NCBI RefSeq assembly: GCF_009177065.1
Contig: NZ_WEZF01000012.1
Coordinates: 62,001-126,000 of the forward strand
Source: Tautonia marina
GTDB lineage: Bacteria; Planctomycetota; Planctomycetia; Isosphaerales; Isosphaeraceae
DNA: 64,000 nt
Direction of reading: 5' to 3'
Shown here in pieces: positions 1 through 64,000 of this stretch (the first letter of the stretch is position 1; each line of letters opens with the position of its first letter). A model generated the notes under the pieces. It saw only the letters and a list, made by a program, of their open reading frames with translations, did not search any database and was not told the DNA's origin. Made by a program: the position numbers and the translations under genes.

Positions 1-1101
1 CTCGAAGAAATTCACCGAGAGCGTGATGGACGGCTCCTCCTCGGAAAACGCCTGCTCGACGCGGACGAGCGTCACCTGATCCTCCCTCGTGGTTGTGAAC
101 TTCATCCCGTCACCGACGATATGGCCCTTTGCCACCCCAGCCTTCAAAATGACGACGGGCGATTGACCCTCGTCGATGCAGAGTCCGCCTGGTTCATCCG
201 CGTCAACCACATCGATCACTATGGCGTTGACCCTCACCTTGAGGAAATTACGATCCATGCCAAGGAACCGCTCCTCTTTCTGAACATTCAAGCTGTCCCC
301 GATGGAACGGCCCTGATCTGGCAGCATATTGAGGACGAGCCGGGGAAACCATGTCCGAACCCTCGGGTCGTTGTGCCGAGGCAGTTGATTCCCGGAATTA
401 TCAATCAGCCCGTCCGTGTGGATGTTCGATCCTTCGGCGTCAGAACCCCGCCCTGTACCCGAGAGAAACCGAGTTTCGGAATTCTTGGGCTGTTCCACGT
501 TCTTCCACCGGCCCTGTCCTGGCTGTGGCGTCTTGTGGCCCCTCGGGGCTACGCCAACCCGAGTATCGTCCAGACCGAAGGAATGAGTTCCGAAGGGGTC
601 GGATCGTACTGGCCCTTCGCAACAGGACGGAAGGTCGATCAGGCCAATCTGCTGCTGAAGCAATTCCAGGAAGGGCACCGAATGAGGCACATCCTCATTC
701 CAAACCAGCACATCGGCGCCTGGCAAGTCGGGTTCATGGGCCAATGGATCGCTCGCGACTATCTCGCCCGTCGAGGCCCCGATCCCTTCACCCCCGGGAT
801 GGTTCAGCCTGCCCGATGCCCGTTACTCGGTTATGCCTTGAATTCGATGGTCATCGAAGGCCAAGACATTCCTCCGATCTTCCTCCAGGTCGAACGCCAA
901 AGTGAGGTCGGGGAGCAGGGCTATGATGCTGGAGCCGAGATTCTGACCGAGTTCTTCCAGAAAGAGCTCAAGAGTTATCAAATGGCCGAGTTCGACCCAC
1001 TTGGTCGGCGGATTATCGAATGCATGCTCGACGGAGGCTCGGTCACGGATTACGACTCCCTGATCCCAGGACTTCCAATCATCCTGGACGAGGATCTTTG
1101 A
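1..1101 (+). CDS. DUF4914-like protein, C-terminal part (5' truncated by window)
   Basis: The reading frame is open from base 1 and runs to TGA at 1099-1101, so the visible 366 residues are the C-terminal part of a longer protein; the ATG at 121 is internal. Recognisable stretches are FIRVNHIDHYG, VVVPRQLIPGIINQPV, VDVRSFGVRTPPCT and WLWRLVAPRGYANPS. I associate these from memory with the DUF4914 family, large cytosolic proteins of unknown function whose sequence is loosely reminiscent of nucleotide-dependent carboxykinases. No signal peptide or membrane segment is visible in this part. The gene is followed by about 100 bases of spacer before the nucleoside transporter, so an operon link is possible but not shown. 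That it is a real conserved gene is likely; the family name is less certain. Confidence 0.6.
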   Translation, partial: LEEIHRERDGRLLLGKRLLDADERHLILPRGCELHPVTDDMALCHPSLQNDDGRLTLVDAESAWFIRVNHIDHYGVDPHLEEITIHAKEPLLFLNIQAVPDGTALIWQHIEDEPGKPCPNPRVVVPRQLIPGIINQPVRVDVRSFGVRTPPCTREKPSFGILGLFHVLPPALSWLWRLVAPRGYANPSIVQTEGMSSEGVGSYWPFATGRKVDQANLLLKQFQEGHRMRHILIPNQHIGAWQVGFMGQWIARDYLARRGPDPFTPGMVQPARCPLLGYALNSMVIEGQDIPPIFLQVERQSEVGEQGYDAGAEILTEFFQKELKSYQMAEFDPLGRRIIECMLDGGSVTDYDSLIPGLPIILDEDL

Positions 1102-1207
1102 ACTCATTATTCCCATTTGCGGCCCAAATCATGACCCGGAAGTCTCAGACTCGGAATTGATCACTCAATCAGCGAAGTGACTCCCGACTCTGGAGAGACC
1201 CACAACC

Positions 1208-2608
1208 ATGTCCCGAGTGCTTCGGTTGTTGCCGCTTGTCTTCATCCTTTGCTCGGCAGTGGCATCGGCTCAGGGAATTGAAGCGAGCAATGGAGAGCCG
1301 CTCGCCCCGGAACCGGTTTCGCCAGCGGGAGAGTTTGTCACGATCGGCTCCGAAATCACGAGCGGGAGGGCTCAAGGGCTCCTTGGGATTGTGTTGATCG
1401 TGGGGCTTGCCGTCCTGCTTTCTGAGAATCGAAAAGCCATCTCCGTTCGAACGGTGGTCCCTGGGCTTGCAATTCAGATGGGTCTCGGGTTGCTTCTGAT
1501 TCTTGTCCCGGCGGGACAACACGTCATGGAAGCGGTCTCGAACTTCGTGGTGTTGATCCTTAACTGTGCAATCGTTGGGGCAGAGTTTGTATTCGGATCG
1601 AACCTGGTTGATCCATCGGGCCCGGCTGGTTTCGTGTTCGCGTTCCGAGTGCTTCCCACCGTGATTTTCGTGGCGGCTCTGTTTGCAGTGCTCTACCAAA
1701 TCGGGCTGATGCAGATCATTGTCCGTGCCTTTGCATGGACCATGGCCAAACTGCTGGGGTCAAGCGGAGCAGAATCCCTCAACGTTGCGGCATCTCTGTT
1801 CCTGGGTCAGACCGAAGCTCCGCTCACAATCAGACCATTTCTTGCTCAACTCACCCGATCAGAGTTGATGGTCATCATGGTCTCTGGGATGGCCCTTGTG
1901 TCTGGAGGAGTACTCGCGGCGTATATTGAGGCCGGGGCGTCTCCGGGAATTCTGCTCACTGCGATCCTTATGAATGCACCTGCTTCGATTGTCCTGGCAA
2001 AGATCCTCGTCCCCGAAACGGCCGTTCCCCTAACTCTTGGCCGTGTGAGTGCTGATGCAACTCCGCGTGATGCCAACATCATCGATGCCGCGGCTCGTGG
2101 CACTCGCGAAGGCTTACACCTGGCGCTGAATATCGCGGCTGTGCTGATCACGTTTCTGGCTCTGATCGCACTCCTCGACGCGGCCCTTGGAGGATTCGGA
2201 GGACTGGTGGCACAGTGGTCGGATGGCCGACTCCCGATCGAAGGGTTGTCGCTGCAAATGATCCTTGGAACCTTACTTGCCCCGGTCGCCTGGATCATGG
2301 GAGTTCAATGGAGTGATTGTGTCGGAATTGGGGGACTTCTCGGTTCCCGACTCGTCCTGAACGAACTGGTCGCGTACGGGCAGTTGGGGGCGATGGCGAC
2401 TCAGTTCCATCCTCGCTCAGTCACGCTTGCGACCTTCGCACTGTGCGGATTTGCGAACCTGAGTTCGATTGGCATTCAGGTCGGTGGCATCGGAGCGTTG
2501 GTTCCGGAACGCCGCTCGGATTTGGCCCGCCTCGGCTTTCGAGCCCTGCTCGCGGCCACTCTTGCCAACGTGTTGACAGCAAGTATTGCTGGAATGTTGC
2601 TACCTTGA
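1208..2608 (+). CDS. NupC/CNT-family concentrative nucleoside transporter
   Basis: This 466-residue inner-membrane protein should import nucleosides with a cation gradient. It opens with a hydrophobic N-terminus (residues 1-21) that could be a signal peptide or first membrane segment, followed by about ten hydrophobic segments. The family hallmarks are clear: ESLNVAASLFLGQTEAPL with IRPFL after it, then SGMALVSGGVLAAYI, and in the last third MGVQWSDC and RLVLNELVAY, which form the nucleoside and cation binding core of CNT transporters. The ATG at 1208 follows GGAGAGACCC. The stop codon lies 8 bases before the phosphorylase start, so the two genes are almost certainly co-transcribed: uptake followed by phosphorolysis. 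Substrate preference (purine or pyrimidine) cannot be read from the sequence, though the partner gene suggests purine nucleosides. Confidence 0.9.
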   Translation: MSRVLRLLPLVFILCSAVASAQGIEASNGEPLAPEPVSPAGEFVTIGSEITSGRAQGLLGIVLIVGLAVLLSENRKAISVRTVVPGLAIQMGLGLLLILVPAGQHVMEAVSNFVVLILNCAIVGAEFVFGSNLVDPSGPAGFVFAFRVLPTVIFVAALFAVLYQIGLMQIIVRAFAWTMAKLLGSSGAESLNVAASLFLGQTEAPLTIRPFLAQLTRSELMVIMVSGMALVSGGVLAAYIEAGASPGILLTAILMNAPASIVLAKILVPETAVPLTLGRVSADATPRDANIIDAAARGTREGLHLALNIAAVLITFLALIALLDAALGGFGGLVAQWSDGRLPIEGLSLQMILGTLLAPVAWIMGVQWSDCVGIGGLLGSRLVLNELVAYGQLGAMATQFHPRSVTLATFALCGFANLSSIGIQVGGIGALVPERRSDLARLGFRALLAATLANVLTASIAGMLLP

Positions 2609-2616
2609 GGATGTTC

Positions 2617-3465
2617 ATGGTCCATCAGCATGCGACTGAAGCAGCGGCAGAAATCCTCGCTCGTGCTTCAGGGCCGATTGACGTCGGCATCGTCCTCGGA
2701 TCCGGTCTCGGAACCCTGGCGGATCGACTAAATTCACCGATCGTCATTTCTTATGGAGATCTTCCTCACCTTCCAACACCCACGGTCTCGGGTCATGACG
2801 GCAAGTTGCTGATCGGCGAACTCGGTGGATTGAAGACGGCCTGTTTTCAAGGGCGATTTCACTTCTATGAAGGGCATGATCTCGACGCAGTGACCTTCCC
2901 GATCCGAATTCTTCAATGCCTCTCGGTCCCTCGGGTGATCCTTACCGCCGCTACGGGGGGAATTCGTGATGACCTCAGTCCCGGTACAATCGTATGCCTT
3001 TCAGACCATCTGAATCTTCTCGGAGCAAGCCCGCTGCGAGGTCCCAACGACGATCGTCTTGGTCCTCGGTTCCTTGACTTGACCGAGGTCTACTCAAGAA
3101 ATCTCCAGACACTCGCCGGCGAAGAGGCAAACCGCCTGGGTCTGACACTCGCCTCAGGTGTTTATGCCTGTATGCCCGGCCCACACTACGAGACTCCTGC
3201 CGAGATTCGAATGCTTCGTGTTCTGGGGGCCGACATCGTCGGTATGTCAACCGTGCCGGAGGCGATCGTGGCCCGCCATGGCGGAATGGACGTGCTTGGC
3301 CTGGCCATCGTGGCCAACTGGGCTGCCGGGATCTCTCAAAATCCTCTGTCTCACACCGAAGTCCTGGAAACCAGTCTTGCAGTCAGTGGACGCCTGGCTG
3401 AACTGGTCGAAGCGATCTTCAGCCGACTTGCAAAGGGAACGAACCCTCCCGAGGTCGGCCGTTGA
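2617..3465 (+). CDS. Purine nucleoside phosphorylase (trimeric, PNP/MTAP family)
   Basis: The 282-residue cytosolic enzyme splits purine nucleosides with phosphate into free base and ribose-1-phosphate. Family motifs are the phosphate-binding VLGSGLG near the N-terminus, TVSGHDGKL, QGRFHFYEGH, TAATGGI, and GPHYETPAEIRML followed by GMSTVPE and ANWAAG. Asn rather than Thr/Asp patterns near the purine site fit a class I, low-molecular-mass PNP. I chose ATG 2617 because TTGAGG (2605-2610) lies 6 bases upstream; ATG 2611 in the same frame touches that sequence and leaves no spacing. The gene starts right after the NupC-type transporter, and a hairpin follows the stop, so the pair forms a two-gene salvage operon. 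Confidence 0.92.
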   Translation: MVHQHATEAAAEILARASGPIDVGIVLGSGLGTLADRLNSPIVISYGDLPHLPTPTVSGHDGKLLIGELGGLKTACFQGRFHFYEGHDLDAVTFPIRILQCLSVPRVILTAATGGIRDDLSPGTIVCLSDHLNLLGASPLRGPNDDRLGPRFLDLTEVYSRNLQTLAGEEANRLGLTLASGVYACMPGPHYETPAEIRMLRVLGADIVGMSTVPEAIVARHGGMDVLGLAIVANWAAGISQNPLSHTEVLETSLAVSGRLAELVEAIFSRLAKGTNPPEVGR

Positions 3466-3497
3466 TCGCCTCAGGTGTCGACATCATCCTGCCTCGA

Positions 3498-3533
3498 TCA
3501 AGGTCCACGGCAGACAAACCTGGCGGACCTTGA
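3498..3533. terminator. Hairpin between convergent PNP and glcF genes
   Basis: TCAAGGTCC at 3498-3506 pairs perfectly with GGACCTTGA at 3525-3533 (9 bp, 18-base loop). It sits between the ends of two converging genes, where a shared terminator is expected. No clear T-tract follows on either strand, so termination is an inference from position and dyad only. Confidence 0.4.
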
Positions 3534-3551
3534 ACGGGAAGGAAAGAAACC

Positions 3552-4913
3552 TCAGCGACCCTCGTAGGCTCGATCAAGGAGATCGATCGGATGTTCAACC
3601 GTAATCGTGGTGCCGTATTCCTTGGCTTTGCGAGCAATTTGAAGGATGCAGCCCACGTTTCCGGTGACAACCGCCTCGGCTCCCGTCGCGAGGATATGCT
3701 CCATCTTGCGACGCCCCAGGCGTTCCGACATCTCCGGTTCAGTGAGGTTATAGGTTCCTGCAGCGCCACAACAGATTTCGGTTTCTTCCAGGGGAATTAA
3801 TTCCAATCCCGGAATCATCTCCAGGAGTTGTCTCGGCTGACTTCGCACGCGCTGAGCGTGGACCAAATGGCAGGCATCGTGATAGGTAACCTTTCGGTAA
3901 GAAACTGAGTGTGCCGGCGCGATCGGTCCGAGCTGCACGAGGAACTCGGAGACGTCCTTAACCTTGGATGCGAATCGCCTGGCCAAATCATGGTCTGACT
4001 GTGGCAGCAAGTGGCCATAATCTTTCAGCATCGCCCCGCACCCGGCAGCATTGACAATGATGGCATCAACTGAGTCGAGATCGAAGGCACGCAGGTTTGC
4101 CCTTGCCAGGTCGAACGCGGGTTCCTCAATTCCCGAGTGATAATGGATTGCACCGCAGCAGGCCTGTCCTCGAGGAACGACGACCTCGCACCCGTTTCGT
4201 TGAAGAACCCGGGCTGTCGCGGCCGTCGTTTGAGGATACATCGCATCCGCGACGCAACCAAGAAATAAGGCAACGCGAGCGCGTTTTGGTCCAATCGGCG
4301 GAAGTACCTCAGGGAGTTTCGCCCCCCCCGAGGAGAGCTTCGGAAGCATAGCCTGCATGCGTCGCAAGGTTGGTGGGAGCAGTCGAGTCAGACCCACTGT
4401 ATCCAGAGCATCGAGCAAGCCAACTCGCTGCATCAAGCGAGCAGGAGCGAGGGCGATTTTGACTCGCTCGCCGTAGGGAAACAGGTAGCGCAGGATGAGG
4501 GTCTGCAACCAGCTTCGCTTTCCGGGAGGAGCAGATTGCTGTAGGGCGACCTTAAATGGCTCGATGAGCTGGCCATACCGAACCCCCGAGGGACAGGCCG
4601 TCTCGCAAGCTCGGCAGTCGAGACAGAGGTCGAGGTGGCGACGAACATCATCGCTGACCCCGAGCCTGCCGTCGACCACCGATCGCATCAGGTAGATGCG
4701 CCCTCTGGGACTGTCGTTTTCGTTTCCGGTTTCGACGTAAGTCGGGCAACTTGCGGTACAAAGCCCGCAATGGATGCATTCCTGAAACCTGCGGTAATCG
4801 ATTTTCGAAGCCAGCCAATCCAGGTCGACCCCCGCGTCAACCGGTCGGGAGGCCGGGTCCTCGACGGGCTTCTGGGAGGAAACCGTCCGGGTCGCAGATT
4901 CGGCGGTCGTCAT
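3552..4913 (-). CDS. glcF: Glycolate oxidase iron-sulfur subunit GlcF
   Basis: This 453-residue protein is the electron-transfer subunit of the glycolate oxidase/dehydrogenase complex that oxidises glycolate to glyoxylate at the membrane. Two ferredoxin-type clusters are visible, CIHCGLCTASCP and CLDCRACETACP, near residues 46-56 and 97-107, followed by two CCG domains (GQACCGAIHYHSG and EICCGAAGTYN) that bind heme or a further Fe-S cluster in this superfamily. The frame could start at a TTG at 4931, but ATG 4913 is the first ATG, begins well before the first cluster, and is preferred. It is the last gene of a five-gene minus-strand run headed by glcD and lies about 75 bases behind glcE. Confidence 0.92.
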   Translation of the reverse strand: MTTAESATRTVSSQKPVEDPASRPVDAGVDLDWLASKIDYRRFQECIHCGLCTASCPTYVETGNENDSPRGRIYLMRSVVDGRLGVSDDVRRHLDLCLDCRACETACPSGVRYGQLIEPFKVALQQSAPPGKRSWLQTLILRYLFPYGERVKIALAPARLMQRVGLLDALDTVGLTRLLPPTLRRMQAMLPKLSSGGAKLPEVLPPIGPKRARVALFLGCVADAMYPQTTAATARVLQRNGCEVVVPRGQACCGAIHYHSGIEEPAFDLARANLRAFDLDSVDAIIVNAAGCGAMLKDYGHLLPQSDHDLARRFASKVKDVSEFLVQLGPIAPAHSVSYRKVTYHDACHLVHAQRVRSQPRQLLEMIPGLELIPLEETEICCGAAGTYNLTEPEMSERLGRRKMEHILATGAEAVVTGNVGCILQIARKAKEYGTTITVEHPIDLLDRAYEGR

Positions 4914-4987
4914 GAAACGGCTCGCAAACAAATGGGAAGAAAAAGTGCGATCGCGGCATGAAGCGAAATTGGGGTTATTTCATTGTA

Positions 4988-6238
4988 TCAAAGGAACCTG
5001 CCTGGGTTCATCGCCCCGGCAGGATCGAGGGATCGCTTGATCATCCTGGCCAGTTCCCAATCGATCCGAGGAACCCCCCAGACGCCGAGGTCCCCTTTGC
5101 GGTCGGTCGGGCATTGGGGAAGGATCAAGTTCCCCTCAGCGGCGACTGCGAGTTCGCGGAGGTGAGCGATGTCTTGAGCCAATACTGAGATCGGCACATC
5201 GGAGTGTGCCAATCCCCAGACGATCCCACTCCCCGCATGACTCTGAACAGCCCAACGCGCAGGATCAACCTCCGCGAAGAAATTGGCCACCGCTGATGGT
5301 AAGAGCGTTGCCTTGAAACTCATCGGCGTTTCGGTCGCAGGGTGCGCAGTAAGCGTTTGCAAGAGTCGGTCTGCATGGCTGTCGCGAGCCTCGGAGATCT
5401 CCGTTGCAGCGGCAAGCTCTTCTCGGAGAACATCCAATTGCCATTGCACCACCTCCGATGTCCCCTCAAGACCCAGGGCCAGAATCTGTCCCGACGTCGG
5501 AAGATCGAGCCCAGACTCTCGGGTCACCACCTCGGCAGCGGGTGTGTTGAGAAGTTCAAAGACGACCGGGCGAGATCGAGATGTCGTGAGTGCCGAGAGA
5601 ATCGGTTCCAGTGGCTGATGGGTTGGCCATTGAGTCCAGACCAACGCCGTGGCTTCGGGCTTGGGACGAGTTTTCAAGGTGAGTTCGACGATCGTGCCAA
5701 GGGAGCCGTAGGAACCTGTCAAGAGCTTTGGAAAATCATACCCTGCTACGTTTTTGACAACACGACCTCCCCCTTTCACCAGGTGTCCCTGAGAGGTCAC
5801 GAACGCAACGCCGAGAATCTGGTCTCGGGGCCGACCGAGTCCGTAACGACTTGGTCCTGAGGTATCAGTCGCGTAGATTCCTCCAAGGGTGGCGCGATCG
5901 GCGAACGGCGCGTGAAGCGGAAGCCGCTGCCCCTCAGTACCGAGAAGATCCTGTAACGCAGCCAGGGTCATCCCCGCCTCGACCGTAATGGTCATGTCCG
6001 CGGCCGGATAATCGATCACCCGGTTTAATTGCAAGACATCGAGCACGATTCCAGGACGCTCCGGAGGACCTCCGGAATGCAAGGCGGTTCGGCCTCCTTG
6101 CGGATAGATGGCGGCCCCTTCGGAGACATGTTTTCGCACACTGTCGGCCAGAGAATCACGATCGGAGGGATGTTCCGCAGCCAAGCCAAAGCGACCATCT
6201 CCCAAGGGGAGCTCATTCGAGGATTCGGGCCAGTTCAT
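4988..6238 (-). CDS. glcE: Glycolate oxidase FAD-binding subunit GlcE
   Basis: The 416-residue product belongs to the FAD-linked oxidase family (PCMH-type FAD domain). The FAD-binding region shows YPQGGRTALHSGG, the adenine/pyrophosphate contacts TITVEAGMTLAALQ and PLHAPFADRATLGGI, then GGRVVKNVAGYDFPKLLTGS, the last being highly typical of GlcE. The C-terminal part is shorter than in GlcD and lacks its full oxidase domain, as is usual for GlcE, which pairs with GlcD and GlcF. ATG 6238 has no strong ribosome-binding site. It lies 72 bases after the histidine kinase stop and about 75 bases before glcF, so it should belong to the same transcript. Confidence 0.9.
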   Translation of the reverse strand: MNWPESSNELPLGDGRFGLAAEHPSDRDSLADSVRKHVSEGAAIYPQGGRTALHSGGPPERPGIVLDVLQLNRVIDYPAADMTITVEAGMTLAALQDLLGTEGQRLPLHAPFADRATLGGIYATDTSGPSRYGLGRPRDQILGVAFVTSQGHLVKGGGRVVKNVAGYDFPKLLTGSYGSLGTIVELTLKTRPKPEATALVWTQWPTHQPLEPILSALTTSRSRPVVFELLNTPAAEVVTRESGLDLPTSGQILALGLEGTSEVVQWQLDVLREELAAATEISEARDSHADRLLQTLTAHPATETPMSFKATLLPSAVANFFAEVDPARWAVQSHAGSGIVWGLAHSDVPISVLAQDIAHLRELAVAAEGNLILPQCPTDRKGDLGVWGVPRIDWELARMIKRSLDPAGAMNPGRFL

Positions 6239-6310
6239 CGAACACTCACTGAAAGAAGGAGAGAGATGCCATGCTCAACGAATTGCATCAGGCGTTTTCA
6301 CGATCGCAGC

Positions 6311-8269
6311 TCAAACCGCCCCGTGCATCGCAGGCCTGGAACGAAGAAACGGTGGTTTCAAGGGCAATCGCACGGTGAATTTTGAACCACCTCCTGGCAC
6401 AGCGTCCACCTCGATTCGACCGCCGTGGTCCTGAACGATCCCGTAACTGATCGACAGTCCGAGCCCGGTCCCCACACCAACCGGCTTGGTTGTGAAAAAG
6501 GGGTCGAAAATCCGGTCGAGAATCGAGGGGTCGATCCCGCAGCCATTATCGAGAACATCGATACAAACTTCACCAGCGTCTGGATCACTTCGTGACCGAA
6601 TGGTCACGGAACCGCCAGGGTTGCACGCGTCGATTGCATTCACGATAAGATTCATCAAAACCTGATTGATTTTTGCCGCATGGCACATTACGGGTGGCAA
6701 TTGCGTTAACGTTGGGATCAGTTCCACCTGCTGCTTCTTGGCATAACCTAGAATGATATTCATCGAGGACTCGATCCCAACATTTAAATCCATCTCGGAG
6801 AGATCCCCTTCATCGAGCCTGGCAAACGCTCGGAGATCTCTCACGATATCGTGAATTCGCCTGAGTCCATCACGGGTGCGCTCCAGAATGCCACGAAGGT
6901 TATCGAGAGTATAGTCAATGTCAATCTCTTCACAAAAAGCACAAATCTCATGGTACAATTCGGGGTGGTGGCGCTTGATTAAGGAGTCTGCAGAACGATA
7001 GAGCCGGATCAAATCGTGGAGTTCCGACAGGTCTCGCTGGAGTACGGCAACATTGTTCCCCACGAACGCCAAGGGATTGTTAATCTCATGCGCAACACCC
7101 GCGACCAGTTGCCCGAGCCCGGCAAGCTTGGCGGATTCGACCATGCGACTCTGGGCCTGTTCTCGTTCTTCCAGAGCCCGGCGCTCGGAGCGAGCCATCT
7201 CCTGGAGAAGTTGGTTCTGAGCTCGAAGCAAGTCTTCCGCCATCTTGCGATCGTGGATGTCGCTGATCGAGCCCGCCATCCGAATCGGCTGACCACTTTC
7301 GTCCCAAACGGCCTGGCCACGAGCAAGGAACCAGCGATCCTCTCCGGACTGGGTATGGAGCCGGTACTCAATATCAAAAGGTTCTCCTCCATAAAGATGC
7401 CGCTGTGCAGCCTCCTCAACGCGAGGTCGATCGACGGGGTGAAGGAGTTCGAGGAACGTTTCGATTCGATGTGGAAAAGGGTCGTCCTCACCAAATCCAA
7501 GAAGGTGCTTAAATCTTGGTGAATAATAAGTGTCATTGGTTCTTGGATCCCAGTCCCAGAGCCCGTCGTTGGTCCCTCGAACGGCGAGCGCGAACCGTTC
7601 CTCGCTCTCTGCAAGCGCTTCGAGTGTGCGATATTGTTCGGTAACGTCCCAGAAGATGCATTGAAGACCGACAACCGTTCCTGAAGGATCCCTCAGCGGA
7701 GACTTGGTCACCTGGACCCGACGGACTTCTCCTTCGGTCGTGACATGCCCCTCGACATCTTCCAGGACTTCTCCGCTTTGCATGACGCGGAGGTCATCGC
7801 GTCGATACTTTTCTGCGAGTTCTTCGGGGTAAAAATCCCGATCCGTACGACCCAGGATTTCATTCAATTCCCGCCCGAGCGAGTGGCAAAAACGACGATT
7901 CGCAAAAGTGAATCGTCCCTGAGAATCTTTGCGAAAAATATTTTGTGGAAGGTTCTCGACAAGCGAGTGGTAGAACGCCTCGGACACAAGCCAGGCATCC
8001 TCTGCCTTGTCTCGCTCTACGGATTGAGCCCGAAGTTCCTCATCTAAATGCGCTGCTCGAGTCCGAAGCATCCTGATGGCTGTCAGTGCCGCGATCAGTA
8101 ATGCAACGAGGAGAACGATGCTCACCAAAGTGAGTGGATGCTCAACTGGCAAGAGAGCCTGTGCCGGCACCAGCATCGTTGGAGCCGAGTGAAGGCCCCC
8201 GAACCACCCTCGGGAGCTGCCGGGACCCGAGCGGCTCGGGTTAGCCGTAGATCGAAGCGTCGCGATCAT
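6311..8269 (-). CDS. PAS-domain sensor histidine kinase embedded in the glycolate oxidase operon
   Basis: This 652-residue membrane-anchored kinase has one hydrophobic segment near residues 45-67, then a PAS domain (about 95-215; NLPQNIFRKDSQGRF), a second PAS with PAC (about 220-345; GTNDGLWDWDPRT), a short coiled coil, and a HisKA-like dimerisation domain with the phospho-acceptor His394 in AGVAHEINNPLAF. The ATPase domain follows with NLIVNAIDAC (N box), DNGCGID (G1), DPFFTTK (F box) and GTGLGLSI (G2). There is no large periplasmic sensor, so the signal is probably read by the cytosolic PAS domains. The frame is open to 8482, but that part overlaps the upstream gene; ATG 8269 gives a 29-base overlap, and ATG 8176 is an alternative. 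No response regulator lies nearby, so it is an orphan kinase. Confidence 0.88.
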   Translation of the reverse strand: MIATLRSTANPSRSGPGSSRGWFGGLHSAPTMLVPAQALLPVEHPLTLVSIVLLVALLIAALTAIRMLRTRAAHLDEELRAQSVERDKAEDAWLVSEAFYHSLVENLPQNIFRKDSQGRFTFANRRFCHSLGRELNEILGRTDRDFYPEELAEKYRRDDLRVMQSGEVLEDVEGHVTTEGEVRRVQVTKSPLRDPSGTVVGLQCIFWDVTEQYRTLEALAESEERFALAVRGTNDGLWDWDPRTNDTYYSPRFKHLLGFGEDDPFPHRIETFLELLHPVDRPRVEEAAQRHLYGGEPFDIEYRLHTQSGEDRWFLARGQAVWDESGQPIRMAGSISDIHDRKMAEDLLRAQNQLLQEMARSERRALEEREQAQSRMVESAKLAGLGQLVAGVAHEINNPLAFVGNNVAVLQRDLSELHDLIRLYRSADSLIKRHHPELYHEICAFCEEIDIDYTLDNLRGILERTRDGLRRIHDIVRDLRAFARLDEGDLSEMDLNVGIESSMNIILGYAKKQQVELIPTLTQLPPVMCHAAKINQVLMNLIVNAIDACNPGGSVTIRSRSDPDAGEVCIDVLDNGCGIDPSILDRIFDPFFTTKPVGVGTGLGLSISYGIVQDHGGRIEVDAVPGGGSKFTVRLPLKPPFLRSRPAMHGAV

Positions 8270-9059
8270 GGCTGCTGAAATACCGGATATTTTGACCCGA
8301 AAGGATACGATCGACACCTTCTTGAACCAGTCGTAGCAGCTCCACGACCGACACCTCCATCTCAGCGTTTCTGGTCCCTTCCGTGACGAGAATCTGCCCC
8401 TCGAATGCGAGCTTATGCAAAGCGAAACAGAGGAGTCGGTCGAGCACGATCGCGTTGCGAAATTCGGCCTCAAGTTCCACAAGCGCCTGGATCAGTTCGG
8501 GACCAACTCCGGGAGCGAGTCTTCCATCATGTCTCAGGGAGATCAAGAACGCGTCTGGATCGCTGCCTCGTAAGCCTGCATGACGCAAGACCACTTCAAC
8601 TGCCGGTCGTTCAACGATTATCTCCGACGGTTCGGGAGCGATGGAGGGTCTCGCCAACGATGGGTCTGTCAGACCGGGATCGGTCAGTACCTGGGGGGCG
8701 TCGAAGTCTGCCAGTATGGTGGCGATCCACTCCGCGAGATAATCCGGGTCATCGGTAACCGTCCGTGATTTTCCAGGACGAACTTCGAGGCTGCTGCTTT
8801 GTTTTGAGTCGGGACACTGACCGTTCGTTGTGCCAAGGGCTTGCAGGAGTAATGATTCACAGTAGCGTTGCACGGTCTCCACGCGAGCCTGAGAGGCCTG
8901 TCGTTCGGCCAGGTCCAGGGCGTCGATCGGTAAATAGAGAACCAAACGCTGTGGTTCGGCGTTTGGGTCCGACTCTCTCCGCTCGTGAGTGCGGAAGGTT
9001 CCGGACACCTGTCTCCGCCTCGATGGTTTCGGACGTTTGCTCACGGCGCCACCTCTCAT
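8241..9059 (-). CDS. Unknown protein with possible ribbon-helix-helix N-terminus, glc operon
   Basis: I do not recognise this 272-residue protein. The first 40 residues are rich in Arg/Lys, followed by LVLYLPIDALDLAERQA and RYCESLLLQAL, a strand-helix-helix layout that resembles ribbon-helix-helix DNA-binding proteins; this is only a resemblance. The middle (about 80-150) is low-complexity and Pro/Ser rich, and the last 120 residues look helical (LIQALVELEAEFRNAIVLDR). ATG 9059 has GGAG six bases upstream; the frame is open to 9128 but that would overlap glcD. It starts 26 bases after the glcD stop and overlaps the kinase start by 29 bases, so all three should be translated from one message. 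A regulatory partner of the kinase is a guess. Confidence 0.65.
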   Translation of the reverse strand: MRGGAVSKRPKPSRRRQVSGTFRTHERRESDPNAEPQRLVLYLPIDALDLAERQASQARVETVQRYCESLLLQALGTTNGQCPDSKQSSSLEVRPGKSRTVTDDPDYLAEWIATILADFDAPQVLTDPGLTDPSLARPSIAPEPSEIIVERPAVEVVLRHAGLRGSDPDAFLISLRHDGRLAPGVGPELIQALVELEAEFRNAIVLDRLLCFALHKLAFEGQILVTEGTRNAEMEVSVVELLRLVQEGVDRILSGQNIRYFSSHDRDASIYG

Positions 9060-9085
9060 CGTGGCTCCATCAACCGACCCAAGGA

Positions 9086-10546
9086 TCAAGCAGAGGCCCG
9101 ACGTCCGGGGCTTTTCCGCTCGATGCAACCCACACCGATCGGCAACATCTTCCCGGGGCTGCAGCGTCCCTCAGGATTAAAAACGTTTCGGATAGCAACC
9201 ATTGCATCCAGATCAGTTGAGGAGAAAAGTTTGGGCATGAACTCGAGTTTTTCGACGCCGATCCCATGCTCCCCTGAAACACTGCCGCCACAAGCAATGC
9301 ATTCGTCGAGGATCTCATGGCTTGCGTCAAGGACTTTTCGAATTTGTTCCGGATCACGCTCGTCGAATAACAGGATTGGATGGATATTGCCATCGCCGGC
9401 GTGGAAGACGTTTGCAATCTGAAGGTGATACTTTTCCCCAATCTCTGTGATCCGTCGCAAAATGTGGGGCAGCTTGGTGCGTGGCACGACCCCGTCTTGC
9501 GTACAGAAGGTCGGACTTAGCCGACCGATCGCTCCGAAGGCAGATTTGCGTGCCTTCCAGATTGCGACATATTCCGGCTCCTTCCGCGTCGACCAGGCAA
9601 TCGCATTGTTGACTGAGCCACCTTTCTGCCGAACGATCTTTTGAACAGCCTCCGCTTCGTGATCAAGACCTGCTTGCAGTCCATCGACCTCGATGATGAG
9701 GACGGCCCCAGCTTCCGTTGGAAACCCGAATCCGAAGGCTTCCTCCACCGCTCGAATCATCAAGTTGTCGAGCATTTCCAGGGCAGCCGGAACGATGCCA
9801 GCTCCAACGAGACCGCTCACCGTTTCCGTCGCCTGATCAACCGTCTCGAAGACTCCCAGGAACGTTCGACCAGCCTCCGGGTCTCGTGTCAGGTTGACGA
9901 TCACCTTGGTCACGATCCCGAAGGTCCCCTCATTACCAACAACAAGGCCGGTCAGATCGAGCCCGGGAAGATCCTGAACTTTGCCACCTATTTCCACCAC
10001 TCGCCCGTCCGGGAGAACCAGTTCCACTCCGCGAACATGGTTGACCGTCACGCCGTACTTCAGGGTGTGCGGTCCTCCAGAATTTGTGGCGACGTTGCCA
10101 CCAACGGTGCAAGCCGTCTGACTGGAGGGATCAGGTGCATAATGGAACCCGGAACCGGCGAGCGCTCGTGTGAGCCAAACGTTCACGACCCCTGGCTCCA
10201 CCACCGCATACCCATCGCGAAGATTGATCTCCAGAATCTGCTTCATGCGGGTCAGGCAGATCATGACACCACCGCCAACCGCGAGGGTGCCGCCTGAGAG
10301 GCTAGTCCCGGCTCCTCTCGGAACGAACGGAACCTCAAACTGTTGACAGAGTTTGACGATGGCAACGACCTGTTCCGTCGAGGTCGGAAAGACGACCACG
10401 TCCGGGACATTTTTTTCAATGACGTAGCCATCACACTCGTAGACGATCAACTCGTCTCGATGGTGTAACAAATTCTCCTCGCCGACGACTCGGATCAACT
10501 CGGCTCGGAGCGATTGGGAAATGTCGACGGTCTGTGCGACGGCCAT
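9086..10546 (-). CDS. glcD: Glycolate oxidase FAD-linked catalytic subunit GlcD
   Basis: The 486-residue protein is a full-length member of the GlcD/D-lactate dehydrogenase FAD-linked oxidase family. It has the PCMH FAD-binding domain (PFVPRGAGTSLSGG, VEPGVVNVWLTRAL, TVGGNVATNSGGPHTLKYG, VVGNEGTFGI) and the C-terminal FAD oxidase domain with the metal/substrate motif VFHAGDGNIHP and the late SGEHGIG. It should oxidise glycolate, or D-lactate or a related 2-hydroxyacid, passing electrons to GlcE and GlcF; the presence of all three subunits in one run favours glycolate. ATG 10546 heads the minus-strand operon glcD - unknown - kinase - glcE - glcF. Confidence 0.92.
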   Translation of the reverse strand: MAVAQTVDISQSLRAELIRVVGEENLLHHRDELIVYECDGYVIEKNVPDVVVFPTSTEQVVAIVKLCQQFEVPFVPRGAGTSLSGGTLAVGGGVMICLTRMKQILEINLRDGYAVVEPGVVNVWLTRALAGSGFHYAPDPSSQTACTVGGNVATNSGGPHTLKYGVTVNHVRGVELVLPDGRVVEIGGKVQDLPGLDLTGLVVGNEGTFGIVTKVIVNLTRDPEAGRTFLGVFETVDQATETVSGLVGAGIVPAALEMLDNLMIRAVEEAFGFGFPTEAGAVLIIEVDGLQAGLDHEAEAVQKIVRQKGGSVNNAIAWSTRKEPEYVAIWKARKSAFGAIGRLSPTFCTQDGVVPRTKLPHILRRITEIGEKYHLQIANVFHAGDGNIHPILLFDERDPEQIRKVLDASHEILDECIACGGSVSGEHGIGVEKLEFMPKLFSSTDLDAMVAIRNVFNPEGRCSPGKMLPIGVGCIERKSPGRRASA

Positions 10547-10860
10547 AGGAGGATCTTCTTGAATTCCTTACACGGAGACGCGCTGCGGCCACCTCAAGGA
10601 ACCGCAGTGATCAATCCGGCGTATGAAGAAAGACAGTTGATCCTCCTAGCTTACCCTCGGACTCGGGATGATTGCCACATCCTCTCCAGATCAATCATCT
10701 TCTCCGGGCGTTGAAACGTTGTCGAACTCGCCTGACACCAGAACGAACGGCTTTGAAGGTTCGTCACTGTACTTTCAGAACTCATTCTGTGCTGAGATGC
10801 TCTGGCTCGACGGATGCCGATTTGTCCAGGTGGATTCGTCTTGCGACGGAACAGATCCGT
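10547..10860. other. Non-coding gap between glcD and recQ
   Basis: This 314-base stretch holds the presumed glcD promoter (minus strand) and the 3' end region of recQ. Short open frames exist but have no start signals or recognisable protein content. I see no RNA gene, repeat or clear promoter consensus here. Confidence 0.5.
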
Positions 10861-12372
10861 TCAGCCCTCTTGTGTCGACCAGGCGGGGTGAGCATCGACT
10901 GGTCGAGAGTCCGACCCAACACAAAGGTCACAATGGCCACAGAGAGGATTAACCGGTTCCTCTTGACCGAAGTAATCGAGCAATACGGCCCAACGGCAGC
11001 GTCGAGACTGAGCGTACTCGTTCATCTGATGTTGCTTGAGCCGGACCCGCTCTTCTCGTTCTCGAAAGCGGGACGCCAGACGATCTGCTTCACTCGGGAG
11101 AAGTTGAGATCGATTCGTTCGGTAACGACGGCCCTTCTCAAGGCTGACGAACCCAAAGCGTTCAAGTGTTCCAAGACAGATGCGGAGCCGATTCCTCGGC
11201 AAGGGACTGATCGGCATCAGATCGGAGAGGTTCGGTGCTCTTGGCTCGTCGGACATGCGAGCAACGGTATGAAATGCGTTCATGAGGTCCTGAGCTTCGG
11301 GTAGCTTTCCTCGAAAAAAGGACTGGAGTGATCGGTCAGAGGGATCTGAAAGCAAGACACCACTGGCCAGAGCACCATCTCGACCGGCTCGACCGAATTC
11401 CTGGTAGTAGGCTTCGAGTGTTCCAGGGATATGATAGTGAATCACAAACCGGATGTCGGGCTTATCGATTCCCAGCCCAAACGCATTGGTCGCGATTAAC
11501 ACTTTGATCTCGCCGTTCATGAACTGATTCTGCGCCTCTGATCGCTTTCGGTTCGACATGCGTCCATGATATGAGGCAACCTTCAATCCAGGTTCCGCAA
11601 GCAAACCGGTCAACTCCTCGACAGCTTTGACCGTAGCGCAATAGATGATGCCAGTACCTTCGAATCTCTGGAGAAGATGAGTGAGAATGTTCTGTTTGGC
11701 TTCATCTCCCTCCACCGGAACAACCGAAAGGGAGAGATTCGGTCGATAAAACCCCGTGTGCACGATCTCCGCATCAGCCAGATGCAATGACTCAAGAATA
11801 TCTTCAAGAACTTCTTGCGTTGCAGTCGCTGTCATGGCAAGTACAGGGGGATTTCCCAGGTCGTCGATCGCGTAGCCGAGTTCCAGATAGTCGGGACGAA
11901 AGTCGTGCCCCCAGTGACTGATGCAATGTGCTTCGTCGATCACGAAGAGATCGAGTTTCCGACGTTTCAGGATCGCTCGAAAGTCTGGGTCGGCCATCCG
12001 TTCTGGAGTCGTGAAGATAAACTCGGGAAGTCCCACCTCGATCGCTTCCTCTGCCAATTTTGTTTGCCGGTCGTTTAACGTGCTGTTGACCTCCGCCACA
12101 GGAAATCCGCGTTTGGCAAGGGCATCCGCCTGGTCTTTCATCAAGGCGAGTAATGGGCTTACGACCACCGTCGTTCCATCCAATGCCAGACCCGGAAGCT
12201 GATAGCAAAGGCTCTTCCCAGATCCGGTGGGCATGACCACGACAGTGTCTTTCCCCTGCATCGCTGAGGCTACGGCTTCAACCTGACCGTCTCGGAAGCG
12301 CTGAAATCCAAAGTGTTCGCGGAGTTTCCCCCGCAAGGTCATCCGTTCCTTTTGAGACACGATAATGGACAT
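10861..12372 (-). CDS. RecQ-family ATP-dependent DNA helicase, short form
   Basis: The 503-residue protein has a complete superfamily 2 helicase core: FRDGQVEAV at the N-terminus, Walker A MPTGSGKSLCYQLP, DEAH box in FVIDEAHCISHWGHDFRP, TATATQEV, and in the second RecA domain IYCATVKAVEEL, YHGRMSNRKR, ATNAFGLGIDKPD and QEFGRAGRDG. A zinc-binding motif follows near the C-terminus, where a Cys in RRCRWAVLL is followed by CGHCDLC. The protein ends about 20 residues after this, so the winged-helix and HRDC domains of Escherichia coli RecQ are absent. It probably unwinds DNA in recombination or repair, with altered substrate choice. It is monocistronic as far as can be seen. Confidence 0.9.
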   Translation of the reverse strand: MSIIVSQKERMTLRGKLREHFGFQRFRDGQVEAVASAMQGKDTVVVMPTGSGKSLCYQLPGLALDGTTVVVSPLLALMKDQADALAKRGFPVAEVNSTLNDRQTKLAEEAIEVGLPEFIFTTPERMADPDFRAILKRRKLDLFVIDEAHCISHWGHDFRPDYLELGYAIDDLGNPPVLAMTATATQEVLEDILESLHLADAEIVHTGFYRPNLSLSVVPVEGDEAKQNILTHLLQRFEGTGIIYCATVKAVEELTGLLAEPGLKVASYHGRMSNRKRSEAQNQFMNGEIKVLIATNAFGLGIDKPDIRFVIHYHIPGTLEAYYQEFGRAGRDGALASGVLLSDPSDRSLQSFFRGKLPEAQDLMNAFHTVARMSDEPRAPNLSDLMPISPLPRNRLRICLGTLERFGFVSLEKGRRYRTNRSQLLPSEADRLASRFREREERVRLKQHQMNEYAQSRRCRWAVLLDYFGQEEPVNPLCGHCDLCVGSDSRPVDAHPAWSTQEG

Positions 12373-12576
12373 AAGACGTTCTCAACTTGCCTCGCAAGCC
12401 GGCCAAGAGTGAGTCCCTCGGCGGCGAATTGGATCGGCGAGTTTCGGAGCAACTCTTGGGCCAAATCCGAGCGTTGGAAAGTGAGTCCCAACTCGTGAAA
12501 CACCACAACCCTGTATCGAGGTATCAGAGGAGACCATTAAACGCCGAAGTGGTGGATTGAGGTTTGGAGACGAATC

Positions 12577-13761
12577 ATGATTCCGAAACGAATCGTTCCC
12601 TTGGATCGACGAACGTTCTTGAAGGGGTCCGCCGCCCTCGGCCTCTCGTCAATTACCCCTGTCGCCAGCCAAGCGGAGAACGTGGATCGACGACCCTCCT
12701 ACAAGGGACCGAATGTCATCCTCGTCCGATTCGGAGGGGGTGTTCGACGACAGGAAACGATCGCATCGGACGAGACTCACAGTCCCTTCCTCAAGAAAGT
12801 CTTTGCACCTCAGGGCGTCCTTTTCCCCCGGATGGAAATCGCCGACGCTCCCGGCGTCGAGACCAACCACGGACATGGAACCCTCTACCTCCTGACAGGG
12901 CGTTACGATAAGTACGAAGACGTCTCGGGGAAGTTTCTCGGATCTCGCTTTGAAGCTCAGGTACCGACGCTCTTCGAGGCACTCCGGAAACAGTACGATC
13001 TCCCTCCCCATCGAGCAATCATCGTCAATGGCGAGGATCGTACCGACGAGGAATTCTACGCATTTAGCAACCATCATTTATTTGGTGTTCATTTCCGGTC
13101 GACCGTTCTCAGTCTCTACCGGTACAAGCTCCACGTGCTTCGCTCCGACCTGGCACAAGGTCGGTATTCCGGCGAGGAAGCGATCCAGAAGCGTGATCAA
13201 CTCCGAAAGCTTGAAGCCGTCGATCATCGCGCCAGAGATGCCGAGCCAACCACGCCGGAACTCGATGCCTTTTGGGAATCTTGGACCTCGTACTTCGGTC
13301 GAACGGGACTGGTCAACCCAAGGGGAGACCGACTCCTGGCGGAACTCGGTGTGTGGGCAATGCGAACGTTACAGCCCGCCTTGATGATGGTCAATTTCAA
13401 CGATCCGGACTACGTCCACTGGGGAATTGCATCCCATTACACGCGTGGGATTTCGATTGTCGACAGCGCCCTTCGACGTCTCTGGGAAGAGGCGGAACGG
13501 CTCCCGGCGTATCGCGGCAACACCGTATTCGTCGTGGTGCCTGACTGCGGACGCGACACGAATCCCTTCGTCGCCGTTCCATTCCAGCATCATTTCAATG
13601 CGCATCACATCTTCGCGGCCATTGCTGGTCCAGGGATTGATCGTGGGCGAATTGTTGATCGAACCGTTCAGCAAGCTGACGTCGCGGCAACAATCGCAGC
13701 AATCATGGGCTTCCCCATGCCCTTTGCAGACGGCGGCTCGCTTGAGGAGGCCTTCGGATGA
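12577..13761 (+). CDS. Tat-exported alkaline phosphatase superfamily (sulfatase/DUF1501-like) protein
   Basis: The 394-residue product starts with a twin-arginine signal, DRRTFLKGSAALGLSS, so it is folded in the cytoplasm and exported. The mature part resembles metal-dependent alkaline phosphatase superfamily hydrolases: NVILVRFGGG near the start, ETNHGHGTLYLLTGRYD, a central NFNDPDYVHWG with SHYTRGISIVDSALRRLW, and VVVPDCGRDTNPF plus FNAHHIFAAIAGPGI near the end, the usual places for metal ligands. Substrate is unknown. ATG 12577 has GGAG seven bases upstream. The stop overlaps the start of the next gene as ATGA (13758-13761), so the two proteins are translationally coupled and may work together at the envelope. 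Confidence 0.75.
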   Translation: MIPKRIVPLDRRTFLKGSAALGLSSITPVASQAENVDRRPSYKGPNVILVRFGGGVRRQETIASDETHSPFLKKVFAPQGVLFPRMEIADAPGVETNHGHGTLYLLTGRYDKYEDVSGKFLGSRFEAQVPTLFEALRKQYDLPPHRAIIVNGEDRTDEEFYAFSNHHLFGVHFRSTVLSLYRYKLHVLRSDLAQGRYSGEEAIQKRDQLRKLEAVDHRARDAEPTTPELDAFWESWTSYFGRTGLVNPRGDRLLAELGVWAMRTLQPALMMVNFNDPDYVHWGIASHYTRGISIVDSALRRLWEEAERLPAYRGNTVFVVVPDCGRDTNPFVAVPFQHHFNAHHIFAAIAGPGIDRGRIVDRTVQQADVAATIAAIMGFPMPFADGGSLEEAFG

Positions 13762-14996
13762 GCACAGTCATGGATCAGTCTCCAGGTATCCCGCTCGCAA
13801 CGAATGCCTCTCAACCTCGGAAGCCCCTGATTCGACCAATCCCTCGAAAACTAAGCTTCCTTCTCACTGTGAGCATCGGTATCCTGTTATCGGCAAGCCC
13901 CTGGACAGCAATCCTCGTGGTTGGCTGGACGTTTCGGCTCATGCGACGCCGAATCTTCTTCGGTTGGTGGAACGAGCGGAACTCTGATGAGCACGTTCCG
14001 CTGGATGCACAGAGTGTTCGGTTCGACGATCAATTCCCGGTAGCGACGCTTCCTCGCTGGGTTGTCAGCGAACGTGTCATTGAATCGCTTGGCCGGCGAA
14101 CACCAGACGATTCACCGCCAACCCGGTTGCGAAGAATCGCGCGCCTTCCCCGGGAATTGACCGGTGCGCTCCGCAGCAACCTTCGATGGGGGATCATGGC
14201 GTTCCTCTGCACGCTCATCCTCACCTACCCTGCTTGTGTTCTCTGGCTTGGGTCATGGTATGACGGATGGAATAACTCGTTCACTAAAGGATACGAAAAC
14301 GCTTTTGTGGGTCTTCAAGCTGGGCTGTTCGCTCATCTTCTGTTTGTGCTCGCGATGCTCTACGTTCCGATGGCCTGGGGACATCTCGCGGCTTCCGGGC
14401 AGATTCGATCGGTATTTCAATTTGGAATTCTCGCTCGATTAATCTGGTCGAGTGGTTGGTCTGTATCCGTTTATGCCTTGATCTTTTCGATGGCGACGCT
14501 TCCTGTTCTGGCACTGCGTTCAGCCCCGTTCGCCTTTGTTCTCGGCGATCCGGATGCCTGGGCAGACGCTGAGCCGGAAGAAGTGCTCCGCGTGTTGAGC
14601 CAATATCAACTCGCCGCAGGCATTTACCTGTTTCCCGCCTTCGTACTGCTCCACCTTTTGATCGCACGCATTTATCGCTCAGCGTTACGGAAATCGCTGA
14701 AACAGAATCCTCGACTCATTCATCGACTGCCTCATTCCATCCGGGCCACACTGTTTGAGTACCGTCTCATTCCGGAAGATCCCCCCCGTCGCGGCCCGGC
14801 CCTTCGAATGGTTCGGTGGAGTGCGCGATCGACCTCGAGTTTGTTCGCCCTGCTTACGGCGTCGATTCTCTGGTTCATCGTGATCGGACAAATCTATGTC
14901 GGACAATTCCTGAACTACCTTCCCTGGGCCGGATGGCTCAACCAGCCATTGATTCATCTTCCCTGTTTGCAAGTCATTCCCAGGAGTCTCGGATAA
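13758..14996 (+). CDS. Multi-pass membrane protein of unknown function
   Basis: I do not recognise the family of this 412-residue protein. About six hydrophobic segments are visible, near residues 32-60, 145-165, 183-205, 222-245, 282-303 and 365-390, separated by loops rich in Arg. The arrangement (pairs of membrane helices, no conserved catalytic motif) suggests an integral membrane protein rather than a transporter of a known type. GAGGAGG lies 7 bases before ATG 13758, and the start overlaps the stop of the exported phosphatase-like gene by ATGA, so coupled synthesis is expected. It may anchor or assist that exported protein; this is inference from coupling only. Confidence 0.7.
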   Translation: MSTVMDQSPGIPLATNASQPRKPLIRPIPRKLSFLLTVSIGILLSASPWTAILVVGWTFRLMRRRIFFGWWNERNSDEHVPLDAQSVRFDDQFPVATLPRWVVSERVIESLGRRTPDDSPPTRLRRIARLPRELTGALRSNLRWGIMAFLCTLILTYPACVLWLGSWYDGWNNSFTKGYENAFVGLQAGLFAHLLFVLAMLYVPMAWGHLAASGQIRSVFQFGILARLIWSSGWSVSVYALIFSMATLPVLALRSAPFAFVLGDPDAWADAEPEEVLRVLSQYQLAAGIYLFPAFVLLHLLIARIYRSALRKSLKQNPRLIHRLPHSIRATLFEYRLIPEDPPRRGPALRMVRWSARSTSSLFALLTASILWFIVIGQIYVGQFLNYLPWAGWLNQPLIHLPCLQVIPRSLG

Positions 14997-15071
14997 CACC
15001 AGGTATCACGTTCAAGTCGAAGTGTTCCAGGCCTAAGCCTTCGATCCTCGTCGGTCGATCTTCCGTCGGCA

Positions 15072-16055
15072 TCAGCGAATGAGGTCAAGGTCCAGGACAA
15101 TCCCCTCGGCTCCGCCCGTAGCGGACGGAAACTCACCGACCCAATCGCAAGGCATTGCGCGGTCATGAGTCTGGAAACCGAGCGATCGACCGATCCAGCT
15201 CATTAATCGAGCAGGTTCAACGCCTTCGGCTCTCAACGTCGCAAGTTTGATGGACTCATCTCGCTTGGCGAGACGTCTCCCCTGTGCATCCATCACCAGT
15301 GGTACATGCCCAAACTGAGGTGTTTGCAGACCAAGCGCGGAACTAATCAAGAGTTGCCTCGGCGTGCTGGACACAAGGTCGTTTCCTCGAATCACCTGAT
15401 TGACGCCCATGGCTGCATCATCAACCACAACTGCAAGTTGATAGGAGATGCTGCCATCGGACCTCCCAACGATGAAATCTCCGACCGTGGAAGCAGGGTT
15501 GTTCGCAACGCTTCCGAGAAACAGATCGTCCCATGGAATCTCGCGATCCTCGACCCGGAATCGCCAGGCAAAGGGTTGATTCTCCAGATTCTCCGCGTCG
15601 TCCGAACATCGGCATGCACAGGTTCCTGGATATACTGGCCCCTCCTCACCCAGATGAGGAGCTGATGCGAGCCGCTGGATCTCTGCCCGGGAACAGGTAC
15701 ATGGGTAGATTCGATTGGCTTGCTTGAGCTGGTCGAGGGCCCTTGTATAGTGATCAAAGCGAAGCGATTGAAGATAGGGCCCGGATGGTCCTCCTCGATC
15801 CGGTCCTTCATCCCAGTCGAGACCGAGCCACTGGAGATCGACCATCGCCTGATCGATCATTCCTGGTCGTACCCTGCTGGTGTCCAGGTCTTCAATCCGA
15901 AGCACGACCTTTCCACCGACTGATCGAGCCATCAACCAGGCAATCAGAAACGTTCGAGCATGCCCCACATGCAATCCACCTGTTGGAGAGGGGGCAAATC
16001 GGCCCACCACCTGATTCGTTCGGAGTTCTGGCACCAGCAATTCCATGCGTTTCAT
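15072..16055 (-). CDS. gluQ: Glutamyl-Q tRNA(Asp) synthetase GluQRS
   Basis: The 327-residue protein is a truncated glutamyl-tRNA synthetase paralogue lacking the anticodon-binding domain, the hallmark of GluQRS, which attaches glutamate to queuosine in tRNA-Asp. Visible motifs are FAPSPTGGLHVGHA (HIGH-type signature), RIEDLDTSR, a zinc-binding set formed by CTCSRAEIQ and CACRC, and the KMSKS-like AKRDESI near residue 255. ATG 16055 and ATG 16046 are both possible starts, the second placing Met closer to the catalytic fold. The gene points away from prfB and shares its upstream region with it. Function is inferred from family; the presence of queuosine genes is not visible in this window. Confidence 0.88.
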   Translation of the reverse strand: MKRMELLVPELRTNQVVGRFAPSPTGGLHVGHARTFLIAWLMARSVGGKVVLRIEDLDTSRVRPGMIDQAMVDLQWLGLDWDEGPDRGGPSGPYLQSLRFDHYTRALDQLKQANRIYPCTCSRAEIQRLASAPHLGEEGPVYPGTCACRCSDDAENLENQPFAWRFRVEDREIPWDDLFLGSVANNPASTVGDFIVGRSDGSISYQLAVVVDDAAMGVNQVIRGNDLVSSTPRQLLISSALGLQTPQFGHVPLVMDAQGRRLAKRDESIKLATLRAEGVEPARLMSWIGRSLGFQTHDRAMPCDWVGEFPSATGGAEGIVLDLDLIR

Positions 16056-16142
16056 TATTCATTCTGACCATGCGGATCCTTGGAGCTAGCTCGAAGCGCC
16101 CACGGTTTTGGAGTTTGGCTGGTCGGGTGGGTTCGGGCATCG

Positions 16143-16148
16143 TACAAT
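16143..16148 (+). promoter_or_regulatory. Possible -10 element of prfB
   Basis: TACAAT at 16143-16148 is five of six to the sigma-70 -10 consensus and lies 68 bases before the prfB start. No convincing -35 hexamer is present at the right distance, so this is a weak call. Confidence 0.3.
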
Positions 16149-16215
16149 CCTACCGTCGAGCCCCTTAGGGAATCGACCTTCTGACCGAAACGGACCTTTT
16201 GGAGTCTTCCTGACG

Positions 16216-17338
16216 ATGGATGCCGAACTGAAACGCGAAGCTCGTAGCGTGATCGATCGTATCGTCAACCTGCGAGACTCTCTTTGACTTGGCCGACAAA
16301 CAAGCTCGACGCGATGAACTTGAGCAAGAGATGGGACAGCCTGATTTCTGGAACGACCAGGAACAAGCTCAGACCATCATCGGTGAGCTCAAGACCCTCA
16401 ACGGAGTGATCAAACCCTTTGAGGAACTCATCACCCAAGGCGATGACCTTGGCGCAATGATCGAACTCGGAGAAGAGGCCGGAGACGATTCCTTCGACGA
16501 TGAACTGCGTCAGGCCACCGATCGTGCGCTCCGAGACTTCGAGTCGTTCGAATTGCGGTCGATGCTCTCCGGGCCAAATGACCATCGCAACGCGTACGTC
16601 TCGATTCACGCGGGAGCCGGTGGGACCGAGGCCTGTGACTGGGCTGAGATGTTGATGCGCATGTACATCATGTGGTCCGAGGCCCACGGGTACAAGGTCG
16701 AAATCACTGACCGAGAAGACGGAGGATCGGCAGGTATCTCAATGGCCACGTTGCACATTACCGGCAACCTGGCGTATGGGTATCTGAAGTGTGAAACCGG
16801 TGTGCATCGCCTTGTGCGGATCAGCCCATTCGATTCTCAGGCCCGTCGACAGACTTCCTTCGCCTCGGTTGATGTCCTGCCCGAAGTTGACGACTCGATC
16901 GACATCGAAATTCGAGACTGTGATCTTGAGCGTGAGGTCTTCCGCTGCGGGGGACCGGGCGGTCAGCACCAGAACAAAACGGAATCGGGCGTCCGATACC
17001 GCCATGTTCCGACCGGAGTTACTGCCGAATCACGTTCAGAGCGCTCGCAGTTCAAGAATGATGCCAATGCGATGGCCCTCTTGAAATCCAAGCTCATCAA
17101 GATGGAGGAGATGAAGCGCGAGGCGGAATACGCCAAGTTATACGACGAGAAAGGTGAGATTAGTTTCGGGAGCCAGATCCGGAACTACGTCCTCCAACCT
17201 TATCAACTCGTCAAAGATCTCCGTACGGGCTACGAGGTCGGGAACCCTCGGTCCGTACTCGACGGCGAGATTGACGGCTTCATTGAGGCTTACCTCCGCA
17301 TGAAGCTTGAACAGGGTGAGACCACCCCAGCAACGTGA
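16216..17338 (+). CDS. prfB: Peptide chain release factor 2, with programmed +1 frameshift
   Basis: RF2 terminates translation at UGA and UAA. The gene starts at ATG 16216; 23 codons (MDAELKREARSV...) lead to an in-frame TGA at 16285-16287 within CTT TGA C. A +1 shift there gives Leu-Asp and continues in the frame that runs to 17338, about 373 residues in all. Downstream, RISPFDSQARRQTSF holds the SPF tripeptide that reads UGA/UAA, and GGPGGQHQNKTESG holds the GGQ motif that triggers peptide release. This is the classic RF2 autoregulation: low RF2 lets the ribosome pause at UGA and shift. The strong Shine-Dalgarno-like AGGGGG found just upstream in E. coli is not present here. A 10-bp hairpin follows the gene. 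Confidence 0.95.
16282..16288 (+). promoter_or_regulatory. prfB programmed +1 frameshift site
   Basis: CTTTGAC at 16282-16288 is the canonical RF2 slippery heptamer: peptidyl-tRNA-Leu on CTT slips forward by one base so that GAC is read in place of the TGA stop. It couples RF2 level to RF2 synthesis. Confidence 0.93.
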
Positions 17339-17381
17339 TCCGTATCGATCTGATCTCCGATTCCCTCCGCCTCGACTCGGA

Positions 17382-17423
17382 AGCGGACTGATCATATCCA
17401 AATTCGGAGATGGTCAGTCCGCT
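17382..17423 (+). terminator. Hairpin downstream of prfB
   Basis: AGCGGACTGA at 17382-17391 pairs perfectly with TCAGTCCGCT at 17414-17423 (10 bp, 22-base loop), 44 bases after the prfB stop. The following bases are only mildly T-rich, so it is a probable but weak terminator. Confidence 0.45.
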
Positions 17424-17474
17424 CTCGGTTTGATGAGGATATCGAGTCCCCAACCGTAAGTAGTCAGTGCCCCG

Positions 17475-18077
17475 ATGCCTAAACTCGACGAGTCTGACGA
17501 ACGCCACGTGATTCTTGCTTCGGGGTTTCGCCTGAATTTCTTTTGGATCGGCGACCGTTGGTGTCATTCAATCGACCTTGAACATGAATCCCGCTTCCAG
17601 CAGATTGCAGTCTCTGTTGAAGGTCAGGCGGATGCTGGTCGAATTGTTAGCCCCACCCTGCAGCAACTGCAGTTTCAACAACCTGACGATGACCCCGAAG
17701 TCCTCCAGGCTTTGCTCGTAGGACAAAGTGGGGCCCATCATTTTTCAGTAGTCTTTACCGTTCGGGAGACGCAAGGCTCCGTTGCGGTCTCAGTCGAAGT
17801 GGCTGATCGATGCCGAATTGAGCTCCACAATCTGGCGAGCACCTACGCCGTTGACCTTCCTTCCGGCCAGATTGTCGATGCCAGTCCATCAGGCGTCTCC
17901 TGGAGTCTCGCAACGTCTGGAACAGCCATATTAAGTTTCGAGTCCGTCCCGCCCGCTCGAACCGATCTCCGAGAAGCTGGCCGACGCGCATGCCATGTCC
18001 AGGCATGCCCACCAACTCTTCCTAACGAATCTACACACATCTGGGCTTATCGTTGGCTTTTCCGACATTCATCGTGA
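17475..18077 (+). CDS. Hypothetical protein
   Basis: I do not recognise this 200-residue protein. It starts at ATG 17475, has no signal peptide or membrane segment, and contains alternating hydrophobic stretches (FRLNFFWIGDRW, FSVVFTVRETQGSVAVSVEVADRCR, VSWSLATSGTAILSFESV) that suggest a beta-rich fold of about 150 residues, followed by a less ordered tail. The beta-rich part looks like a real protein, whereas the last 40 residues are less convincing. It converges with the DUF1080 gene. Coding is likely but function is unknown. Confidence 0.55.
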   Translation: MPKLDESDERHVILASGFRLNFFWIGDRWCHSIDLEHESRFQQIAVSVEGQADAGRIVSPTLQQLQFQQPDDDPEVLQALLVGQSGAHHFSVVFTVRETQGSVAVSVEVADRCRIELHNLASTYAVDLPSGQIVDASPSGVSWSLATSGTAILSFESVPPARTDLREAGRRACHVQACPPTLPNESTHIWAYRWLFRHSS

Positions 18078-18168
18078 TCCTTGTCTGGGTTCGAAACACG
18101 CGGCTGGTCCCGAACTGGCCGAGACCAACCGTTCGTCCCATCAGGACGCGTTCAAGGCTAAGCTCTAC

Positions 18169-18816
18169 TCACTCGTCAAGTGGAGTCAGGACGATCTCTC
18201 GAAACTCGATCGGTGCTCCTTCGGACTGAAGCGAGATGGCTCCCGCCGTCACCGAGCAATCGGATGCCTCGTTGACAAGGTCTCCGTTGACCGTAACGGT
18301 AATCCGATCTTTCTGACAAACGATCACCATCGTGTTCCACTCACCAATGGGATTTTCGGAATCATCGGTGAGGTTCAGGTGACGACGCCCCATCTTGCGC
18401 TCTTCTTCATTCTTAACATTCAGATCGGTCCCGATGACCCAAAAGTCCCCAGCATCTCCTCGGTGCAGTTGGACCTCAATCGACTTCGGCCAGATCCCGA
18501 TCGCCCCGGGCTCTGATGTATGAACGAGCACTCCGCTGTTTCCCCCCTGGCTTCCCTGAGGAAATCTCCATTGGAGTGACAATTCATAATTGCTGTACTC
18601 CTTCTCTGTCTTGATGTATCCAACAGGCTGGCCCTTGCAGTGTAAAACCCCGTCGTGAACGCTCCAGACATCCTCAGCCTTGGCATTCTCATCTGCCAGA
18701 ACTGCAGTCCAACCACTCAGATCGTTCCCGTTGAACAGGGCAACTGGCTCGCCTGCCAGGGCAAGGCAAGGGGAGAGGATCACGAGGAACGCAATCAGAG
18801 TTCGCGAGTTCATCAT
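18169..18816 (-). CDS. Secreted DUF1080 / 3-keto-disaccharide hydrolase-like protein
   Basis: The 215-residue protein has a Sec signal peptide (MMNSRTLIAFLVILSPCLALA) and one DUF1080 domain: ALFNGNDLSGWTAV at the start, WSVHDGVLHC, YELSLQWRFPQGSQGGNSGVL with an LVHT continuation, and EVQLHRGDAGDFWVIG. This concanavalin-like fold family is hugely expanded in planctomycetes, and some members are described as 3-keto-disaccharide hydrolases that cleave oxidised sugars in the periplasm. The domain fills nearly the whole protein, as in the single-domain members. The same domain occurs again in the large fusion protein at 22874-25000, which suggests related sugar catabolism in this region. Confidence 0.85.
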   Translation of the reverse strand: MMNSRTLIAFLVILSPCLALAGEPVALFNGNDLSGWTAVLADENAKAEDVWSVHDGVLHCKGQPVGYIKTEKEYSNYELSLQWRFPQGSQGGNSGVLVHTSEPGAIGIWPKSIEVQLHRGDAGDFWVIGTDLNVKNEEERKMGRRHLNLTDDSENPIGEWNTMVIVCQKDRITVTVNGDLVNEASDCSVTAGAISLQSEGAPIEFREIVLTPLDE

Positions 18817-19024
18817 TTGTGTCCCGTGAGATCATCTTGTTTGAATCGACTTGCATCAGGCCCTCAAGACACCTCCCAAAGGCTCTGATACGTCTCTCAG
18901 AGTGCTGTCGATCATACCAGAGTCGAGTGAGCGATGCGTCTCTGTGATCACCCAAGACGCCTCTTTTTCATCCCGTGCTTGAGCATGGCGAGTGACTCCC
19001 GTGAGTGATAGACTCACCCAGAGT

Positions 19025-19064
19025 TCACCCTGGAAAACCCTTCACGATTGACCACCCAGGGTGA
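19025..19064 (+). promoter_or_regulatory. Inverted repeat just upstream of the tandem hydrolase gene
   Basis: TCACCCTGG at 19025-19033 and CCAGGGTGA at 19056-19064 form a perfect 9-bp dyad with a 22-base loop, ending 18 bases before the ATG at 19083. It could be an operator or a hairpin in the leader. It is directly seen; its role is not known. Confidence 0.4.
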
Positions 19065-19082
19065 TGAGGAGCACGCATCCCG

Positions 19083-21332
19083 ATGAAATCGACCAACCAT
19101 GTGAGCCGTCGCGCCGCGTTACAGGCCTTCTCCTCGACCATGATGGCCGGGAGCGTTTCCGGCGTTTGGCCTGCCGCGACCCTCTGGGCTCAGGAAAAAG
19201 CTCAGGGACCTCCTCGCGTCCTTCCCGAAGCAGAATTTCCGGACGATCCTCGCCTCGGCCCCCTCAAGGATTTGAATGGCGACTTCCCATTTCATGTCCC
19301 TGAGTCACTTGAGCAGTGGCAGGTCAGGGCCGACGAGGTTCGCCGACGCATTCTCGTCTCAGCTGGTCTCTGGCCCATGCCCACAATGCCAGAGTTGATC
19401 CCGGTCATTCACGGTACGGTCGATCGCGAAGAATACACCGTCGATAAAGTCTATTTTGAGAGCGTGCCGGGCTTGTACGTGACAGGTAGCCTTTACCGAC
19501 CCAAAGGTATCGAGGGTCCGAAGCCGGCCGTCCTCAGTCCCCATGGGCACTGGTCGGAGGGGCGATTCCACGACCACGGCGAGGACGTCGTGCGGCAAGA
19601 ACTCGAGTCGGGCGCAGAACGGTTCGAGGTCGGTGGACGTCATCCACTCCAGGCCCGATGTGTTCAACTCGCCCGCATGGGCTGCGTCGTGTTTCTCTAC
19701 GACATGCTAGGCTATGCAGACAGTGTTCCCATCACCTTCGAGATCGCTCATGGGTTTTCCCGCCAGCGACCAAGCCTGAGCAGTCCTAATCGTTGGGGAC
19801 TCTTCAGCGCTCAAGCTGAACTTCGGCTCCAAAATGTTCTTGGATTGCAATTACTGAACTCGATCCGAGCGCTCGACTTTCTGTCCGATTTACCTGATGT
19901 AGACCCGACTCGTATAGCCGTGACCGGTGCGAGTGGTGGAGGAACTCAGACCTTCCTACTGTCAGCCGTGGACCCTCGTCCCGCCGCAGCCTTTCCTGCA
20001 GTGATGGTTTCGACTGCAATGCAAGGAGGGTGCACATGCGAAAATGCAACCTATCTCCGAATCGGAACAGGAAATGTCGAGTTTGCCGCGCTCTTCGCTC
20101 CTCGACCACTGGGACTCACCGGCGCAAACGATTGGACCCGGGAGATCGAAACCAAAGGACTCCCCGAGCTGAAGCGCCTTTATGAACTTGCGAACGCTCC
20201 AGGAAATGTCATCGCTCGGTACTTTGACTTCGGGCACAATTACAACGCTCAAAGCCGGGCAATGATGTACAGCTTCATGGCAGAGCAACTCGGGCTTGGC
20301 CCCGATGTCTCGCTTGAAGAACGCGATTACATTCCGTTAACCCGGGAGGAAGCAACTGTCTGGAATGAAGGGCATCCCAAGCCGCCAACAGACGAGGACG
20401 CCGAGGTTCGACTTCTCACCCTGCTCGATGCCGATTCTCACTCGAAGATGGCCGATCTTCGACCTATCGACACTGATAAACTCCTCGAATTTCAAAAAAT
20501 CGTCGGAGGAGCGATCAGAACGATGGTCGGGCGATCATTCCCCGAAGCAGGAGATGTCGTCTATGACAAGCACCGAGAGATCGATCGAGGCGACTGGCTC
20601 GAAACGCTCGCCTTGTTACGCTATGAGCCTGAAGCTGAGCTCGTTCCCACCGTCTTTCTCTATCCCAAGTCCTACCGTGGGAGAGTTGTGGTCTGGGTGG
20701 ACGAAGCCGGCAAGTCTTCACTCTACGACAAAGACGGCCAACCTATCGGTCCCGTTCGACGACTCATGGACCAGGGGATCGCCGTCGTCGGTTGTGATCT
20801 CCTCGATCAAGGAGAGTGGCTCAAGGACGACCCCCGGACTCAATCACGAACCGTCGAGAATCCCCGGGAGTTTCTTGGGTACACACTAGGATATAACCAT
20901 CCGCTGTTTGCACAACGAGTCCATGATTTGCTTTCCGTTCTCGCCTTCGTTCGACACCATGACTTTAGCCCTGGGCGTGTTGAACTCGTGGCTCTGAGTG
21001 GAGCCGGTCGTTGGGCCGCGGCTGCCGCGGCTGTGGCCACCGGAACTCTGGATGCCATTGCTCTCGGGACCAACGGTTACCGGTTCGGTCGGATCATCGA
21101 CCACCGCGATCCCGATCTTTGGCCAGGCGCCTTGAAGTACGGTGATCTTCCGAGTCTCCTCGCGCTCTGCGCTCCTACACCACTCTGGGTCTCAGGGGAG
21201 GGAAACCAACTTCCCGACATCATCCTCGACGCCTATCGCGCGACGGCAGGTCCGAGACCCGATTCCTTCATCGGTGGTGAGCCGCAAGACGAACGTGAGA
21301 CCGCAGTCACCTGGCTCCTTGATCGCCAGTGA
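19083..21332 (+). CDS. Tat-exported protein with two alpha/beta hydrolase domains
   Basis: This 749-residue protein begins with a twin-arginine signal (SRRAALQAFSSTMMAGSVSG). The first half (about 80-410) is an acetylxylan-esterase/dienelactone-hydrolase-like domain: YRPKGIEGPKPAVLSPHGH, a nucleophile elbow in VTGASGGGTQTF, and DFGHNYNAQSR carrying the likely catalytic His. The second half (about 510-749) repeats the fold with LVALSGAGRWAAAAAAV and PTPLWVSGEG, but I see no obvious catalytic His at its end, so it may be structural or degenerate. It is probably an extracytoplasmic carbohydrate esterase. The start ATG 19083 follows GAGGAG at a rather long distance, and a dyad lies in the leader. 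A terminator-like 12-bp hairpin follows. Confidence 0.82.
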   Translation: MKSTNHVSRRAALQAFSSTMMAGSVSGVWPAATLWAQEKAQGPPRVLPEAEFPDDPRLGPLKDLNGDFPFHVPESLEQWQVRADEVRRRILVSAGLWPMPTMPELIPVIHGTVDREEYTVDKVYFESVPGLYVTGSLYRPKGIEGPKPAVLSPHGHWSEGRFHDHGEDVVRQELESGAERFEVGGRHPLQARCVQLARMGCVVFLYDMLGYADSVPITFEIAHGFSRQRPSLSSPNRWGLFSAQAELRLQNVLGLQLLNSIRALDFLSDLPDVDPTRIAVTGASGGGTQTFLLSAVDPRPAAAFPAVMVSTAMQGGCTCENATYLRIGTGNVEFAALFAPRPLGLTGANDWTREIETKGLPELKRLYELANAPGNVIARYFDFGHNYNAQSRAMMYSFMAEQLGLGPDVSLEERDYIPLTREEATVWNEGHPKPPTDEDAEVRLLTLLDADSHSKMADLRPIDTDKLLEFQKIVGGAIRTMVGRSFPEAGDVVYDKHREIDRGDWLETLALLRYEPEAELVPTVFLYPKSYRGRVVVWVDEAGKSSLYDKDGQPIGPVRRLMDQGIAVVGCDLLDQGEWLKDDPRTQSRTVENPREFLGYTLGYNHPLFAQRVHDLLSVLAFVRHHDFSPGRVELVALSGAGRWAAAAAAVATGTLDAIALGTNGYRFGRIIDHRDPDLWPGALKYGDLPSLLALCAPTPLWVSGEGNQLPDIILDAYRATAGPRPDSFIGGEPQDERETAVTWLLDRQ

Positions 21333-21341
21333 TCCTCAATC

Positions 21342-21373
21342 CCGTCAGAACCGGATCTGATCGGTTCTGACGG
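21342..21373. terminator. Bidirectional terminator hairpin between convergent genes
   Basis: CCGTCAGAACCG (21342-21353) pairs perfectly with CGGTTCTGACGG (21362-21373), a 12-bp stem with an 8-base loop. It lies 9 bases after one gene and 14 bases before the end of the opposite gene, a typical shared terminator position, although the T-tracts are short. Confidence 0.6.
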
Positions 21374-21387
21374 TCGTTCCATCAAAT

Positions 21388-22263
21388 TCAGGGGCGAGGG
21401 ACCACTCGAATCTCAAACAAGTCCGACCAGTTCTTGCCCGTGACGAATAACCGCCGACTTTTCGATTCGTACGCAATGCCATTCAGTACCGCATTGCTAC
21501 CAATTGCTTGCTGAGGACGAACGTTGCTCAGATCGATCCAACCCACGATGCGACCAGTACGAGCCGAAATACGAGCAATGGTCGAGGTATTCCAGATATT
21601 GGCGAGAATCTCTCCGTTAATGTATTCGAGTTCGTTGAGCTGATCGACCGGCCGCCCATCTGGAGTCAGCACCCGAATCGATCGAACGAGCCGGTAAGAC
21701 TCTGGGTCAAGGAATCGCAAGGTTGCAGTGCCATCACTTATAATCAAATGCTTGTCGTCATGAGTTAATCCCCAGCCCTCACCCGCGTAACGGAAGCGCC
21801 CTCGAAGCTCAAACGTTTCCTTGTCAAAGATCAATCCAAGGCGTTCCTGCCAACTGAGCTGGAGAATCCGATCTTTCCAGACGGTAATTCCTTCTCCGAA
21901 GACGTCGTTGGGTAACGCAGCCTCTTTTAACACGGTCCCGGTTTCCAGTTGCACCTTCCGAAGTCGAGACCGACCATATTGACCGGTTCCCTCATAAAGG
22001 ATTCCGTCGGAGAATTCGAGACCCTGGGTAAAGGCATTGAGATCATGTGGATATACCTTCACGATCTCAACGCTATAAATCGGCACCCGGCTTGCCTGGG
22101 ATGCAAACCAGGTTGTCCACGCCCCCACCCCAGCCGTCGTTATAGCGACGACGGCAACCAACATGAGACCTATACGTTTACGACCCGACGCGACTCTTGC
22201 GAAAGGGGATGCGCCTGGGTTGATCGTTTTCGGTGCATCTGGCGGGGCGGTCAACGATTGCAT
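21388..22263 (-). CDS. Glutaminyl-peptide cyclotransferase (plant-type beta-propeller), membrane anchored
   Basis: The 291-residue protein carries an N-terminal membrane anchor or uncleaved signal near residues 28-50 (RIGLMLVAVVAITTAGVGAW) followed by a beta-propeller of the plant/bacterial glutamine cyclotransferase family. Diagnostic stretches are YPHDLNAFTQGLEF, LYEGTGQYGRSRLR, FGEGITVWKDRILQLSW, EGWGLTHDDKHLIISDG and QLNELEYINGEILANIW. The enzyme turns N-terminal glutamine into pyroglutamate, probably on exported peptides. The frame opens with GTG at 22266; ATG 22263 is preferred and has GAGG seven bases upstream. It starts 9 bases after the stop of the HbpS/GlcG-like gene, so the two form an operon. 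Confidence 0.88.
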   Translation of the reverse strand: MQSLTAPPDAPKTINPGASPFARVASGRKRIGLMLVAVVAITTAGVGAWTTWFASQASRVPIYSVEIVKVYPHDLNAFTQGLEFSDGILYEGTGQYGRSRLRKVQLETGTVLKEAALPNDVFGEGITVWKDRILQLSWQERLGLIFDKETFELRGRFRYAGEGWGLTHDDKHLIISDGTATLRFLDPESYRLVRSIRVLTPDGRPVDQLNELEYINGEILANIWNTSTIARISARTGRIVGWIDLSNVRPQQAIGSNAVLNGIAYESKSRRLFVTGKNWSDLFEIRVVPRP

Positions 22264-22272
22264 CACTCAGCC

Positions 22273-22839
22273 TCATTCATCGTCGTCGTCTTGATGGGTC
22301 TTGATCGATTCGAGAAGCCGAGCGATCCCTGCTCGAGCGATCTCGGCGTCCTGTTCTCCCGTCGCGCCACCTACTCCAACTCCACCGAGGATCTGCCCCT
22401 CGACGACGATCGGTACGCCTCCGTAGAGGGTCGTCACCGTCCCCCCGGATGCCGACGCAGTGAGTTGAAGACTGACGTTGAGCAGAACATCGGGAATTTC
22501 GACTCCAGGGGGGACCGGACCAGTCGGTTGCCGAAGTGTTGCTGCAGCGATGGCCTTGGTCATCGAGGTATACGAACTGGCCGAGCGGGCGCCGTCCATT
22601 CGTGCAAAGGCAATCGGGTGGCCGCCGTCATCGACGACGGTGATATTCACCTTCAAGCCCATCGCTTTGGCCTGATCTTGGGCCCCCTCGAGAATCGTCT
22701 GGGCGCCTCCGAGCATCAGGCGAATGCCTCCCCGCTCGATCATCGGCTCAGCTTCGTCTGATTCCTGTGCGGATCCGACCTGAACCGCAAGCAAGATCAA
22801 CAAGCCAGCCAAGGCTGTTTTAAACACTGGTTGGAACAT
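22273..22839 (-). CDS. Exported GlcG/HbpS-family (DUF336) protein
   Basis: The 188-residue product has a Sec signal (MFQPVFKTALAGLLILLAVQ) and a GlcG/HbpS domain: GLKVNITVVDDGGHPIAFAR, SYTSMTKAIAAATLR and a Gly-rich GGVPIVVEGQILGGVGVGGA. This fold binds small molecules or heme in HbpS and is linked to glycolate operons in GlcG; here it is exported, so a role in scavenging or sensing outside the cytoplasm is possible. GAGGA lies 8 bases before ATG 22839; ATG 22854 in the same frame is an alternative. It lies between the large esterase fusion and the glutaminyl cyclase on the same strand. A highly acidic tail (HQDDDDE) ends the protein. Confidence 0.85.
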   Translation of the reverse strand: MFQPVFKTALAGLLILLAVQVGSAQESDEAEPMIERGGIRLMLGGAQTILEGAQDQAKAMGLKVNITVVDDGGHPIAFARMDGARSASSYTSMTKAIAAATLRQPTGPVPPGVEIPDVLLNVSLQLTASASGGTVTTLYGGVPIVVEGQILGGVGVGGATGEQDAEIARAGIARLLESIKTHQDDDDE

Positions 22840-22873
22840 GCGATCATTCCTCATTTCACTTCGAGTCTGCGAA

Positions 22874-25000
22874 TTAGGGAGTAATTCGGCGAGGTTTGAG
22901 CATCCACTCGACCAGTTCCGGTTCGGCATACGCCCGGTCCCAGCTATTGTGGCCAACCCCGCGATATTCCGTATAACGGACTGGTGCGCCAATGTCCTTG
23001 AGGGATCGGGCCATCTCACGCATGCCAGCCACGAAGGGAGCGCGGTCTTCGTCCCCCACGAATCCCCAGGTCGGAATGGTCCGAATCGACTCGACCTGCG
23101 CGGGTTCCCCCGGACCACAGATCGGCACCAGTGCCGAGAATCGATCGGGATAGGTGGTTGCAAGGGACCAGGTTCCCATCCCTCCCATCGAAAGCCCGGT
23201 CAGCACAATACGACTGGTATCCACGGCGAAATCGGAAATGACCTCGTCAAGAATCGCCATCGCTCGTTCCCCATCGGGCGAAGCGGCCGACCAGGTTTCT
23301 CGAGCTTGTGGGAACACGGCGAGATAAGGATGACCCGAGGGATTTGAGGCGATACTCGGGCCTAGTCCGACCTGACTCGGAACCACCCCGTCATCGCCTC
23401 GTTCTCCCGCCCCATGCAGAAAGAGAACAACTGGGAACTTTTGAACACCGTCGTACCCATCGGGTACGAACACCGAGTAACGAGCGCCTTGCTCAGTCCG
23501 CAGACGACGAAGATGGAATCCCGGCTTCTTGGAATCTCCGTTCGTGATCGGCCGAGGTAAGGGCTGGACCAGCAGGTCTTTGAAGTGGATCTCCATCGGG
23601 TCTCCGGAATGGAGCTGGACTGCAATACGGCCCGTCTGAGGAATCTCCTGGTCCGTTTCGAGATAATCCACCGAGGGGACACTGTTAAGACTCAGTCGGA
23701 TTTGATTCCCCATTGCTCGAATGACATATTGATTCCAGCCATCGAGCCGAACGGAGGCTCTCGCTCGATCAGATGCAGTCTCCAGCACACGATTCCGTCT
23801 CGATTCGTCGTAGAGGCAACCCCAGTAATTTTCACCGATATCAGCCTGATAGCCAATCATTTCGTGACCGGCAGTCCGTTCGCTCCGGAACTGAATTCCA
23901 CTATTCCCTTCTCCATCAACCAGCCGAAACGTGCAGCGAAAGTAGAAGTCTCCGAAACGATCTTCCGTCGCAAGGAACTCGTTCCGCTCAAGTCCCGGAG
24001 ACAACCCCACGAGCATCCCGTCGCGAACGGACCAAAGTGTGTCATCCCCTTCCCAGCCCGTCAGATCCCGGCCGTTGAACATGGGAATGAATCCGGCCGT
24101 TTCAATCACGGGTGGTAATCCTTCGAGCTGATCTGCCCAGCGGAGAAGGATCGTGGCCATGTAGGTTCCACCGAGGGTCGCGTCGTTTTGTTGCGGACTG
24201 GGAGCATAGCCACCGTCCTCCCGACGGCACTCTGCGACAAATCCGCGAAGGGCGTCGAGATCAGGAGCCACTCCCAGCATGTACGCAGCCCGCATGACTC
24301 GGTACGAGGCAGAGAGATCTGTTCCACCTTCTCCCTGGGTCCATCCCCCATCGGCCTGCTGACCAGCCAGAATCGCGTTGATGACGACCTCTCGACGGTC
24401 CAGAGCATGGTCCATTCGAAGCAATGCCGCCGCGGTACCGCCCGTATCGAAGGCGAGACTCGGCCCTTCACCCCATGTCCCGTCGTCGTTGCGTGAATCG
24501 AGGAGTTCCCTGGTCCACTCCTGAGCTTTCGGCGACGGACGACCCACCGCCTCGAAACCGGCAATCGCGATGCGCACCTCGGGGAACGATTCCGCATGAA
24601 TCGAGAGGTACTCGGAGGCCCTCCTGAGGAGTTCCTCGTTCTCAATTCTCAGCTCGCTGAGAGCCATGAAGCCTGATGCCGTTGAGCCAACGTCCGCGGC
24701 TCCACCAGGAGTTTGTGCAAAGCCGCCGGACTCCGGATCGAAACAGGACCGGACGAAGTCGAGACAGGCCAAAACGTCGGGGATTGAACCTGTCGTGTAT
24801 CGAAGAACCCGAACTGCAGCCGTTGTTGCACCGAGCGAGGATGGCCCCCCCGGTTCTGCAGCAAAACCGCCATCAGGATTCTGTCGTTGCGCGGCGAATT
24901 GGGCCGTCGCGTCACGATCAATGACGCTGAGCGACTGGGCCGCCGCAGGCGAAGCGAGGATCGCCAAGCATGCGAAGGCGCCGACCAGGTTTGGCTTCAT
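22874..25000 (-). CDS. Secreted three-part fusion: terpenoid-cyclase-like toroid, DUF1080, carboxylesterase
   Basis: The 708-residue protein has a Sec signal (MKPNLVGAFACLAILASPAAA) and three modules. Residues about 25-300 contain prenyltransferase/squalene-cyclase-like repeats (QNPDGGFA, PESGGFAQ, NDDGTWGEG, QADGGWTQGEGG, REDGGYAPS), an alpha/alpha toroid without the DXDD-type catalytic motif. Residues about 303-488 are a DUF1080 domain (FNGRDLTGWEGDDTLWSV, YRVDG-type GNSGIQFRS). Residues about 490-708 are an alpha/beta hydrolase of the polyesterase/phospholipase-carboxylesterase type with an oxyanion FLHGAGERGDDG, Ser604 in GLSMGGMGTWS and His in GVGHNSWDRAY. It is likely an extracytoplasmic esterase on complex carbohydrates. 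The frame is open to 25198; ATG 25000 places the signal peptide at the N-terminus. Confidence 0.85.
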   Translation of the reverse strand: MKPNLVGAFACLAILASPAAAQSLSVIDRDATAQFAAQRQNPDGGFAAEPGGPSSLGATTAAVRVLRYTTGSIPDVLACLDFVRSCFDPESGGFAQTPGGAADVGSTASGFMALSELRIENEELLRRASEYLSIHAESFPEVRIAIAGFEAVGRPSPKAQEWTRELLDSRNDDGTWGEGPSLAFDTGGTAAALLRMDHALDRREVVINAILAGQQADGGWTQGEGGTDLSASYRVMRAAYMLGVAPDLDALRGFVAECRREDGGYAPSPQQNDATLGGTYMATILLRWADQLEGLPPVIETAGFIPMFNGRDLTGWEGDDTLWSVRDGMLVGLSPGLERNEFLATEDRFGDFYFRCTFRLVDGEGNSGIQFRSERTAGHEMIGYQADIGENYWGCLYDESRRNRVLETASDRARASVRLDGWNQYVIRAMGNQIRLSLNSVPSVDYLETDQEIPQTGRIAVQLHSGDPMEIHFKDLLVQPLPRPITNGDSKKPGFHLRRLRTEQGARYSVFVPDGYDGVQKFPVVLFLHGAGERGDDGVVPSQVGLGPSIASNPSGHPYLAVFPQARETWSAASPDGERAMAILDEVISDFAVDTSRIVLTGLSMGGMGTWSLATTYPDRFSALVPICGPGEPAQVESIRTIPTWGFVGDEDRAPFVAGMREMARSLKDIGAPVRYTEYRGVGHNSWDRAYAEPELVEWMLKPRRITP

Positions 25001-25331
25001 GGCGACTCGATGGGCTCGATGAAGTGGTTCGATGGTGCAAAAACGGACAAGCCGGATGTTGGCGACAGGTTCGTTCCGAACCGAAGTCCCCCGCCACTCA
25101 CGACTCGTTTCGCTTCGAGAGATTCCTTCGCTCAGTGTAGCAGGACTTTCCGAAGGGGATAAGTCTCGTGCCCGCAACACTCCTCCTTCGATCTCCACTC
25201 TCTCGATTGCACGCTGTTGCGAATCATTCTTCCGAACTCAACACAAAACGCCGCGCAGAGGAACCCTTTCGGATTCCAGCGCGGCGATTGAGCTGTGTCA
25301 GCGGATTTCGAAGCGAAGGCGATCAAGTCCG

Positions 25332-25871
25332 TCAGCCTTCGAGTTGCCGAGCAATCCGATTCACGGGCACTCCCTCGGCCAACTCGGTCGGGATCAAGTC
25401 CGGTAAGACGTACTGCAGAACGTAGGCATCCTCCCCGGTGTCTTCATATGCTTCCCGGACAACCTCGACGGCTCGGAAATCAAGGGCTCGGAAATAAAGC
25501 TGAGCCGAGAGGTTCGACTCACGAGTCTGAAGCAGAATTTTTGTTCGGCGATGGCTGGACAACTTCCCGACGAGCTTGGCGACCATCTGGCGGCCCACTC
25601 CCATGCGTCGGTACTCGGGAGCCACCGCGAGATTCAGCACCTGGAGCCGCGACTTGTGCAGCTCGTAGATCATAAATCCGACAACCCGCTCCCCGCATTC
25701 GGCGACCATGCCAATGCAGTTTCGTTGACGGAGCACGCGGAGGAATTCCTCCTCGCACCAGGGAAATTCATAACTCGCATGCTCGATGGCCAGGACCTCG
25801 GGCATATCGCGTCGGATCATCCAGCGAATGTGCACGCGGACCTGGGCCTTGGCGGTGGGCACCGTGCTCAT
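25332..25871 (-). CDS. GNAT acetyltransferase, RimI-like (protein N-terminal acetylation)
   Basis: The 179-residue protein is a GCN5-related acetyltransferase. The acetyl-CoA site is QVLNLAVAPEYRRMGVGRQM (core RxxGxG), preceded by IGMVAECGERVVGFMIYEL and followed by LQTRESNLSAQLYFRALDF, which matches the RimI pattern of N-alpha acetylation of ribosomal protein S18; IEHASYEFPWCEEEF also fits RimI. The acceptor is therefore inferred, not proven. I chose ATG 25871 because GGAGG lies just upstream; the frame also holds an ATG-like start 21 bases earlier. It is separated by about 320 bases from the DUF1571 gene upstream on the same strand. Confidence 0.82.
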   Translation of the reverse strand: MSTVPTAKAQVRVHIRWMIRRDMPEVLAIEHASYEFPWCEEEFLRVLRQRNCIGMVAECGERVVGFMIYELHKSRLQVLNLAVAPEYRRMGVGRQMVAKLVGKLSSHRRTKILLQTRESNLSAQLYFRALDFRAVEVVREAYEDTGEDAYVLQYVLPDLIPTELAEGVPVNRIARQLEG

Positions 25872-26190
25872 CGAGCCTCCCTCCGTGGACAAATTAAAGA
25901 CGGCGAGCCCTCAGCATCCTGCCGAGAACCGACGTGGAGACAGTGGGATCCGATCCGCGGAACGGTCCGCGAAGGATGGGTTGGAGGTGATCCCTGGCCG
26001 GGCCCGAAGGCCCCGCGAAATCGCGATGGGCCGGAATCCTCCGCCAAGGCGGGGCGGATTCTATCGGAGCCTCCCGGGGCTGCCAACCCCGCTTCCTCCG
26101 CTCCCTCTCAAGGAATGGCCCGGTGGAAACCAGGCCATTTCTCACACCCTCTTATCGGCCGGATCGGAGCCGATCCTGAGACGCTCGCCT
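25872..26190. other. Non-coding gap with GC-rich hairpin
   Basis: This 319-base gap separates the DUF1571 gene from the acetyltransferase gene, both on the minus strand. It contains a compact dyad at 26034-26061: GAATCC and CCGCC pair with GGCGG and GGATTC around a two-base turn. It could end DUF1571 transcription but lies about 130 bases past that stop. Apart from the ribosome-binding site of the acetyltransferase gene I see nothing else. Confidence 0.45.
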
Positions 26191-27303
26191 TCAGAATCGC
26201 CCAAACGAATATGCCTTATTAGAAGGATCAAAATCCGCGTCGGTCAGCCCCACATTAATCTTCAGGTCCGAGTAGATGTACTCCTCAAGCAAAGGGGCAG
26301 GCTGGCCATCGCGCGCGGGCCAGTCGTACGCCTCAAAACGAGTTGGCAAGCCAAGTTCGTGATCTATGTAGAGCCGCACTTCGTGGAACACAAAATCAGG
26401 ACGACGATTCCGGTGCTTGCAGATGATTAGGGTCGAAGGCCGCTTGTTGACCAACACGCGTTCTCGAATCGTCACATCGCTGTCCCTGACGCTCATCTCT
26501 CGATTCCACCCTTCAGTGAGGGTCTCAATCATAAAACCGAGCCCCGCTTCCGTGATCGGGTGACGGTTCCCATCCATCGCTCGACGGCTCTTGGGATCGA
26601 GATGCAAGGTCCCCGCGAGGAATTTATTGAAACCCACATCATGCACGATCGCCTTCCCGCCGTTGCGTCCGTGCACATAGATCGCCTCACGCCCTGCTTT
26701 GGGCTGCTTGAATCGGAAATAGACGCTCTGAGGACTCGTCCGAGCCTTCATGCTCATCACTTCGTAGCCCGACAGTCGGCCCTGAATTCGCTCTCGCTTA
26801 ATAAATGTGCACGTGTAGTCTCGAACGCTCGCGAAGCGGTCTTTACTCTCCGCAAGTGCCGCCTTGGCGTAACTGATTGGGGCGGAGGCAGGATCGATGT
26901 CAGATCGTCGAATATTCAGACCGAGAGGCATCCGATCGACAGGGCTTGCGTTGGCGAGTCGCAGGGGATCTGGCTCTGGAATCGCCTGCGCGGCTGCATC
27001 CTTCTTGGCCGAGGAGAGCTTGGACTGATCTGACTCAGAGCCATTTGAAGACTCCAGGTCCGTCTCGGTCTCTCGGACTGCGGGATCGTCAGGAGTTTTT
27101 ACCGCTTCGCTCGACGGGGGATCGATCGCGAAGCCGAGTGAAGTCAAATCAGAGACCAAGCCTCCCGCATGGTTTCCCGAGCCCTCCGGAAGATCGTCCG
27201 CGGCTGAAACCGCTCCAGCCACGAACAAACACTTCCCAAGCAACACAACCAACCCGAGCACAGTTCGGGTCCGTCGCGTTCGGGTCGTTCCCTCTGCTCT
27301 CAT
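26191..27303 (-). CDS. DUF1571 family exported protein
   Basis: The 370-residue protein has an N-terminal signal or anchor (residues 12-33, VLGLVVLLGKCLFVAGAVS), an acidic and Ser-rich linker (about 35-125), and a C-terminal DUF1571 domain beginning near residue 150: YTCTFIKRERIQGRLSG, VYFRFKQPKAGREAIY, LHLDPKSRRAMDGNRHPIT and GLGFMIETL. DUF1571 has a lipoprotein-carrier-like (LolA/LolB) half-barrel character and is common in planctomycetes; its ligand is unknown. GGGAGGG lies 8 bases before ATG 27303. The frame is open upstream to 27567, but that stretch looks non-coding. An envelope role in lipid or lipoprotein handling is inference. Confidence 0.82.
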   Translation of the reverse strand: MRAEGTTRTRRTRTVLGLVVLLGKCLFVAGAVSAADDLPEGSGNHAGGLVSDLTSLGFAIDPPSSEAVKTPDDPAVRETETDLESSNGSESDQSKLSSAKKDAAAQAIPEPDPLRLANASPVDRMPLGLNIRRSDIDPASAPISYAKAALAESKDRFASVRDYTCTFIKRERIQGRLSGYEVMSMKARTSPQSVYFRFKQPKAGREAIYVHGRNGGKAIVHDVGFNKFLAGTLHLDPKSRRAMDGNRHPITEAGLGFMIETLTEGWNREMSVRDSDVTIRERVLVNKRPSTLIICKHRNRRPDFVFHEVRLYIDHELGLPTRFEAYDWPARDGQPAPLLEEYIYSDLKINVGLTDADFDPSNKAYSFGRF

Positions 27304-27686
27304 CGCGGAGCCCTCCCAGGAAGTCTCGAATCGGGTGCATCCCACAACGGTTTGGGTTTGGGGCGACCACGGGGGTTCATCGAGACGCGAGTCCCAAACA
27401 TGCCTGGGCAAGTTCGGAACATCACGCGGGAGGTTTCTCATCAAGAGGTCGCAGTCAACACGGGAATGTACCACGCAAACTTCGGACCGAGAAAGCCCAA
27501 ACCGTTTCGCTTCATGAATTTCGAACTCCTCCTGGTAACATCGAAGCAATTCCTCCGATTTTGACACCCGCCGAGGCGACGGCTTAGGGCCATTTTTTCA
27601 AACCGCCATTGATCTCGTTACAATCTCTGAAATGAGTCGTACTCCGACCCAAACTTTGGACCGTTTAAGTCAAGGAACCTTCTTGT
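27304..27686. other. Divergent intergenic region with possible -10 element
   Basis: These 383 bases separate two divergent genes and should hold promoters for both. TACAAT at 27619-27624 on the plus strand, with a poor -35 (TTCAAA) 17 bases upstream, is a candidate for the metallo-beta-lactamase-fold gene. No repeat or RNA gene is visible, and the minus-strand open frame here has no protein-like content. Confidence 0.35.
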
Positions 27687-28379
27687 ATGGAACCCAATGA
27701 ACCGTCGAAACCAGGCTGTTTCGTCGAATCGTTCCTCTCACCCACCTTCGAGCAGTGGTCCTATCTCCTCGGGAAGCAGGGACGGGAAGATGTGCTCGTC
27801 GTCGATCCAGGCTTTCGGACTGGCCTGTTGCTGGATGCAATCCGCCACCGAAACCTTCGGCTGGCCGCCATTCTCAATACCCACGGACACTCAGACCACA
27901 TCGCAGGCAACCGAACGTTGAAGGAGGCGTTCCCTGATGCTCCCCTCGTGATTGGTCGCAACGAAGCTCACCTTCTGACCGACCCGGTCGCCAACCTGAG
28001 CGCCGCCTTCGGCCAGAACCTGATTAGCCCACCTGCTGACCAGCTCGTGGATGATAAGGAAATACTCGAACTCGCGGGGTTCGTCCTTGAGGTTCGTGAA
28101 ATTCCAGGCCATAGCCCCGGATCGGTCGTCTTCGTGGTCCGGAACGAATCGCCTCTGATCGTCATTGGCGGAGATGTGCTGTTTGCCGGCTCGATCGGTC
28201 GCTTCGATTTTCCCGGTGGGGATGGCCACCTGCTGGTCAATGGGATTCGATCGAAGCTCTTTGACCTCCCTGACGACACGCGCGTCTTGCCCGGTCATGG
28301 TCCTGAGACAACCATCGGGACCGAGCGCGTTCGGAATCCCTACGTCGGTGAACGAGCAGAACAGTACCGCCTTGATTAA
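27687..28379 (+). CDS. MBL-fold metallo-hydrolase (glyoxalase II-like)
   Basis: The 230-residue cytosolic protein is a metallo-beta-lactamase-fold hydrolase. The metal ligands are seen in NTHGHSDHIAGN (HxHxDH), a later His in REIPGHSPGSVVFV, the bridging Asp in VIGGDVLFAGSIGR and the last His in VLPGHGPETTIG. This order and the GSIGR-like segment fit the glyoxalase II / persulfide dioxygenase-like subgroup that acts on thioesters. The substrate is not evident. The TAA stop (28377-28379) overlaps the TAA stop of the opposite gene within the palindrome TTAA, so the two genes converge with no spacer. Confidence 0.88.
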   Translation: MEPNEPSKPGCFVESFLSPTFEQWSYLLGKQGREDVLVVDPGFRTGLLLDAIRHRNLRLAAILNTHGHSDHIAGNRTLKEAFPDAPLVIGRNEAHLLTDPVANLSAAFGQNLISPPADQLVDDKEILELAGFVLEVREIPGHSPGSVVFVVRNESPLIVIGGDVLFAGSIGRFDFPGGDGHLLVNGIRSKLFDLPDDTRVLPGHGPETTIGTERVRNPYVGERAEQYRLD

Positions 28380-29137
28380 TCGATCGATCGTAGCGGGAAG
28401 ACCTCGACATCGACTCCCGATGCGTAATGGATCAAGGCCCCATTGTCTGGTCGCTTGAACCCTGACGCTGCAAGCAATTCCTCCTCGAAGACCAGAAGCT
28501 CTGCCCCCTGGACTGGATATGGCTGATGATGGACTCTGCCGACATGCAACTGCCCCCGGCCAAACGCATACAGAAGGTAGCGCTCCAGCAGAAAGAATTC
28601 GAGCGTTCCCGGCGCGGCCGGCAATGGGAGACCGATCGGACGGTATCGGATTCGACACGATGCCGAAGTCCCCGATCCTCGGCGCGTCGACGTATAATCG
28701 ATCACTCCCTCCTCAGCCTGATCGTGGTCCAAGCTCATGCGAGCCCAGTTGTAAGGCAGATGGAAGCTCAAACGTGCAAGCCAGACCGCGATGCGATTTT
28801 CCGCGTCCAGACTGTAGAACCAGACACCCGGGTCTCTTCCTTTGCGATGGACATAAGTCCTAACATTGACTTCATGAAAGTTCGAGAGCCACGAGACTGC
28901 GGGCAACCCCAGAGGCCGAACTCCCCTCATGGTGAACGGGACCAGACCGAGATAGGCGTTCCCTCCGAAGGTGTCCACCTCAAGCCCTGGCGGCAGCGTC
29001 GGGGCAATCACCTCGGCGGGAACTGCCCAGTGAAGAAAGAGCAGATCAGACCAAATTTGACGCATCACACACCGATCGTCCGGGCGAGACGTGGGTCCAA
29101 CGCGATCCATCTCCGATTCGGATTCCGAGCGATCCAT
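28376..29137 (-). CDS. DUF2071 (YqjF-like) protein
   Basis: This roughly 253-residue protein has the DUF2071 pattern: a start near LLFLHWAVPAEVIAPTLPPG, then LEVDTFGGNAYLGLVPFTMR, SNFHEVNVRTYVH and GVWFYSLDAENRIAVWLAR. The family shares an acetoacetate-decarboxylase-like fold and its function is unknown; no catalytic residues can be assigned here. ATG 29137 is preferred over the upstream in-frame start at 29200 because it follows an AGGGTGA-type site and gives a normal length. It converges on the MBL hydrolase gene and diverges from the metallophosphoesterase gene. Confidence 0.82.
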   Translation of the reverse strand: MDRSESESEMDRVGPTSRPDDRCVMRQIWSDLLFLHWAVPAEVIAPTLPPGLEVDTFGGNAYLGLVPFTMRGVRPLGLPAVSWLSNFHEVNVRTYVHRKGRDPGVWFYSLDAENRIAVWLARLSFHLPYNWARMSLDHDQAEEGVIDYTSTRRGSGTSASCRIRYRPIGLPLPAAPGTLEFFLLERYLLYAFGRGQLHVGRVHHQPYPVQGAELLVFEEELLAASGFKRPDNGALIHYASGVDVEVFPLRSID

Positions 29138-29266
29138 TCCGTCACCCTGATTTGATAGACGCAAAGGTGCCGATCCGAACCCGTGTTGGTCGGTCAACAT
29201 TGATAGGGTTCCATCCTCCGTGTTCAGTCCGCGAGCCGCAAGCTAACGAACAGGAGGGCTGCCATC

Positions 29267-30007
29267 GTGGCTGTATGGGCGATGAGTGATCTCCATCTTT
29301 CCTTCGCCAATCCGCAACGCCGAGAGCAGTATGCCGCGAGGTGGCAGGACCACGCGGAATCAATCAGAAAACACTGGGTCGAGACCGTTGGTTCCCGCGA
29401 CCTTGTCCTCATTCCGGGAGACATTTCGATGGCCTCGAACCATCGTGATCTCCAGGCCGATCTGGACTGGCTCGGACGATTGCCAGGAATCAAGATCTTC
29501 GCCCCCGGGAATCATGACCGTTGGTGGGGGCGATTAAAGAATGTCCAGACCGTGCTTCGACGTTCCCAACGCGCCGTCGATGGGAATGCGATCGTCGAGG
29601 CGGGCGCGGTGGTCTGCGGAATGAGAAGTGTCGATGTCATCGATCTCGACCGGGCCAACCTCACACACCGTCAGCAGGCCGTGCGTGTCGCTTCTACCGC
29701 CCAGGCCATGCTCGACGAAGCCGCTTCACTCCGAGCTCCCGGAATGCCGCTCTACGTGCTCTGGCATCATCCCCCGTTCGACCAACATGGACGGCCCGGG
29801 CCCTGGGTGACATTGTTCGAAAAAGCCAATGTCACTGCCTGCGTCTACGGTCACTTGCATGCCGAGCTTCAATGGTCGTTCGCCGTTCAAGGCATCGTGA
29901 GAGGCGTGCGTTATCATTTCGTCGCCGCCGACGCAATCGGGTTCCGCCCTCTTCATATTGATCGCCCCTCCCCCGTAACCTTGAAGCCCGAAAGTGTGAG
30001 ATTTTAG
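29267..30007 (+). CDS. Metallophosphoesterase
   Basis: The 246-residue cytosolic protein belongs to the calcineurin-like phosphoesterases. All metal motifs are present in order: SDLHLSF (DxH), PGDISMASNHR (GD), PGNHDRWWG (GNHD), LWHHPPFD and GHLHAE (GHxH). The WWG after GNHD and the RSVDVIDL region suggest a distinct bacterial subgroup; the physiological substrate cannot be inferred. The start is GTG 29267: AGGAGG lies about 9 bases upstream, whereas the first ATG (29282) lacks a site. It stands alone, divergent from the DUF2071 gene. Confidence 0.88.
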   Translation: MAVWAMSDLHLSFANPQRREQYAARWQDHAESIRKHWVETVGSRDLVLIPGDISMASNHRDLQADLDWLGRLPGIKIFAPGNHDRWWGRLKNVQTVLRRSQRAVDGNAIVEAGAVVCGMRSVDVIDLDRANLTHRQQAVRVASTAQAMLDEAASLRAPGMPLYVLWHHPPFDQHGRPGPWVTLFEKANVTACVYGHLHAELQWSFAVQGIVRGVRYHFVAADAIGFRPLHIDRPSPVTLKPESVRF

Positions 30008-30247
30008 CTTCCCATTTTTCGCAATCACATCCGAGAATGGGTGAACAAGTGCCACTTCTCCGTCACTGCAACGCGATCAAAAAGGACAACAACTTCCCCT
30101 AAGCTGAGACACGACAAGCAGTTAGAGAAACATTCCCAGAAATCAACCTCGAATGGCACTTCGCTTGCGTACGGGGACGTCTACAATCTGGTGAAGGACC
30201 AGAATCAGAAGGATCAGCTTGGGACACACATCGAAGGAGAAAGTGTC

Positions 30248-30436
30248 ATGCTCGTGCTCAGCAGGAAGCTCGGTGAGAAAATTGTCATTGGCGAAAATAT
30301 CGTCGTGACCGTGGTCAAAATCGATCGCAATCAGATTCGGCTCGGAATCGAAGCACCGAACGATGTGCCGGTTTATCGAGAAGAAATCGCCCCGAATCAA
30401 TCGTCACCCCGTGTTCGAGAAACCGTGCTCCGCTGA
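30248..30436 (+). CDS. csrA: Carbon storage regulator CsrA
   Basis: The 62-residue RNA-binding dimer subunit controls translation by binding GGA-containing leaders. Family signatures are MLVLSRKLGEKIVIG at the N-terminus, VVTVVKIDRNQIRLGIEAP in the middle and VPVYREEI near the end, the strands and Arg that contact RNA. AAGGAGA lies 7 bases before ATG 30248. The frame is open far upstream (30041), but that part lacks protein character. In many bacteria csrA sits beside fliW and flagellin genes; neither is present here, so its antagonist and targets are not visible in this window. Confidence 0.95.
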   Translation: MLVLSRKLGEKIVIGENIVVTVVKIDRNQIRLGIEAPNDVPVYREEIAPNQSSPRVRETVLR

Positions 30437-30483
30437 CTTTCGGCGTTCTCTTTGTCCGAGTTCGTTTGCTGACTCTCGGCATA

Positions 30484-31386
30484 TCACGAAGAATCGCGCG
30501 GCCAGATTGATTGAAGTGCCTCAGCGGCCAATCGAACGACCGCCTCCTGATCCGCCAGCGGGCCGAGCATCATCTCACTGACTCCTCCCTCAACAACAGG
30601 CTCGGGGAAAACGGGACCAGAATATCCACGTTCCGCGAGGCTCTGAAGGAGCGAACGGTTGGGCACGGGTCCTGCCGTGCTTGGGAGACTGCGCTGATTG
30701 TCTTGAAGCATCGTCAGATCGTGTGACGTCTTGTCGAGAACATCGCTGACGTGGACCGAGACAATCTCCTCCGGATCAAATTGCCGGACGATCTCGGGCG
30801 ATTCCATGGCAGCGTACAGGTGGAACGAATCGACCGTCACTCCCACATCGCATCCTCGATCACGAAGCATGCGAAGCAGCGGGCGAAGCGCTTCAAGCCG
30901 GTCGATAAATCGAAGCCCCCGTCCTGTCTGGAACGAGGAAACCCCGATGGCCTCCAGGCCAAACCGATGTCCGTGATCGCTCAAGATCGTCGCGATCGGG
31001 ACCAGGCGTTCCAGATGCCAGGCAACTGCGGCCTCCCTCGGTTGCTCCTGTTCGAGCAGGCCAGGATCGAGGATTTCCGGAAGCACCCAGGTGCCGGTTC
31101 GGTTCAGGCCCAGTTGTGCAGCAATTCGGGCGAAGGAGGGCAGCAGAGAAAGATCCCGTCGAAACAGATCCGATTCCCCCTTCCAATCGACGGGTAAGGG
31201 CCAGCTGCCTCCCCGAAGGCCGAGATCGTCCATCATCGAGGCCAGGACAGCCACGTCTTTGTTCTGCTCGACGAGATCCCGGATCAGCAGTTCGACCCCT
31301 TGGAATCTGAATCGCGCCGCGAGCTCGATTGCAACGTGGGCATCGAACCGCAACCCAAGCATTCGGAGACTGAGCGCAGGCCACAT
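30484..31386 (-). CDS. Sugar phosphate isomerase/epimerase-like TIM-barrel protein
   Basis: The 300-residue protein resembles the xylose-isomerase-like TIM barrel (AP endonuclease 2 superfamily): FRFQGVELLIRD, HGHRFGLEAIG, DVGVTVDSFHLYAA, IVSVHVSDV and RGYSGPVFPEP, with metal ligands at Glu, Asp/His and a late Glu. It probably isomerises or epimerises a sugar or polyol, or dehydrates an inositol-like compound; the substrate is unknown. The frame extends to a TTG at 31419, but ATG 31386 (MWPALSLRMLG) is the first ATG. It converges with csrA, whose stop lies 47 bases away, and diverges from the glucoamylase-like gene. Confidence 0.78.
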   Translation of the reverse strand: MWPALSLRMLGLRFDAHVAIELAARFRFQGVELLIRDLVEQNKDVAVLASMMDDLGLRGGSWPLPVDWKGESDLFRRDLSLLPSFARIAAQLGLNRTGTWVLPEILDPGLLEQEQPREAAVAWHLERLVPIATILSDHGHRFGLEAIGVSSFQTGRGLRFIDRLEALRPLLRMLRDRGCDVGVTVDSFHLYAAMESPEIVRQFDPEEIVSVHVSDVLDKTSHDLTMLQDNQRSLPSTAGPVPNRSLLQSLAERGYSGPVFPEPVVEGGVSEMMLGPLADQEAVVRLAAEALQSIWPRDSS

Positions 31387-31662
31387 GGCGTTGGTCCGAG
31401 CAAGATCGCGATGCCCCAATCAATCGAGTCCGGGGAGGCATCGTATCCGTCGCGACCTTCGGTCGTCCAGTCCTTGCTCACCCGAGATCACCACATCTCA
31501 TCGAGGTCTCCTCGCTTCTCTTCTCGCCTCTCTCTTGGCGCGGGGGGTTCCGACTCGGGAGAATCATCAACCATGCGGCGGGACTTTGGTCGGATTGTCT
31601 GACGCCGCGGCGATCGCGGTCGAGTCCGGCTTGGGCGGAGGTGGGCGGGAGCGAGAGCGAGG

Positions 31663-34440
31663 ATGCTGACGTCCTGGATCGAGGCGGCGGCGAGTGGGCG
31701 ACTCGGTGGTCCGATCCGGGCCGGGATGTGGGGCACGGTGGTGCTGGGGTCGCACCCGGCCGACCATGACGAAACCCAATGCTGGCTGGAACTGATCGTT
31801 GATGAGGAGTCGCTTGGCCTGCTTCCCGCCTACTGGCTTGAAGACCGGGGGGTCAATAGCCTTTGGCATGCCCCCATCCCTCCACAGCGGATCGGTTCCC
31901 GACTGCGCTACCGTCCGATCGCAATTCGGGAGGGAGAACCTCCGGCAGAAGGTTCCTGGCGAGAATTCCAGGTCCGACCGAATCTGCCGGCTCTCACCGA
32001 GTCATCCGAGCCGCTCACGATCGGACTGGTCGGCAATCGCCACATGACTGCCCGTGTCGACGAACGGGCGGCCACCTTCGACCTGTTCTTCCCGACCGTG
32101 GGCCTGCACTCCAATGTTCGGCCAGCCGAGGGTGATTTATCGAACAGCCGCTCCCATTTCCGGACAATCGTCGGTGGACTCGCCCTTGGTTCGCGGCTCG
32201 ACTGGTTCGCCGAGCGTATGAGCTGGGACGCGTCTCAACACTATCGCCCCGAGACGAATCTCCTCGAAACCGAGTTTCGATGGCGTCGCGGCCCTGTTCG
32301 GGTCATTGCGGTTGACTTTGCCGCCATGGGTCCGGACTTTCCTCGGACCGGCGGGGGACTGGAATCGAGAGGCCAGTACATCAAACGCTTCCGGATTCTC
32401 AACGAGAGTACCGAGTCCCTCTCTGCGATGTTCGGGCTTTATGTCCATGCCGAGGTCAACGGAGGGATCGGCGAGCCAAGCCTTAGCTGGCAAGATTCCG
32501 GCCATTGCCTCCTTGCCGCGAACCGAGGGCACGGACACGCCAACCGCAAACTTGCCCGGGATGCCACGGTTGAGTTCGCCATTGGTCTCGATGACCGCGG
32601 CCCAGTCGATTGCGAGCCGACAGGGCCGAGCGAAGCCATCATTTTCCGCAACCTGGAGCTTCTCCCAGGAAGTGAAGTCTGTGTCGATGTTCTGATCAGT
32701 GGTGCCTTCACCGGCTGGCGGGGCGATCAAGGAACGTTCGAACACTGGCTTCGACCCGCACTGGATTGGTTTCGCTCAGTCGACCTGAACCGGGTCGAAC
32801 ACTCGGCCGCTGCCGAATGGGTCGGGGTCGTTCAGTCCCTTCCAATGGTCGAATCCTCCCGACCTGGGCATGCCGAGGTGCTGCGCCGATCAGCCCTGTC
32901 GGCCCTGCTCCACTGTGATTCGGACCACGGTTCCATCGCTGCCGGATTTGACCGGGGCATCAATGCGTACTGCTGGCCTCGCGATGCCATCTGGGCCACC
33001 ACTGCCATGGACCGTCTTGGGATGCCCGAGGTGGCAGAACGGTTCTTCGATTGGCTTGGACGCGTCCGAGGGCGCACGCAGGTCAATCAGGCCTGGTTCA
33101 TGAAGTACACGCTCGATGGCCTACCGGAATGGGAAACCCCCGCGATTGATCAGACTGCACTGGTTTCATGGGCCCTGGAACAGCATGTGCGCCGGACCGG
33201 AAATCTCGAACTGGCCCGAAAACACTGGCCGCTGGTCGAACGGATGGCCAGTGTCTGTCTTCATGGGGATGGCCACCCGGGCTTGAAATGGTGCGAGGAT
33301 CTCGCACTGTTCAGCTCGGCCGGACTCTGGGAAACCCGCTTCGGCGCCTACCTGTCGAGCAATGCCTGCGTGGTCGCCGGTCTCCAGGCGGCGGTACGAT
33401 TGGCCCGGCTGCTCGATCCCCCTTCGGCGACCGATCTCATCGAACAGTGGGAGGAACGGGCGGATCGGATCTGGAACGTAGGGATTCTTGGGGAAGGGGA
33501 TCAACGGGAGCAACCCGGCCTGGTCGACCCCCAAAGCGGTCGATTCCTGGAAGGCCGACGGATCTCGACTCGCCTGGGATTCTGGTCGGATCAACCCGGC
33601 TCCTGTGTTGAGCGTTCGGCCGCGCTTGATATCGGGGTTCTCGGTCTGGCCGTTCCGCTCAACCTTCTGGAGGCCTCCGATCCGCGACTCCGCCGAACGG
33701 CCGGAGCCATGCTGGTGCACAACGTCAACCGAGCCGACCCGGGTGGCCTGACGCGATGGGCTCCTGACCCGATCCGGCTCGACGAAACCTCACTCGCCCC
33801 CGGTGATTCTCAGCGCGAAACTCCTTCGTGCCTTGCCACGCTCTGGATGGCTCGCTATCTCATTCGACTGGCACGCGAGACGGGAGAATCGAGGCACTGC
33901 GCGCAGGCCGTCGAATTCCTGGATCGAATGATCGCTCGACTCGGACCGCTTGGTCTCAGTCTTCGTCCCGGTCCGCGTTCCAACCCGTTTTCTAGCAGCC
34001 TCGCCCGCTACTTTCAGGGGGTCTGGGGGCTGCACACCATGCTGATCGACACCATTCTGGATCTCGTTGAACTCGACTATGACGCCATCGACCGGCGCTT
34101 ATCGTTAAGACCCGTCCTTCCCCCAAGCTGGCCGCGCATTGGCATCACCCGCAACTTTCCCTGTGGCCGCGTTGGATTCAGGTACGAACGTCCAGTCGGG
34201 GGCCGAGCGCACCGGCTCTTGCTCTCGGGTCGTCTGGAACACGCAATCCGGCTGGATGTCGAACTGTCGTGTCCGGGTCTGGGAAGCCTCGGCCCGTGGT
34301 CTTCTCGGCCTTCGATCCCGCCCCCTCCGCTCAACCTGGCTACGGGTCGGCTCGCCTGGTCGATCCTGCTCCCCCCGGGAGAACTCGACGCCGAATGGGC
34401 GTGGGGTGATGACGGCGGAGAGTGGATCTCCGCGGTCTGA
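31663..34440 (+). CDS. GH15-like glucoamylase/glucodextranase-type glycoside hydrolase
   Basis: This 925-residue protein has an N-terminal beta-rich region (about 1-370) and a C-terminal (alpha/alpha)6 barrel (about 400-810) like GH15. Barrel features are FDRGINAYCWPRDAIWAT, RTQVNQAWFMKYTLDG, EWETPAIDQTALVSWAL and, near residue 557, SSAGLWETRFGAYLSS, which corresponds to the catalytic general acid region (WE pair), then PSCLATLWMARYLIR. No signal peptide is visible, so it is probably cytosolic and acts on glycogen- or trehalose-like alpha-glucans; this is inference. ATG 31663 is preceded by a GAGCGAGG-type site. The hairpin at 34444-34484 follows the stop. Confidence 0.78.
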   Translation: MLTSWIEAAASGRLGGPIRAGMWGTVVLGSHPADHDETQCWLELIVDEESLGLLPAYWLEDRGVNSLWHAPIPPQRIGSRLRYRPIAIREGEPPAEGSWREFQVRPNLPALTESSEPLTIGLVGNRHMTARVDERAATFDLFFPTVGLHSNVRPAEGDLSNSRSHFRTIVGGLALGSRLDWFAERMSWDASQHYRPETNLLETEFRWRRGPVRVIAVDFAAMGPDFPRTGGGLESRGQYIKRFRILNESTESLSAMFGLYVHAEVNGGIGEPSLSWQDSGHCLLAANRGHGHANRKLARDATVEFAIGLDDRGPVDCEPTGPSEAIIFRNLELLPGSEVCVDVLISGAFTGWRGDQGTFEHWLRPALDWFRSVDLNRVEHSAAAEWVGVVQSLPMVESSRPGHAEVLRRSALSALLHCDSDHGSIAAGFDRGINAYCWPRDAIWATTAMDRLGMPEVAERFFDWLGRVRGRTQVNQAWFMKYTLDGLPEWETPAIDQTALVSWALEQHVRRTGNLELARKHWPLVERMASVCLHGDGHPGLKWCEDLALFSSAGLWETRFGAYLSSNACVVAGLQAAVRLARLLDPPSATDLIEQWEERADRIWNVGILGEGDQREQPGLVDPQSGRFLEGRRISTRLGFWSDQPGSCVERSAALDIGVLGLAVPLNLLEASDPRLRRTAGAMLVHNVNRADPGGLTRWAPDPIRLDETSLAPGDSQRETPSCLATLWMARYLIRLARETGESRHCAQAVEFLDRMIARLGPLGLSLRPGPRSNPFSSSLARYFQGVWGLHTMLIDTILDLVELDYDAIDRRLSLRPVLPPSWPRIGITRNFPCGRVGFRYERPVGGRAHRLLLSGRLEHAIRLDVELSCPGLGSLGPWSSRPSIPPPPLNLATGRLAWSILLPPGELDAEWAWGDDGGEWISAV

Positions 34441-34443
34441 CTC

Positions 34444-34484
34444 CCGATCACTCGTCCTCGACTGAAGTGCGAGGTGGTGATCGG
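34444..34484 (+). terminator. Hairpin downstream of GH15-like gene
   Basis: CCGATCAC (34444-34451) pairs with GTGATCGG (34477-34484), with further internal pairing between CCTCG and CGAGG. It lies directly after the stop at 34440 and between convergent genes. No T-tract is present, so a terminator role is tentative. Confidence 0.45.
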
Positions 34485-34530
34485 TCGCCAAACCACGGCT
34501 CACGCCAATCAATCCCAAAAGGCTTTGCCC

Positions 34531-36729
34531 TCACCCCCGATCAGTGCTCGCTGGGGTCCAGTTCGGGTCGATCCCAGCCTCTTTGCGGAGAAAATCGATA
34601 ACCGACTCGACGCGGTTTCGCTCGGTCGTTTGATCGACATCGGACCTCAGGAAGAATTGAAGGTTGGACAGAACGTTCTGGAAGTCGATCCCTGACGTCG
34701 CAAGCACGTCCTGGCCTCCGCTGCTATCGGCTCGACCGTAGAACGCCAGAACATAAACGGATTCCCCCGTGCGATCCGGGGCTACCGTCACCCCATCCGC
34801 ACCGGAGTCTCCCAGCCCGAACAGAGCCTCTCGGAACTCGTCACCCGGATCGATCGGGGAGAACGCGTTGTCCTGTTCGACCCGACGACGAGGACCGGTG
34901 GATCGGACAAGCATTCCATCCTCGGCCGCAACTCGATCGAGCGTGTCTGAGGGAATCCCCCCTTCCTCGGTTTCCTCTCGAACGCGATCGGCGAGCGCTT
35001 CCGCCGCTTCCGTGGCGAGTTTCCGGGCTTCGGCTCGTCGCCAGAGCGACTCGACCAGACCTTCCGGCATTTGTTCAAAGGTGCGACTCGTCTCGGGCAG
35101 GTCAAGTGTCTTCCAGACAAGATACCGTCGCCCTTCCGGATCGGTGAACTCGCGAGGATCGAACAGAGGGCTGTTCTCCTCGAACATCACATCGGCAAAC
35201 GCGCCGAATTCCGTGGGCGTGGCGGAGTCTGGCCGCTCAATTCCTTCGACCGTTCGGGTCAACTGCTGGACATTCCGCAGCAAACGGTACGATGCATCGG
35301 CCCAGTCCAATCGAGCAAGTGCGAGGTAATCCTTCCAGAACTCGGGAATCCCCTGGGGATCAAGCAATTGCTGGAAGGTCTCGGGATCGGCCAACGGCCG
35401 GGTCAGACCAATCCGGACGAAGGAGATGGCTTCATCGCTCCGGGCAGCCGTTCCAAGGACTTCGATCAGCGGCTGAGCCGCCTCGGAATCTCGGAAGACT
35501 TCCTCAAGGTTCGGCAGGCTCTCGCGATCGACGTTCGGTTCCAGGCCGGTCTGAATCGAGTCGAAGTCTCTCCCGATTTCGTCGCCGAAGACGCTCATCG
35601 CCTCCTTCACTGGCTCAAACAAATCTTCAAGCCGATCACGCAATCGTTCCTGAACCCGCTGTTCAAGGATCTGAGCAACGTACTGCCGTTCGTACTCCGC
35701 CGGGTACGAAAGCTCGACCCCTTGCTCAGCCTCCGGATCGGTGAAGGGATTCACCGGGAGGGCCTGGGCAAATCGGGCCGATTCACGCTCCTGAATCTCC
35801 GTGCGATATTGTTCGTGGACATCCTCCTCAAATCCATCTGCGGCTCGGATCTCCTGCTCCAACGGCTCGCCTCGAATCTGCTCTCGAAGCAGATCGATAG
35901 TGTTCAGCCCCAGTGTCAGGTACTCCACCTTGACTCGTCGGGGAATCTTGAAGCCGATCCTCCCGGTGATTGGATCAGGCAGTCGCTCTTTGTGCTCCTC
36001 AAAGAAGTCACGAAGCGTTTGTTGGTCCGGACTGCCAACCTGGTCCAGAAAGTCGTTCACCGGGAACGACACATACCGAGACTCGATCTCGACCAGGCGA
36101 TCGCGGTAGACATCGAAGGCGTCGAGCGGCGTATCCATCGACTGCGAGAGCAGTTCCAGCGTCTGAAGAATCCGCACCTGGTCCGAAACCTCGGCCAGGA
36201 ATCCTTCCTCGGTCATTTCGCGACCGAAGGCCTGGGTGAAGATGACCTGGAGTTGCTCAGCCAGATCGATCGGGTCGAATTCCGGCAACGTTGGTTGAAG
36301 CTGGCGGTACAGCTCATGTTGCATCCGAGCCTGTTCGAAAATCCAATTCCGAGCCAGATCCGGGGTGCGAGGGATGCCCATCGCGTCGGCCTTGCGCTCC
36401 AGCAGCATCGCATCGACCATCGCGGCATCATCGGTCGGACCGAACGGCGGAGGATTAAAATAAGGAACCAGCGGCATGCCCCCCAGCCTCAGCGCGAGTT
36501 GTGAGAGGACATAATTTGCGCGGATACGTTCGATCCGGAGTTGCTCCAGATCACTGGTGCGCACCTCTCGCCCCCCCATCTCGACCACGACACGGTCGAC
36601 CGTTGTCGGACGGGCATAGTCATTAAAGAGTCGCGGAAGTGAGTCAGCCAGCACAAACGCGAACATGGCCAGGATGGCCAGGGCGGCCAGCATTTTTCTG
36701 CGATGTCGACGGAAGACCTGAAACGGCAT
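34531..36729 (-). CDS. Membrane-anchored SurA/PpiD-like periplasmic folding factor
   Basis: The 732-residue protein has an N-terminal anchor (residues about 12-30, KMLAALAILAMFAFVLADS) and a long helical, charged remainder rich in Glu and Arg, as in PpiD/SurA-type chaperones. The N-terminal domain includes GGREVRTSDLEQLR and NWIFEQARMQHELYRQLQ, similar to SurA_N regions that start with an exposed motif such as VNGxxIT. I do not see a convincing parvulin catalytic signature, so isomerase activity is doubtful; a chaperone role in outer-membrane protein transit is the best guess. ATG 36729 has GAGGA seven bases upstream; an in-frame start at 36756 lacks support. Confidence 0.72.
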   Translation of the reverse strand: MPFQVFRRHRRKMLAALAILAMFAFVLADSLPRLFNDYARPTTVDRVVVEMGGREVRTSDLEQLRIERIRANYVLSQLALRLGGMPLVPYFNPPPFGPTDDAAMVDAMLLERKADAMGIPRTPDLARNWIFEQARMQHELYRQLQPTLPEFDPIDLAEQLQVIFTQAFGREMTEEGFLAEVSDQVRILQTLELLSQSMDTPLDAFDVYRDRLVEIESRYVSFPVNDFLDQVGSPDQQTLRDFFEEHKERLPDPITGRIGFKIPRRVKVEYLTLGLNTIDLLREQIRGEPLEQEIRAADGFEEDVHEQYRTEIQERESARFAQALPVNPFTDPEAEQGVELSYPAEYERQYVAQILEQRVQERLRDRLEDLFEPVKEAMSVFGDEIGRDFDSIQTGLEPNVDRESLPNLEEVFRDSEAAQPLIEVLGTAARSDEAISFVRIGLTRPLADPETFQQLLDPQGIPEFWKDYLALARLDWADASYRLLRNVQQLTRTVEGIERPDSATPTEFGAFADVMFEENSPLFDPREFTDPEGRRYLVWKTLDLPETSRTFEQMPEGLVESLWRRAEARKLATEAAEALADRVREETEEGGIPSDTLDRVAAEDGMLVRSTGPRRRVEQDNAFSPIDPGDEFREALFGLGDSGADGVTVAPDRTGESVYVLAFYGRADSSGGQDVLATSGIDFQNVLSNLQFFLRSDVDQTTERNRVESVIDFLRKEAGIDPNWTPASTDRG

Positions 36730-37244
36730 GACGTTGTCCTCGATGACAGTCGGCAATTCGGGCCTTCAGCCCTGATCGAGTGCGGCGATCTTCGACGACG
36801 ACGTCAGGGTCGCGCCGGCCCACTCCGCCCTGCTGACCTCTTGTCCATCACCCCTTGACAGCCGCGACGATGCTCGCTAAGTCAGAATGGCGATGCGGGT
36901 CGATCAATCGTGCCCGAAAGGACGTAGTGTACCAGGGATGACCATCACGACGGAACTGCACTCCCGCGGGTTGAATTGCCTGCAAACAGCTTTCGTCGAA
37001 CGGAGCTTCCCCGACGCCTCCTTTGTTCTCACGGTTGTGGAGCACGGAGGGCTTGCCTGGCGATTCCTCGAAGGTATGCCGAGCCCCCCAGTCTCCTGAC
37101 CGGTCTTGATCCAACGCGACTGCGTCGGAAGACGTTCGCAACGGGTCTGATCGGCCTGCGCTCCGCTCGTGTTGCCATCACAAATCGCTTCGAATCTGTC
37201 CCCCAACCCGACCGGGAGGGGGCCCCTGGGGTTGATCGCCGCGT
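36730..37244. other. Non-coding gap between ppiD-like gene and topA
   Basis: This 515-base gap between divergent genes must contain both promoters. A perfect -35 hexamer TTGACA is at 36855-36860 on the plus strand, but no -10 of quality lies 16-18 bases downstream. Short open frames on both strands have no protein character. I find no recognisable structured RNA, repeat or operator. Confidence 0.4.
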
Positions 37245-39797
37245 ATGAATGTCGTCATCGTCGAATCGCCTGCGAAGTGCCGGACGATCAACAAATACCT
37301 GGGCGACGAGTATCAGGTGCTCGCCTCGTTCGGCCACATCCGAGACTTACCTCCGAAGGACGGTTCGGTCCGGCCCGACGAGGATTTCTCGATGGATTAC
37401 GAAATCCAGCCCAGCTCGACCAAGGCCGTCAAGGCCATCGTCGATGCCGTCAAGCAGGCTGATGCCCTGATCCTCGCCACCGACCCCGACCGTGAGGGTG
37501 AGGCCATCTCCTGGCACGTTCTGGAAATGCTTCGCCAGAAACGGGCCCTGCGCAAGGATCTCCAGGTTCGCCGGGTCGTGTTCAACTCGATCACCAAGGA
37601 CGCCGTGCTCGACGCGATGGCCCACCCTCGCGACCTCGATATGGCGCTGGTCAACGCTCAGCAAGCGCGCAGAGCCCTCGATTTCCTGGTCGGTTTCTCC
37701 CTCTCTCCCGTGCTTTGGCGAAAGCTCCCGGGAAGCAAGTCTGCCGGCCGGGTCCAGTCGGTCGCCCTCCGCTTGATCTGCGATCGTGAAGATGAGATTG
37801 AGCGGTTCATCAGTCAGGAATACTGGGATGTCCGCGGTGCCTTTCTCAAGCAAGACGAAACCCGATCTCGATTCCTCGCCCGCCTGACCCACTTCGAAGG
37901 CAAAAAGCTCGACAAGTTCGACATCCCCAATCAGGCGGAAGCCGATCGGGTCGTCGCAGGACTGACTGGTAAGAACTACTCGGTCCGGTCGGTCGAACGG
38001 AAGCAGGTCCGTCGAAACCCGAACCCACCGTTCACCACGTCAACGCTTCAGCAGGAGGCCTCCCGAAAGCTCGGCTTCGGCGCCAAGCGCACCATGCAGG
38101 TCGCCCAGCGGCTCTACGAATCGGGCCGCATCACCTACATGCGAACCGATGGCGTGGAAATCGCCCCGGAAGCCCTGCGGGCCATTCGATCGCAGATCGA
38201 AGGACAGTTCGGCAAGGATTACGTTCCCGACTCCGTCCGGGTTTACAAGAGCAAGGCCGCCAACGCTCAGGAAGCTCACGAGGCGATCCGACCGACCGAT
38301 CTCTCCTTGCTTCCCGCAAGCGTTTCGAAGGACGTCGAGGCCGACGAGGCCAAGCTCTACGACCTCATCTGGAAACGGACGATGGCCAGCCAGATGGCCA
38401 CCGCTGTCTTCGATCAGGTCGTTGCGGAGATCGACGCGGCAGACCGCTTGGCCACCCTTCGAGCCGTCGGCACGACCATGAAGTTCGATGGCTTCCTTCG
38501 CCTCTATCGTGAAGGCCGCGACGACTCCTCGGAAGATGACGAGGAAAGCGGTGCCTTGCCTGCCCTGAATGAAGGGGAGGTGGTTGATCTTGCCGACATC
38601 TTACCGGCGCAACACTTCACGGAGCCGCCGCCTCGTTTCACCGAAGCCAGCCTCGTGAAGCGAATGGAAGAACTTGGCATCGGCCGACCCTCCACCTACG
38701 CCAGTATCATCTCGATCCTTCAAGATCGAGACTACGTGAAGCTGGAGAGCAAGCGATTCTTCCCGGAACCTCGCGGCCGGGTCGTTACCGCGTTTCTGAC
38801 GCACTTCTTCCAGCGTTATGTCGAGTACGACTTCACCGCGAACCTCGAAAACGAACTCGACCGCGTCTCCGACGGCCAGATCGACTGGAAAGAGGTTCTG
38901 CGAGCCTTCTGGGATCATTTCGCCTCGAATGTGGAGAAGGCCAAGGGGCTGGAGATCACGAATGTCATCTCCGAACTCAACGAGGCCCTCGCCACGCTCC
39001 TGTTCCCCGGCGAAGGCAGCCTGGAGGAACGCCGGAAATGCCCCTCCTGCGGCACCGGCCAGCTTTCGTTGAAGGTCGGTAAGTACGGCGCGTTCGTCGG
39101 CTGTTCAAATTATCCCGAATGCCGATACACCCGGGAACTGACCAAGGACAAAGACAAGGGTGACGGCTCGGCTGACGGTGATTCGGGTGCTCCAGCAACG
39201 CTCGAGCCCAAGGTGCTCGGTGAGGATGCTGAGGGGCAAGCCATCAGCCTCCGAAAAGGCCCTTATGGGTTCTATGTCCAGCTTGGTGAAGGGAAGAAGC
39301 CCAAACGTGTCTCCGTCCCGAAAGGAATGGACCCGGAATCGGTCACGATCGATCGGGCCGTTGGGCTGCTCTCACTCCCTCGCAACCTGGGCAAGCATCC
39401 GGAGACGAACAAAGTCGTCAAGGCCGGGAGCGGCCTCTACGGACCTTATGTCCTTCACGAAGGGAAATACACCACTCTTCGGCCCGAGGACGATGTGCTG
39501 ACAATCGACCTCGATCGAGCCGTGAAGCTGATCGCCGAAGCTCCCAAGAAACGGGGCGCCGAACCCATCAAGGTCCTCGGCGAACATCCCGAAGACAATC
39601 AGCAGGTCGCCGTCTTCGAAGGGCGTTATGGTCCTTACGTCAAGCACGGCAAAATCAACGCGACGATCCCGAAAGATCGCAAGCCAGACGAAATCACCCT
39701 CGACGAAGCAATCCCGTTACTCCAAGAAGCCGCCAGCCGGAAATCCACCGGCGGTGGACGACGCAAAACCACAACCCGTGGCAAGTCCAAGTCCTGA
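37245..39797 (+). CDS. topA: DNA topoisomerase I (type IA)
   Basis: The 850-residue enzyme relaxes negative supercoils. The TOPRIM domain is at the N-terminus (VVIVESPAKCRTINKYLG and the metal motif ATDPDREGEAISWHV), the cleavage domain contains the catalytic Tyr298 in GRITYMRTDG, and IGRPSTYASI and the GRVVTAFL segment complete the core. After the core comes one Cys4 zinc ribbon (RRKCPSCGTGQ with GCSNYPECRYT) and three repeats of the type LGxDxxGxxI...GxYGxYVxxG, with the last near residue 800. A Lys/Arg-rich tail ends the protein. ATG 37245 is the natural start, 2 residues before the TOPRIM strand. A strong hairpin follows at 39836-39865. Confidence 0.95.
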   Translation: MNVVIVESPAKCRTINKYLGDEYQVLASFGHIRDLPPKDGSVRPDEDFSMDYEIQPSSTKAVKAIVDAVKQADALILATDPDREGEAISWHVLEMLRQKRALRKDLQVRRVVFNSITKDAVLDAMAHPRDLDMALVNAQQARRALDFLVGFSLSPVLWRKLPGSKSAGRVQSVALRLICDREDEIERFISQEYWDVRGAFLKQDETRSRFLARLTHFEGKKLDKFDIPNQAEADRVVAGLTGKNYSVRSVERKQVRRNPNPPFTTSTLQQEASRKLGFGAKRTMQVAQRLYESGRITYMRTDGVEIAPEALRAIRSQIEGQFGKDYVPDSVRVYKSKAANAQEAHEAIRPTDLSLLPASVSKDVEADEAKLYDLIWKRTMASQMATAVFDQVVAEIDAADRLATLRAVGTTMKFDGFLRLYREGRDDSSEDDEESGALPALNEGEVVDLADILPAQHFTEPPPRFTEASLVKRMEELGIGRPSTYASIISILQDRDYVKLESKRFFPEPRGRVVTAFLTHFFQRYVEYDFTANLENELDRVSDGQIDWKEVLRAFWDHFASNVEKAKGLEITNVISELNEALATLLFPGEGSLEERRKCPSCGTGQLSLKVGKYGAFVGCSNYPECRYTRELTKDKDKGDGSADGDSGAPATLEPKVLGEDAEGQAISLRKGPYGFYVQLGEGKKPKRVSVPKGMDPESVTIDRAVGLLSLPRNLGKHPETNKVVKAGSGLYGPYVLHEGKYTTLRPEDDVLTIDLDRAVKLIAEAPKKRGAEPIKVLGEHPEDNQQVAVFEGRYGPYVKHGKINATIPKDRKPDEITLDEAIPLLQEAASRKSTGGGRRKTTTRGKSKS

Positions 39798-39835
39798 TCG
39801 AGGAACCCTGGCCACGCCTTGACAGGCCCACCTCG

Positions 39836-39865
39836 CCCGTCCCCTGTCGCTTCAGAGGGGACGGG
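39836..39865. terminator. Intrinsic terminator between convergent topA and acpS
   Basis: CCCGTCCCCT (39836-39845) pairs with AGGGGACGGG (39856-39865), a perfect 10-bp stem with a 10-base loop, followed on the plus strand by TATTCTTCT. It can end topA and, from the opposite side, acpS, whose stop is 28 bases away. Confidence 0.7.
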
Positions 39866-39892
39866 TATTCTTCTACAATTCCGAGCCTCACG

Positions 39893-40315
39893 TCACGAAT
39901 CCTGGGGCTCGTCCAGAGAGAGCTTCTTCGAATCGGCGGCCATCGCAATGGCGGTGGCCGTCGCGTAGGTCCGACAATGGGAGAGCGAGATCAAGATCTC
40001 GCCAATGCCACGTTTCACAGCCGCATCGCGCGCACCACCTCGCACGAAGACTGTTGGTCCACTCATTCCGTCACGCCGGATTTCCATATCGGTCCAGCAG
40101 ATCCCGCGAACCCAACCAGTCCCGATCGCCTTCAGAATTGCTTCCTTGGCCGCCCACCGACCGGCAAAATGCTCGAAGGCGTGTTTTCGTCCCTGGCAAT
40201 ATCGAATTTCGCGCTCGGTATAAACGCGGCGCAGAAACAACTCACCATGCTGCTCGATCATCTTGCCAATCCGGGGCACCTCAATAATGTCGGTCCCGAT
40301 CCCCAGAATGTTCAT
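39893..40315 (-). CDS. acpS: Holo-[acyl-carrier-protein] synthase AcpS
   Basis: The 140-residue cytosolic enzyme transfers phosphopantetheine from CoA to acyl carrier protein. MNILGIGTDIIEVPRIG carries the magnesium-binding Asp9 at the very N-terminus, and EHFAGRWAAKEAILKAIG carries the second ligand (Glu) and the CoA-binding Lys. SLSHCRTYATATAIA near the end is also typical. ATG 40315 is chosen since the family starts directly with this strand; the in-frame start at 40342 would add nine residues with no homology. It is divergent from pcrA and convergent with topA. Confidence 0.92.
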   Translation of the reverse strand: MNILGIGTDIIEVPRIGKMIEQHGELFLRRVYTEREIRYCQGRKHAFEHFAGRWAAKEAILKAIGTGWVRGICWTDMEIRRDGMSGPTVFVRGGARDAAVKRGIGEILISLSHCRTYATATAIAMAADSKKLSLDEPQDS

Positions 40316-40508
40316 ACGTGGTCGACCCTCTGTTCGAAGCAAAACGCCTGGTTCATCCGTTGAACCCTGGTGCGATTCCTGAGTCTATCCGAGTTGAGCC
40401 CACCAGGCCAATCCGACCTCAAATCTCCCGAGTGGGAGACCTCTCCTGCCGGATGAAGCGCCTGCGGCCCGATAAGGGAATCGCATCGCGGAGGATACTG
40501 CACGATGC

Positions 40509-40514
40509 TATACT
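40509..40514 (+). promoter_or_regulatory. Possible -10 element of pcrA
   Basis: TATACT at 40509-40514 lies 62 bases upstream of ATG 40576 and is five of six to the sigma-70 -10 consensus. The -35 region is poor, so the call is tentative. Confidence 0.35.
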
Positions 40515-40575
40515 GCCATTGGATGCGATACGGACGTACCGCTCTCGACGCCACCATGCCAGGGACGGATCGCTG

Positions 40576-42852
40576 ATGGATTTGCTCTCCGATTTGACGG
40601 CCCCCCAGCGAGAGGCCGTCTCCCATGTGAATGGCCCGCTCCTGGTCCTCGCCGGAGCCGGATCAGGCAAAACGCGGGTCATCACCCGCAGAGTCGCCTC
40701 ACTCCTCGGGCACGGCATTCCGGGACGGCATATCCTGGCGTTGACCTTCACCAACAAGGCCGCCACCGAGATGCGAGAACGGATCACCGCCCTGGTGCCC
40801 GATCACGGTGTCTGGGTCGGCACCTTCCATGCACTCTGTGCTCGTCTGCTTCGCGAATTCGGCCCGAAAATCGGCCTCGATCGTGGCTTTACCATCTACG
40901 ATCAGCCCGACCGCCTCCGCGTCCTCAAATCGGTCATGGAGCAACTCGACCTGCTCGATGCAGGTGTCGCCCCGGAAAAGGTCGAAGCCGCCATTAGCCG
41001 GGCCAAGAACGAAATGCTTGACCCCGAAACCTACTTGGCCCGCCGCGGAGATGGCGCCGATCACGTCTCCGCCGTGGTGGGACGGGTCTTCAAAGGGTAT
41101 CAGACTCGACTCCTGGAGTCGTCCGCCGTCGATTTCGACGACCTCCTCACCCACGTCGTAACGTTGCTCCGCCAGGATCACGAACTCCGAGCCCGCCTCG
41201 ACGACCGCTACAAATACATTCTCGTCGACGAATATCAGGATACCAACCTCGCCCAGTATGCGATCGTCCGAGCCCTTTCGGTCGATACTCCCAACCTGTG
41301 TGTCACGGGCGATCCCGACCAGTCCATTTACGGATGGCGGGGCGCGAACCTCAATAACATCCTCGAATTCGAGCATGATTACCGCGGTTGCAAGGTCATC
41401 CGCCTCGAACACAATTATCGCAGCACCAAAAATATCCTTCGGGTTGCCGATCACGTCATCCATCACAACCGGCGCCGAAAGGCCAAGGTCCTGACGACCG
41501 AAAACCCCGAGGGTGATCCGGTCGAACTGACCACTTTTGCCAACGAAACGGAAGAAGCGCAAGCCATTGCCTCCACCATCGCCGACCTGGTGCGTAATGG
41601 AGGGTACTCGTTTGGAGAAATCGCCGTTTTTGTCCGGGTCACCGCCCTAACCCGCGGGCTTGAATCCGCCTTCCGATCGCTCGCCATTCCTTATCAGGTG
41701 GTCGGCGGCGTCTCGTTCTACGAGCGCATCGAAGTCAAGGATGTGCTTGCGTATCTGAGCCTCCTCAACAATCCGAAAGATGATGTTGCGTTTCTCCGAG
41801 CAATCAATGCCCCCCCTCGGGGGCTCGGGAAAGTCAGCCTCGACCGGCTCCAGGGCTACGCTCGTGACCGCGGAATTCCCCTCAGTGCCGCTGTTCGAGA
41901 GGCCGCCTCAATCGCCGGTCTAACCCCCAAGGCACGCTCCGGACTTCGTGACTTCGTCCTCCTGATGGATGAACTCGCAGCGCTCAGCGATCACTCCTCA
42001 GCCGAGGAACTCACTCGAAAACTTATGAACCTCAGCGGATACCGGGATTACTGGGCCAATCAACCTAAGGGGGACGGCGAGGACCGCGTCGCCAACCTCG
42101 ACGAACTCGTCTCCGCGGCCCGACAGTTTGACCTGGAACATCCCGAGTCCACAGTCCTTGACTTCCTGGCCGATGTCACCCTGAGCTCGGCGGTCGATCG
42201 CTGGAAGGACGAAGGGGGAGCCGTCACCTTGATGACCCTCCACGCCTCGAAAGGTCTGGAGTTCCCCGTCGTCTTTATCGTCGGGCTGGAACAAGGGCTC
42301 CTCCCCCATTCCCGAGCCTCCGACAACGATGCCGAACTGGAGGAGGAGCGTCGCCTCTTCTTCGTCGGTATCACCCGAGCCCAGCGCGAACTCCGTCTGA
42401 GTCATTGCCGGGTCCGAGAGTTCCGGGGCCAGCGATCGGTTGCCATTCCCTCGCAATTTCTCATGGAATTACCGGAAGGCCCGATCCGGTATCGCGACCT
42501 CACCGGGGGTGACGATGAAATGCCGCTTTCCTCCCGGCGAGTGGCTCGAACCCCCTCCCCGACTCCTTCCCGCCCTGTCTCCGCAGTTCCCGCAGATCGT
42601 TTCCGCTTGACCACCGCCGCCGCGCTGGCCAACCCCCCAGGATCGGGGGCACGCCCCGATGCGGAATCGACCGGCGACCTGTCTGCCTTTCGTCCAGGGG
42701 TTCTCGTGCTCCACCCGCAGTACGGGCTCGGGAAAATTGTTTCCATCGACGGAGCCGGCCCAAACCGTAAAGGACGGGTCGCCTTCACCGTGGGAGGGGA
42801 ACGAACATTCGTACTAGCTCGGTCGCCGCTCCGACCGGTCAAACGATCCTGA
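40576..42852 (+). CDS. pcrA: UvrD/PcrA-type DNA helicase
   Basis: This 758-residue SF1A 3'-5' helicase has all seven motifs: LTAPQREAV (Q), [12 protein letters not shown] (I), [15 protein letters not shown] (Ia), VDEYQDTN (II), [13 protein letters not shown] (III), [13 protein letters not shown] (IV), and near the end [16 protein letters not shown] (V) and [12 protein letters not shown] (VI). A C-terminal domain with [17 protein letters not shown] resembles the RNA polymerase-binding Tudor-like end of PcrA/UvrD. It acts in nucleotide excision and mismatch repair and in clearing stalled replication. The open frame starts at 40318, but ATG 40576 matches the family start and the earlier part overlaps acpS upstream sequence. 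Confidence 0.93.
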
Positions 42853-43012
42853 CCTTGACAACCCCTTCAGATCCATATTCGGAAATGCACCGCATTTTGC
42901 TCGTCAATACCGAACCCTTGACGTCTCCTCGAAGTCTGGCCAGAAGGATCCTGTTCCAATTCACGCCCCCCCCTTGCCGATTGATCTCGGTTCGTCTCGG
43001 AGTTGTCCGATC

Positions 43013-43756
43013 ATGATTCGCCTCGGCGTCAACATCGATCACGTTGCCACCATTCGACAGGCCCGAGGGGGGCGCGAACCCGACCCGGTCTGGGCGGCGG
43101 TCCTGTCCGAACTCGGAGGCGCCGATGGCATCACCGTCCACCTGCGGGAAGACCGCCGGCATATTCAGGAACGTGATCTCCGCATTCTCAGGGAAACCGT
43201 TCGAACTCGCTTGAATCTTGAGATCTCCCTCGCTCCGGAAATCGTTGCCATCGCCCTCGACGTCCGCCCCGATCAGGTCACCTTCGTTCCCGAACACCGC
43301 CAGGAAGTGACAACCGAAGGAGGCCTCGACCTCCTCAGTCATCGTGATCGAATCGCCGAAGCCGTGTCGCGATGCCACGAAGCAGGAATCGAGGTCAGTC
43401 TCTTTCTCGACCCCGATCCGGCGCAGGTCGAGACCGCCGCTGCGGTTGGTGCCATCGCCGTGGAACTCCACACCGGCCGCTATGCCGACGCGATCAACGC
43501 CTCATCGCGTCAAAGCGAACTCGACGCATTATTCGACGCCGGTCGTCGGATCCAGCAGGATGGTTTGCTCCTTCACGCCGGACATGGGCTCACCCTTCAG
43601 AATGTTGCCGCAGTTGCCCGCATCCCTGGAATGCTGGAATTAAACATTGGACACAGCATCGTCTCTCGCGCCGTATTCGTGGGATTCGAACGAGCAGTGG
43701 CCGAAATGAAACAAGCCATCCTCGACGCGCTCACACAACCGAATCCGGTTCGTTGA
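43013..43756 (+). CDS. pdxJ: Pyridoxine 5'-phosphate synthase PdxJ
   Basis: The 247-residue TIM-barrel enzyme condenses 1-deoxyxylulose-5-phosphate and 3-amino-2-oxopropyl phosphate to pyridoxine-5'-phosphate, the last step of DXP-dependent vitamin B6 synthesis. Family motifs are [18 protein letters not shown] at the start, [53 protein letters not shown] and AGHGLTLQN, covering the phosphate site and catalytic Glu and His. ATG 43013 has CGGAG ten bases upstream and is exactly where the family starts; the frame is open a little farther. It lies 160 bases after pcrA on the same strand. Confidence 0.95.
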
Positions 43757-43989
43757 ACGCCGTCCAACCAGAGGGATTCGTGACTTCGTTGTCGAACCGG
43801 CAGACTCACTCACCAACGACCGTTGTCAAGATATTTTCGCGTCGAATCGAAACACCAATCCCTTGACCTCCCCCCGCTCGGGAGTCGGATCTTCCCGCAA
43901 CGTAACTGATTTTGGTATGCTGAGATGGAATTTCTCAGGCGGACTCGGTTCCCTGTTTCCTTCCGATTGATTGAGTTCGAGGCGTGACG

Positions 43990-44883
43990 ATGCCGACCAA
44001 GGGTGAACGTTTCAAGGGTTGCACCGTTGCTCTCGTGACTCCGTTCCGTGATGGGGAAATCGATCTGGACGCCCTCAAGCGTCTGGTTGACTGGCACCTC
44101 GAACAGGGAACGCCCACGATCAGCCCTGTCGGGACCACGGGGGAATCTCCGACTCTTTCGCATGACGAGCACGAGCGGGTAATCGCCACTGTCATCGAGC
44201 GTTCGCAGGGCCGCGCGAATGTCATGGCCGGCACCGGTTCCAACGCGACCAGTGAGGCCGTTCGGCTGACCAGATTCGCCGAAAAAGCTGGTGCCGATGC
44301 AGCCTTGTTGGTCGCTCCCTATTACAATCGCCCCAGCCAGGAGGGCCTGTACGCCCACTATGCCCGGATTGCCGAGGCGACGGATTTACCCCTGGTTCTC
44401 TACAATGTTCCTGGCCGAACCGCCCGCAATATTGAACCGACCACAGTCGAGCGATTGGCCCGAGTGGCCCGCATTGTGGCCATCAAGGAGGCGAGCGGTT
44501 CCATTGATCAGGTCAGTGAAATCCGTCTGCGCACCGACCTGACGATCCTCTCGGGTGATGATTCCTTGACCCTGCCCATGCTCGCCGTCGGCGCCGAAGG
44601 GGTCGTTTCTGTCGCGGCCAACCTCGTTCCCCGCCCCATCATCGCCATGATCGACGCCTTCCTCCGGGGAGACCTTGCCGAGGCCCGCAGACTTCACCTC
44701 GAACTCTTCCCGCTCTGCCGAGACCTGCTCTCCATCGCCGCCAATCCCATTCCGGTCAAGACCGCCATGGGGCTTCTGGGACGGATCGACGGCTCCATGA
44801 GACTTCCCCTCTGTCCCCCGGATTCCTCTGGGATCGATGCGCTTCGCACCTCACTTCGCAACGCGGGATTGCTTGATGCTTGA
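43990..44883 (+). CDS. dapA: 4-hydroxy-tetrahydrodipicolinate synthase DapA
   Basis: The 297-residue TIM-barrel aldolase condenses pyruvate with aspartate semialdehyde, the first committed step to lysine and diaminopimelate. It shows CTVALVTPF, GTTGESPTLS, YNVPGRTARNI with the proton-relay Tyr, and the Schiff-base Lys166 in AIKEASGSIDQV. The GTTGES signature and the Thr/Tyr relay favour true DapA over other family members such as N-acetylneuraminate lyase. ATG 43990 has GAGG seven bases upstream; a GTG at 43984 is in frame. It is followed by a long gap before the ArsR gene. Confidence 0.92.
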   Translation: MPTKGERFKGCTVALVTPFRDGEIDLDALKRLVDWHLEQGTPTISPVGTTGESPTLSHDEHERVIATVIERSQGRANVMAGTGSNATSEAVRLTRFAEKAGADAALLVAPYYNRPSQEGLYAHYARIAEATDLPLVLYNVPGRTARNIEPTTVERLARVARIVAIKEASGSIDQVSEIRLRTDLTILSGDDSLTLPMLAVGAEGVVSVAANLVPRPIIAMIDAFLRGDLAEARRLHLELFPLCRDLLSIAANPIPVKTAMGLLGRIDGSMRLPLCPPDSSGIDALRTSLRNAGLLDA

Positions 44884-45252
44884 TCAAATCATTCAAGCAA
44901 GACCTTGCCATCGGATTGATTTCACATCAATTCTATGGATCGAATGACGTTAAAGACACTTGTCTCGGTCGCATGAACCGTGTAGGATGTGTGCAGACAC
45001 TCCGGTGTCGGGATTTGCGTCCATCGCTCAGACCGTCACTCCGAGAGAGCCGACAGCCAGCCCACCTTTGGAAACCTTCCTTCTCTGGCTGATCGGCACA
45101 AGACTTGCTTATTCCCTGTTGGCCCTGATGCATCGGTCGGCGAAATCCCATCCGCCGCCCGAATGCGACCGACTCGGGCCTTCCGGGTCGATCCGCGTTT
45201 CCACGGACCAACGGGTTCACATCGCATCACCGAAGAATCGGACCCCCCAACC
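44884..45252. other. Non-coding gap between dapA and the ArsR-type gene
   Basis: This 369-base gap should contain the promoter of the ArsR-family gene. I see short unrelated open frames only. There is no palindromic ArsR-type operator that I can recognise, no RNA gene and no repeat. Confidence 0.4.
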
Positions 45253-45651
45253 ATGGCTCGAAAAAGTACCAAGACGACCGAAGGCACCAACGGCACCGCC
45301 GCGGTCGATGTTCTGCCACCCGTTTCCGATCAGTCGGTCCGGGAACTGGCTCAGGTCTTCAAGCTAATGAGCGATGAGACTCGTCTGCGAATCTTGCTCT
45401 ACCTGGCACGCAGTGGGGAATTGCACGTCACCGATCTCTGCAACCGTCTCGGACAGAGCCAGCCGGCGGTCAGCCATCACCTTGCTCTGCTCCGTGTCTC
45501 TGGATTGATCGAGTCGCGCCGCGAAGGGAAGCACAATTTCTACAGCGTTCGTGCCGACCAGTTTGGCGAGTTGATGACTCAGCTCTTCTCCAACGCCGGT
45601 CGAATTCCGCGCAAGATCAAATTCCACCGTTTTCAATTGACGGTCGATTGA
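45253..45651 (+). CDS. ArsR-family winged-helix transcriptional regulator
   Basis: The 132-residue protein has a helix-turn-helix of the ArsR type: LAQVFKLMSDETRLRILLYL, HVTDLCNRLGQSQPAVSHHL as recognition region, and LRVSGLIESRREGKHNFYSV as wing. The metal-binding CVC motif of ArsR or SmtB is not present in the usual place, although a single Cys occurs in DLCNRLG, so it may respond to something other than a metal. The start ATG 45253 is preceded by a poor ribosome-binding site; a short Lys/Thr-rich tail precedes the domain. A 9-bp hairpin with T-rich loop follows. Target genes are not evident. Confidence 0.85.
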   Translation: MARKSTKTTEGTNGTAAVDVLPPVSDQSVRELAQVFKLMSDETRLRILLYLARSGELHVTDLCNRLGQSQPAVSHHLALLRVSGLIESRREGKHNFYSVRADQFGELMTQLFSNAGRIPRKIKFHRFQLTVD

Positions 45652-45681
45652 TTTCCCGACGAACCACTGAGGATGCGTATC

Positions 45682-45706
45682 CCGCCGGTTTTTTTGGAAC
45701 CGGCGG
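45682..45706 (+). terminator. Intrinsic terminator after the ArsR-type gene
   Basis: CCGCCGGTT (45682-45690) pairs with AACCGGCGG (45698-45706), a perfect 9-bp stem with a T-rich 7-base loop, followed by TTCGTCTTG. It lies 30 bases after the stop at 45651. Confidence 0.65.
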
Positions 45707-45923
45707 TTCGTCTTGACCCCATTTGCAACTCTTTGCAAAATCACGCCTCGTTCGAGTCTCGCCCGAATGGCTCGTGGTCGATCTGACGAGCTTTGGGCGG
45801 CCGTCCCGTGCTCGGATGCGCGGGGGCTCTCTGAGCAGCAGCGGGTGTGGTCGTGCCCCGATGTCGAGACACCTCGGCATCGCATCACCGGCCCCCCGGA
45901 CATTTGAGGAAGGAGCCGATCCG

Positions 45924-46661
45924 ATGCCGATTCAGACCCGTGCGGTTGTTCTTGCTGGTTTCGGTCTACTGGGACTGCTTGGCCTGACCGTCCATCCGAT
46001 CCTTGGTCAGCAACCCGACACTCAGGTCCAGCGCACTGCCGCCGACGCCGGCCAACCCGCCCGATCTGCGGCCGTCGCCATGGCTCCCGCCGTGATTGCC
46101 GGAATCGACATGGAACGGGTCATCAACGAGTATGACCGTTACAAGGAGTCGAGCGAGAAGTTCAAGGCCGAGGCCATGCAGAAGCAAAAGGAGCTTGAAC
46201 TGCTCCTCGCCGAGGCCAAGGGCTATGCCGAGAAGCGCGACTCCTTCGGCGTGGGCACGCCCGACTACCAGAAATTCAGTGACCTGCTCGCCGACACGCA
46301 GGCCAAGTTCGAGGCTCAGAAGCAGAAGATCGCCGCCGACTTCACCATCCGAGAGTCAAACGCAGTTGCCGAAATCTATAACGACATTCGTTATGTCGTG
46401 GACTTCATCGCCAAGAAACGCGGCGTGACCTTCGTCGTCCAGATCGGCTCCAACGACAAGATCAATGGTGAGAACCCCAACGATGTGATGGCCGCCGTCG
46501 CTCGGAATGTCGTTTGGAACGACCCCACGGCCGACATCACCGATCAGGTTGTCACCACGCTCAATGCGTACCACAAGCAACGGAAGGCACAAGGGCAGCA
46601 GGGTGGTGCTGCACCCGCCGCCGGAACCCCTGCAACCGCCCCCGCAGCCGGCGGCAACTGA
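45924..46661 (+). CDS. OmpH/Skp-like periplasmic chaperone
   Basis: The 245-residue protein has a signal peptide (residues 1-28, VVLAGFGLLGLLGLTVHPI) and an OmpH domain: IAGIDMERVINEYDRYKESS followed by a long helix with KAEAMQKQKELELLLAEAK, then a second helix and VVDFIAKKRGVTFVVQIG, the usual hairpin of Skp with a beta strand end. The C-terminal tail is Gly/Ala/Pro rich. It escorts outer-membrane proteins or lipoproteins in the periplasm. AAGGAGGAGG-type sequence (AGGAAGGAG) lies 8 bases before ATG 45924. It leads into lpxC-fabZ and lpxA, a neighbourhood typical of the outer-membrane assembly block. Confidence 0.88.
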   Translation: MPIQTRAVVLAGFGLLGLLGLTVHPILGQQPDTQVQRTAADAGQPARSAAVAMAPAVIAGIDMERVINEYDRYKESSEKFKAEAMQKQKELELLLAEAKGYAEKRDSFGVGTPDYQKFSDLLADTQAKFEAQKQKIAADFTIRESNAVAEIYNDIRYVVDFIAKKRGVTFVVQIGSNDKINGENPNDVMAAVARNVVWNDPTADITDQVVTTLNAYHKQRKAQGQQGGAAPAAGTPATAPAAGGN

Positions 46662-46832
46662 GACGGATCGATTGGGGTCGGGGCCGTTCTGATCTGCAAG
46701 GGTACCCGACCCTGTCTCTCTCCATCCGTTTACGAACATCCTGGACCGATCCGCACCGGTCGCCCCCTTCCTTCGCCCGGCGGTGCCGATCGAACCGACG
46801 GGCTCACCCGATCAAGGAAAGATCACGCCGGC

Positions 46833-48185
46833 ATGACCACGCGAGGATCGCGACCGCAGCGGACGATCGCCCGAGACGCCGAGGTCCGGGGCATCGGCTA
46901 TCTTCTCGGATCGGACGTCACCGTCCGGTTCCGACCCGCCGATGCCGATTCCGGCATCCAGTTCGTCCGGGTTGACCTTCCCGACCGGCCTTCCGTGCCG
47001 GCACTGGCAACCTACGTCGAGCCCCGGGAGCGTCGGACGGCCCTTCGACGCGGTGAGGCCGTGGTCGAGCTGGTCGAGCACGTCATGGCCGCGCTTGCCG
47101 GGCTCCAGATTGACAACTGCACGGTCGAGCTGGACGCACCTGAAACTCCGGGAATGGACGGGTCCTCTCTCGCCTTCGCCCGAGCTCTCGCCACTGCCGG
47201 TGCGATCGAGCAGGACCGCCCCCGACAGGTTCTGGTGATCGACCGCCCCGTCTCGGTTCGAGACGGCAAGGCATCGGTTGCCGCCTATCCGGGAGAACCC
47301 GATCGCCTCGTCCTTTCCTACCAGCTCGACTACGGCAACGGTTCGCCTATCCCCGCGCAGGCGTACTTCGCCGAACCGTCTCCCGAACGCTTCCTTCGCG
47401 AGATCGCTCCCGCCCGGACGTTCCTGCTCGCCGCCGAAGCCGAGGCCCTCCGCGCCTCTGGCATTGGCTCCCGAACAAGCGAGGCCGACCTCTTGATCTT
47501 CGGCTCCGATGGTCTGATCGGCAATTCCCTTCGGTTTCCAGACGAGTGTGCCCGCCACAAACTGCTCGATGTGATGGGCGATCTTGCTTTGATCGGCAAG
47601 GATCTGGTCGGCCATGTTGTGGCCCATCGCTCCGGTCACAGCCTGAACGTCGAACTTGCCCGGGCCTTGCTCGCCGCCGAAGAAGAATGCTCGGAACCGG
47701 AGTCGGCCTCTGAGTGCTGCGTGATCTCGACAACTCCGCCGGCAATGGACATCGGCGCAATCATGCGATTGATGCCCCACCGTTACCCGTTTCTCTTGCT
47801 CGATCGCGTTCTCTCGATCGATCCGGGCCGAACGCTCAAAGCGTTGAAGAATGTCACGTTCAATGAACCGTTTTTTCCCGGACACTGGCCTGACCGCCCA
47901 GTCATGCCAGGAGTCATGATCCTCGAAGCCTTGGCTCAGGCCGCAGGAATCCTCATTAGCCATCGGTTCGATCCCGACCGCCACATGGCCATGATCGCCT
48001 CGATCGACGACGTGAAAATTCGGAGGCAGGTGGTTCCCGGCGATCAACTCGTGCTGGAAATCGATCGGTTCCGGGCCCGATCCAAGATGGCCGAGGCTCA
48101 CGGCGTCGCCCGCATCGGTGACCAGATTGCCGCCGAGGCTCGTCTGCGATTCGCCGTGCTGCCAACCGATCAGGTTGCAGCCTGA
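46833..48185 (+). CDS. LpxC-FabZ bifunctional protein (UDP-acyl-GlcNAc deacetylase + hydroxyacyl-ACP dehydratase)
   Basis: The 450-residue protein fuses two enzymes. Residues 1-295 are LpxC, the zinc deacetylase that commits to lipid A, with the zinc His in VELVEHVMAAL, RHKLLDVMGDLAL (His and Asp ligands) and SGHSLN (catalytic His). Residues about 305-450 are FabZ, the 3-hydroxyacyl-ACP dehydratase, with IMRLMPHRYPFLLLDRV (active His) and PVMPGVMILEALAQAAG (active Glu). Fusion of LpxC with FabZ is known in Bacteroidota and occurs in planctomycetes. It should supply lipid A and fatty acid synthesis together. ATG 46833 has no strong site; it follows the OmpH gene by 170 bases and precedes lpxA. 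Confidence 0.93.
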   Translation: MTTRGSRPQRTIARDAEVRGIGYLLGSDVTVRFRPADADSGIQFVRVDLPDRPSVPALATYVEPRERRTALRRGEAVVELVEHVMAALAGLQIDNCTVELDAPETPGMDGSSLAFARALATAGAIEQDRPRQVLVIDRPVSVRDGKASVAAYPGEPDRLVLSYQLDYGNGSPIPAQAYFAEPSPERFLREIAPARTFLLAAEAEALRASGIGSRTSEADLLIFGSDGLIGNSLRFPDECARHKLLDVMGDLALIGKDLVGHVVAHRSGHSLNVELARALLAAEEECSEPESASECCVISTTPPAMDIGAIMRLMPHRYPFLLLDRVLSIDPGRTLKALKNVTFNEPFFPGHWPDRPVMPGVMILEALAQAAGILISHRFDPDRHMAMIASIDDVKIRRQVVPGDQLVLEIDRFRARSKMAEAHGVARIGDQIAAEARLRFAVLPTDQVAA

Positions 48186-48301
48186 TCCGATCCATCGACG
48201 ATCTCTGACCGGGCTGGTCCGCGACGCGAGGCATGGCTCCATGCTCGCCGCGCGGGCCTTGCCCCCTCGACCGGCAATGCGTTCCAGGGAGGGGAATGCT
48301 C

Positions 48302-49138
48302 ATGGCGATTCGAATCGCCGACACGGCAACCGTCGATCCCGGCGCCGAACTGGCCGACGACGTCGAGATCGGACCGTACTGTGTCGTTGGTCCCGACGTG
48401 CGGCTAGGCTCGGGGACCCACCTGATCGCCCACGTCTGCCTGTTCGGTTCCGTCCAGATGGGCGATCGCAACCGGATTGGCCCCTTCTCGGTCATTGGAA
48501 CCGTCCCTCCGCCCGGTAGACCGCTCGGCCGGGTCGTGATCGGCGAGGAGAACACAATCCGCGAAGGGGCCTCGATCGAGGCCGGCACCGGTTCAGGAAC
48601 TCGGATCGGCAGCCGCAACCAGCTCGGACCTCACGTGGCCATCTCCGGAGACGCCTGGATCGAAGACGACGTGATGCTGGGCGCCGGGGTTCGCCTGGGC
48701 CTGATGGCCGGAATCGAGTCCTTCGCTCAGCTCACCGCTGGCGTCGATGTTCACCCTGCCGCCACGGTTGGGGAACATGCCTTCGCAGGCGGGCCGGCCA
48801 GAATTTTCCGAGACATCCCCCGCTATCTGCTCGTCGACGGATCGTCTTCGAAGGTGCGATCCATCAACCTGATCGGCCTGAAGCGCCGGGGTTTTTCCCG
48901 ACCCTCGATTCGGTCGCTGCGCGAAGCGCACCGCCTGATCTATCGTGCCGGTCTCGACCTGAACGCAGCGGCCAACCGATTGGTGGATCTTGGTCACATG
49001 ACTCATGAAGTGATCCGCCTCCTCGAATCGCTGCACGCCCAACAATCCGGCCGGCATGGCCGGGCCCGAGAGGCACTTCGACGATTCCCGGACGCCGTCG
49101 GAGCGGTAATCGGACGCGGCGAAGGTTCCATCGGTTAA
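48302..49138 (+). CDS. lpxA: Acyl-ACP--UDP-N-acetylglucosamine O-acyltransferase LpxA
   Basis: The 278-residue protein is a left-handed beta-helix acyltransferase: hexapeptide repeats run from ADTATVDPGAELADDVEIGP through GTHLIAHVCLFGSVQMGDRN to HPAATVGEHAFAGGPAR, and the C-terminal helical part contains RSINLIGLKRRGFSR and LREAHRLIYRAG, which are hallmarks of LpxA. It adds the first acyl chain to UDP-GlcNAc in lipid A synthesis. ATG 48302 is preferred because GGAGGGG lies 7 bases upstream; ATG 48296 is possible. The usual catalytic His (in HxxIG-type HPAATVG or HVAI) is plausible at PHVAISGDA. It sits between lpxC-fabZ and the Gfo/Idh gene. Confidence 0.9.
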   Translation: MAIRIADTATVDPGAELADDVEIGPYCVVGPDVRLGSGTHLIAHVCLFGSVQMGDRNRIGPFSVIGTVPPPGRPLGRVVIGEENTIREGASIEAGTGSGTRIGSRNQLGPHVAISGDAWIEDDVMLGAGVRLGLMAGIESFAQLTAGVDVHPAATVGEHAFAGGPARIFRDIPRYLLVDGSSSKVRSINLIGLKRRGFSRPSIRSLREAHRLIYRAGLDLNAAANRLVDLGHMTHEVIRLLESLHAQQSGRHGRAREALRRFPDAVGAVIGRGEGSIG

Positions 49139-49193
49139 CTCATCGCAATGCCACGCGACGAATCGCCCGGATGGCTTGAAGAAGGAGCGGAAG

Positions 49194-50345
49194 GTGACGA
49201 CCAGGGATCGGTTGCGGGTCGCTGTTGTGGGAGTGGGGCATCTTGGCAGGCACCATGCCCGGATCCTCGCGGGGATCGACGGGGTGGAACTCGTCGGAGT
49301 GGCCGATGTTCGGACGGATCAGGCACTCGCCGTCGCCGGACCGCTTGGTGCGTCAGCCTTCGATGATTACCGAGAACTCCTGGACCGCGTCGACGCCGTT
49401 TCGGTCGCCGTGCCAACAACACTCCACCACGAAGTCGCGGGCGCCTTCCTTTCCCGAGGCATTCACGCGCTGGTCGAGAAACCGCTCGCAGGCACCGCCG
49501 CCGAAGGTCGAGAGCTGGTGGAACTGGCCCGAAACTCCGGTGCAATTCTGGCCGTCGGCCATATCGAACGCTTCAATCCCATCTGGGAAGTCACCCTCGA
49601 CCGCTGCCCTCGGCCTCGCTACCTCGACGCCGAACGCCTGGGCATTTATACCTTCCGATCGACCGACGTCGGCGCCGTGCTCGATCTGATGATCCACGAC
49701 ATCGACCTCATTCTCTCGCTCGTCAAGGCTCCGGTCGTGGCGGTCTCGGCCCTGGGCACTCCCGTCTTCGGGGGTCATGAAGACCTGGCCCAGGCCCGAC
49801 TCGAATTTGAGGACGGCTGCATCGCCGACATCTCCGCCAGCCGAGCCAGCTATCAGGCCTCTCGTCGGATGAGGCTCTGGGGAGCCGAAGGCTACGCCTC
49901 GATCGATTTCGCCTCCCGACAGGCGACGCTCGTCCGTCCGTCCGAAGCCCTTCGTCGCGGTGAGATGAACCTCGAAGGCGTTGATCTCACCCGTCCCGAC
50001 GCCATCCGCGACCACCTGTTCGGCAACGTCTTGCAGGTCGAGCAAATCGCCCCCCCTGCCCCCGTCGACCAACTCACCGCCGAACTGACCGACTTCGTCC
50101 ACGCCGTTCGATTCGGTCACGCCCCCCGTGTTCCGGGGACCGAGGCCCTCGACGCCCTCCGCGTTGCCGAACTGGTCCTTCATGGGCTGCGTTCCTATCG
50201 ACTCGATGCGGGAACCGAGGTCCCAGGCGCCCCTCATCTTCGGAGTTCGTCCAGCGTGACCGCCGAACCCCGCTCTGCCCTCTCTGGTCCGAAACTCTGG
50301 AAACTCCGAACGCCTGGGAGCCCCTCCCGGTCCCCTCGGGTCTAA
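49194..50345 (+). CDS. Gfo/Idh/MocA-family oxidoreductase next to lpxA
   Basis: The 383-residue protein has an N-terminal NAD(P)-binding Rossmann fold (VAVVGVGHLGRHHARIL), HALVEKPLAGTAAEGRE with the conserved EKP, GHIERFNPIWE and DLMIHDIDLILSLV, with the catalytic His in the last. It is an NAD-dependent dehydrogenase acting on a sugar or sugar nucleotide. Such genes often lie in lpx operons; in organisms with 2,3-diamino sugars in lipid A (GnnA), the partner oxidises UDP-GlcNAc before transamination. No aminotransferase (GnnB) follows here, so that role is only a possibility. GTG 49194 is chosen because AAGGAG lies 6 bases upstream; a TTG at 49176 also opens the frame. Confidence 0.87.
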   Translation: MTTRDRLRVAVVGVGHLGRHHARILAGIDGVELVGVADVRTDQALAVAGPLGASAFDDYRELLDRVDAVSVAVPTTLHHEVAGAFLSRGIHALVEKPLAGTAAEGRELVELARNSGAILAVGHIERFNPIWEVTLDRCPRPRYLDAERLGIYTFRSTDVGAVLDLMIHDIDLILSLVKAPVVAVSALGTPVFGGHEDLAQARLEFEDGCIADISASRASYQASRRMRLWGAEGYASIDFASRQATLVRPSEALRRGEMNLEGVDLTRPDAIRDHLFGNVLQVEQIAPPAPVDQLTAELTDFVHAVRFGHAPRVPGTEALDALRVAELVLHGLRSYRLDAGTEVPGAPHLRSSSSVTAEPRSALSGPKLWKLRTPGSPSRSPRV

Positions 50346-50501
50346 CACCCCCAGCACGATCGATCTCCGCCCCGCGGTTCTTCACTCCCTCCGTCTGGCT
50401 TCACCTTGAAGCAATCGATCGTCCATCGGTATGATCTAGACCTTCAACGGCCGCGCTCCGGTGCGGCTCTGTTCGTTCTCCCTCCGATACGGACTCGACC
50501 C

Positions 50502-50747
50502 ATGGCCGCGCCAGAAAACGCCGACCGACCCGCTCCCGATCCTCGCCTGAAGGTTCTCAAGAAGTTCAAGGGCCGGTTCCTTCCCCGGGGCCCTCTGCGC
50601 GATCGGCACCGCGAACTGATGAAGCGCTGGGAGTCCGGCGACGATCATGGTGGGGTCACCTTCGAGGAACTCAAGTCCCTCCTCACCGACTGGCGGGCTG
50701 ACCAGGCCCTCCGCCGCAATCCCAAAGCGGCCAAGACCGAAGCCTGA
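50502..50747 (+). CDS. Small conserved-looking hypothetical protein
   Basis: The 81-residue protein is basic and highly charged (LKVLKKFKGRFLPRGPLRDR, HRELMKRWESGDDHGG, FEELKSLLTDWRADQAL). It has no membrane segment, signal or known motif; a compact helical fold is likely. ATG 50502 is preferred because the part of the frame upstream (to 50406) lies in leader sequence. It lies between the Gfo/Idh gene and ald on the same strand. I cannot assign a function. Confidence 0.55.
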   Translation: MAAPENADRPAPDPRLKVLKKFKGRFLPRGPLRDRHRELMKRWESGDDHGGVTFEELKSLLTDWRADQALRRNPKAAKTEA

Positions 50748-50874
50748 GCAACCCGGTTCTTCCACCTGATCGTTCGGCCGGGCGACCTCCCTCGCGCCCG
50801 GCTTGCGATCTTCCCCTGCGCTCTGGTCGAATAGGGGATCAATTCTTCGCCCGCGTCCCCATCGGAGCCGCACC

Positions 50875-51987
50875 ATGATCATCGGGGTGCCCCGAGAGAT
50901 CAAGGAAGACGAATACCGCGTTGGTCTGTTGCCCGTCGGAGCCGAGGAACTCACGGCCGCCGGTCACTCGGTCCTGATCGAGGCCGGGGCCGGGCTGGGC
51001 AGTGGGTTACTCGACTCCTTCTATGAATCCGTTGGCGCGACCATCGTCTCCGACGCTCACGAGATCTGGTCTCGTTCTGACCTCGTCATAAAGGTCAAGG
51101 AGCCTCAACCCGCCGAATGGCCGAAGATGCGATCCGGTCAGGTCGTTTTCACCTACTTCCACTTCGCGGCCGACGAGGCTCTGACTCGCGCCGTCATTGA
51201 CAGCGGCATCACGGCCATCGCTTACGAAACCATCGCCGATGCCCGAGGACATCTCCCCTTGCTCACCCCCATGAGCGAGGTGGCCGGCCGCATGAGCATC
51301 CAGCAAGGGGCCAAGTTCCTCGAACGCCCGCAGGAAGGCCGAGGGATTCTTCTCGCCGGAGTGCCCGGCGTCGCTCCGGCGGAAGTCGCGGTTCTCGGTG
51401 GAGGCATCGTCGGCTCCAACGCCGCGAAGGTTGCCGCAGGCCTTGGGGCGAATGTCCGTATCCTCGACATCAACCTCGACCGGCTTCGGTATCTCGACGA
51501 TATCATGCCCCCCAACGTCACCACCCTCTACTCCGACCGCCACACCATCCGAGAATCGATCGAGCGGGCCGATCTGGTCATCGGCGCCATCCTCATTGCC
51601 GGAGCCCGGGCCCCCCGACTGGTCACCAGGGCCGATCTCGGACGCATGAAACCCGGCGCGGTCGTCGTCGATGTCGCGATCGACCAGGGTGGCTGCTTCG
51701 AAACAAGCCGACCCACCACCCACCGCCACCCGACCTACGTCGTCGATGACGTGGTCCACTACTGCGTGACCAACATGCCTGGCGCCGTTGGCCGGACGAG
51801 CACCTACGCCCTTTGCAACGTCACTCTGCCCTATGCCTTGAAGCTCGCAACCCAGGGTTGGCGAACCGTTGCCGAGCAAACCCCCGGCATTGCCCAGGGG
51901 ATCAACATCGTCGCGGGCCAGGTCACCAACCGCGCCGTGGCGGAAACCTTCGGCCTTCCGTTCACCCCCTGGGCCCAGACTGCCTGA
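50875..51987 (+). CDS. ald: Alanine dehydrogenase
   Basis: The 370-residue cytosolic NAD-dependent enzyme interconverts L-alanine and pyruvate plus ammonia. Characteristic stretches are IIGVPREIKEDEYRVGLLP at the start, LVIKVKEPQPAEW with the catalytic Lys, TYFHFAADEALTRAV, VLGGGIVGSNAAKVAAGLGA for NAD, and VDVAIDQGGCFETSRPTTH with HPTYVVDDVVHYCVTNMPGA. Length equals the family norm. CGGAG lies 7 bases before ATG 50875. The next gene begins 47 bases after the stop, so the small acidic protein and mtnA may share its transcript. Confidence 0.95.
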   Translation: MIIGVPREIKEDEYRVGLLPVGAEELTAAGHSVLIEAGAGLGSGLLDSFYESVGATIVSDAHEIWSRSDLVIKVKEPQPAEWPKMRSGQVVFTYFHFAADEALTRAVIDSGITAIAYETIADARGHLPLLTPMSEVAGRMSIQQGAKFLERPQEGRGILLAGVPGVAPAEVAVLGGGIVGSNAAKVAAGLGANVRILDINLDRLRYLDDIMPPNVTTLYSDRHTIRESIERADLVIGAILIAGARAPRLVTRADLGRMKPGAVVVDVAIDQGGCFETSRPTTHRHPTYVVDDVVHYCVTNMPGAVGRTSTYALCNVTLPYALKLATQGWRTVAEQTPGIAQGINIVAGQVTNRAVAETFGLPFTPWAQTA

Positions 51988-52034
51988 CCCGATTCCCTCC
52001 TCTCTCTCCCCGAGATCCTTTCCGGAGCCCTACC

Positions 52035-52325
52035 ATGGACAACGGTCACGAACACGACGCCGAACACGAAGAAATCGACGCCACCGAACTTCTCAGCGAA
52101 CTCGGGGCCGATGCCCGAACGCAGATTTTCCTCTCGATGCGTCAGCAGAACCTCGAACTCCTCGAAATCGCCGCTCGGGTGGCCGGCTACGCCGGTGAGC
52201 ATGGCCCCCTGAAGGGCGACGAGTCGGAAAAGGCAATGCGGACCATCTGGAAACTCTACTCCGAATTCTACTCCTGGATCGACCCCGAAGAGATCGAGGA
52301 AGACGACGAGGAAGACGACGAATGA
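52035..52325 (+). CDS. Acidic small protein coupled to mtnA
   Basis: I do not recognise this 96-residue protein. It begins with an acidic, His-containing stretch (DNGHEHDAEHEEIDATE), then has a helical core (LGADARTQIFLSMRQQNLELLEIAARVAGYAG, quoted in parts) and ends in a very acidic tail (PEEIEEDDEEDDE). CGGAG lies 7 bases before ATG 52035, and the last bases overlap the mtnA start as ATGA (52322-52325), so translation of the two is coupled. A metal-binding or chaperone-like role is possible from composition only. Confidence 0.7.
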   Translation: MDNGHEHDAEHEEIDATELLSELGADARTQIFLSMRQQNLELLEIAARVAGYAGEHGPLKGDESEKAMRTIWKLYSEFYSWIDPEEIEEDDEEDDE

Positions 52326-53413
52326 CCGTCGATTCCAGCGATAACGACCTCAGCCCGACGATCGAAACCGTCGGCTGGGTCGGTTCGGCCCAGAACGGGT
52401 GCGTTCGTCTGATTGACCAGACCCTCCTGCCCGGGATGTTCACCCGAATCGACTGTCAGACGGTCGATCAGGTCTGGGAAGCGATCAAGATGCTTCGGGT
52501 CCGCGGCGCTCCTGCCATTGGCATCGCCGCGGCCTTTGGTGCCCTCTTGGGCGCTCGCAGCCAGGGGACCGAATCCATCGAGTCGGTCCGCTCTGCCCTC
52601 CATGACGCCACCGCCCACTTGCGGACCAGCCGCCCCACGGCAGTGAATCTGTTCTGGGCACTCGACCGCATGGACCGCACCGTTGAGGCCGAAGCCTCTC
52701 GTCTCTCCGATCCCAGTGCTCTACTGGAGCGATTGCTCACGGAAGCCCGAGCGATCCAGGATGAAGATCGAGCCATGTGCCGATCCATCGGCCGCTTCGG
52801 TGCCGAGCTTCTGAAACCGGGCCAGGGGGTGCTTACCCACTGCAACGCCGGCGGCCTGGCCACGGCCGACTATGGAACCGCCCTGGCCGTGATCTTTTCC
52901 GCCGCCGAACAGGGCAAGTCGGTTCATGTCTTTGCTGATGAAACCCGGCCACTGCTTCAAGGGGCTCGTCTGACCGCCTGGGAACTCCAGCGCCGTGGAA
53001 TTCCCGTCACCTTGATCTGCGACAACATGGCCGCTCAGGTCATGAAGGAAGGACGAGTCCAGGCTGTCGTCGTCGGCGCCGATCGAATCGCCGCCAATGG
53101 CGATACCGCCAACAAGATCGGCACCTACTCCGTGGCACTGGCAGCCCGAGCCCACGACATCCCGTTCTACGTCGCGGCGCCGTCGAGCACCTTCGACCTG
53201 AGCCTGCCCGACGGTGCTTCCATTCCGATCGAGCAACGCGACCCGCGAGAGATTACCCACGGGTTCGGTTACGCAACGGCCCCCGAAGGCATCGAGGTTT
53301 ATAACCCTGCCTTCGATGTGACGCCGGCGACGTTGATCACTGCCTTGATCACCGAACGGGGTGTGATTCGCCCGGCCACTCGTGAAGCGATTCGAGACCT
53401 CATCGGCTCCTGA
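52322..53413 (+). CDS. mtnA: S-methyl-5-thioribose-1-phosphate isomerase MtnA
   Basis: The 363-residue enzyme opens 5-methylthioribose-1-phosphate to the ribulose form in the methionine salvage pathway. Family motifs are LIDQTLLPG, MLRVRGAPAIGIAAAFG, ILTHCNAGGLATADYGTAL-type with the catalytic Cys in THCNAGG, FADETRPLLQGARLTAWEL, and VVGADRIAANGDTANKIGTY with the catalytic Asp. The N-terminus overlaps the upstream acidic gene by 4 bases (ATGA). Other salvage genes are not visible in this window; the substrate may come from the purine-phosphorylase-like step elsewhere. Confidence 0.94.
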   Translation: MTVDSSDNDLSPTIETVGWVGSAQNGCVRLIDQTLLPGMFTRIDCQTVDQVWEAIKMLRVRGAPAIGIAAAFGALLGARSQGTESIESVRSALHDATAHLRTSRPTAVNLFWALDRMDRTVEAEASRLSDPSALLERLLTEARAIQDEDRAMCRSIGRFGAELLKPGQGVLTHCNAGGLATADYGTALAVIFSAAEQGKSVHVFADETRPLLQGARLTAWELQRRGIPVTLICDNMAAQVMKEGRVQAVVVGADRIAANGDTANKIGTYSVALAARAHDIPFYVAAPSSTFDLSLPDGASIPIEQRDPREITHGFGYATAPEGIEVYNPAFDVTPATLITALITERGVIRPATREAIRDLIGS

Positions 53414-53534
53414 GGATTGGTTCTCACCGCAGCGAAGGCAACGGTGCCACAATCCCTGAGCCCACAAGGGCTTTGACTCCAGGCGACGTTCTGCTCCCCG
53501 TGAATTCCTCCGCACAGGGCCGTGGGATGCTTCA

Positions 53535-55394
53535 ATGAAGCCACAGACTTCGCTCCCCTCAATTCTGAAGCAAGTGTTGGGGGACTTCAGCCGTTCGTTC
53601 GCCCCTCTTGTCGGATATGAGGTTCTTTATCGGATCGCAGGTTTCATCCTCATCGCCCCTGCAAGTGCCTGGCTCTTGCGATCGCTGATTGGCATGACGG
53701 GACGCTATGCGGTCGGAAATGTCGAGTTGATCACCTTCGCTTTCTCCCCGCTTGGCCTGACCGTGGTCCTTGTGACGGGAATTGTCACGGTCTTCAATTT
53801 GTTCCTCCAGCATGCCGGGGCCATCCTCATCGCTGATGCCAGGCTCAGAGGTCGCCACCTCTCGGCGTTCGGAGCCTTCTGGCGGGTGCTGCTCAACATT
53901 CCGGGAATGATTCAACTCGGTGTCCAGCAGATCGCCCGGTACGCACTGGTCGTCCTCCCGGTCCTCACGTTGGTTGGGCTGGCCTACTGGTTGCTTTGGT
54001 CAGACGCCGACCTCTACTTTCTCACCAAGGCCCGTCCTCGCCCATTCTGGATCGGTGTGATGGTGGCCGGTCTTACGATTGCCGTGGGAACATTCTTCGT
54101 GGTGCGAATGTTCCTCCAATGGCTGGTCTCACTCCCATTGATGCTTGTCGAAGGTAGTTCCGCGGCAGATGCGTTACGCACCAGCAAGCAGCGCGTCTCT
54201 GGTCAGTCGATGAGGAACCTGGGGCTCCTGATCGCCGCAACGCTCGCAGTGGCGCTGCTCGGGGCTCTCGCGGCCGGACTGTTCGCAAGCATCAGTGACC
54301 GGGTGCTAAGCCTGATTCCAGAACGCTTGGACATCACCATCCCTGCTCTGGGAGGATTGCTCGGGATTCACTTCCTCCTGTTCGAGGCCGTTGAAATCTC
54401 GGGCTCAATCCTGGTTGGCCTGGTGATCTTTCGAATCGCACATGAACACGGTCTCATCGAGCCGGATCGACACACCCTCAGGGCCTCAGAGCTGAAAACA
54501 CTCCGCGCCCTTTCGAGGCGTCGTCTCCTTCGCAAGGTGTTCGTCGGGGTCATGCTCCTGGTCGTGATGTCTTCTCTGGCAGCGCTGGGACTCCTCGCAA
54601 CCGTCGGCGTTTCACCAACCGTCACCATCACCGCGCACCGCGGAGCGGCCCACGACGCTCCCGAAAACACCCTGGCTGCCATCCGAGCCGCCCTCGCCTC
54701 TGGTGCCGACGCGGCCGAGATCGACGTCCAACTGACCTCCGACGGCCAGGTCGTTGTTTTTCATGACGAAGACCTGATGCGACTGGCCAACGATCCTCGA
54801 CGCCTCTCCGACCTGACCTTTGAAGAGGTCCGGGCCTTCGATGTCGGTTCCTGGTTCGCCCCCGAATTCAAGGGAGAACGCATTCCAACCCTCGACGAAG
54901 CCCTCGATAAGGCTGGCGACCGTCTCGGACTCAACATCGAGTTGAAGCTGACACGGACCCAATCAGATCCAGCTCCTCTGGTCCGCGGAGTCCTTGAAGC
55001 CCTTGAGCGGAAGCAGGCTCACTCACGTTGTGTCATCTCAACCCTCTCGTATCCTGCACTCGCTGAGGTCCGCCGCCAGGCACCCGAAATGCGCGTCGGC
55101 TTCATCGTGTTCGAGGCCGTGGGCGACCCGACCCGACTCGATCTCGACTTCCTCAGTGTCCGCGATGCCCTTGCGACCGACGACTTCATCGCCCGAGCAC
55201 GCCGACGAGGCCGACCGGTCCATGTTTGGTCGGTCAGCGATCCAGACCAATTCGTCACACTTGTTCAACGAGGAGTTGCCGACGTAATCACCTCGGACCC
55301 GGCGTTGCTGGTTGCTCGACGCGCGGAGCTTGAAGAGCTGAACGACCTGGAGCGTCTGCTCCTGTGGTATCAACGAATCCTGAACGACCGATAA
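53535..55394 (+). CDS. Membrane-anchored glycerophosphodiester phosphodiesterase
   Basis: The 619-residue protein has an N-terminal integral membrane domain with about seven hydrophobic segments up to residue about 355 and a C-terminal catalytic domain of the GDPD type: ITAHRGAAHDAPENTLAAI (catalytic His), AEIDVQLTSDGQVVVFHDED (metal ligands), DVGSWFAPEFKGERIPTLDE, LNIELKLT and VHVWSVSDPDQF. It probably hydrolyses glycerophosphodiesters from lipid turnover on the outer face of the membrane. The membrane part resembles the GDPD-associated membrane domain found in other bacteria. It converges with the gene on the opposite strand, with 3 bases between stops. Confidence 0.88.
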   Translation: MKPQTSLPSILKQVLGDFSRSFAPLVGYEVLYRIAGFILIAPASAWLLRSLIGMTGRYAVGNVELITFAFSPLGLTVVLVTGIVTVFNLFLQHAGAILIADARLRGRHLSAFGAFWRVLLNIPGMIQLGVQQIARYALVVLPVLTLVGLAYWLLWSDADLYFLTKARPRPFWIGVMVAGLTIAVGTFFVVRMFLQWLVSLPLMLVEGSSAADALRTSKQRVSGQSMRNLGLLIAATLAVALLGALAAGLFASISDRVLSLIPERLDITIPALGGLLGIHFLLFEAVEISGSILVGLVIFRIAHEHGLIEPDRHTLRASELKTLRALSRRRLLRKVFVGVMLLVVMSSLAALGLLATVGVSPTVTITAHRGAAHDAPENTLAAIRAALASGADAAEIDVQLTSDGQVVVFHDEDLMRLANDPRRLSDLTFEEVRAFDVGSWFAPEFKGERIPTLDEALDKAGDRLGLNIELKLTRTQSDPAPLVRGVLEALERKQAHSRCVISTLSYPALAEVRRQAPEMRVGFIVFEAVGDPTRLDLDFLSVRDALATDDFIARARRRGRPVHVWSVSDPDQFVTLVQRGVADVITSDPALLVARRAELEELNDLERLLLWYQRILNDR

Positions 55395-55397
55395 GCC

Positions 55398-57065
55398 TTA
55401 CTCGCCTTGGGCGGTCTCTCTCGACGGCTTTCGTTTCCAGATCTCGATGTTCCCGAAAGACTGATCCGGTTCGTACCACAGGCGAACCGCCTCGGCCATC
55501 GCCGGAGAGAGAAGGTCCGGCTCGGGCCCTTCCAGATCGGGTGACCAGATCACCACGGAATCGACCGCGGCCTCAAGTTGATCAAGAAACACCTGATCAT
55601 CCCATCCGACCTGGCTTTTCCACAGGAATCCCGATTCATTTCGGAACACCGGCAAGCGTCCTGCAACCCCGACAGCCGAAAGCTGATAGCTCAGCAAGTT
55701 CGCGACCGTGGTTGAGGCTCCCAACTCATTTCGGAGATGGCCGATTGCGGCTTGATAGTCACGCCAGGGATAAAGGTTGGCCTGGTACGCCGTCATATGA
55801 TGGACATACCCGGGCGGAGTCGAGGAGTGTTGAGTGTTGCGATCGACGATTGCCGCCAGGGCAGCCCTCGTGTCACAAAATGCCGGCTTGGCAGGGACCG
55901 CGGCCGCCAACACAACCAAGCCCAGTGCCAGTCGAAGCTGACCTGAAAGATCGGTTCGCTTCAAGAGACTTGCCGCGATCAGGCCCAGCATCACCGACCA
56001 TACGACCCATCGAGGATGGTCAAGATAATCATGCGGAAACGGGTGCAGCGGCTTGTACCACAGGACGCCGATCGCGGCCAGCAGCCAGATCCGAGCTTCA
56101 CGATGGATTGCGTGTCCGCTCGAGTTCGCAAGCAATCCGAGGATCACTGGCAGGGCCAGCCATCGAAGCTCGGTTGCCTGACGAACGACTCCCGCGATGA
56201 TCCCGAACGGTGTCGCCCGGTTATACCGACTTCCATACGAGGCAAGCCGAACCCCTCGCAGGAAATCATCAAACACTCCTTGAATGATGAGCGGCGAGAA
56301 GGCCAGGACCACTCCGCCCGTCACCAGCGCGATCCATCGGACGATCGATGACCGGGCGTTCTCTCGGTCCGATTCCACAACAGCCCAGAGCAGCGCCGGT
56401 GCGAAGACGATGACGTGGGGTCGAAAGGACAGAGCAGCGGCGGTTGCCAGGGCCGAAGCCACCCGCCCCCATCGGCCCGGCCACGTCGTCGACGAGAGCA
56501 AGGCCACGGCAATGAACCACGTGGCCTGCCAGTCGCGTTGGGCCGCCAGTGAGAAGTTCAGGTTCGTGACATAGCCAAGCAAGGCCGCGAACCCGACGAG
56601 CCCCGGCCAGACACCCTCAAAATGACGACGCGACCAACGGATGAGCAACAGCCCCAGCCCGGCAACCATTGCAGCATCGAGGGCATAGATCGGCCAGGTC
56701 TTTCCCGGACCGAACACGGCAATCAGCCCACGGAACAGCAGGATTTGTCCGGGGAATGCGAAGGCCGAGAAGTCGCGGTAGGGTCGGATTCCCTCAGACC
56801 AGGCCAGGGCCATGGTCGCGTTGGTATCCAGATCGGGCCACCAGGGCCAGGAGAGGTAATGCGGCACCCAGCTCGCGAGCATGAACAGGCAGAGTATTGC
56901 CGTTGCCAAGGGGAGCACGCGCTGGAAACACCAATCGGCCCACAGGTCGAGCCGGCTAGGATCGTCCCGGGACCCATCGTTGCCGAGACACGTCCCAGTC
57001 TCGCGAGCGTTCAGCGAACCCGAAGTCGTCCGGGTTAAGGGAGGAGACGATGTCGAATGAGACAT
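55398..57065 (-). CDS. Multi-pass membrane protein, GT39/ArnT-like
   Basis: The 555-residue protein has about ten hydrophobic segments and an early Asp-containing loop WWPDLDTNATMALAWSEGI followed by PYRDFSAFAFPGQI, the position where GT-C glycosyltransferases of the GT39/83 class carry their catalytic Asp. It may transfer a sugar or other group to lipid or protein at the outer face of the membrane; the loop and topology support GT-C but no family signature is decisive. Long C-terminal loops (TVANLLSYQLSAVG, DQVFLDQLEAAVDSVV) may be periplasmic. It lies 150 bases downstream of sat-cysC on the same strand. Confidence 0.68.
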   Translation of the reverse strand: MSHSTSSPPLTRTTSGSLNARETGTCLGNDGSRDDPSRLDLWADWCFQRVLPLATAILCLFMLASWVPHYLSWPWWPDLDTNATMALAWSEGIRPYRDFSAFAFPGQILLFRGLIAVFGPGKTWPIYALDAAMVAGLGLLLIRWSRRHFEGVWPGLVGFAALLGYVTNLNFSLAAQRDWQATWFIAVALLSSTTWPGRWGRVASALATAAALSFRPHVIVFAPALLWAVVESDRENARSSIVRWIALVTGGVVLAFSPLIIQGVFDDFLRGVRLASYGSRYNRATPFGIIAGVVRQATELRWLALPVILGLLANSSGHAIHREARIWLLAAIGVLWYKPLHPFPHDYLDHPRWVVWSVMLGLIAASLLKRTDLSGQLRLALGLVVLAAAVPAKPAFCDTRAALAAIVDRNTQHSSTPPGYVHHMTAYQANLYPWRDYQAAIGHLRNELGASTTVANLLSYQLSAVGVAGRLPVFRNESGFLWKSQVGWDDQVFLDQLEAAVDSVVIWSPDLEGPEPDLLSPAMAEAVRLWYEPDQSFGNIEIWKRKPSRETAQGE

Positions 57066-57216
57066 GGCGGACCCTCCGTGGTCCTCTGAAGCGGCGTCCC
57101 TTCCTCGTTGCGGAGATCCAAAGGGCGAGAGAATCCTCAGGCCCTTCGGAGCATGCGGAGAACTTTACCCGAGCCGGATCGGTTTGTCGATGACCCGGCG
57201 AGGTTCAGGCTTCGAA

Positions 57217-58962
57217 TCAACGGTGGCCGTGAGGCTGGATGTACCCGAGCTTCAGCAAGGCCTCAATGATCTGGTCGGCACACTGCTCGACCGAGAGCTT
57301 GCTCGTATCGAGCGTGACCTCGGGATTCAACGGGGCCTCGTACGGGTCGTCCACGCCGGTGAAGCCCATCGGCTTGCCGGAGGCGACGGCGTTGCGGGCC
57401 TTGGCGTAGAGGCCCTTCACGTCGCGCTGCTCGCAGACATCGAGCGGGGTGTCGCAGAAGATCTCAACGAAGTTCCCCTTCGACATCTTGCGGGCTTCGT
57501 CGCGAGTTTCGCGATAGGGGCTGATCACCGAGCAGAGGATCGTGCCGCCGTGCTGGGCGACCAGGCCAGCGACGTAGCCCACGCGACGGATGTTCGTATC
57601 TCGATCTTCCTTGCTGAAGCCGAGCCCCTTCGACAGGTGGGTCCGGATCTCGTCGCCGTCGAGCATCGAGGCGTTGCGACCGTACTCGGCCAGGCGTTCG
57701 GTCAAGGCGTGAGCGATGGTGCTCTTGCCCGATCCGGAAAGGCCGGTGAACCAGATCGTCAACCCTTGGTTGAACTTCGGCGGGTTGGTCTCGCGAAGGA
57801 TCTCGGCAACCTCAGGGCGGCTGAACCACTCGGGCAGGGGCACGCCCTTGGCGAGATAGTCGTCGCGGACCTGGGTACCGGAGATGTTGGCGGTCTTGAC
57901 CCCTTCGGGGACCTCGTCGATGGGGCAGTACCGGTCCTCGTCGGGCAGGTAGACCATCAACTTGAAATCGACCATGCCCATGCCAATTTCATCGCCATAC
58001 TTCTGCATGAATTCCTGGGCGTCGTACGGCCCGTAGAAGGGCTTGCCCGAGGAATCGTTGCCGGGGCCGGCGTGGTCTCGACCGACGATGAGATGGGTGC
58101 AGCCGAAGTTGCGGCGGATGATCGCGTGGAAGAGGGCCTCGCGAGGTCCGGCCATCCGCATCGCCAGCGGCAAGAGGCTGAGGACGACCGAGTTCTCGTC
58201 GTAGTAGTCGTCCACCAGGGCCCGATAGCAGCGGACACGGGTGAAGTGGTCCACGTCTCCAGGCTTGGTGACACCGACGACCGGGTGGATGAGCAGGCCG
58301 CCGCCGACCTGCTTGGCCGCGAGCTTGGTCAGTTCTTCGTGGGCCCGGTGCAAGGGGTTTCGGGTCTGGAAGGCAACGACCTTCTCCCAGCCCTTCTCGG
58401 TGAAGTGGGCTCGGACCTCGGCCGGGGTCTTGCGGAGTTCGACGAAGTCGTAGTGTGGTGGGACACGGATGACTTCGAGCTTGCCGGCGGCGTAGTGGCC
58501 CGGCTGGCGGTTCAGATAGGCGACGGAGGGGTGCTTGGCGTCGGTCGTGCCGTAGGCCCCTTTGGCCTCGGCCTCCTTGTCGTATGCGTAGATTTCCTCG
58601 ACATGGAGGAAGGCGAGCAGGTTGCCGTAGACGTCTCGGAGGGCCAGCGGCTTGCCTTCGGTCACTCCCTGGGAGGGATCGACGGGCAGGGTGACCGGCA
58701 AGGGCCAGAGGGTGCCGTCGGCCAGGCGCATCTCGGCGACTACTCGCTCGTAGTCGGCCTTACCCATGAAGCCTCGAAGCGGCGAGAAGCCGCCGGTGGC
58801 CAGCAATTCCAGGTCACAGAGACCACGTTCGTCGAGCGTCAGGCTCGGGTACTCTTGAGAGGTTGCCCGCATTTCGGCGGCGCGGGCGTCATCGACGATC
58901 AGGTCAACCAGCGATCCGCCATAGGGGGTGTTGGGACCAGGATGGGAAGTCGAGGCAGAAAT
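57217..58962 (-). CDS. Sulfate adenylyltransferase - adenylylsulfate kinase fusion, probable non-AUG start
   Basis: This bifunctional protein activates sulfate. The ATP sulfurylase domain (about 1-400) shows LCDLELLATGGFSPLRGFM, QTRNPLHRAHEEL and GRDHAGPG; the C-terminal APS kinase domain has Walker A GLSGSGKSTIAHAL, DGDEIRTHLSKGLGF and RRVGYVAGL. The first ATG in frame (58872) would cut off TPYGGSLVDLIVDDARAAE, which matches the expected N-terminus of ATP sulfurylases (PHGGxLVDR type). Between that ATG and the upstream in-frame TGA (near 58998) there is no ATG, GTG or TTG. AAGGAG at 58972-58977 points to ATT 58962 (9-base spacing) or CTG 58968. I give ATT 58962, about 581 residues; the product call is secure and the start is inferred. 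Confidence 0.88.
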   Translation of the reverse strand: MSASTSHPGPNTPYGGSLVDLIVDDARAAEMRATSQEYPSLTLDERGLCDLELLATGGFSPLRGFMGKADYERVVAEMRLADGTLWPLPVTLPVDPSQGVTEGKPLALRDVYGNLLAFLHVEEIYAYDKEAEAKGAYGTTDAKHPSVAYLNRQPGHYAAGKLEVIRVPPHYDFVELRKTPAEVRAHFTEKGWEKVVAFQTRNPLHRAHEELTKLAAKQVGGGLLIHPVVGVTKPGDVDHFTRVRCYRALVDDYYDENSVVLSLLPLAMRMAGPREALFHAIIRRNFGCTHLIVGRDHAGPGNDSSGKPFYGPYDAQEFMQKYGDEIGMGMVDFKLMVYLPDEDRYCPIDEVPEGVKTANISGTQVRDDYLAKGVPLPEWFSRPEVAEILRETNPPKFNQGLTIWFTGLSGSGKSTIAHALTERLAEYGRNASMLDGDEIRTHLSKGLGFSKEDRDTNIRRVGYVAGLVAQHGGTILCSVISPYRETRDEARKMSKGNFVEIFCDTPLDVCEQRDVKGLYAKARNAVASGKPMGFTGVDDPYEAPLNPEVTLDTSKLSVEQCADQIIEALLKLGYIQPHGHR

Positions 58963-59087
58963 CGTCAGGGTCTCCTTCTGAAAGACTCCTCAATCGGAGT
59001 CGAACCAATACAGAACACTTCCGAATCGTAACAAAGCCAGGTCATCGGATGCGATGGCAGGCGATCCGAGAATGTCGCGGCCAGGCA

Positions 59088-59498
59088 TCAAATGACCCAG
59101 TCTCGCGGGGCCGTTCGCTCGGCGACGTCGGCCAGACTGATCCGATCGAGCACAGCCTGCTCAGCGCGCCGGATCTCGTCCCAGACGGAGGCGAGGGCCC
59201 GAGCTTCGGGGGCCTGGGGCTCTCGGTGCGGTTCTTCGGGGCCGTCAATTGCCAGCAGAACTTCACCAATCGAGATCCGGTCGGGGGACTTTGTCAGGCG
59301 GTAGCCTCCCGAAGCGCCCCGGACACTGGAAACCAGACCGGCTCCCTTGAGATGGAGCAAAATCTGGACGAGGTAGCGTTCGGGAATTCCCTGGCTCTCC
59401 GCGATTTCCCGGATGCGCATGGGGGGCTCGTCGGGCCGATGGCGGGCGAGGGCAAGCATCGCCAAACAGGCATATTCGGCTTTCGCGGAGAGTTTCAT
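59088..59498 (-). CDS. Rrf2-family regulator, CymR-like (no cluster cysteines)
   Basis: The 136-residue protein is a full Rrf2 winged-helix regulator: MKLSAKAEYACLAMLALA, RIREIAESQGIPERYLVQIL (helix-turn-helix), LKGAGLVSSVRGASGGYRLT (wing) and ISIGEVLLAIDG. The three Cys that hold the Fe-S cluster in IscR and RsrR (around residues 92-106) are absent, which is the CymR pattern, where the regulator senses cysteine status through a partner enzyme. It lies between cysH and sat-cysC in the same direction, so local control of sulfate assimilation is the natural inference. ATG 59498 is the first Met of the domain. Confidence 0.88.
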   Translation of the reverse strand: MKLSAKAEYACLAMLALARHRPDEPPMRIREIAESQGIPERYLVQILLHLKGAGLVSSVRGASGGYRLTKSPDRISIGEVLLAIDGPEEPHREPQAPEARALASVWDEIRRAEQAVLDRISLADVAERTAPRDWVI

Positions 59499-59583
59499 CA
59501 GCGGAAGGCAGATTCCAAGGGCATCGACACTCGTACGAGAGATTCGGGAAGTGTGACCAGGGATCGATCGAAAGCCCCACCGA

Positions 59584-60315
59584 TTACAGCTGGCTGCTGT
59601 CGAGCGAATGAAGGCCGCATTCGGTCTTCGCCTGACCGGCCCAGCGGCCGGCTCGTTCGTCGGTCTCACCTTCGGAGACCGGGCGAGTGCAGGGCCAGCA
59701 GCCAATCGATGGGTAGCCCTGGTCGTGCAAGGGGTTGTACGGGATCGCATTGGCCACGACAAAGGCCCAGACATCGCGACGCGACCACTGGAGCAAGGGG
59801 TTGACCTTCACGAGGTCGAACTTTGCGTCCCAGCCCACGATGTTCGCCTTGGCTCGGTGGACCGATTGATCGGCGCGGATGGAGGAAATCCAGGCGTCGT
59901 AGCCGACCACAGCGCGACGCAGCGGAACGATCTTCCGTTCGAAGCAGCAGCGGTCGGGTTCCTTCGCATAAACCGGCCCGCCGTTGGCGGCCTCGAACTC
60001 GGCAACGGTCGAGTCGGCCCGGACCAGTTCCACCTCGATTCCGTAGCGTTCGGCGATGCGATCGCGGAGGCGAAGCGTCTCGGGAAACTGGTAGCCGGTG
60101 TCGAGGTTGAAGACACGGACCTGTCGATCGGGGTCGACATGGGACAGCATGTGAAGGATCGCGCATCCCTCGGGACCGAACGCCGTGGCCATCGTCAGCT
60201 TGGAGCCGAACGTCTCGACCGACCAGCGGAGGATCTCCCAGGCCGAGGCGGATTGCAGTCGTTGACTCGCGTCCGCCAGGTCCACCTTGAGATTCGGGGG
60301 GGCTTCGACCGTCAT
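59584..60315 (-). CDS. cysH: Adenylylsulfate (APS) reductase, Fe-S type CysH
   Basis: The 243-residue cytosolic enzyme reduces activated sulfate to sulfite with thioredoxin. It has the PAPS reductase fold (FGPEGCAILHMLSH, VFNLDTGYQFPET) and, importantly, the four Cys of the [4Fe-4S] cluster as EPDRCCFERK and IGCWPCTRPV, which mark reductases that prefer APS over PAPS. The catalytic Cys is in KTECGLH near the C-terminus. A good sigma-70 promoter (60358-60386) with a dyad in its spacer precedes the ATG at 60315. It is the first gene of the run cysH - Rrf2 regulator - sat-cysC. Confidence 0.93.
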   Translation of the reverse strand: MTVEAPPNLKVDLADASQRLQSASAWEILRWSVETFGSKLTMATAFGPEGCAILHMLSHVDPDRQVRVFNLDTGYQFPETLRLRDRIAERYGIEVELVRADSTVAEFEAANGGPVYAKEPDRCCFERKIVPLRRAVVGYDAWISSIRADQSVHRAKANIVGWDAKFDLVKVNPLLQWSRRDVWAFVVANAIPYNPLHDQGYPSIGCWPCTRPVSEGETDERAGRWAGQAKTECGLHSLDSSQL

Positions 60316-60357
60316 GGCTCGACCTCGATCCGATGCGATTGACTTCGAATGTTCGCA

Positions 60358-60386
60358 ATCTTAGCCATGATTCGCATGATGGTCAA
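60358..60386 (-). promoter_or_regulatory. sigma-70 promoter of cysH with operator-like dyad
   Basis: Read on the minus strand, TTGACC (60386-60381) and TAAGAT (60363-60358) are separated by 17 bases, a near-consensus promoter about 43 bases before the cysH start. The spacer holds an imperfect 18-base dyad, CCATCATGCGAATCATGG (60382-60365), in which 14 of 18 positions are symmetric. It is a good place for repressor binding, perhaps by the nearby Rrf2-type regulator. Confidence 0.65.
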
Positions 60387-60566
60387 CTTTCCGGCCCGAT
60401 TCCCGTCGATTGGAAAGGAAATCTCTGGGTCGGGGCTGGATTCGACCCTGATCAGAACACGTCCGAGTGAACTCAAGTGTTCTTTGGTTGAGAAAGAGCG
60501 TTCCGGCTCGTCGAGCCGGGGCAAGCGTCAAACATGAGTGACTTGCGAAAGATTCAAGAGACAGTA

Positions 60567-60603
60567 CCGCCGGATGGTGTGGTTTGGATTTTCCATCCGG
60601 CGG
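60567..60603 (-). terminator. Hairpin after glyA
   Basis: CCGCCGGATGG (60567-60577) pairs with CCATCCGGCGG (60593-60603), a perfect 11-bp stem with a 15-base loop, 12 bases after the glyA stop on the minus strand. The bases that follow on that strand are moderately T-rich, so it is a probable terminator. Confidence 0.6.
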
Positions 60604-60615
60604 CCGGTTTCCGAC

Positions 60616-61875
<1,260 letters not shown>

Positions 61876-61941
61876 CCGTGTGCTCCAGCCAAATCGGATC
61901 GGAGAGGAAGTCGAAATCAAAGGGCGGTCAAGAGAGATCGT

Positions 61942-61947
61942 ATTATC
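61942..61947 (-). promoter_or_regulatory. Possible -10 element of glyA
   Basis: On the minus strand GATAAT (61947-61942) is five of six to the -10 consensus and lies about 67 bases before the glyA ATG. A -35 hexamer with 16-18 base spacing is not clear, which would fit activator dependence through the palindrome just upstream; this is inference. Confidence 0.4.
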
Positions 61948-61967
61948 CCGACCCGAGGCCGACTCGG

Positions 61968-61986
61968 CACCCTCAATTTGAGGGTG
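61968..61986. promoter_or_regulatory. Palindromic operator candidate upstream of glyA
   Basis: CACCCTCAA (61968-61976) and TTGAGGGTG (61978-61986) form a perfect 9+9 inverted repeat with a single central base, about 93 bases upstream of the glyA start and just upstream of the -10-like hexamer. Its position suits a regulator of glyA, but no factor is identified. Confidence 0.5.
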
Positions 61987-62053
61987 GATCGGGACGGTCG
62001 TGTGCGTATCAGCATTCGAAAACGGTCGGTCCCTCAGGAGACCGGCTCGGTTC

Positions 62054-62083
62054 GGTGCGCTGATGGTGCGCGGAACGGTGCGC
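62054..62083 (+). repeat. GGTGCGC repeat cluster A (three copies)
   Basis: Three perfect copies of GGTGCGC start at 62054, 62065 and 62077, so the start-to-start distances are 11 and 12 bases (spacers of 4 and 5). It is not in phase with the larger array downstream. Function unknown. Confidence 0.85.
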
Positions 62084-62290
62084 TTCTCGACGAGACGAAA
62101 CATTGGTCGTAATTGCTGATCGAATCTTATGTTACGATAGCCATAACCCCTTTCGTTTCGGGAATGGCGCGACGCAGTTCGTTCCGCTTCCGTCCTGGCC
62201 CGATTTGGGAAAACGTTTCGGACTTTGCCGGGATGATTTCTCCCGGGAGTCGAGTTCGACACTTCAGAGCCAGGGGTCGGAGACGGTTGC

Positions 62291-62389
62291 GGTGCGCCCA
62301 AGGTGCGCGGCGTGGTGCGCCGGAGAACCGAAGTTCGAGGCAATCTCGGTGCGCCAGCCGGTGCGCTTGCGGTGCGCCGTTAGGTGCGC
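62291..62389 (+). repeat. GGTGCGC phased repeat array B/C (seven perfect copies in nine slots)
   Basis: Perfect GGTGCGC copies start at 62291, 62302, 62314, 62348, 62360, 62371 and 62383. Distances alternate 11, 12, then a 34-base gap that equals 11+12+11, then 12, 11, 12. The gap therefore holds two decayed slots at 62325 and 62337 with the phase kept. The 23-base period is not divisible by three, so it is not a coding repeat. It is too short a unit for CRISPR and unlike iterons known to me. Confidence 0.9.
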
Positions 62390-62706
62390 CTGGTACGAAC
62401 CGGGTTTGCCAATCGTAATCGTTTGAGAATTCTGGGGTTCGGTCACGGATCATCAGTTCGTTTCGGGAAATCAAAGGGAATCTTCAAGGTCGAACCAGGC
62501 AGTAACGGCTGGGCGATCGATGACCACGAGGAGTCACCCGGGGTGAACCTGGCGTGAGGCACGCTCAGCAGGTGCAAGTCACCGGTTATGGGCGGGAGGA
62601 CAAGGGACAAGGAGGCGAACTGCCGCCGAAGATATCATCGGGAATTGAAGCGTCGGCAGTCACTTTCGGAAGGAAGATTGTGCAGGCTGGCTTGCGGAGA
62701 AACGCT

Positions 62707-62743
62707 CGGAGGCCGACCGCCAAGAGTTGGCAGTCGGCCTCCG
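62707..62743 (-). terminator. Strong hairpin downstream of the cytochrome c protein gene
   Basis: CGGAGGCCGAC (62707-62717) pairs with GTCGGCCTCCG (62733-62743), and inside it GCCAA pairs with TTGGC around a 3-base loop with one mismatch. On the minus strand it lies about 90 bases after the gene ending at 62833 and is followed by AGCGTTTCTCC. It is a probable transcription terminator. Confidence 0.65.
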
Positions 62744-62832
62744 TGGGTACGGCTCGCCATCCAGGGCTTGAGTGCTTCCCGAGCCCCCCCTCCCCGCGAG
62801 AGGAGGAGAGGGTGCTGGAAAGTCCCGGTCGG

Positions 62833-64000
62833 TCAGTCGAACATCTCGGCCTCGCGGTCGCCTCGGGAGAGGAGGTAGGCGAGGAGGTCGAGGATCTCAT
62901 CCTCCTCAAGGGTGTTGAGCAAGCCCTCGGGCATCATGGAGACGGGCGAGGGCTGCATCTCCTCGATCCGGGAGCGGGCAACGCCTTCGAGGGCGTTGGG
63001 TTCGAGCATGTTGGTCATGATCATCAGGTTGTCGGCGTTGAGGTTGACGATCCGGCCGGTGACAACCCGGCCGTCGTCGGTGGCGATCATGACGGCGGAG
63101 TACTGGTCGCTGACCTCCTTGCTTGGGACGAGGATCGACTCAAGCAGGTCGCGGGGGCTGAAGCGGCCGGCGATGCCGGTCAGGTCGGGGCCGACGGCCC
63201 CCCCTTCCCCGGCGTATCGGTGGCAGGAGAAGCAAGAGGTTTCGGCAAAGAGGCGACGACCACGGTCATAGTCGCGTCCTCCGCCGAGACCGTCCTCGAT
63301 CAGGCCGGTCAGTTCCTCAAGCGTCCATTCCTTAACGAACGGGCGCTGGACGGCCGCAATCTCGGCCGGTTCGGGCTGGGCCTCGATGATGGGCTGGAGC
63401 GCGACCCGCTCGTCCTCGGTGAGGGCCTCGACCGCCTCGTTTTTGATGTTGCGGACGAAGTTGGCGAAGCTCGAACCGCCTCGGTAGTTCGCGGCCTTGA
63501 GGAACCAGCGGAAGTAGCGCTCGCGAAGCTCGGGAGTCCAGCCGGGCTGGAGCTTGCGGAGCATCATGGCGTAGTCGATCTGTTCTTCCTGCGTCGGAGC
63601 CGCTTCGAGCAAGGCAACGGTCTTGGCCGCAGCGGTCGGTGACTGGAGATAGACGAGCAATCGGCCAAGGTCGGTATTCAGCTCGACGCCGGAACTGGGG
63701 TAGACGGCATCGAAGCGGGCGATGAGCTCGGCTCGGGTCCGGTCGTCGGGCGGTCCCATGCGGTTGAAGAAGACCGAGTAGACGCGGAGCAGATCGAGCT
63801 TCTCGGTGTAGCTGAGTTCGTCCCAGGACTGGGCCACACGGTCGAGGGCGTTCTGAATCCGCTGCTTCAAGAGCATATCGACCGGAGGATCGGTCGGGCG
63901 CCGGTGGAAGGGATCAGGAGCGGAGACCCGGACGAGGGCGAGCAGGGCATTCGTCGCGGCTCGGGGGTTTTCTTCGGCCAGGGCACGCTCGGACCAGGCG
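62833..64000 (-). CDS. Planctomycete cytochrome c domain protein, C-terminal part (runs off window)
   Basis: The frame is open from the window end (AWSERALAEENPRAATNALL) to the stop at 62833, so about 389 C-terminal residues are seen; the ATG at 63876 is internal. An alpha-helical, HEAT-like region (LLRVYSVFFNRMGPPDDRTR, ALLEAAPTQEEQIDYAMML) precedes a c-type cytochrome domain with the heme motif CFSCH in ETSCFSCHRYAG and the following GPDLTGIAGRFSPRDLLE and SPVSMMPEGLLNTL, where Met is the probable axial ligand. This is the PVC-type heme-binding end of large planctomycete membrane-bound dehydrogenase-like proteins. It is exported, with electron-transfer function inferred; the N-terminal dehydrogenase or propeller part is outside the window. 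Confidence 0.85.
   Translation of the reverse strand, partial: AWSERALAEENPRAATNALLALVRVSAPDPFHRRPTDPPVDMLLKQRIQNALDRVAQSWDELSYTEKLDLLRVYSVFFNRMGPPDDRTRAELIARFDAVYPSSGVELNTDLGRLLVYLQSPTAAAKTVALLEAAPTQEEQIDYAMMLRKLQPGWTPELRERYFRWFLKAANYRGGSSFANFVRNIKNEAVEALTEDERVALQPIIEAQPEPAEIAAVQRPFVKEWTLEELTGLIEDGLGGGRDYDRGRRLFAETSCFSCHRYAGEGGAVGPDLTGIAGRFSPRDLLESILVPSKEVSDQYSAVMIATDDGRVVTGRIVNLNADNLMIMTNMLEPNALEGVARSRIEEMQPSPVSMMPEGLLNTLEEDEILDLLAYLLSRGDREAEMFD

Follow-up and report, generated by a model that had tools for sequence, protein, structure and literature searches.

Proteins with a DUF1080 domain have been linked to the breakdown of sugars that carry a keto group at C3. BT2157, a DUF1080 protein, is described as a 3-ketotrehalose hydrolase, and DUF1080 enzymes probably also act on 3'-ketolactose; the same source reports one DUF1080 protein as an endo-xanthanase/lichenase, which is a different activity (PMC9007349). 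In a Bacteroides 3-keto-glycoside lyase, the H275N substitution is reported to abolish hydration activity (PMC13273386). Deletions of BT2157 and BT2158 are reported to cause no raffinose-family growth defect (PMC11501099), and the role of this operon is therefore not simple. In the 3-keto-glycoside operon of Agrobacterium, a Gfo oxidoreductase is described as reducing 3-keto-glucose (PMC10628242). Planctomycetes are rich in DUF1080 proteins (PMC5673643, PMC5352709), and few DUF1080 activities have been tested. DUF1080 and CBM66 annotations are also noted to overlap (PMC5673643). Like the protein analyzed here, the DUF1080 proteins of Thermogutta terrifontis belong to a planctomycete, are of exported type and are abundant per genome, and the passages of PMC5673643 that deal with them do not mention a fusion to a toroid or an esterase.

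The window, a 64,000-nucleotide stretch of the Tautonia marina genome (contig NZ_WEZF01000012.1), contains a minus-strand gene (22874..25000) that encodes a toroid, a DUF1080 domain and an esterase in a single protein of 708 aa; all features of this gene given below lie on the same strand. The gene was assigned an ATG start at 25000 and a stop that ends at 22874, consistent with the orthologous full-length frames. The mechanical open reading frame is longer and reaches a GTG at 25198, upstream of this ATG. The protein begins with MKPNLVGAFACLAILASPAAAQ. Residues 1-21 (24938..25000) resemble a signal peptide, as they comprise a hydrophobic run followed by AAAQ and were modelled with low pLDDT. 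N-terminal hydrophobic runs are alike in nearly all of the 30 orthologues, two of which are cut by contig ends. Judged from this signal-peptide-like start, the 708-aa protein is predicted to be exported. An AlphaFold2 model was built from an input alignment of 37 sequences (mean pLDDT 91.3, pTM 0.88) and predicts three folded domains. Fold matches for each domain were obtained by structural comparison against 1000 Foldseek-selected PDB chains. Each of the domains is already known, and what is new is their architecture in one protein. No description of a toroid-DUF1080-esterase fusion was found in the portions of the literature on DUF1080, 3-keto-glycosides or planctomycete toroids that were searched. 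The Tautonia marina genome contains 25 DUF1080 stretches, and the toroid Pfam cut-off was passed by the studied frame only.

An earlier note, made from the letters of the window, had described three modules in one exported protein and had set beforehand a test for the merger of separate genes by a sequencing error. A search was performed in 59 genomes, including that of Tautonia marina, of which 37 represent the same family and 22 represent other families of the same class. The family is the Isosphaeraceae, as indicated by records named Tautonia, Singulisphaera, Paludisphaera and Aquisphaera. The three-domain frame was open in 29 of the 37 family genomes, some of which are complete or near-complete assemblies. 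Three genomes (G009, G026 and G035) encode the toroid and DUF1080 without the esterase, and in one (G018) the frame is cut by a contig end and contains the toroid only. The remaining four (G010, G012, G027 and G034), each at most 81% complete, gave no multi-domain match. Among the matches listed for the 22 genomes outside the family, none spans more than one domain, and in a phylum-wide sample only two of 392 genomes matched at E <= 1e-90, both of the same family. A merger by sequencing error was ruled out by the open frame in the 29 family genomes. These results, together with the Pfam matches and the AlphaFold2 model, confirmed that the three-domain protein is real and not a frame artefact. 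Outside the Isosphaeraceae, the toroid, DUF1080 and esterase are encoded by separate genes.

Conservation was assessed per domain in 30 orthologues, the window protein included. Mean identity to the window protein was 0.51 for the toroid (29 relatives), 0.60 for DUF1080 and 0.55 for the esterase, and the invariant columns numbered 28 of 274, 38 of 178 and 35 of 211, respectively. By invariant columns, DUF1080 is the most conserved of the three domains. Relative to the nearest relative (G003), dN/dS was 0.081 for the toroid, 0.065 for DUF1080 and 0.077 for the esterase, compared to 0.43 for the 21-codon signal region, and two further members of the genus gave 0.146 and 0.101 for the toroid; all of these values are rough, as dS is near or past saturation. 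Purifying selection acts on the toroid, DUF1080 and the esterase. The toroid, on whose conservation the earlier note had made its description depend, is thus retained both across the relatives and within the genus (dN/dS 0.08-0.15).

The toroid comprises residues 22-297 (24110..24937). It matched Prenyltrans (PF00432) above the curated Pfam cut-off (8.4e-19), and in the AlphaFold2 model the stretch from residue 26 to residue 292 holds 12 helices, which make up a full alpha6/alpha6 barrel. The best fold match was RabGGTase beta (4ehm; Z 24.6, 3.2 A, 267 residues, 18% identity), and farnesyltransferase beta gave a Z of about 23. The profile match to protein prenyltransferase beta (1.5e-15) was stronger than that to squalene/terpene cyclases. 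The domain had previously been called squalene-cyclase-like. The toroid fold was borne out, but by both fold and profile the domain is closer to protein prenyltransferase beta. It shares a single alpha6/alpha6 toroid with the beta subunits of RabGGTase and FTase; prenyltransferases, however, are intracellular protein modifiers, whereas the window toroid is part of an exported-type bacterial protein and lacks the conserved zinc-site Cys and His. The zinc ligands of protein prenyltransferases, which are Asp, Cys and His, were compared with the toroid in 23 sequences. Asp228 is invariant, position 230, the by-eye counterpart of the zinc Cys, is occupied by E/S/G/P/A, and in none of the toroid columns does His reach half of the sequences. 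Squalene-hopene and terpene cyclases have QxxDGGW/F-like repeats and the toroid fold in common with the window protein, but they have two toroids and the window protein has one. A conserved acidic DxDD motif is the hallmark of squalene-hopene cyclases. It is absent from the toroid, in which the nearest sequence is DTGG, with Asp185 replaced by Ala in 11 of the 23 sequences and present as Asp in nine. Protein prenyltransferase identity was ruled out by the unconserved zinc-site Cys and His, and squalene cyclase identity by the missing DxDD motif, in agreement with the previous observation that the toroid has no catalytic motif. The ring is most likely non-catalytic. With neither the Cys nor the His of the zinc site conserved, a binding or scaffold function is probable; this role had been raised before only as a possibility. 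The retained residues Arg143, Glu150, Tyr233, Arg234, Arg237, Tyr280 and Trp288 suggest that a surface or pocket has been kept.

Stand-alone toroid proteins homologous to the window toroid were found in another family (L112-L115 and L120), as open frames of 318-335 aa with signal-like N termini. At L112-L115, a divergent neighbour resembles an iron-containing alcohol dehydrogenase (Pfam, L113 only).

The toroid may instead handle an isoprenoid or other hydrophobic ligand, in which case the protein would act on lipid- or terpenoid-linked glycosides. The RabGGTase beta fold and profile matches, the conserved Tyr/Arg/Trp set and the occurrence of stand-alone exported-type toroids in another family are consistent with such a ligand. 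We consider this improbable, given the absence of a conserved His column and of DxDD, the variable Cys counterpart, and a gene neighbourhood with nothing related to isoprenoids. In addition, alpha/alpha toroids bind glycans in many lyases.

The second domain, DUF1080 or 3-keto-disaccharide hydrolase, comprises residues 300-482 (23555..24103) and belongs to an LYDESRRN subfamily. The 3keto-disac_hyd model (PF06439) matched residues 303-477 (6e-32; 111.6 bits versus a cut-off of 26.8). Fold matches were obtained to 4jqt (Z 23.5), 3hbk (21.2) and 3u1x (21.2), and to 9fbe, a 3-keto-glycoside eliminase/hydratase (Z 21.6; 172 residues at 2.5 A), so that the likeness to 3-keto-disaccharide hydrolases proposed earlier was upheld. 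Among 20 sequences, seven of them stand-alone, 39 columns are invariant and include Gln462 and His464; further invariant residues are Asn366, Gly368, Arg372, Gln385, Asp387, the YDESRRN run, Trp422 and Asn423. His464 may be the counterpart of the catalytic His275 of the Bacteroides lyase, a correspondence drawn from its matching spacing to the end of the domain and not from alignment. The domain has PF06439, a jelly-roll-type fold, by prediction export, and possibly the invariant Gln-x-His near the C-terminal strand in common with BT2157-type enzymes, 9fbe and 4jqt (BT3469). It differs from them in its LYDESRRN subfamily, in its position between a toroid and an esterase, and in the lack of a linked oxidoreductase at the locus. 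The CBM66 structure 4b1m is also near the DUF1080 domain. This argues against 3-keto cleavage, because a domain near CBM66 could bind instead of cleave.

The C-terminal domain, residues 501-705 (22886..23500), is a CE1/PHB-depolymerase-like alpha/beta-hydrolase, for which Esterase (PF00756), among other alpha/beta-hydrolase models, scored above its curated Pfam cut-off. An intact Ser and His had been noticed in this domain. Ser604 (GLSMGG; codon 23189..23191) and His684 (VGHNSWDRAY; codon 22949..22951) do not vary in any of the 16 aligned relatives, and neither does Asp650 (GDED; codon 23051..23053), which completes the catalytic triad. Fold matches were obtained to the thermostable esterase 3doh (Z 29.0), LC-Est1C 3wyd (26.5) and 4q82 (24.7). 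The fold, the GxSxG serine, the Asp and the His are common to all, but the window esterase has an HNSWDRAY signature and is the C-terminal part of a three-domain fusion. The matches also include feruloyl and acetyl-xylan esterases, some of which carry binding modules, such as the CBM48-CE1 protein 7b5v.

The best NCBIfam match of the esterase was the type-1 scl-PHA depolymerase model NF050058, and the PHB depolymerase 8daj was among the structure matches, as would be expected of a PHA-type polyester depolymerase that is secreted and carries accessory domains. This identity is very unlikely. NF050058 (57.3 bits, cut-off 150) and TIGR01840 (31.4 bits, cut-off 107.85) both remained below cut-off, the closest solved relatives are other esterases, and the fusion to DUF1080 and the Gfo context described below indicate sugars.

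A gene for a putatively exported HbpS-like protein (22273..22854; DUF336, PF03928, 6.1e-30, 104.3 bits versus a cut-off of 25) lies 3' of the fusion on the same strand, after a gap of about 19-34 bp that depends on the start codon. The earlier note makes no mention of this two-gene unit. This neighbour was present in 24 of 30 loci, and one of the six misses (L006) has only 141 nt downstream. In a partly overlapping named set it was present in 19 of 24 loci; two (L035 and L036) are cut off, and three (L042, L044 and L050) are without it. L050 (CAMBEP010000042.1) is titled Candidatus Kuenenia stuttgartiensis and encodes a protein of the Isosphaeraceae set, and this MAG title is probably wrong. 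A TPM domain precedes the HbpS-like domain in the three longer versions of the partner that were scanned (L034, L052 and L055). The Gemmataceae-like stand-alone homologues of the toroid, DUF1080 and esterase do not form a cluster; they are located on separate contigs or at large distances from each other, and their surroundings yielded no HbpS-like gene. According to the EfgA paper, proteins of this type are encoded within clusters of catabolic genes, in some of which toxic aldehydes arise as intermediates; EfgA is a formaldehyde sensor, and haem and cobalamin are ligands of HbpS and PduO (PMC8153426). On these grounds, a role of the HbpS-like partner in handling reactive carbonyl intermediates is a fair hypothesis, and no more.

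The forms without an esterase bear on which domain is the enzyme. A complete triad, matches to feruloyl and acetyl-xylan esterases that are in part fused to other modules, and the proximity of DUF1080 to CBM66 in both structure (4b1m) and annotation (PMC5673643) could all be accommodated by a secreted carbohydrate esterase, in which the esterase would be the sole enzyme, DUF1080 a CBM66-like lectin module and the toroid a spacer or docking domain. We regard this as a possible arrangement, although a rather unlikely one, since the three two-domain proteins that lack the esterase keep the toroid-DUF1080 pair and the HbpS-like neighbour, and since the most conserved domain is DUF1080, including Gln462 and His464. 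Neither tblastn nor a profile search in which stop codons were rendered as X detected a remnant of the esterase in the two-domain genes. A tree of DUF1080 domains places the two-domain pair within the three-domain proteins, next to Paludisphaera soli (support 92/78, below the starred level); loss of the esterase in the two-domain form is therefore favoured, but not proven. In the Aquisphaera group, the HbpS-like neighbour and the toroid-DUF1080 pair are kept and the esterase is absent without remnant. The esterase is thus dispensable, which counts against the reading of the fusion as a 3-keto-glycoside enzyme. The toroid-DUF1080 pair is the likelier functional core, because the esterase can be missing.

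Oxidoreductase genes were found beside stand-alone homologues of the fused domains. The esterase-only loci numbered 18, comprising 14 and a further four chosen from additional genomes, and two of them had less than 1 kb downstream. In seven of the 18 (L056, L057, L061 and L116-L119), a Gfo/Idh/MocA gene follows the esterase in the same orientation, at a distance of no more than ~200 bp. Pfam confirmed Gfo in the three esterase-linked loci scanned, each of which gave a TAT-signal match just under the cut-off. In four genomes, PF01408 was counted and found 27-35 times in each, an estimated one gene in roughly 150 to 250, and adjacency in seven of 18 loci is therefore well above chance, with the loci being related and not independent. 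DUF1080 of the same subfamily is fused to Gfo in three of 42 DUF1080-only loci (L091, L094 and L105; confirmed by Pfam), and a Gfo frame lies within ~400 bp in seven of the 42 (L070, L071, L073, L080, L081, L104 and L109). The three fusions apparently combine the oxidation and cleavage steps of the 3-keto pathway in one polypeptide. They are single proteins (L091:6090-8537, L094:6813-8543 and L105:6738-8561) from records titled Bryobacterales. At L061, two esterase genes are arranged in tandem upstream of Gfo.

An orthologue of the esterase-linked Gfo is encoded in the Tautonia marina genome (G000:C11:115206-116690; 56% identity, next best 33%); it is unlinked to the fusion, and an esterase of this kind is missing from its vicinity. 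No Gfo gene adjoins the fusion at the window locus. The LacABC-type subunit PF13618 was absent from the Tautonia marina genome (zero of one), which gave one GMC_oxred_C match. The unlinked Gfo orthologue, the lack of Gfo next to the fusion and the absence of PF13618 count against the 3-keto reading, as does the endo-xanthanase/lichenase activity reported for one DUF1080 protein. The Gfo links nevertheless indicate that the domains of the fusion recur in one functional company elsewhere, though the window locus is without an oxidoreductase. Taken as a whole, the evidence favours extracytoplasmic processing of 3-keto-glycosides coupled to deacylation, but does not prove it. The earlier note was right in substance in its description of the protein. 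Its idea of a multi-step attack on an esterified sugar is plausible and has genomic support, in that the Gfo links support a shared sugar pathway for DUF1080 and the esterase; the absence of the esterase from the Aquisphaera group speaks against a strict coupling of the two.

The explanation that we favour, tentatively, is that the protein is an exported fusion enzyme, specific to the Isosphaeraceae, with substituted glycosides outside the cytoplasm as its substrates. The 3-keto-glycoside would be supplied by a separate oxidoreductase, possibly of the Gfo/Idh/MocA type and from another locus, and the DUF1080 domain would cleave this C3-oxidised substrate. The CE1-like domain would remove an ester-linked acyl or aryl-ester group from the same substrate class, or act on the released part. 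The toroid would serve as a non-catalytic binding or docking domain that orients the substrate or a partner, with a ligand site that may be lined by the charged and aromatic residues conserved in it. The HbpS-like partner, likewise exported, may handle or sense the reactive carbonyl product or a cofactor.

A more elaborate scheme, to which we assign a low probability, is non-hydrolytic glycoside breakdown in the periplasm by one polypeptide, in which the ring would capture a hydrophobic or aryl part, the esterase would deacylate, DUF1080 would cleave, and a dedicated exported DUF336 protein would dispose of, or sense, the reactive 3-keto or enone product. If true, this scheme would represent a new coupling of deacylation to the 3-keto pathway and would give an exported prenyltransferase-like toroid its first role. 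The esterase fusion, taken together with the oxidoreductase fusions and operons found elsewhere, leads to the prediction that deacylation and the cleavage of 3-keto-glycosides are steps of one pathway. The fusion also offers a prenyltransferase-fold ring whose proposed use outside the cell without a metal site can be tested, and since all parts are single genes, each lends itself to expression and assay on its own.

Another DUF1080 gene, which encodes this domain alone behind a signal-like start, lies within a few kilobases of the fusion (18169-18816, minus strand). The plus-strand gene that adjoins it (19083-21332) encodes a protein of 749 aa, for which AXE1-like alpha/beta-hydrolase models gave matches.
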